Positions 1 to 24,170 of a stretch of 24,170 nucleotides of DNA are shown piece after piece. The DNA is taken from positions 432 to 24,601 of the forward strand of contig DDSQ01000161.1 in the NCBI GenBank assembly GCA_002343845.1, given 5' to 3'. A model generated the notes under the pieces. It saw only the letters and a list, made by a program, of their open reading frames with translations. It was not told where the DNA came from and searched no databases. The DNA comes from Planctomycetes bacterium UBA2386. GTDB taxonomy: Bacteria > Planctomycetota > UBA1135 > UBA2386. Position 1 is the first letter of the stretch, and every line of letters starts with the position of its first letter. The translations under genes and the position numbers were made by a program.

Positions 1-334
1 CGGCGACCGTGGGCGGCAGCCACGCCGCCGCAGCGGCCGCGGCCGTGGGGGTGCCGCCCTTTGGCGGGGCGCCGAGTTCCGACGCGAACCCGAGGTGCTC
101 GCAGTGCGGGTTGGCGGCGAGCGCATCCTGGTCGCCCTGCACGCCATCGTCGCGTGACGGCCCGCCACCGTGGGCGGCGTCGTGTTCACAGCAGGCCCCC
201 GGCGCGTGCAGCCACTCGACGTGCGCCCGGCCGTCACCGGCCGAACAGACGACCAGCAGCCGCGGCAGGCCCGACACCACGATGGCCATGGCGATCGCCA
301 CGAGCCAGGTTGCAAGGTGTCGAGCGGCGTTCAC
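1..334 (-). CDS. Small secreted Cys/His-rich hypothetical protein (3' end cut by window edge)
   Basis: Reading the minus strand from a GTG at 334 gives an open frame that runs off the left edge without a stop (about 111 codons visible). The first ~30 residues are hydrophobic (LATWLVAIAMAIVVSG, then LPRLLVVC), like a signal peptide or membrane anchor. After this come C, H, CC-E-H, H and C-E-H residues spread over some 60 residues, which suggests metal or disulfide binding. The pattern VVCSxxDGxxxVEW followed later by a CC pair reminds me of small secreted proteins found near metal transport genes, but I cannot name a family. A GGAGAG lies 10 bases upstream of the GTG. The gene follows the beta-propeller gene on the same strand after 82 bases. 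The reading frame is plausible, but its end is not visible, so length and function stay open. Confidence 0.5.
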   Translation of the reverse strand, partial: MNAARHLATWLVAIAMAIVVSGLPRLLVVCSAGDGRAHVEWLHAPGACCEHDAAHGGGPSRDDGVQGDQDALAANPHCEHLGFASELGAPPKGGTPTAAAAAAAWLPPTVA

Positions 335-416
335 GACGGGGGGACTCTCCGATACGGGACGGCGGCGGTCAAGGCATCGGTCCGCGTGGCGTCCCGGCTG
401 CAGTCGAACGCGACCG

Positions 417-2918
417 TCACGGTTGCACGGTCACGACCAGCGCGTCGGAGGCGCCGAACGGCTGGCCGGCGCAGGTGTCGAGCCAGGCGAACTGCAGCGC
501 GATGCTGGCGCCGGCGAGGGTCGCCGTCGGCGGCAGCGGCATCGGCAGCACCGCACTGCCGTAGGCGTCGACGCCGACGCCGATCGTGGTGAGGAAGGTG
601 TTCAGATCGATCCAGGCGTCGATGCCGTGCACCGGTGTTGGCGTGGCGACCACCGCCGTCGCGGCAGCGGCGATCGCGGGAGCGCCCGCGGGGATGCCGC
701 CGCAACTCAACGCGAACGCGGCCTCGCCGACGAACGGTCCGGAGCGCGCGCGCACGCGCGCGTTCCGTGCGCAGGCCCCGGACGGCGCGCCGTGCCGCGC
801 CGTGCCGACAGGCAGTGCGGCGAGCTGGACGCAGAAGGCGTCGCCGCCGCCGCTGTAGGCCGTGCCGCCCGGCGTGATCGGGAAGGTGCTCGACCACGTG
901 TGCCCGGTCACGACCAACTCGCCGCTGGCGTGCTGCTGCACGTCGACGGCCCATTCACTGGACTGCGCGCCCACCGTCGTCGCGTACTCGACCACGCTGC
1001 CGTCGCCGCTGGCGACGACGAGCCACCCGTCCTCGGTCTGCACGGTCGTCTTGTAGGCACCGCGCGTCAGCGGTGCGTTCGCCGACTGCGTCGACCCCAC
1101 GGCCGCCACGCGGCCGCCGCCGAGGTCGACGCACCGTTCGAAGCGGTCGTTGCTGCCGCCGCCGTAGTAGCTGGCCCACAGGCTCGTGGTGCCGTCGCCC
1201 GACAGCTTCCACAAGAACGCGTCGCGCGCGCCGAAGTGCTGCGGGCCGAAGACGCCGGCCGATGTCGGCAGGCCTGGCCCGTCGATCTGGCCGCTGAACG
1301 TCAACGTGCCATCGGCGTGGGCGACCATGCCGCGCACGTACTCGTTGTTCGGCGTGCCGAGGTACGTGCACCAGCGCAGCGTCGAGCAGGTGCGATCGAA
1401 GCGCGCCGCGAAGCCGTCGGCGAAGTGCTCGGTGCCGCCGTTGTAGGTGGTGTCGTAGGCGCCCGGCGTCGCCAGCCCCACGGCCGAGTCGGTCGGTCCG
1501 GCCACGACGATGTCGTCGTCCGGCGTGATCGCCATGGCGTGGCAGTACTCTTCGTGGTCGCTGCCGCCGGCGTAGGTCGATCCGACCAGCGAGCCGCCAT
1601 CGGCGGCGAAGCGCGTCACGAAGTAGTCGCTGTAGCCGACGCGCGTCGAACGGTGGGCCCCGGGCGTGACCGGGAAGTTGAGGCTGTGCACGTGGCCGCT
1701 GACCGCGACCTCGCCGTTCGCCGCGATCGCCATCGACGACGGATACTCGAGCATCGCGCCGCCGAGGAACGAGCTCCACACCAGGCTCTGGCCGTTGGCT
1801 GCGAGGCGGGTGACGAAGATGTCGCCGCCGCCGTACTGGTAGCCGTCGCCGGTGCCGTTGTGCGTGGTGTCGAAGGCACCGGCCGTGGTCGGGAAGTCGG
1901 TCGACGACGTCCAGCCGGTGACCACGACGTCGTTGCCGATCGTGCCGGCGGCGACCATGCGGTCGTTCTCGGCGCCGCCGAGGTACGTGCACCAGAGCAA
2001 CGCGCCGTTCGCCGCTGCGAGCCGCGCGACGAAGCCGTCGCCGACGGCGAACGGCACCGGGTTGGCGCCGTTGTAGGTCGGGTCGAAGGCGCCTGCCGTT
2101 CCCGGCAACGTGGTCGACTGCGTCGAGCCGGTGACGAACGTGTCGCCGTTGGCGGCGACGGCCACGCCGTACGGTGTGTCGTAGCCGCCGCTGCCGAAGG
2201 TCGTCGACCAGCGCAGGTCCGGATCGATGAACAGTGGTTCGCCCGCATCGCGCATCGGGGCGTGGAAGCCGTAGCGACGTCCGCCGCGCAGCTCGAAGGT
2301 GCATGGCACGGAGCGGCGGTCGGCGGCTGCCCCGACGAAGGCGATCGGCGCCGACTGTCGCAGTTCGCCGCCCGCGGCGGTGAGCACGAGTTCGCCGGTG
2401 CGTGCGTCGATCGCCAGACGTTCCACGCCGCGGACCTCGAACTCGACCGCAGCGAGGTCGGCGCCAGGACCGACGTGGAGGTCGTAGGCGAAACCGTCGC
2501 CCCTGGCGGCAGCGCGCAGTTCGAGATCGACGTCGGGCGCGACGGCCAACTGGCGCACACGCGTGTGCACGGGAACGGCGTGCACGTGCCGATCGGGATC
2601 GGCGCCGAACAGGAAGTGGCACTCCGTTCCTGTCGCCTCGCCGGCGCTCGATGCAGTGGCGGCGCCGGTGTGCACCGCGATCGCCACATCGCCGCGGCCG
2701 GTGCGGAAGCCGTCGCGCGTGACGTGCAGCCAGGTGCCCTGCGTCGCTGCGGCGAAGAGCGCGGTCGATGCCCATTGCCCGTGGTTTGCGACGAAGCCGC
2801 GCACCGGCCCGAGGTCGACGGGCACCGGCCTCGCTGCCCGTTCCGTCCGTGGTCCGACGGCGGTGATGACGGCGGCGACGGCGGCGGCGATCGACGTGGC
2901 GACGAGAAGCTGGCGCAT
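417..2918 (-). CDS. Secreted SBBP-repeat beta-propeller protein with DUF7948-like N-terminus
   Basis: The product is 833 residues. I place the start at the ATG at 2918, six codons inside the longest frame, because a perfect AAGGAGGT sits four bases upstream and the protein then begins with a clean signal peptide (MRQLLVATSIAAAVAAV). Residues ~40-70 carry GFVANHGQW and a LHVTRDGF stretch, typical of the DUF7948 domain that precedes SBBP repeats. From about residue 230 to 704 there are seven repeats of the SBBP type (xYLGGxxxD...VTGxTxSxxFPxTxGAF...FVxRL), enough for one seven-bladed propeller. The last ~129 residues form a separate domain with two Cys pairs, a PMPLPP turn and a final VVTVQP strand; I recognise this C-terminal style from planctomycete exoproteins and infer a surface or export role. 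The gene diverges from the M28 peptidase gene. The substrate or ligand is unknown. Confidence 0.85.
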   Translation of the reverse strand: MRQLLVATSIAAAVAAVITAVGPRTERAARPVPVDLGPVRGFVANHGQWASTALFAAATQGTWLHVTRDGFRTGRGDVAIAVHTGAATASSAGEATGTECHFLFGADPDRHVHAVPVHTRVRQLAVAPDVDLELRAAARGDGFAYDLHVGPGADLAAVEFEVRGVERLAIDARTGELVLTAAGGELRQSAPIAFVGAAADRRSVPCTFELRGGRRYGFHAPMRDAGEPLFIDPDLRWSTTFGSGGYDTPYGVAVAANGDTFVTGSTQSTTLPGTAGAFDPTYNGANPVPFAVGDGFVARLAAANGALLWCTYLGGAENDRMVAAGTIGNDVVVTGWTSSTDFPTTAGAFDTTHNGTGDGYQYGGGDIFVTRLAANGQSLVWSSFLGGAMLEYPSSMAIAANGEVAVSGHVHSLNFPVTPGAHRSTRVGYSDYFVTRFAADGGSLVGSTYAGGSDHEEYCHAMAITPDDDIVVAGPTDSAVGLATPGAYDTTYNGGTEHFADGFAARFDRTCSTLRWCTYLGTPNNEYVRGMVAHADGTLTFSGQIDGPGLPTSAGVFGPQHFGARDAFLWKLSGDGTTSLWASYYGGGSNDRFERCVDLGGGRVAAVGSTQSANAPLTRGAYKTTVQTEDGWLVVASGDGSVVEYATTVGAQSSEWAVDVQQHASGELVVTGHTWSSTFPITPGGTAYSGGGDAFCVQLAALPVGTARHGAPSGACARNARVRARSGPFVGEAAFALSCGGIPAGAPAIAAAATAVVATPTPVHGIDAWIDLNTFLTTIGVGVDAYGSAVLPMPLPPTATLAGASIALQFAWLDTCAGQPFGASDALVVTVQP

Positions 2919-2922
2919 GCAG

Positions 2923-2930
2923 ACCTCCTT
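2923..2930 (-). promoter_or_regulatory. Strong Shine-Dalgarno site of the SBBP gene
   Basis: On the minus strand AAGGAGGT is followed by four bases and the ATG at 2918. It is the best ribosome binding site in the window, where most genes have only weak ones, and it decides the start codon of the beta-propeller gene against the upstream ATG at 2936. Confidence 0.75.
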
Positions 2931-3044
2931 CGCCACAGCCTAGCGGCGCGCGAGGCACTGCGCCGGTATCGAGGACGTCATTCGCCGGTCCGGCGCTCGC
3001 GCCGATCCGCGCGGTGCCGTAGACCAGCGACCCCGAGGTCCGCC

Positions 3045-4697
3045 ATGCACCGAACCACGCGCCTGTTCGTTCCCGTCCTGCTCCCGCTCGCGCTCGCCGC
3101 GCAGGCACCCCCGGCCGTCGCCGATCCGAACGCCGTCGACGAGGCGGCGGTCGCCTTCTTCCTGGAGGAAGGGCTGCAGCGTTCGCAGGTGATGGAGCAC
3201 CTGAGCTGGTTGTGCGACGTCTACGGTCCGCGCGTCACCGGCTCGCCGAACATGCGGCGGGCGCAGCGGTGGGCGACGCAGACGTTCAGCGCGATGGGCA
3301 TGACGGCGCGCAGGGAGTCGTGGGGGCCGTTCGGGCGTGGGTGGCGCTGCGACCACGTGACGATGGCCGTCGTCGGCGAGAACCCGTGGCCGGTGATCGC
3401 CTACCCGAAGGTCTGGTCGCCGGGCGTCGACGGGCGCATCGAGGCCGAGGTCGTGCACGTGGCGGCGCTGACGAAGGAACAACTTCTGGCGACCGACCTG
3501 ACCGGCAAGGTCGCGCTGGTCGACGACGTGCGGCCGATCAGCGAGCCGTTCGACGGCTACAGCAAGCGGCTCGAGGAGAAGGACCTGCTGCGGCTCGCCG
3601 ACCAGCAGGCTGCCGAGGTGCAGCGGCCGGCGGATCGCGCCGCCGCGGCGCGCGGCGACAACGACTTCCGCATGGGCTTCCAGCGCAGCGAGGAGATGCG
3701 GCGCATCGTGCAGCAGAAGCGGCCGCTGGCGATGATCGATCGCGCAGCGAAGGGCGACTACGGCACCGTGTTCGTGCAGGGAGCGAGTGCCGTGCCGAAG
3801 CCCGATGCCGCACCCGGTGCGCGGGCCAGCGCACGCGACGTGGATGCCGACGTGATCCCGCAGTTCACGATCGCGGTCGAGCACTACAACCGCATGTGCC
3901 GGTTGCTGCAGAAGGGGCTGCCCGTGCGCGTGGCTCTCGAGTTGCGCGTGACGTTCTTCACCGACGACCTGAACGACACGAACGTCGTCGCCGACCTCGC
4001 CGGCGGGGATCCGGTGCTCGGCGGTGAGTTCGCGATGCTCGGCGCCCACATCGACAGCTGGCAATCCGGCACCGGCACGACCGACAATGGCTGCGGCAGT
4101 GCGGTGGTGATCGAAGCGAGCCGGCTGATCAGCGCGTGGAGCAAGAAGAGCGGCGTCAAGCCGCGGCGCACCGTGCGCGCCTGCCTGTGGAGCGGCGAGG
4201 AGCAGGGCCTGCTCGGTTCGCGCGCGTTCGTCGCCGAGCATCTGGGCACCGCGGCCGAGCCGAAGCCCGGGCACGAGAAGGTCGCCGGCTACTTCAACCT
4301 CGACAACGGCACGGGCCGGATCCGCGGCGTCTACCTGCAGGGCAACGACGCCGTCGCACCGATCTTCCGGCGCTGGCTGCGGCCGTTCCACGCGCACGGC
4401 GCGTCGACGCTGACCCTCGACGACACCGGCGGCACCGACCACCTCGCGTTCCATGGCGTCGGCGTGCCGGGGTTCCAGTTCATCCAGGATCCCGTCAGCT
4501 ACAGCACGCGCACGCACCACAGCAACATGGACGTCTGGGACCATGCGGTCGCCGACGACCTGAAGCAGGCATCGGTGATCATGGCGAGCTTCGTCTGGCA
4601 CACCGCGCAGCGCGACGAACGACTGCCGCGGCACCAGGTCGCGCCGCGCGAGGGTCGGCCGGGCCGGCCGGGCGGCGCGGGCAACGGAGGGCGCTGA
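3045..4697 (+). CDS. Secreted M28-family metallopeptidase (carboxypeptidase Q-like)
   Basis: The product is 550 residues. The ATG at 3045 has GAGG six bases upstream and opens a signal peptide (MHRTTRLFVPVLLPLALAAQA). The open frame continues far upstream, but that part is antisense to the SBBP gene and is not coding. The peptidase core lies at about residues 310-520 and shows the full di-zinc set of family M28: H335 and D337 in GAHIDSW, D347 in TTDNG, the E385-E386 pair in SGEEQG (general base and metal ligand), D420 in NLDNG, and H492 in THHSNMD. Residues ~120-300 form the insertion typical of PA-domain carriers. The HHS motif and the GVPGFQF stretch resemble carboxypeptidase Q relatives. 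The enzyme probably trims peptides outside the cytoplasm for nutrition. The C-terminal ~25 residues are a Gly/Arg/Pro-rich tail. The next gene abuts its stop codon. Confidence 0.9.
   Translation: MHRTTRLFVPVLLPLALAAQAPPAVADPNAVDEAAVAFFLEEGLQRSQVMEHLSWLCDVYGPRVTGSPNMRRAQRWATQTFSAMGMTARRESWGPFGRGWRCDHVTMAVVGENPWPVIAYPKVWSPGVDGRIEAEVVHVAALTKEQLLATDLTGKVALVDDVRPISEPFDGYSKRLEEKDLLRLADQQAAEVQRPADRAAAARGDNDFRMGFQRSEEMRRIVQQKRPLAMIDRAAKGDYGTVFVQGASAVPKPDAAPGARASARDVDADVIPQFTIAVEHYNRMCRLLQKGLPVRVALELRVTFFTDDLNDTNVVADLAGGDPVLGGEFAMLGAHIDSWQSGTGTTDNGCGSAVVIEASRLISAWSKKSGVKPRRTVRACLWSGEEQGLLGSRAFVAEHLGTAAEPKPGHEKVAGYFNLDNGTGRIRGVYLQGNDAVAPIFRRWLRPFHAHGASTLTLDDTGGTDHLAFHGVGVPGFQFIQDPVSYSTRTHHSNMDVWDHAVADDLKQASVIMASFVWHTAQRDERLPRHQVAPREGRPGRPGGAGNGGR
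4686..4691 (+). promoter_or_regulatory. Shine-Dalgarno site for the GTG start at 4698
   Basis: GGAGGG lies six bases upstream of the GTG and inside the last codons of the peptidase gene. It supports the non-ATG start of the following lipoprotein gene and suggests both are read from one transcript. Confidence 0.6.
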
Positions 4698-5288
4698 GTG
4701 CGTCGTGGGTGGGCGAGCCTCTTGGTGCTGGCCGCCGCCTGCGCCACGCCTCCGACGTCGCTGCCGGTGCGCGGCGACCTGCCGCGCACGATCGCCATCT
4801 GGCCCGACGTCGGCGCCGAGTTCGCAGCGGCGCGCGCCCTGCTGCTGACGGGCCTCGAGCCCGCGCTGCGCGCCCGCGGCTACAGCGTCGTGCCGGCCGA
4901 CGTCGCCGCCGAACTGCTCCGCGCCGCCTCGCCCGACGGCAGGCGCCCGACGCCGGCGGCCAGCGGTCGCGTGCTCGCCGCCGAAGCGGTGCTGCAACTC
5001 GTGCCCAACGACTTCGGCGTCGTCGGCGTGGATCCGCTGCGTGAAGCGACCTGGGATCTCGAGTGGCGCCTGGTGTCGACGCAGGGTGCTGGAATCGTCT
5101 GGTCGTGCCCGCAGCGCGGCAGTTGGCGGCGCGCGACGGACGACGGCCGGGATCCGCATCGTGCACTCGACGCTCCGCCCGAGGTGGTGCCGTTCGGCGG
5201 CGGGCCGCGCAACTGGCGCGACGCCGCGGAACTGGTCGCTGCCTTGCACCGGCAAGCCCTCTCGCGGCTGCCGTCGAGGCCACGATGA
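4698..5288 (+). CDS. Small lipoprotein resembling the GNA1162/DUF799 family
   Basis: The product is 196 residues and starts with GTG directly after the TGA of the peptidase gene. The N-terminus (MRRGWASLLVLAAACA) is a signal sequence with a lipobox-like LAAAC, so C15 is the likely lipidated residue; Ala at -3 is not ideal. The body has the order RTIAIWPDV, a helix, LRARGYSVVPADV, then AEAVLQLVPNDFG and a strand-rich end (WDLEWRLVSTQGAGIVWS). This matches the layout of GNA1162/DUF799 lipoproteins, which share a TolB-N-like alpha/beta fold and are thought to help outer membrane assembly. The family call rests on pattern and order only, with no search behind it. It is coupled to the next gene by an ATGA overlap. 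Confidence 0.6.
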   Translation: MRRGWASLLVLAAACATPPTSLPVRGDLPRTIAIWPDVGAEFAAARALLLTGLEPALRARGYSVVPADVAAELLRAASPDGRRPTPAASGRVLAAEAVLQLVPNDFGVVGVDPLREATWDLEWRLVSTQGAGIVWSCPQRGSWRRATDDGRDPHRALDAPPEVVPFGGGPRNWRDAAELVAALHRQALSRLPSRPR

Positions 5289-5908
5289 ACGTTCCTGTCG
5301 TGCCGTATCCGGGGCTCGTCGTGCCCACGCTGGCCGTCGCGTTCCCGCGTGCGCTCGGCGACGTGCCGGTGCCCGCCTGGCTGCTCGCTCTGCTCGCCAT
5401 CGACGGGCAAGCGCCGCTGCGCTCGAACGACCTGGTGCGGGCGGCCGTGCGCGACGTGTTGCGAGTCCACGGCTACCGGCCGACCGGCCGCGGCAAGCCG
5501 TCGTCCGAGTACCTGCGCTCGGCGATCGAGCAAGGCAAGCTCGGCTCGATCAACGCCGCCGTCGACGCCGGCAACGTGGTGTCCCTGCACTCGGGCCTGC
5601 CGATCAGCGTGGTCGATCGCGATTGCCTGCGCGGGCCGCCGCGCATCGACGTGCCGGGGCCTGGCGCCTGCTACGTGTTCAACCGCAGCGGCCAGACGAT
5701 CGACGTGGCGGGCCTCGTCTCCCTGCACGACGACGAGGGGCCGTGCGCCAACGCCGTGAAGGACGCGCAGCGCACGAAGACGAGCCCGGCGACGACGCGG
5801 GTGCTGGCGATCGTGTGGGGGGCCACCGATCCCGACCCTGGGCATGCGGCAGCGACGGCTGCCTGGCTGCGCGACGTCTTCGTGCGGCTCGGCGCCGCGG
5901 TCGACTGA
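5285..5908 (+). CDS. Solo B3/4 (tRNA-binding-type) domain protein, COG3382-like
   Basis: The product is 207 residues. The ATG at 5285 overlaps the preceding TGA (ATGA), with GAGG five bases upstream. From about residue 72 the sequence follows the B3/B4 domain of the phenylalanyl-tRNA synthetase beta chain: EYLRSAIEQG, then INAAVDAGNVVSLHSGLPI (88-106), a strand-rich middle, LHDDEGPC (147-154), and a final RTKTSPATTRVLAIVWG (163-179). Stand-alone proteins of this family lack the synthetase catalytic domains; they are suspected of editing or of binding a mischarged or free amino acid, but this is not settled. No membrane segment is visible, so it should be cytoplasmic. Its stop codon is three bases from that of the convergent RdgC C-terminal gene. 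Confidence 0.8.
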   Translation: MNVPVVPYPGLVVPTLAVAFPRALGDVPVPAWLLALLAIDGQAPLRSNDLVRAAVRDVLRVHGYRPTGRGKPSSEYLRSAIEQGKLGSINAAVDAGNVVSLHSGLPISVVDRDCLRGPPRIDVPGPGACYVFNRSGQTIDVAGLVSLHDDEGPCANAVKDAQRTKTSPATTRVLAIVWGATDPDPGHAAATAAWLRDVFVRLGAAVD

Positions 5909-5911
5909 CCG

Positions 5912-6430
5912 TCAGCCGGCCATCCAGCGAGCGTGGGCTTCGCCGGTGGTCGCGAGGTAGTCCGGGCGGACCCGGTCGCGCAGGAACACGGCGTAGAGCG
6001 CCTGCACGATCTCGTGCAGTGCGAGCCAGTTCGCGGCGCGGTCGGCGGTGCGGTCGACGTCGGATTCACACTCCTCGGCGTCCTCGGGCAGCCGGACGCC
6101 GCCCAACGTCAGGGTCGCGGCGTCGAGCGTCGTGGTCCACTGCCGCGAACCCTCGGCCACCAGCAAGCGGGCCTTGGCGAGGCGGTGCCCCTGGCGGAGC
6201 GCAGTGCGTGCCTCGGCGGTGCGTGTCGGCAGGCCGCGGCGCAAGGTCTGCTGCGTCTCGTCGTCGCTGCCTGCCGCGAAGGCGAGGAAGTCGTCGAGCG
6301 CCACGCCGACGACGCGACCGCCCGGCAGCGTGAACTCGCCGCCGTCGGTCTCCCAGCGGAACCACAGCCAGGTCAGGAACTCCTCGCCGAGGAAGCCGTG
6401 CGTCGCGATTGCCTGGTCGGGCGTGTTCAT
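5912..6430 (-). CDS. RdgC C-terminal half-like protein, encoded as a separate gene
   Basis: The product is 172 residues, with the ATG at 6430 overlapping the TGA of the rdgC-like gene (ATGA). It begins with a conserved-looking GFLGEEFLTWLWFR (12-25). The second half can be laid along the C-terminal part of E. coli RdgC as I remember it: a helix with ARTALRQGHRLAKARLLV (74-91; compare the GKVVTKLALDW region), a strand pair with TLTLGGVRLPED, and a last helix ANWLALHEIVQALYAVFL. In E. coli RdgC, a ring-shaped DNA-binding protein that restrains RecA, these parts are in one chain. I infer that the two coupled genes make the two halves of an RdgC-like complex. A distant partner protein with no homology to RdgC remains possible. 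Confidence 0.65.
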   Translation of the reverse strand: MNTPDQAIATHGFLGEEFLTWLWFRWETDGGEFTLPGGRVVGVALDDFLAFAAGSDDETQQTLRRGLPTRTAEARTALRQGHRLAKARLLVAEGSRQWTTTLDAATLTLGGVRLPEDAEECESDVDRTADRAANWLALHEIVQALYAVFLRDRVRPDYLATTGEAHARWMAG

Positions 6431-7098
6431 GCGTCCTCCACAGCGGCGCCCGGAGCGATACGGGTCGTCGTCGTCCGTGCGATCGTTCCCGCCTTCTCGT
6501 GCCGCGGCCAGCGCACCGGTTCGAGGCGCTCGAGCCGGTGCGCCGCCTCGTTGCCGAGCCCGGCGCGCAGGCCCGCGACGAGCGGATTGCTGCGCTCGAG
6601 CGGCAGGCCGAAGGTCTCGAAGAACAGCTTGCCGAACACCTCGCGTGCGTTCTTGCTGCTCGCGAACAGCATCACGGTGCGCCGTTCGTGCCACAGCAGC
6701 GCGTCGACGAGCGTGATCGTCGGCAAGACGCGCGGCAACAGCGTCTCGGTGAGGTCGTCCTTGAGCTCGCGGCGTTCGCGGGCCGACAGCTTCTTGCCGC
6801 GCGCCTTCTCGGCGGCGTCGCGCCGGATCTGCAGCCACTTCATCGGCAGCTTCTTCTTGTCGATGCGGAAGCGCAGCCAGGTGCCGTTGCCGCCGTCGAG
6901 GTCCTCGGACGCGAAGCTGTCGCCGGTCGGATCGAGCGGCGTCACCCAGCCGACGGACACTTCCTCGCTGGCCGCGGTCTCGATGCTGCGGAACCGGCGC
7001 TGCTGCAGGGCGGCTGCGAAGGCCGCGTCGCGCGGATCGGTCAGCTCACCGTGCCAATGGAACAGGACGATGCTGCCGCTCTTCCGGAGCGCGGCCAT
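6427..7098 (-). CDS. rdgC: RdgC-like recombination-associated protein, N-terminal half only
   Basis: The product is 223 residues against roughly 300 for proteobacterial RdgC. The start at 7098 has GGGAG five bases upstream. Family features in order are an N-terminal region with a helix ending in RRFRS, the SVGWVTPLD motif (48-56; RdgC has MGWVPP here), WLRFRIDKKKLP (74-85; compare ICARKEEKILP), a long charged helix with RERRELKDDLTETLLPRVLP (108-125 region), DALLWHERRTVMLFASSKNA (132-151) and a final helix. This covers the N-terminal and central parts of RdgC; the rest appears as the next, overlapping gene. The last ~25 residues are Thr/Ala-rich and look disordered. RdgC coats double-stranded DNA and limits RecA action in proteobacteria; the role here is inferred. 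Confidence 0.75.
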   Translation of the reverse strand: MAALRKSGSIVLFHWHGELTDPRDAAFAAALQQRRFRSIETAASEEVSVGWVTPLDPTGDSFASEDLDGGNGTWLRFRIDKKKLPMKWLQIRRDAAEKARGKKLSARERRELKDDLTETLLPRVLPTITLVDALLWHERRTVMLFASSKNAREVFGKLFFETFGLPLERSNPLVAGLRAGLGNEAAHRLERLEPVRWPRHEKAGTIARTTTTRIAPGAAVEDA

Positions 7099-7142
7099 GG
7101 GAACTCCCGGGTGTCGAGCGAAGGGGGCGAGGCAGCGAAACG

Positions 7143-7162
7143 CGGCGGCAGATCAGCCGCCG
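7143..7162 (-). terminator. Hairpin over the stop codon of the parvulin-like gene
   Basis: CGGCGGC at 7143-7149 and GCCGCCG at 7156-7162 form a seven-base-pair GC stem with a six-base loop that holds the stop codon of the gene ending at 7153. There is no clean U-run after it, so it may be a weak terminator or an mRNA-end structure between this gene and rdgC. Confidence 0.3.
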
Positions 7163-8427
7163 GTCTTCTCTTGCTTCTTGGGCTCTTGCTTCTTGGCCTC
7201 TTCCTTCTTGGGCTCGTCCTTCTTGGGCTCTTCTTGCACCTTGATCGGTGCACCGCCTGGCGTGTCGCCCATGTCGACCCCCAGGGCTTCGAGTTGCTTG
7301 CGCAGTTCGTTCGCCCGCGCGCGCAACGGCCCGGCCTTCTGCAGCGACGCTTCATCGCCCGCCTCGAGCAGATGGCCGATGTCGGCGTCGAGCTGCGAGA
7401 TCTCCGCCATGATCTTGCCGGTGGGGCTTTCCTGGAACGGCACCGGCGTGACGTGGCGCGTGAAGAACGTCGGCAGCATGTCGAGGACCGCCTGATCGCG
7501 GACCAGGATGTCGACTTGCCCCGTGTTCATCGCCGCGTGGACGTTCTGGATGGCCCCGAGTTCGGTGGTGTAGGGGACCAACACCACGGTGCCGGTCCGC
7601 CGATCGGGAGCGGGTGGCGTGCCCTTCTCGGCGCTGTCGATCTGCAGCAACACGAGCCCGTTCAGGTGGCGGAACGGCTGGGCCCGCTTCCCGACCTCGG
7701 TCGAGAACGCCGCGATCTCCAGCCTCGCTCCGAACGCCGAATTGCGCGTGATGTTGACCGCGCCGCCGGGCGCGGCGCCCGAGATCGTGCCGACCGACTT
7801 GGCGAGTTCGGTCATCGACTTGCCGGCGGCGACCTGGGCCTCGACGTCGGCCATGCGCTCTGCGACGTCGGAGTCGGGGAAGTGCGAGGCGAACACTTCC
7901 GTGCGGATCAACTCGTACAGCGCCCGTTGCGCCCGCATCTTCTCGTCGGGCTGGCCCGGCGAATCGGCGAGCCACTGCATGAGGTCGTCGAACGCCCGCT
8001 GCGAGATGGCGCGGCCGTTCGCCGCCAGCATCGTGCCGGTGGGGTGGTTCGCCATCTCTTCCGGCGTGGCGATGCGCGCCAACCTCGGCTTGGTGTCGGG
8101 AGCGGCCGTCGGAACGGGTGCCGGTGCCGCCCGGTTGCTGCCCGCGTCGATCGAGCGGAACGACTGCGGCTTGCCGGTGAGCTTGTCGGCCAGGAGCCGC
8201 TTCTGGTTCTTGCCGCGATCCTGCACGTAGCGGATCTCGCGCAGCAGCCGCTCCTTCTCGGCCGCAAGGTCTGCGGCCTCCTGCTCCGGCGACTTCGGCT
8301 TCGCCTTGTCGGGGTCCTGCGCGGCGGGCACTGGCTGGCCGATGGGCGGCACCAGTGGATTCGTGGGGATCTGGGCGGTGGCGAGGCCTGCAGTCAGCAG
8401 GAGGACGGTGGCTGGGCGGAGGACCAT
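7153..8427 (-). CDS. Secreted parvulin/SurA-like protein with Lys/Glu repeat tail
   Basis: The product is 424 residues. I use the ATG at 8427 because it gives a signal peptide (MVLRPATVLLLTAGLATAQ); the frame extends 57 codons upstream without signs of coding. A Pro-rich linker and a charged coiled-coil-like segment (48-85) lead to a region with the order of a PpiC/parvulin domain (~175-268): VEAQVAAGKSMTELAKSV, then GGAVN, FGARLEIAAFSTEVGK, and a last strand LVLLQIDSAEKG. The usual first strand with the catalytic HILV-type motif is not evident, so the isomerase may be degenerate and act only as a chaperone. Residues 280-320 and the helical 335-385 are unassigned. The end (about 398-422) is a Lys/Glu/Pro repeat encoded by a 15-bp tandem repeat. 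No strong ribosome site is visible. Confidence 0.65.
   Translation of the reverse strand: MVLRPATVLLLTAGLATAQIPTNPLVPPIGQPVPAAQDPDKAKPKSPEQEAADLAAEKERLLREIRYVQDRGKNQKRLLADKLTGKPQSFRSIDAGSNRAAPAPVPTAAPDTKPRLARIATPEEMANHPTGTMLAANGRAISQRAFDDLMQWLADSPGQPDEKMRAQRALYELIRTEVFASHFPDSDVAERMADVEAQVAAGKSMTELAKSVGTISGAAPGGAVNITRNSAFGARLEIAAFSTEVGKRAQPFRHLNGLVLLQIDSAEKGTPPAPDRRTGTVVLVPYTTELGAIQNVHAAMNTGQVDILVRDQAVLDMLPTFFTRHVTPVPFQESPTGKIMAEISQLDADIGHLLEAGDEASLQKAGPLRARANELRKQLEALGVDMGDTPGGAPIKVQEEPKKDEPKKEEAKKQEPKKQEKTGG
7171..7230. repeat. 15-bp tandem repeat, four copies, coding
   Basis: Four head-to-tail units of 15 bases (7171-7185, 7186-7200, 7201-7215, 7216-7230) differ by one to three bases each; the core is CTTCTTGGGCTC. 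On the minus strand they encode four pentapeptides of the type EPKKE in the C-terminal tail of the parvulin-like protein. Copy number may vary between strains. Confidence 0.85.
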
Positions 8428-8535
8428 GGTGGAACTCGTTTGGCGAGCCGGCTCGCGGCTGGCGGGGCAAGCATGAAACCGGCATCCGGCGCAGGCTGCA
8501 AGTGGCAGCCGTGGCTCGGACGCAGTTGCCCTTGG

Positions 8536-8553
8536 GACGTCGGCTGCGACGTC
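8536..8553 (-). terminator. GC hairpin just after the thioredoxin-fold gene
   Basis: GACGTCG (8536-8542), a four-base loop and CGACGTC (8547-8553) form a seven-pair stem that starts four bases past the TAG at 8558. No U-tract follows, so this is a possible pause or rho-type end signal rather than a classical terminator. Confidence 0.3.
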
Positions 8554-8557
8554 GCCG

Positions 8558-9367
8558 CTAACCGCCGCCGCCACGGCCACCGGCGCCGCCGTTGCCACCG
8601 GCGCCGCCGCGGCCGCCGAGCCGTCGCGCGTCCGGCGACCGCGGTGGCAGCTCGAGCTTGCCGAGCAACTCGCGTTCGCGATCGAGCAAGTGCTGCTCCT
8701 CCTTCTCCGCCGCCGCGAGGTCCTTCTCCGCCTCGGTCTTCTTCGCCTTGTCGGCGCCGGCCTTGGCGTGTCGTTCCTTGGCGATCTGCTTCTTGCCGAG
8801 CGCTTGCTCGAGATCGCGCACGAAGCCGCCGTAGTCCTTGGCGAACGCCGTCAACGATGGCTTGACGACGCCGCGCGCCGCCGCGACGAGCGCGTCCTCG
8901 AGCGACTTCGGGCTCGCCTTGTAGCCCGACATCGCGACGACATCGGCGGCCTTGCCAGTCTTGTCGAACACGACGAACGCCGGCGCCTGCTTCTGGAACT
9001 TGGCGGCCAGCAGCGGCTCGGTGCGCAGGTCGATGCGGCCGCAGTGGAAGCAACGCAGCATGATCCCGAGTTCGTCGCCGCCGAGCACCGTGCGTTCGAA
9101 CTGCTCGCGCACCGTCGCTTCGTCGCTGCTGTCGACCAGGTAGAGCACGGCGAGCTGGCCGCGGCCTGTTGCGGCGCGAACGAGGTCGGTCTGGGCGAGG
9201 TCGCCGGCCTGGTCGCCGGACGGCAGCGGGCCCTTGACGTCGGTGAAGAAGGCGCCGACGCGGTTCTGGATCTCCTCGGCGCGGCCGCGGCCGCGACCTT
9301 GCGCGGTTGCTGGTGCCAGCGCGAGGAAGAGAGCGGCAGCCAACGACGAGAACGTGGCGAGGTGCAT
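8558..9367 (-). CDS. Secreted thioredoxin-fold protein with coiled coil and Gly-rich tail
   Basis: The product is 269 residues. The ATG at 9367 opens a signal peptide (MHLATFSSLAAALFLALAPATAQ). Residues ~70-165 follow a thioredoxin-like order: strand LAVLYLVDS, a helix, a strand and turn with C106-F-H-C109, then QAPAFVVFDKTGK (P129 in the place of the cis-Pro) and a closing helix. The CxxC is not at the usual place after the first strand but about 30 residues later, so a normal disulfide reductase role is doubtful; redox or metal binding by C106, H108 and C109 is possible. Residues ~185-240 are a charged coiled coil (many Lys, Glu, Ala) and the last ~20 are almost pure Gly with Arg and Ala. 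It is followed on the same strand by the parvulin-like gene; both look extracytoplasmic. Confidence 0.6.
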   Translation of the reverse strand: MHLATFSSLAAALFLALAPATAQGRGRGRAEEIQNRVGAFFTDVKGPLPSGDQAGDLAQTDLVRAATGRGQLAVLYLVDSSDEATVREQFERTVLGGDELGIMLRCFHCGRIDLRTEPLLAAKFQKQAPAFVVFDKTGKAADVVAMSGYKASPKSLEDALVAAARGVVKPSLTAFAKDYGGFVRDLEQALGKKQIAKERHAKAGADKAKKTEAEKDLAAAEKEEQHLLDRERELLGKLELPPRSPDARRLGGRGGAGGNGGAGGRGGGG

Positions 9368-9460
9368 GTGTGACCTGGGCGCGCTTGGGCGGGCGCGACG
9401 ATCACGGATTCTGGCCGGTGGCCGGTAGGTGCCAGCAGGTCGCCCTGCATCACGTTCGTA

Positions 9461-11626
9461 TCAGGGCGCGACGGCGAGCGCGCGGCGCCGCAGGCCATCG
9501 CTCGGCGTGAAGCGTGGCGCGGTCCGCGCCAGCGCATCGAGCGCTGCGGTGATCGTGCGCAGACCCTCGCGTGCGGCGAACTGCGTGATGCCGCCGGTGT
9601 GCGGCGGGAAGCCCATGCCGAGCACCAGGGCCAGGTCGAGGTCGCCTTCGTCCAGCGCGACGCCCGCATCGAGGCAGCGGTAGGCCTCGTCGACGAGCGG
9701 GTAGATCAGGCGCTGCACGAGTTCGCTGCGGCTGGCGGTGCGTGCCGGCACGCCGCCGCACGCGCGCAGCATCGCCACGATCGCGCGGCCGGGCCCCGGG
9801 CCAGCACCGTCCTTGCCGTAGAGGCCGCCGCCGGACTTGCGGCCGAGCACCTTCGCGTTGCTCATCGCGGCGAACAACTCGCTCGGCTGCATGCGGTCGG
9901 GGAATGCCGCGTGCATGACGGCGCTGACCTTCGCGGCGACGTCGAACCCGATCTCGTCGAGCAAGCGGCACGGGCCCATCGGCATGCCGAAGTCGAGCAT
10001 CGCGGCGTCGATCGCTTGCGCACTCGTGCCCTCGAGCAGCAGGCGCGCGGCTTCGTTCACGTACGGCGCGAGGCAGCGGTTGACCAGGAAGCCCGGGGCG
10101 TCGGCGACGACGACCGGCACCTTGCCGAGGCGCAGCGCCAGGCGGCAGGCGGTCGCGACCGTCGCATCGCTCGTCGCCTTGCCGCGGATCACCTCGACCA
10201 GCGGCATCTTCTCGGGCGGGTTGAAGAAGTGGATGCCGACGACGCGTTCGGGGTTGGGCACGGTCTCGGCCATCGCCGCGATCGACAGTGAGCTGGTGTT
10301 GGTCGCTGCCACCGCAGTCGCCGGCAGACCACGCGCGACGGCGTCGGCGAGCAGCCGCTGCTTCTGGCCCAGGTCCTCGACCACGGCTTCGAGCCACAGA
10401 TCCGTCGTCGTCAGTTGGCCGGCGTCGGTGCCGACGGCGAGGTGGTCCTGCGCGGCCGTGACCTCGTGCGCAGCGAGCTGGCCGCGGCGGGCCTTCTGCT
10501 GCAGCGTCTGCTGCAGGCGCGCCTTGGCGCGGGCCAGCGGGGCGAGGTCGACGTCGACGAGTCGCGTCCACGTGCCCTTCTCGGCGAGCAGGCCGGCGAT
10601 GCCAGCACCCATCACGCCACCGCCGACCACGACGGCGCGTGTGCAGTCCGTGGCGCCAGCACCGCGGCCGAGGCGCTTCTTGCGTTCGCCGAGCACGAAC
10701 AAGTGCACGAGCCCACGGCACGCCGACGTCACCACCAACTCGCCGAGTGCCTGTGCTTCGGCTGCGGCGTGCTCCGCGATCGGCCGCGTGAACGCACGCA
10801 CGCAGCTCTGCAGTGCTTCGGCAGGTGCGGGCAGGAAGCGGGCGGGGCCGGTGCGCAGCGCCTTCGCCGCGCGCGCGGCGACGAGCGCGCGCAGCGGCGT
10901 CTGGCTCGTCCACCACGCCAGGCCGCGCAGCGCGCGCGGCGCCGATGGCCGGCCCGCGGCGGCGAGTTGTTCGCAGCGTTCGCGCGCGATCTGCAGCAGC
11001 CGGCAGCTCGGCGCCACGCGATCGACGACGCCGGCCTTCTTCGCCTGGCGCGACCGCAGCGTGCGGCCGCGCAGCACGAGATCGAGCGCCTGCGGCAGGC
11101 CGACCAGGCGCGGCAGCGTCCAGGTGCCGCCGAAGCCGGGCAGGATGCCGAGCTTGACCTCGGGCAGGCCGAGCTGCGTCGAGGCGTGCTCGCTGGCGAT
11201 GCGCGCATCGCACCACAGCGCGAGCTCGAGCCCGCCGCCGAGGCACGGGCCTTCGATGGCGGCGACGACCGGCACGCGCAGCGTGCTGCACCGCGCGAAC
11301 ACCGCGCGACCGCGTGCCGCCGCCACAGCACCCTCGTCGGCGGTGCGTACGCCTTGGATCAACGCGAGGTCGGCGCCGGCGCAGAACATCGCCGGCCCAG
11401 GACCCGTGACGATCAGGCCGCGCACGGTTCCCGCCGCGGCCAGGGCCTCGACGTCGTCCAGCGCCTGCGCGATCGCGTCGAGTCGCCCGCTGGTGATGGT
11501 CACGACGCTCTCGTCGGGTCCGCCGAGCCGCAGCGTGGCGATGCCGTCCTCGTGCGTGAGCACGACTCGAGGGGGTGCCGGTGCCACGCGCGGCGTGCCG
11601 CCTGGGGTGTCGATGCGTGTGGTCAT
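9461..11626 (-). CDS. fadJ: Fatty acid oxidation complex alpha subunit (enoyl-CoA hydratase / 3-hydroxyacyl-CoA dehydrogenase)
   Basis: The product is 721 residues, the usual length for FadB/FadJ. The ATG at 11626 overlaps the TGA of the thiolase gene (ATGA) and has GGAGG four bases upstream inside that gene. The hydratase domain (~20-200) has the oxyanion-hole segments CAGADL (82-87) and PCLGGGLE, and both catalytic acids, E134 (GGGLELAL) and E156 (GLPEVKLG). The dehydrogenase starts with the Rossmann motif G335-G-G337-VM-G340, carries NTSS (443-446), and the catalytic pair H466 and E478 with the normal 12-residue spacing (IHFFNPPEK). A second C-terminal helical domain (~510-710) completes it. 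It hydrates enoyl-CoA and oxidises 3-hydroxyacyl-CoA with NAD in the cytoplasm and should work with the thiolase encoded just upstream. FadB and FadJ cannot be told apart from sequence alone. Confidence 0.92.
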   Translation of the reverse strand: MTTRIDTPGGTPRVAPAPPRVVLTHEDGIATLRLGGPDESVVTITSGRLDAIAQALDDVEALAAAGTVRGLIVTGPGPAMFCAGADLALIQGVRTADEGAVAAARGRAVFARCSTLRVPVVAAIEGPCLGGGLELALWCDARIASEHASTQLGLPEVKLGILPGFGGTWTLPRLVGLPQALDLVLRGRTLRSRQAKKAGVVDRVAPSCRLLQIARERCEQLAAAGRPSAPRALRGLAWWTSQTPLRALVAARAAKALRTGPARFLPAPAEALQSCVRAFTRPIAEHAAAEAQALGELVVTSACRGLVHLFVLGERKKRLGRGAGATDCTRAVVVGGGVMGAGIAGLLAEKGTWTRLVDVDLAPLARAKARLQQTLQQKARRGQLAAHEVTAAQDHLAVGTDAGQLTTTDLWLEAVVEDLGQKQRLLADAVARGLPATAVAATNTSSLSIAAMAETVPNPERVVGIHFFNPPEKMPLVEVIRGKATSDATVATACRLALRLGKVPVVVADAPGFLVNRCLAPYVNEAARLLLEGTSAQAIDAAMLDFGMPMGPCRLLDEIGFDVAAKVSAVMHAAFPDRMQPSELFAAMSNAKVLGRKSGGGLYGKDGAGPGPGRAIVAMLRACGGVPARTASRSELVQRLIYPLVDEAYRCLDAGVALDEGDLDLALVLGMGFPPHTGGITQFAAREGLRTITAALDALARTAPRFTPSDGLRRRALAVAP

Positions 11627-12921
11627 GCGGCCTCCAGGACGACGGCCTGGCCCTGGCCGCCGCCGATGCACAGGGCGGCGAGGCCGTGCCGCCGGCCGCG
11701 CAGCCGCAGTTCGTGGGCGAGCGTCAGCAGCAGGCGCGCGCCCGTGGCGGCGATCGGGTGACCGAGCGCGATCGCGCCGCCGTGCACGTTCAGGAGCTCG
11801 GGGTCGATCGCGCCCAGTGCCTGCCGCAGGCCGAGTTCGCGCCGGCACCACTCGTCGTCGGCGAACGCGCGGCAACACGCGAGCACCTGCGCGGCGAACG
11901 CTTCGTTGATCTCGAACAGGTCGAGGTCGTCGAACGTCAGCCCGGCCTGCGCCAGCGCATCGGGCGTCGCGTGGACCGGTCCGAGCCCCATCGCCGCCGG
12001 CGCCAGTCCGGCGGTCGCGGCCCCGCGCACGATCGCGAGCGGCTGCAGGCCATGCCGGCGGCAGGCGGGCAGCGTCGCGCACAGCAGCGCCACCGCTCCG
12101 TCGGTGAGCTGGCAGCTGTTGCCAACGGTGACCTCGCCATCGCGGCGATCGAACGCCGGCGCCAGCTTCGCCAGCGCGCCCATCGACTGGGCCTGGCGCA
12201 CGCCGTCGTCGGCGCCCACGGCCGCCGCGAACGAAGGTGGTGCGACGATCGGCGCGATTTCGCGGGCGAAGCGCCCTTGCTGCGCGGCGGCGGCGCGCAC
12301 GTGGCTCTGCAGCGCGAAGGCGTCCATCGCCGCACGGTCGATCCCGAAGTCGCGCGCGAGCTGCTCGGCGGTGTCGCCCATGCGCAATCCGGTGGTCGGG
12401 TCGGTCAGCCCCTCGAGCACGGCGACTCGCGGCCGCAGCGCGCGCGGCCGCAGCGTCGCCAGCGCGGCGATTCGCTGGCGCAGCGACTTCGCGCGGCCGA
12501 GCCTCGTGAACATGCGCACGAGGTCGCTGCCCATCAGCAGCGGGTAGTTGCTCATCGACTCGGCGCCGCCGACGAGGAACACCTCGCCTTCGCCCGCCGC
12601 GGCCTTCTGGCGCGCCTGCAGCACCGCCTCGAGGCCCGACCCGCAGTTGCGCATCACGGTGACCGCCGGCGTGGCGACCGGGAGCCCGGCGCGCAGCGTC
12701 GCGACGCGGGCGACGTTCGCTTCGCGCGGATCGGGCCCGGCACAGCCGAGGATCACCTCGTCGATCGCATCGGCGCGGATCGGCACGCGATCGAGCAACT
12801 CGCGGAAGACGTGGGCCGCGAGGTCGGCGGCGAACGCGCCTTGCAGCGCGCCGCCCGCCTTGCAGAACGGCGTGCGCACGCCGGCCACGATCGCCAGGTC
12901 CTTGCTCGTGTCCGGCTTCAT
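11623..12921 (-). CDS. fadI: Acetyl-CoA acyltransferase (thiolase), FadA/FadI type
   Basis: The product is 432 residues. Its ATG overlaps the stop of the CoA ligase gene and its stop overlaps the start of the fadJ-like gene. All thiolase signatures are present: the nucleophile C93 in VMRNCGSGLEA, the NEAFAAQ loop (339-345), H388 in GGAIALGHP, and the second active-site cysteine C418 in LCIGGGQG. The length and the loop between ~130 and 170 fit the FadI/trifunctional beta-subunit type rather than the shorter AtoB type, but this split is a judgement. It cleaves 3-ketoacyl-CoA to acetyl-CoA and a shortened acyl-CoA, the last step of beta-oxidation, and by context forms a complex with the FadJ-like protein. 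The symbol follows that pairing. Confidence 0.9.
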   Translation of the reverse strand: MKPDTSKDLAIVAGVRTPFCKAGGALQGAFAADLAAHVFRELLDRVPIRADAIDEVILGCAGPDPREANVARVATLRAGLPVATPAVTVMRNCGSGLEAVLQARQKAAAGEGEVFLVGGAESMSNYPLLMGSDLVRMFTRLGRAKSLRQRIAALATLRPRALRPRVAVLEGLTDPTTGLRMGDTAEQLARDFGIDRAAMDAFALQSHVRAAAAQQGRFAREIAPIVAPPSFAAAVGADDGVRQAQSMGALAKLAPAFDRRDGEVTVGNSCQLTDGAVALLCATLPACRRHGLQPLAIVRGAATAGLAPAAMGLGPVHATPDALAQAGLTFDDLDLFEINEAFAAQVLACCRAFADDEWCRRELGLRQALGAIDPELLNVHGGAIALGHPIAATGARLLLTLAHELRLRGRRHGLAALCIGGGQGQAVVLEAA

Positions 12922-14402
12922 GCCTTGGGCCTGCCGTCGACGAAGCGGCGCTCCTTCATCTCGGTCTCCATGCCGATCTTCTTCAGCATCGAGTCGAGCT
13001 CGAGGAAGCGCACGTGGTTGGGCGACAGCTCGAGACGCGACAGGAACAGCTCACGCACACGCGCGGCGGCGGGTTCGGGCTGGCTGCCGGCGCGCAGCGC
13101 CAGATGGACGGTCAGCTCGTCGAGTTCGAGCGGGTCGTCGTCCTTCTTGCGCAGTTCGATCTGCCACTCTTCGACCTCCGGCATGCTGCCGAGCAGCACC
13201 GCGCAGTCCTCGAGGTTGACCAGCGTGCCCTTCACCTTGAGCAGCTGCAGGTCCTTCAGGCTCGACTCGCGCGTCAGGTCGCTGCTGATGCGCGGCACGG
13301 TGCGGCCACAGTGCGGGCACGGCCCGTACTGCAGGCCGCCGCGCACGCGGTCGCCGGTGCGGTAGCGGAACACCGTGCTGGCGCGCGCGTGCAGCGGCGT
13401 GAACACCAGTTCGCCGTCGTGGCCTTCGGGCACGACTTCGCCGGTCGCCGGGTCGATCACTTCGAAGACGGCGAGGTCGGGGTAGGTGTGGTAGCCGGTG
13501 TAGGCGTTGTCCGGCGTCGGGCACTCGGCGAACGCCATGCGCGCCTCGGTGAAGCCGTAGGTGCCGAACACGCGCACGTCGCGCGCGCCGAGCTGGTCGA
13601 GCAGGGCGGTGATCTTCGCCTTCAACCCGGGCGGCACGCGTTCGGCGCCGAGCACGACGCAGCGCAGCGACGACAGGTCGAGCCGTTCGGCGACCGCGCG
13701 GCGCAGCAGGTGGTAGACGTAGCCCGGCACGCCGATCAGCGCGTCGGCGCGCAGCCGTGTCAGTGCGCGCAGGTCGCCGCTGCTTCCCATCACCTTCCCG
13801 CCGCCCGTCGACAGCGCCATCATCCCGGTCGCCTGGCCGGCGAAGAACACCTGCCAGAACGCGAGATGCGGCGCGTACGGGAACACGTTGGCGATCCGGT
13901 ACTCGCGGTCGAGCCCCATCACGTCGACGAGGCGCGCCCCGGTCGTGTGCAGGTTGGCGATGTCGTGCGGCGAGTAGAAGAACGGCACCGGCTCGGCGGA
14001 GCGGCCGGTCGTGAAGGTCATGAAGCACGGCGCGAACTCGTCGCGCACGCGCTGCCGCGCCGCCGCGCCGCCGTGCGTCCACTTCTGCCAGAGCAGCGGC
14101 AGCTTCTTGCCGAGCGGCCACGACGCGCGGATCGACTCGGGGGTGGGCTGCAGGATGAACTGCTTGAACTTCTGCGGGTCGTCGGGCCCCGGCAGCAGGT
14201 CGCGCTTCTGCGTGAACGGCAGCCGCCGCAGGTCGTCGACGGTTCGGACCTGCTCCGGCCGGACCCCGGCCGCGTCGAACAGTCGCCGGTAGTACGGCGA
14301 GAACGGGTACAGGTATTCGCGGACGTAGCGCGCGAGCAGCGCGTCCTGCAGCGAGCGCTGCTCGCCGCGTCCGAGCCGCTGCAGGCGAAGCCAACCGGTC
14401 AT
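12918..14402 (-). CDS. PaaK-like AMP-forming acyl/aryl-CoA ligase
   Basis: The product is 494 residues from the ATG at 14402; an in-frame ATG at 14471 would add 23 residues without recognisable content, and AGGGAG lies 12 bases before the chosen start. The protein begins with SPYYRRLFDAAGV, as phenylacetate-CoA ligases do, and has an ATP loop TFTTGRSAEP (129-138, a variant of the SSGTTGKP motif), YGFTEAR (282-288), FRYRTGDRV (345-353) and a zinc-like CPHCGR (362-367). The C-terminal domain has KVKGTLVNLED (389-399) in place of the usual hinge region. It would adenylate a carboxylic acid and pass it to CoA. Position at the head of the thiolase-FadJ operon suggests that its product enters beta-oxidation; the substrate (aromatic, branched or fatty acid) cannot be read from sequence. 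The TTG in the loop where a canonical TSGTTG is expected is worth noting. Confidence 0.85.
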   Translation of the reverse strand: MTGWLRLQRLGRGEQRSLQDALLARYVREYLYPFSPYYRRLFDAAGVRPEQVRTVDDLRRLPFTQKRDLLPGPDDPQKFKQFILQPTPESIRASWPLGKKLPLLWQKWTHGGAAARQRVRDEFAPCFMTFTTGRSAEPVPFFYSPHDIANLHTTGARLVDVMGLDREYRIANVFPYAPHLAFWQVFFAGQATGMMALSTGGGKVMGSSGDLRALTRLRADALIGVPGYVYHLLRRAVAERLDLSSLRCVVLGAERVPPGLKAKITALLDQLGARDVRVFGTYGFTEARMAFAECPTPDNAYTGYHTYPDLAVFEVIDPATGEVVPEGHDGELVFTPLHARASTVFRYRTGDRVRGGLQYGPCPHCGRTVPRISSDLTRESSLKDLQLLKVKGTLVNLEDCAVLLGSMPEVEEWQIELRKKDDDPLELDELTVHLALRAGSQPEPAAARVRELFLSRLELSPNHVRFLELDSMLKKIGMETEMKERRFVDGRPKA

Positions 14403-14537
14403 TCGTGTACGCGTCTCCCTGGTGTCCTTGGTACTAGTTGTCGGACGCGCGCAGTTGCCGCCTTCAGGCAACCTCGGAACCCGGCCGATCTAGAAGCCAC
14501 GGCGCGGTCCCGTTGCGGGTCGGCGCGGTTCTCGAAC
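14403..14537. promoter_or_regulatory. Divergent intergenic region, ligase operon / patatin-ferredoxin
   Basis: These 135 bases separate two genes read away from each other, so promoters for both must lie here or slightly inside. It contains the AT-richer TTGGTACTAGTTGT around 14428-14441. I see no convincing -35/-10 pair or operator palindrome. Confidence 0.35.
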
Positions 14538-15635
14538 ATGCCGAACGCGCACTCCGTCCCGGCCCGCCCGCGCAAGACGGTGCTCGTGCTCGGCGGCGGC
14601 GGCATGCGCGGCTTCTGCCACATCGGCATCGTTCGCGCGATCGAACGCCTCGGCATCCCGATCGACGAAGTCATCGGCACCAGCATGGGGGCGGTGATGG
14701 CGGGCCTGTTCGCGGCCGGGCGCGACAGCCACGAGATGGAAGTCGCCGCGCGCGAGATCTCGCTGAAGGACTACTTCCGGCTCAACCTGCTGAAGTTCCT
14801 GGTGCGCGGCTACCGGCACGCGTCGGTCTACAAGGGCCGCACGTTCCACGAGCTGCTGCGGAAGTGGCTGCCGCACGGGCGCTTCGCCGACCTGAAGAAG
14901 CCGTTCTTCTGCAACGCGCTGTCGTTGACCACCGGCGCCTCGCGGTTCTTCGGCATGCCCGGCGCCGTCGACGTGCCGGTCGCCGACGCGGTCTACGCCA
15001 GTGCCTGCCTGCCGACGATCTTCGAGCCGCTGCCGATCGGCGGCGACTGGTTCGTCGACGGCGGCATGACCGAGACGCTCGGCCTGCGCATCGCCAAGGC
15101 GCGCGGCGCGGACCTGGTGATCGCGGTCGATCTGTCGCACCGCGACATGCACACGCCGCGGTCGTACCGGGCGAGCCTGCCGCACATCCTGTTCCAGACC
15201 TACGAGGTGATGGGGCAGGCGCTCAACGAGCACAACCTGCACCGCTACGTCGACGAACGCACCGTCGTGATCAAGCCGATGGTGAGCCACCTCGGCCTGC
15301 TCGACATGCCGGACGTGCGCGAGATCGTGCGGATCGGCGAACGGCAGGCGATCGAGGTGCTGGCCACACATCCGCTGACCCGCTGGCTGTGCGACGCCGC
15401 CGTCGTCGCCGACGTCGACCGCGGTGCTGGCGCTGTTCGCGACCATGTGGCGCTGCACGTCGACATGAACGCCTGCATCCACTGCGGCATCTGTGCGGCG
15501 ACGTGCGCCACCGCGGGCTTCGCGGCCGTGCCGCTCGGCGACGTGGTGCGCAAGCTGCACAACTACGAGTGCACGCGCGACATGGCCTGCGAACGCAACT
15601 GCCCGACCGGCGCGATCCGCCTGGGCAATCTGTAG
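14538..15635 (+). CDS. Patatin-like phospholipase fused to a ferredoxin-like Fe-S domain
   Basis: The product is 365 residues from the ATG at 14538. Residues ~13-290 are a patatin-like esterase of the RssA type: oxyanion loop GGGGMRG (19-25), nucleophile S49 in GTSMG, and catalytic D174 in VDGGM. After a short linker the last ~57 residues carry a ferredoxin motif, C313-x2-C316-x2-C319-x3-C323, followed by C345-x5-C351-x3-C355-P, ending PTGAIRLGNL as bacterial 2[4Fe-4S] ferredoxins do. The first motif is complete; the second has three cysteines instead of four, so a 7Fe or single-cluster protein is possible. The frame is continuous through the junction. Patatins hydrolyse lipid acyl esters; an electron-carrying domain on one is unusual and its purpose is unknown. 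No signal peptide is visible. The gene diverges from the CoA ligase operon and converges on the Toprim gene. Confidence 0.85.
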   Translation: MPNAHSVPARPRKTVLVLGGGGMRGFCHIGIVRAIERLGIPIDEVIGTSMGAVMAGLFAAGRDSHEMEVAAREISLKDYFRLNLLKFLVRGYRHASVYKGRTFHELLRKWLPHGRFADLKKPFFCNALSLTTGASRFFGMPGAVDVPVADAVYASACLPTIFEPLPIGGDWFVDGGMTETLGLRIAKARGADLVIAVDLSHRDMHTPRSYRASLPHILFQTYEVMGQALNEHNLHRYVDERTVVIKPMVSHLGLLDMPDVREIVRIGERQAIEVLATHPLTRWLCDAAVVADVDRGAGAVRDHVALHVDMNACIHCGICAATCATAGFAAVPLGDVVRKLHNYECTRDMACERNCPTGAIRLGNL

Positions 15636-15642
15636 GGCGCGG

Positions 15643-16296
15643 TTACCGGAGGCCCTCGAGGAAGGCTCGTAGCGGCGCGAATGCGGCGGCGCCCAGGTCG
15701 AAGCGATTGGCGCGCGCGCCGGGCCCGAGCCGCGGGTCTTCGTCGTTCTCGATCGCGAGCAGCGACCCGATCAGGCCCTTGTGTAGGCTCTTCGGCGTCG
15801 AGCCGGCCGACTTCATGCAGCGATGGAAGGTCTCGATGCACGCGCGCTTGGCGGCGTTCTGCGGGTGGGCCGCCCACGCGCTCCAGACCAGGGTCTCGAG
15901 TTCGCCGACGTCTTCGTCGCCGCCGCCGGGAACGACGAAGAACCCGACCTTCGCCTTGGACCGCGACGCCTTCCAGGAGCCGTCTACGCCCAGGTCGGCT
16001 CCGGTCGTCCGCGTGAGCAGGTTGGCGAGGCTGCGGCGTGTGTCGGTGGGTGCAGCATCGGCGTCGATGAGGACGCCGATCGCCTTGGCGCGCGCTAAGC
16101 GCTCGGGGTCGATCCAGACCTCGATCTCCTTCAGCAGTTCCGTCTTGCTCTTGCACTCCTTGATGAAGCACGAGCCCGGTTCTCCGAGTCGCGGGAACCC
16201 CATGTGTTCGAGCAGTTCGGCCGCGAAGTGGAGATCGCTGTACCCCTCGACCAACAGGAAGCGATCGTGGTCCTCCTCCCGGGGACGTCCTCTCAT
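15643..16296 (-). CDS. DUF3226 Toprim-like protein, partner of the adjacent ATPase
   Basis: The product is 217 residues, with its ATG overlapping the TGA of the ATPase gene (ATGA). The Toprim-like fold shows as FLLVEGYSD (13-21, with E17 as the conserved acid and D21 after it), GVLIDAD (74-80, the D78-x-D80 pair) and a following FFVVPGGGDEDVGELETLV (119-137) where DUF3226 proteins have a strand, a small-residue loop and an acidic G-x-LE helix. The C-terminal FD...FAPLRAFLEGL is also typical of that family. In OLD-family systems a Toprim nuclease is joined to or paired with an ABC-type ATPase, and acidic residues like these bind the metal for DNA cutting. A nuclease role is therefore likely but inferred. 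Its stop is seven bases from that of the convergent patatin-ferredoxin gene. Confidence 0.8.
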   Translation of the reverse strand: MRGRPREEDHDRFLLVEGYSDLHFAAELLEHMGFPRLGEPGSCFIKECKSKTELLKEIEVWIDPERLARAKAIGVLIDADAAPTDTRRSLANLLTRTTGADLGVDGSWKASRSKAKVGFFVVPGGGDEDVGELETLVWSAWAAHPQNAAKRACIETFHRCMKSAGSTPKSLHKGLIGSLLAIENDEDPRLGPGARANRFDLGAAAFAPLRAFLEGLR

Positions 16297-17270
16297 CGCA
16301 GGTCGACGTCGCCTTGGATCGCCGCCTCGATCAGGCTGCGGTCGAGCACCCGGCCCTGGACATCGAGCGGCTTGTCGGTCTCCGAACGGAAGAGCTGCAC
16401 GATGCTGAAATCGTAGTCTGGCTCAGTGGACATGGCTTCGTGCGCTGCTTCGACGCACTCGTAGCTGTGCGTCGTGACGAAGACCTGCACGCCGCGGTCG
16501 CGCGCGACGGTGGCGATTCCCCGCCAGAGTTGAGGCAGGAGCGAGTAGTGCAGGCCGTTCTCGACCTCGTCGACGAGGCAGACATCAGTCTTCTGCGCAA
16601 GCAGCTCCGAGAAGAGGGCGACCAGTCGACTCATGCCATGACCTGCCTGCGCCAGTGGCATGCGCTCGGAGAGCCCGAGGTCCAACTCGATGAAGGGCGC
16701 TTCTCCTTGCGGAGCCCGGACGCGGACCTTCTTCAACCGCGGGTCGACTCTGCGGAGCATGTCCTCCATGCTCTCCTCGCCGTCCTTGCGGCTCAGGACG
16801 AGATCCAGCAGTTGTGTGAGGGCATCCTGCGTTCGCGGCCCCAGCGACACGACGCGACAGTTCAGTTGCGCGAAGTTGCGACCAACCGCCATCTCGAATG
16901 CTGGCGTGTCGACGTGCTTGACCCCGTGTAGCCATGGCCCACCCTTGCTCAAACGGTGTAGAGGACCCGCCATGAGAACTCGGCTCTCGGAGGGTTCACG
17001 CAGGATCCATGCCTCATCCCGCGTGCCGTCCCGCACGAGCCAGCGGAAGTAGTCACGCTCCGTGTTCGGGGGCTGCGTTCGCAGTTGTCTCGGGATCTCG
17101 TTGTGGAGGAGCGGCGGCTGGCACGACAGGAAGATCGCCTCCAGCAGCGACGTCTTCCCGCAGTTGTTCTTGCCGACGATCAGATTGACTCGCCTGAGCC
17201 CATCTAGCTCGAGCTTCTCGAACCCGCGGAAGTTCCTGACCACTAGCTTGCGGATCACGCTCGCGAACAT
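16293..17270 (-). CDS. AAA_15/AAA_21-type (OLD/RecF-like) ATPase
   Basis: The product is 325 residues. I choose the ATG at 17270 because the protein then begins IRKLVVRNFRGFEKLEL, the standard N-terminus of this class; an ATG at 17321 adds 17 residues without motif. Walker A is G33-KNNCGKTS-41, an ABC-signature-like LAQAGHGMSRLV is at 206-217, Walker B is VCLVDEVENGLH (230-241) with D234 and E235, and the H-loop is VTTHSYE with H268. RecF/SMC-type ATPases with these features bind DNA and dimerise on ATP. The chain is too short to hold its own Toprim domain, which instead follows as the overlapping next gene. Together they look like a split OLD-type or PARIS-like defence module. The GC content is lower than in flanking genes (55-58% in two 60-base samples against 73% in the efflux ATPase gene), which suggests recent acquisition. 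Confidence 0.85.
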   Translation of the reverse strand: MFASVIRKLVVRNFRGFEKLELDGLRRVNLIVGKNNCGKTSLLEAIFLSCQPPLLHNEIPRQLRTQPPNTERDYFRWLVRDGTRDEAWILREPSESRVLMAGPLHRLSKGGPWLHGVKHVDTPAFEMAVGRNFAQLNCRVVSLGPRTQDALTQLLDLVLSRKDGEESMEDMLRRVDPRLKKVRVRAPQGEAPFIELDLGLSERMPLAQAGHGMSRLVALFSELLAQKTDVCLVDEVENGLHYSLLPQLWRGIATVARDRGVQVFVTTHSYECVEAAHEAMSTEPDYDFSIVQLFRSETDKPLDVQGRVLDRSLIEAAIQGDVDLR

Positions 17271-17598
17271 AGCGACGGCGGCGCTCCCGCTGAAGTCGTA
17301 GCTCCTGGGGCTGGCGGTCATGCTGGATGGGTCCGGAGCGCGGGGAAACTCGTCAAGTCGATGGGGCACGCGCGCGTCCGGGGCCATCGTGCGAGACGGG
17401 CTCTCCATGGAAGTGCGCGACCGGGGGTAGCCGTAGGTGCGGCCCAAGGAACAGGCGGCGTTCGTGTTGACGAGGCGCTGTTCCTCGCCGACCGCTCGCG
17501 CGTGACGATGCGTCGTTGGAAAATACCCACGACCGCGCACGGATTGCGCCGGCGATCGGCCACACTGCGCCCGCCACGCGTCCGCCCGCCCGCCCCGC
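17271..17598. other. Intergenic region between the defence-like module and the efflux operon
   Basis: These 328 bases lie between divergent genes. Open frames exist on both strands, but none shows a recognisable domain, signal peptide or ribosome site, and they encode Arg/Pro-rich products typical of non-coding high-GC DNA. A TTGACG lies near 17355 on the minus strand and another near 17468 on the plus strand, but neither has a matching -10 element at 16-18 bases. Promoters for both operons should be here. The AT-rich GGAAAATACC near 17519-17528 is the most distinctive spot. Confidence 0.4.
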
Positions 17599-19068
17599 AT
17601 GAAGCGTCGAACCATCGTCCTGCTCGTCCTCGGCCTGTCCGTCGCCGGCCTCGTCACCTGGCAGTCGCTGCGGCCGACGCCGCCGATCCTGGTGGTGACG
17701 GCGAAGGTCGAACGCCTGCCGGCGCTGCGTTCGATCGTGTCGGCGACCGGCGAGATCCGCGCCAAGGAGTTCGTCGACATCCAGGCCGAGGTCGCCGGCC
17801 TGATCACCGAACTGCACGTGCGCGAGGGCGGCAGCGTGCAGAAGGGCGACGTTCTGCTGCGGCTCGACGACCTGCAGCTCAAGGCCGAACAGGACGGCGT
17901 GCGCGCGCAGGTGGGAGCCGGTGAAGCGGACGTGCGCAGCGGGGACGTCGGCGTCGCCACCGCCGAGGCCAATCTGGCCGCCGACGACACGGCGCTCGCG
18001 AACGCCCGCCTCGAGGCCGAACAGGCGGCGACCTCGCGCGACCGCGCCAAGGCGTCGTTCGCGCGCAAGAAGGAACTGCACGACCAGCAGCTGATCGGCA
18101 GCGAGGAATTCGAGGTGGCGGCGGCCGAGGCCCGGCTCGCCGAGCAGCGCTGGCAGTGGAACGAGGCGCGCATCCGCCAGGCGGAGTCGAGCGTCGCGGC
18201 CGGGCGCACGCGGGTCGACGCGGCCAAGGCCCAGCGCGACGCGGCGTGCCGGCGGCTCGAAGCGGTGCAGGCGTCGCTCGCCCGCGCCACCGACATGGTC
18301 GGCAAGACGACGCTGCGCGCGCCGCTGTCGGGGTTGATCACCAAGCTCAACGTCGAGAAGGGCGAACGCGCGGTACCCGGCATCCAGAGCAACCCGATCG
18401 CGACGTTGATGACGATCGCCGACATGTCGGTCATCGAGGCCGAGATCCGGGTCGCCGAGGCGGACATCGTCGACGTGTCGCTCGGAGCTCCCGCCGAAGT
18501 CGAGGTCGACGCGATGCGCGACGTGAAGTTCGCCGGTGTCGTGACCGAGATCGGCCAGAGCCCGATCCAGAACACGCAGTCGGGCAACACCCAGAGCCAG
18601 GACGGCAAGGAGTTCAAGGTGGTCGTGCGGCTGACGTCGCCGCCGCCGACGCTGCGGCCGGGCTTCACGGCGACGGCCGAGATCGTCACGGCCACGCGCA
18701 GCGACGTGCTGGTGATCCCGTTCCAGGCGCAGACCGCGCGCGAGGTCGAAGTCGACGCCGCGGGCCGCTACGTGCCGCCGCCAGAACCGGAGCCCGACGC
18801 GATCGAGGTGCCGTTGACCGCGGCCGAGCGCGCGAAACGAAAGGAGCTGAAGGGCGTGTTCGTGCGGCGCGATGGGCGCGCTCGCTTCGTGCCGGCCGAG
18901 TTCGGCGTGGTCGGCGAGACGATGGACGTCGAGGTGGTGTCGGGCCTGCAGCAGGACGACGAGGTCATCAGCGGCCCGTACCAGGTGCTGCGCACGTTGA
19001 AGGAGTGGGACCGGGTCGCGCTCGATCCGAAGCGCATGCAGAACGCGGGCGCGGGCAGCCAGCGATGA
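17599..19068 (+). CDS. HlyD/MacA-type periplasmic adaptor of an ABC efflux system
   Basis: The product is 489 residues. An N-terminal membrane anchor ([14 protein letters not shown], 6-19) is followed by the first half of the barrel-sandwich (biotinyl-lipoyl-like) domain with [18 protein letters not shown] and [18 protein letters not shown] (52-91), a long Ala/Glu/Arg-rich coiled-coil hairpin (~93-235), the second lipoyl half ([18 protein letters not shown], 239-256), a beta-barrel (~275-375) and a membrane-proximal domain. Residues ~383-418 are an unusual Pro/Glu/Lys-rich insertion in that last domain. Adaptors of this family link an inner membrane MacB-type transporter to an outer membrane channel; no TolC-like gene is in the window. 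Its TGA overlaps the ATG of the ATPase gene. Confidence 0.9.
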
Positions 19069-19778
19069 GCGGCGAGGAGGTCATCCGCGCCGAGCAGCTC
19101 ACGCGTTCGTTCGTGATGGGCAGCAACACCGTGCACGCGTTGCGCGGCGTCGACCTGGTGATCCGGCGCGGCGAGTACGTCGCGATCATGGGGCCGTCGG
19201 GCTCGGGCAAGTCCACGCTGATGAACCTGATCGGCTGCCTCGACACGCCGACCAGCGGGCGCTACGCGCTGAACGGCACGCCGGTCGAGCAGCTGGGCCC
19301 GGACGACCTCGCGCGCATCCGCAACCAGGAGATCGGGTTCGTCTTCCAGACCTTCAACCTGCTCGCGCGGGCCAACGCGCTGCGCAACGTCGAACTGCCG
19401 CTGATCTACGGCGGCGTGCCGCCGGCGGAACGGCGGGCGCGGGCCGAGCGCGCGCTGCGTGAGGTCGACCTCGGCGACCGCATGACCCACCTGCCGAACC
19501 AGCTCTCGGGCGGCCAGCGCCAGCGCGTCAGCATCGCCCGCGCACTGGTCACCCAGCCAGCACTGCTGCTCGCCGACGAGCCGACGGGGAACCTCGACAG
19601 CAAGACCTCCGACGAGATCATGGGTCTGTTCGACCGCCTGCACCGCGCCGGCAACACGATCATCGTCGTCACGCACGAACGCGACATCGCCGACCGCGCG
19701 GCGCGCATCGTGACGATCCGCGACGGCCGCGTCGCGGCCGACGAGCTGCGCGCGCGCGCCGCGGCGGAAGCACGGTGA
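19065..19778 (+). CDS. MacB/LolD-type ABC transporter ATPase
   Basis: The product is 237 residues from an ATG that overlaps the adaptor stop (ATGA). All ABC motifs are intact: Walker [10 protein letters not shown] (43-51), Q-loop Q95 in FVFQTFNLL, signature LSGGQ (147-151), Walker B LLLADEP (167-173) followed by TGNLDSKT as in the MacB/LolD subfamily, and H-loop H204. It powers the two permeases encoded next. In E. coli MacB the ATPase and permease are one chain; here they are separate, as in many DevCA- or LolCDE-like systems. The stop overlaps the GTG of the first permease gene (GTGA). Confidence 0.93.
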
Positions 19779-20995
19779 ACCTGGTCGAGTCAGCGCGACT
19801 CGCCGTCGAGTCGATCTGGGCGAACCGCTTGCGGTCGTTCCTGACGCTGCTCGGCGTCATCATCGGCATCGCGTCGATCATCGCGACTGCGGCGGTGATC
19901 CAGGGGCTCAACACCTACGTCAGCGACAAGCTGTCGAACCTCGGCAAGGGCGTGTTCACCGTGCAGCGGCTCGGCCTGATCACCAACCGCCAGGAGTTCC
20001 TCGACGCGGTGCGCAAGAACCGCCGACTCACGTCGGAGGACGCGCTCGCGATCGCGGAACGTTGCCCGACGGCCGCCACCGTCGCCTGGGAAGTGCGTTC
20101 GAGGCTGGACCTGAAGCGTGGTCAGGACGAGCTCCGCGAGGTCGACATCGGCGGCATCACCCCGGCGATCCTCGAGATCGAGCCCTACGACGTCGCCGAC
20201 GGACGCATCCTCGCCGAGCACGAGGGCGACAGCGGCGCTCCCGTCGCCTTCATCGGCCACGACATCGCCGAGCGGCTGTTCCCGGGCGTCGACCCGATCG
20301 GCAAGCAGCTGCGCGTGAAGGGCATCGACCTGCACGTCGTCGGCGTCGCCAAGAAGAAGGGCAGCTTCCTCGGCTTCTCGCAGGACAACTTCGTCAAGAT
20401 CCCGTTCCGGCTGCACTGCAAGCTGTTCGGCGCGCACCGCTCGGTCAACATCAGCGTGCAGGCCCGCGACCCGGCCCGCATGGCCGAGACGATCGACGAA
20501 GTGCGCGCCGTGCTGCGCGCGCGGCATCACCTCGAGCCGGGCGATACCGACGACTTCGAAGTCGTGACCGCCGAGGGCATCAACAGCCTCTGGCGCAACC
20601 TGACGGCGACGATCTTCAGCGTCGCGTTGTTCGTGGTCGGCATCTCGCTGGTCGTCGGCGGCATCGTGATCATGAACATCATGCTGGTCAGCGTCGTCGA
20701 GCGGACGCGCGAGATCGGCGTGCGCAAGGCGGTCGGAGCGCGCCAAAGCGACATCGTGCGGCAGTTCCTGATCGAGTCGGTGCTGCTGTCGTGTCTCGGC
20801 GGTGCGGTCGGGATCGCGATCGCGTGGAGTGCTTCGGCGTTGCTGGCGGCGAAGACGCCGTTGCCGGCCGAGTTTCCGTTCTGGGCGCCGCCGGTCGCGT
20901 TCGTGATCTGCACGGCGATCGGCGTGTTCTTCGGCATCCACCCGGCGCGGCGCGCCGCGCGGCTCGACCCGATCGAAGCCCTGCGCGCGGACTGA
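19775..20995 (+). CDS. FtsX/MacB-family ABC permease (first of two)
   Basis: The product is 406 residues, starting with GTG in a GTGA overlap with the ATPase gene. Architecture is the MacB type: one N-terminal membrane helix ([20 protein letters not shown]), a periplasmic MacB_PCD domain (~45-270), then three membrane helices, the first ending in the conserved [22 protein letters not shown] loop that contacts the ATPase, and a final [16 protein letters not shown]. This kind of permease does not form a classic channel but transmits force to the periplasm to push substrates, often peptides, antibiotics or lipids, into the adaptor-channel. It likely pairs with the second permease. Confidence 0.9.
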
Positions 20996-20997
20996 CC

Positions 20998-22245
20998 ATG
21001 CGCCGACTCGTCGCCATCACCGAGAACGTCAAGCTGGCGTTCGAGACGCTCGGCGCCAACCGCTTCCGGTCGTTCCTGACCGTGCTCGGCATCTTCATCG
21101 GTGTGCTGCTGGTCGTCACCGTCGCCGCGGTGCTCAACGGATTCCGCCAGTCCGTCGTCGATCAGGTCGAGCAGTTCGGCACCGACAACGTCTACATCAC
21201 CCGGCTGCCGTTCGTGCAGCTCGGACCGATGTCGCGCGAGATGCGGGCTCGCAGGCCGCTGCGGCTCGAGGACGCCGAGGCGATCCGCCGGCACTGCCCG
21301 TCGGTCGAGATCGTGTCGGCGGGCATCCGGGTGCCGATGTTCCTCAAGCGTGCGCAGAACGGCCGCGAGGAGATCGACAGCCCACGCGTGCGCGGCGTGT
21401 TCCCGGACAACGTCGAAGTCGCCAACCGTGTGCTCGCCGAGGGCCGATTCTTCACCGAGGAGGAGAACGAGCACCGCGTGTCGGTCGTCGTGCTCGGGCA
21501 TGCGTCGGCGCAGGCGCTGTTCCCCAACGGCGGCGCCATCGACAAGGAGATCCTCGTCGACGGCCGCAAGTTCCGCGTCGTCGGCACGCTCGAGAAACGC
21601 AAGGAAGGGCCGTTCGGCGGGCAGAACGAGGAGGACACGCTGCTCCTGGCGCCGTACTGGACGATGCGCCGCTTCTATCCGGGCGAGGACGAACACTTCC
21701 TCGCCGCGCGCTGCCGGCCCGGCGAGATGACGGCTGCGCTCGACGAGATCGCGCAGGTGCTGCGAAAGCAGCGTCGCGTGCGATGGAACGAGGAGAACGA
21801 CTTCGAGGTCGGCACCGCCGACACGCTGATCCAGGCGTTCGACGAGATCGTGTTCGCGACGCTGGCGGTGATGTTCCTGCTGTCGACCGTCGGCTTCATG
21901 GTCGGCGGCATCGGCGTGATGAACATCATGCTGGTGTCGGTGAAGGAGCGGACGCGCGAGATCGGCCTGCGCAAGGCCGTCGGCGCGCGTTCCGCCGACA
22001 TCCTCGGCCAGTTCCTGGTCGAGGCGATGGTGCTGTGCACGATCGGCGGGCTCGCGGGGCTGGTGGTCGCCGAGGGTCTGCTGTGGCTGGTGGGGCTGGT
22101 GGTGCCGGAACTGGTCGCGAGCACGCCGGTCTGGGCGCGCGTGTTCGCGTTCGCGGGTTCGGCGAGCGTCGGGCTGTTCTTCGGGTTGTGGCCGGCGTGG
22201 AAGGCGGCGCGGCTCGATCCGGTCGAAGCGCTGCGCTGGGAGTGA
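20998..22245 (+). CDS. FtsX/MacB-family ABC permease (second of two)
   Basis: The product is 415 residues from the ATG at 20998, two bases after the previous stop. It repeats the same plan: a first helix (FLTVLGIFIGVLLVVTVAAV), periplasmic domain with FFTEEENEHRVSVVVLGHA, three C-terminal helices with NIMLVSVKERTREIGLRKAVGA, and the end PAWKAARLDPVEALRWE. It is clearly paralogous to the preceding gene, most of all at the ends, while the periplasmic parts differ much more. I infer a heterodimeric transporter, unlike the MacB homodimer. The periplasmic domain contains an extra loop (KRKEGPFGGQNEED). The operon ends here; a 23-bp repeat array follows at once. Confidence 0.9.
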   Translation: MRRLVAITENVKLAFETLGANRFRSFLTVLGIFIGVLLVVTVAAVLNGFRQSVVDQVEQFGTDNVYITRLPFVQLGPMSREMRARRPLRLEDAEAIRRHCPSVEIVSAGIRVPMFLKRAQNGREEIDSPRVRGVFPDNVEVANRVLAEGRFFTEEENEHRVSVVVLGHASAQALFPNGGAIDKEILVDGRKFRVVGTLEKRKEGPFGGQNEEDTLLLAPYWTMRRFYPGEDEHFLAARCRPGEMTAALDEIAQVLRKQRRVRWNEENDFEVGTADTLIQAFDEIVFATLAVMFLLSTVGFMVGGIGVMNIMLVSVKERTREIGLRKAVGARSADILGQFLVEAMVLCTIGGLAGLVVAEGLLWLVGLVVPELVASTPVWARVFAFAGSASVGLFFGLWPAWKAARLDPVEALRWE

Positions 22246-22249
22246 GCGC

Positions 22250-22341
22250 GGCGGGTTTCCGATAGCCGAGGGGGTTTCTTTCATTTGGCCGAGGTGGTTC
22301 CTTTCGATCAGCCGAGGGGGTTCCTTGCATTCGGCCGAGGC
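22250..22341. repeat. 23-bp direct tandem repeat, three full copies plus degenerate ends
   Basis: Full copies start at 22265, 22288 and 22311, exactly 23 bases apart, with core GCCGAGGGGGTTCCTTTCAT. A fourth copy starts at 22334 and decays after eight bases. A degenerate partial copy (GGGTTTCCGATA) precedes them from about 22250. The copies differ at a few positions. The array fills the gap between the permease stop and the DUF4143 ATPase gene. It is not a CRISPR array because there are no spacers. Confidence 0.85.
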
Positions 22342-22359
22342 TGCGGGCACCCTGCGGCG

Positions 22360-23691
22360 GTGTATCGGGAGCCCGAGGTTCGGCTGCATCCACGCTTCGC
22401 TGCCGGCGCACTGCTCGAGGCACTCGCGGACAGCCCGGTTGTGCTCGTGCACGGTCCACGTCAGTGCGGCAAGACGACGCTCGCCCGGATCGTCGGTGCC
22501 CAAGACGACCGCGTGTACCTGACGTTCGACGACGCGGGCACTCGCGCCGCAGCGCAGTCGGATCCGGTCGGCTTCGTCGCCGGGCTCCCGGACCGCGTCG
22601 CGTTGGATGAAGTGCAGCGCGTGCCCGGGCTGTTCCTGGCGATCAAGGCGGCCGTGGATCGCGATCGCCGGCCGGGGCGGTTCCTGCTCACGGGCTCGAC
22701 GAACGTGCTGCTGCTGCCGCGACTCGCGGACTCGTTGGCAGGTCGCATGGCGATCCTGAGACTGTTCCCGCTGTCGCAGGCCGAACTCGCGGGCCTGCCA
22801 TCCGAGTTCCTCGAGCTTGCGTTCGCAGCGGAGCTGCCGCTCGGACCCGCGAAGCGGTTGGGCGCTGAGCTGCCAGACCTGCTCGTCACCGGCGGCTTCC
22901 CGGCCGCATTGCAGAGGACGACGACCAGGAAGCGGGCGGCGTGGTACCGCGACTACGCCGACACGATCGTGCAGCGCGACGTGCGCGACCTCGGCCGAAT
23001 CAGCGGGCTCGACCTGATGCCGCGGTTGCTCGAACTTGCCGCCAGCCAGACGGCGCGGTTGCTGAACGTGAACGACCTGGCGGCGCCGTTCCAGGTCAGT
23101 CGACCCACGATCCGCGACTACGTCACGCTGCTCGAGCGCGTGTTCCTGCTCACCGAGCTGCGGCCGTGGCACCACAACCGGCTGAGCCGCCTGGTGAAGA
23201 CTGCGAAGCTGCATGTCGCCGACACTGGCTTGGCTTGCGCGTTGCTTGGACTGACCGCTGCGGATCTGGCGCAGGATCGCGAGCTGATGGGGCGCTTGCT
23301 CGAGTCGTTCGTGTTCCACGAGCTGCGCTGCCAGGCGAGCTGGCGCGACGACGAGCTGAAGATCTCCCACTTCCGCGACAAGGACGGCGGCGAGGTCGAC
23401 TTCGTGGTGGAGCGCGGTCGCGCCGTGCTCGGCATCGAGGTGAAGGCCGGGGCGACGGTGACCGGGTCGGACTTCAACGGTCTGCGCAAGCTGCAGGCGG
23501 CGACGGGAAAGCACTTCGCGGCCGGGGTTGTGCTGCACGACGGCGACGCGGGACTGCCGTTCGGCCCGCGGCTGTTCGCGATGCCGCTGCGGGCGTTGTG
23601 GCAGGGGGCGAAGGCGGGCAAGCGGCGCGGCGTCGAGGCGCGCGAGCGTCGTCTGCGGTGGCGGGTAACGTGGCGGGACGAGGTTCCGTAG
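22360..23691 (+). CDS. AAA_14 / DUF4143 ATPase
   Basis: From the GTG at 22360 the product is 443 residues. The frame is open further upstream (a TTG at 22285), but that part lies in the 23-bp repeat array, so the GTG is preferred; no good ribosome site is seen for either. Walker A is GPRQCGKTT (32-40), Walker B-like VALDEVQRVP (80-89), and the sensor LLTGSTN is at 109-115. This is followed by RDYADTIVQRDVRDL (197-211) and a helix-turn-helix-like NVNDLAAPFQVSRPTIRDY. The C-terminal DUF4143 part has DGGEVDFVVE...LGIEVKAG (342-364), a PD-(D/E)xK-like set with D347, E360 and K362. This large prokaryotic family is of unknown cellular role and is often found in accessory DNA. The plus-strand neighbour upstream ends 114 bases before. 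Confidence 0.88.
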   Translation: MYREPEVRLHPRFAAGALLEALADSPVVLVHGPRQCGKTTLARIVGAQDDRVYLTFDDAGTRAAAQSDPVGFVAGLPDRVALDEVQRVPGLFLAIKAAVDRDRRPGRFLLTGSTNVLLLPRLADSLAGRMAILRLFPLSQAELAGLPSEFLELAFAAELPLGPAKRLGAELPDLLVTGGFPAALQRTTTRKRAAWYRDYADTIVQRDVRDLGRISGLDLMPRLLELAASQTARLLNVNDLAAPFQVSRPTIRDYVTLLERVFLLTELRPWHHNRLSRLVKTAKLHVADTGLACALLGLTAADLAQDRELMGRLLESFVFHELRCQASWRDDELKISHFRDKDGGEVDFVVERGRAVLGIEVKAGATVTGSDFNGLRKLQAATGKHFAAGVVLHDGDAGLPFGPRLFAMPLRALWQGAKAGKRRGVEARERRLRWRVTWRDEVP

Positions 23692-23729
23692 CGCTGGTCT
23701 CGGTAGCAAGCGCATGGCAGCGCGCCTGC

Positions 23730-24170
23730 TCACACCACGAGCTCGCGCGCCTGCTGCGCACGCCCGGGGTTCCGCTCGACGCCGATCGCGTCGAGCCCCA
23801 TCGCGTTCGCGACGGCCAACGCGGTGCCCACACCGCAGAACGGATCGACGATGCACGTCGCCCGTGCGTGCTCGCGCAGCCAGCCGACGGCGAACTTCGC
23901 CGCCGCCAGGCCCATCGCCCGCGACCACGTCATGGCGCCGAGATCCGGCAGCACGTCGGCAGTCGCCGCGCCGTCCGGCTCGCGCACCTCGCGCGCGAAG
24001 CACAGCAGGTGCGCATAGGCCGGGCGGCCGCCGGTCGCCTGTCCTGCCGGGGCGCGGCACACGACCTTGTGCCAGAGCAGCGGCACGCCGACCACGACCG
24101 CGGCCTGCTGCACGAGGAACGACTTGTCGATCCACACTCCGTCGCGCCTGACGTCGGTCTGGAAGAACAC
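23730..24170 (-). CDS. SAM-dependent methyltransferase, C-terminal part (5' end outside window)
   Basis: About 146 codons are visible and the frame is open at the right edge; the GTG there lies in a conserved-looking stretch (FFQTDVRRDGVWIDK) and is unlikely to be the start. Motif I is VDPFCGVGTALAVANAMG (108-125 of the visible part), followed by IGVERNP, in the DPFxGxGT style of N6/N4-type DNA methylases and some RNA methylases. The visible part has no DPPY/NPPY catalytic motif; if present it must lie upstream of the edge, and the order would be that of a circularly permuted enzyme. The target (DNA, RNA or other) cannot be told. The gene converges on the DUF4143 gene with 38 bases between the stops. 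Confidence 0.7.
   Translation of the reverse strand: MFFQTDVRRDGVWIDKSFLVQQAAVVVGVPLLWHKVVCRAPAGQATGGRPAYAHLLCFAREVREPDGAATADVLPDLGAMTWSRAMGLAAAKFAVGWLREHARATCIVDPFCGVGTALAVANAMGLDAIGVERNPGRAQQARELVV

Follow-up and report, generated by a model that had tools for sequence, protein, structure and literature searches.

What do two overlapping genes do for the cell that carries them, when one encodes an ATPase of the OLD kind and the other a small protein of a Pfam family, DUF3226, that is labelled 'protein of unknown function'? The window (the whole 24,170-nucleotide stretch of DNA that was analysed) carries such a pair on its minus strand, and the original prediction, made from the letters alone, read it as a compact PARIS-like module of a split ATPase and a Toprim nuclease. 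The pair proves real and conserved, an accessory candidate for defence of the split-OLD type. Our preferred reading, which we consider probable, is an immune module of split OLD type belonging to the PDC-M38 kind, in which the ATPase would restrain the Toprim nuclease until infection.

Architecture and predicted active sites of the pair

The features of the locus are given below in window positions, with counterparts in Bp OLD assigned by residue order, motif and fold rather than by superposed coordinates.

16293..17270, minus: AAA_15/OLD-type ABC ATPase gene, 325 aa, AbiLi/PDC-M38A-like
17148..17174, minus: Walker A GKNNCGKTS, residues 33-41; 33, 35, 36, 38, 39 and 40 invariant in 42/42
16566..16571, minus: Walker B acids D234/E235; invariant in 42/42
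16467..16469, minus: H-loop H268; invariant in 42/42
16296..16304, minus: ATPase C-terminal tail D-L-R, residues 323-325 (acidic-x-Arg); R325 invariant in 42/42
16293..16296, minus: ATGA overlap of the DUF3226 start codon with the ATPase stop codon, read from the sequence
15643..16296, minus: DUF3226 Toprim-like protein gene, 217 aa, PDC-M38B-like
16234..16248, minus: Toprim motif 1, E17 to D21; both invariant in 50/50; E400/E404 of Bp OLD
16057..16065, minus: Toprim DxD, D78/D80; both invariant in 50/50; D455/D457 of Bp OLD
15895..15903, minus: E132-L-E134; both invariant in 50/50; E134 is metal-B ligand E508 of Bp OLD
15778..15780, minus: K173; invariant in 50/50; catalytic K562 of Bp OLD
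15636..17588, no strand: segment holding the pair, sharing no homology with the flanks of either of the two nearest genomes; ends approximate

The two minus-strand genes joined by ATGA that the original prediction described are confirmed by ORF coordinates and sequence, and the residues it named (Walker A at 33-41, D234/E235 and H268; E17, D78 and D80) are exact. The overlap suggests that translation of the two genes may be coupled. Because the ATPase scores 84.6 bits (1.4e-23) against Pfam AAA_15, with a curated cut-off of 32.1, and its partner 71.6 bits (1e-19) against Pfam DUF3226, with a cut-off of 27, the motifs of both proteins are not chance matches. At NCBIfam, none of the 25 rows listed for the ATPase reached its cut-off, and the DUF3226 protein had no row.

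Conservation was assessed in alignments of each window protein with its relatives (41 of 119 others listed for the ATPase; 49 of 120 listed for the DUF3226 protein). In the ATPase, K39, D234, E235 and H268 are constant in all 42 sequences, and the structure predicted from that alignment (pLDDT 92.4) is an SMC/Rad50/PtuA-type ABC head. The DUF3226 protein holds the complete two-metal set, comprising ExxxE/D, DxD, the helical-domain glutamate and the lysine (E17, D21, D78, D80, E134, K173); the published account of Bp OLD describes two-metal DNA cleavage. In the wider DUF3226 family, D21 and D80 are substituted in some members. Beside the sensor-like ATPase, the DUF3226 protein is a probable nucleic-acid-cutting partner. 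Its model (pLDDT 95.7) resembles the Toprim region of class-2 OLD proteins and the solved structure of PH0156 from Pyrococcus horikoshii (2p62; 14% identity), a protein whose record is titled 'hypothetical protein'. The predicted model is thus Toprim-like, as originally expected, though a plain Foldseek search with it returned nothing at E <= 0.001 and placed a caspase in its top row. DUF3226 matches above the cut-off also occur in the Methanocaldococcus jannaschii control genome, so the family extends to archaea.

The ATPase tail is a further conserved feature. An acidic-x-Arg motif closes all 34 ATPases compared (L001-L040 and the window), plasmid forms included; three chains (L006, L008, L015) carry one extra residue after it, and the others end on it. 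It persists from planctomycetes to enterobacterial plasmids, even though the partners share only about 20% identity. Such a tail may serve in docking.

Relation to known OLD-type systems

Profile searches of the kind that the original prediction proposed returned AAA_15 and DUF3226 from Pfam, and AbiLi and PDC-M38A/B from PADLOC. Among the best 25 of 139 PADLOC families for the ATPase, the top model was AbiLi (5.3e-49), followed by PDC-M38A (2.6e-45, 153.6 bits), with the PARIS ATPase AriA (1.1e-24) and GajA (2.8e-19) further behind; of the MADS models, mad3 scored 1.1e-13 and mad4 only E 0.026. The DUF3226 protein matched two PDC-M38B models (4e-9 and 1.6e-6), the better of which spans residues 11-137 of 217, and no other PADLOC family below 1e-3. 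Adjoining genes thus match both the A and the B model of PDC-M38, as judged without PADLOC's own score and coverage rules. The B model aligns weakly and over part of the protein, which makes the window pair a divergent branch. These matches fit a divergent member of the PDC-M38 kind. PDC, which we take to stand for 'phage defence candidate', is a PADLOC label, so a pair of this kind is already on a candidate list. The names DUF3226 and PDC-M38 were not found in the literature searched.

Comparison with characterised systems draws on parts of the literature on OLD, PARIS and AbiL relatives (PMC12409363, PMC6755086, PMC9122126, PMC10568477, PMC12796447, PMC10952713, PMC10440598, PMC12111858). 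Like AbiL as described there, the locus is a two-gene pair of an ATPase and a Toprim-like protein, with AbiLi the top model for its ATPase; AbiLii, however, is described as RloB-like, and at E <= 1 neither an AbiLii nor a RloB model hit the DUF3226 protein, in a search where HMMER filters drop most matches above 0.1. Membership in AbiL was rejected on that ground. PARIS (AriA and AriB), by which class 4, the term used for split OLD proteins, is defined in the text consulted, likewise places ATPase and Toprim on separate genes, and under its ATPase rule (AAA_15 or AAA_21 at >= 32 or 27 bits) the window ATPase scores 84.6 and 71.4 bits. The published rule also needs DUF4435 at >= 27 bits, and the Pfam rows of the DUF3226 protein at E <= 1 consist of DUF3226 and a weak DUF711 row, with DUF4435 absent; PARIS membership was therefore rejected. 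A match of the A3 profile to AriB (8ux9) had an E of 0.97 and was not significant. OLD proteins of classes 1-3, GajA and the retron-Eco8 effector have an ATPase of the same superfamily and the two-metal Toprim residues of class 2, but are single chains, whereas here there are two overlapping ORFs, and membership in OLD classes 1-3 was rejected for that reason; neither a GajB-like helicase nor a reverse transcriptase was found when ten window ORFs were scanned against Pfam. IbfA, an ATPase-Toprim defence protein encoded on a Salmonella plasmid, was weighed as a possible, already tested representative but set aside, since it is a single chain. The description as a compact PARIS-like version therefore holds as far as a split pair of the OLD kind is concerned, but the ATPase is nearer to AbiLi than to AriA, and PDC-M38 had already been listed.

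Pairing, distribution and genomic setting

Across the loci with enough flanking sequence, drawn from several phyla and from enterobacterial plasmids and excluding three weaker planctomycete-phylum matches and those from the verrucomicrobial phylum, the ATPase gene lies directly upstream of the DUF3226 gene in 34/34. The genome scan yielded 18 loci, with the ATPase gene directly upstream on the same strand in 17/17 judgeable (L018, cut by a contig end, was left out). A search of the planctomycete phylum gave 15 loci, 4 of them already known, and the ATPase was present at 10 of the 11 new ones; L030, where the DUF3226 gene ends 53 bases from the contig end, was left out of the pairing count. On plasmids the two genes adjoin in 3/3. 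A second, distant DUF3226 gene, with a higher Pfam score and an adjoining ATPase gene, is present in 4 of the 18 genomes searched (G002, G008, G015, G016). At three of 17 loci (L015, L016, L017) the DUF3226 match is partial or in pieces beside a nearly full-length ATPase match, which suggests decay or assembly error. The closest ATPase relative listed, P0124 on an 83,820-base contig, is 84% identical, yet the best DUF3226 relative beyond the window's own is only 53% identical among the matches listed; the DUF3226 partner of P0124 is therefore missing, shortened beyond the length limits of the search, or strongly diverged.

The pair is also sporadic. The original prediction held that a stable core pair, kept at one locus throughout the phylum, would speak against its reading; a model of the close subfamily (E <= 0.001) instead matched in 16 of 294 planctomycete-phylum genomes and, in the verrucomicrobial phylum, in 9 of 240, both rough figures because the samples include known carriers and the candidates of each genome were partly scored. 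Phage records held no relative, and viral contigs no match to the close subfamily. In trees of both subunits (the A1 tree built without the three short DUF3226 rows L015, L016 and L017, and L020 present in the A2 tree only) the window groups with support with the planctomycete rows L001 and L002, and phylum labels are mixed elsewhere. Because few branches are supported and the clustering of labels was equalled by 34 and 31 of 200 shuffles, about one in six, the trees establish neither vertical nor horizontal descent.

Some carriers are plasmids, small ones among them. Four genes are annotated on a 3793-base Salmonella plasmid: mobA, rop and the two of the pair. On a Klebsiella ColRNAI plasmid of 4167 bases the annotated genes are rop, an HTH gene and the pair, with the ATPase gene running over the start point of the record. 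Phage tail genes lie near the pair on a Plesiomonas plasmid, and a large conjugative plasmid carries the Klebsiella form. The pair was complete in all four annotated plasmid stretches inspected. A search with the Klebsiella DUF3226 protein hit 144 plasmid records (138 from Klebsiella), and MOB-suite classed 135 of the 144 as non-mobilizable. The Salmonella pair, used as a DNA query that detects only relatives down to about 65-70% identity, was found in 9 of 5426 E. coli genomes, with 13/13 places on plasmids.

In the window, GC content falls to 65.2% over 15643-17270, against 70.9% for the whole window and a minimum of 67.4% among the 1929 windows of the same length that do not overlap the pair. 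The drop on which the original prediction based an argument for acquisition is thus real, but low GC alone is weak evidence for acquisition. Homology on the left ends at 15635 against genome G001 and at 15619-15669 (by search setting) against G141, and resumes on the right at 17593 and 17589, respectively. In both genomes the left and right blocks lie on different contigs with other neighbours, G141 extending only 1.4 kb past the patatin gene before its contig ends; the pair therefore sits at a breakpoint rather than a proven empty site, and no empty site was seen in either genome. The window holds no tRNA gene, and the repeats listed within 15500-17750 are short, with none flanking the pair. 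Ten window ORFs were scanned: five have matches in the beta-oxidation, M28 peptidase, patatin or HlyD families, one matches an ABC transporter, and the other four lack a match; no other defence gene was found among them. The gene at 14541-15635 encodes a patatin-like phospholipase that ends in a 4Fe-4S ferredoxin-like domain; its nearest matches, at about 81% identity, lie in the two planctomycete-phylum genomes (G001, G141), which makes a planctomycete the probable host of the window.

Neighbours elsewhere are mixed. Among 40 ORFs from all 17 loci, taken from crude gene calls, Pfam places six, in 4 of the 17 loci, in defence or toxin-antitoxin families, a raw count; 24 of the remaining 34 fall in other families, mostly housekeeping, and 10 have no match. 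At L009 (6213-13957) the pair is flanked on one side by a type III R-M methyltransferase gene, which overlaps the ATPase start, and on the other by a ResIII-type gene that has no PADLOC match at 1e-5, as if embedded in an R-M operon. The pair directly follows an MmeI-type enzyme gene at L014, is followed by a gene for an OLD-like AAA protein at L013, and lies near two PIN genes at L016. In two Polyangium genomes (L011, L017) a formyltransferase gene stands beside the pair, a sign of a shared site.

Proposed mechanism and its alternatives

The central claim of the original prediction, a split ATPase and Toprim-nuclease pair of the OLD kind, draws support from profiles, predicted structure, active-site correspondence, pairing, sporadic distribution and small plasmids. 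By analogy, such a pair would work like PARIS, AbiL and OLD. The ATPase would multimerise, bind the DUF3226 nuclease and restrain it, as AriA does AriB (AriA hexamers are described as holding the tRNase AriB until a phage protein is sensed); a trigger of phage or plasmid origin would then release or activate the nuclease; and the freed enzyme would cut nucleic acid, whether DNA like class-2 OLD or tRNA like AriB, so that the infection would stop, probably at the cell's cost; abortive infection, as the original prediction suggested, would be a possible outcome. Counting against this reading are the empty Foldseek result at E <= 0.001, the modest PDC-M38B match, the 34 of 40 neighbour ORFs outside defence and toxin-antitoxin families, the non-mobilizable class of most plasmid records, the absence of relatives from the phage records and viral contigs searched, the substitutions at D21 and D80 in the wider family, and the report of the NetFlax authors that AlphaFold2 gave no convincing interface for AAA/toxin pairs. 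A bolder reading, which we consider less likely than not, is that DUF3226 joins DUF4435 (PARIS) and RloB (AbiL) as a third OLD-type Toprim effector, structurally complete, in split ATPase-nuclease immunity, and that the fixed acidic-x-Arg tail is a tether or active-site plug that silences the nuclease until infection.

The same parts could serve a toxin-antitoxin or plasmid-addiction module, in which the ATPase neutralises a DUF3226 nuclease toxin, the carrier element is stabilised and phage defence is secondary. AAA-neutralised pairs with TOPRIM_OLD partners are reported in excerpts of the literature, the small plasmids carry few other annotated genes, and two PIN-domain genes lie near L016; the R-M neighbours at L009 and L014 point elsewhere, however, and the window pair and many of its relatives stand beside metabolic or housekeeping genes, with no plasmid sign in the ORFs scanned. 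We regard this as unlikely as the primary role, while noting that addiction and defence overlap, since AbiL-type systems are both; AbiL itself is described as working by abortive infection.

The SMC/Rad50-like head could also belong to a RecF/Rad50-kind repair or recombination pair devoted to genome maintenance, and the archaeal class-5 OLD protein Cran1 is described as acting in the cell cycle and apparently not in defence; yet the window's pair and its relatives are sporadic and occur on small plasmids, and the nearest genome to carry the pair has it at another location, so this is not a core function, and we find the repair role very improbable. Hardly any more credible, and if anything slightly less so, is a nuclease directed against plasmids or mobile elements in general rather than phages, an idea that gains from the resemblance to the OLD Toprim domain ascribed to Wadjet JetD in part of an OLD review. 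With a DUF3226 relative in 144 plasmid records and the whole pair in the annotated stretches inspected, such a nuclease would have to spare its own carrier. The split OLD-type immune module thus stays our preferred reading.

PADLOC already catalogues such pairs, and the finding is useful rather than startling. If confirmed, it would give a function to DUF3226, whose relatives occur in 144 plasmid records and several environmental phyla; split OLD systems would gain another interchangeable effector; and the restraint of different Toprim nucleases by one kind of ATPase would become directly testable.
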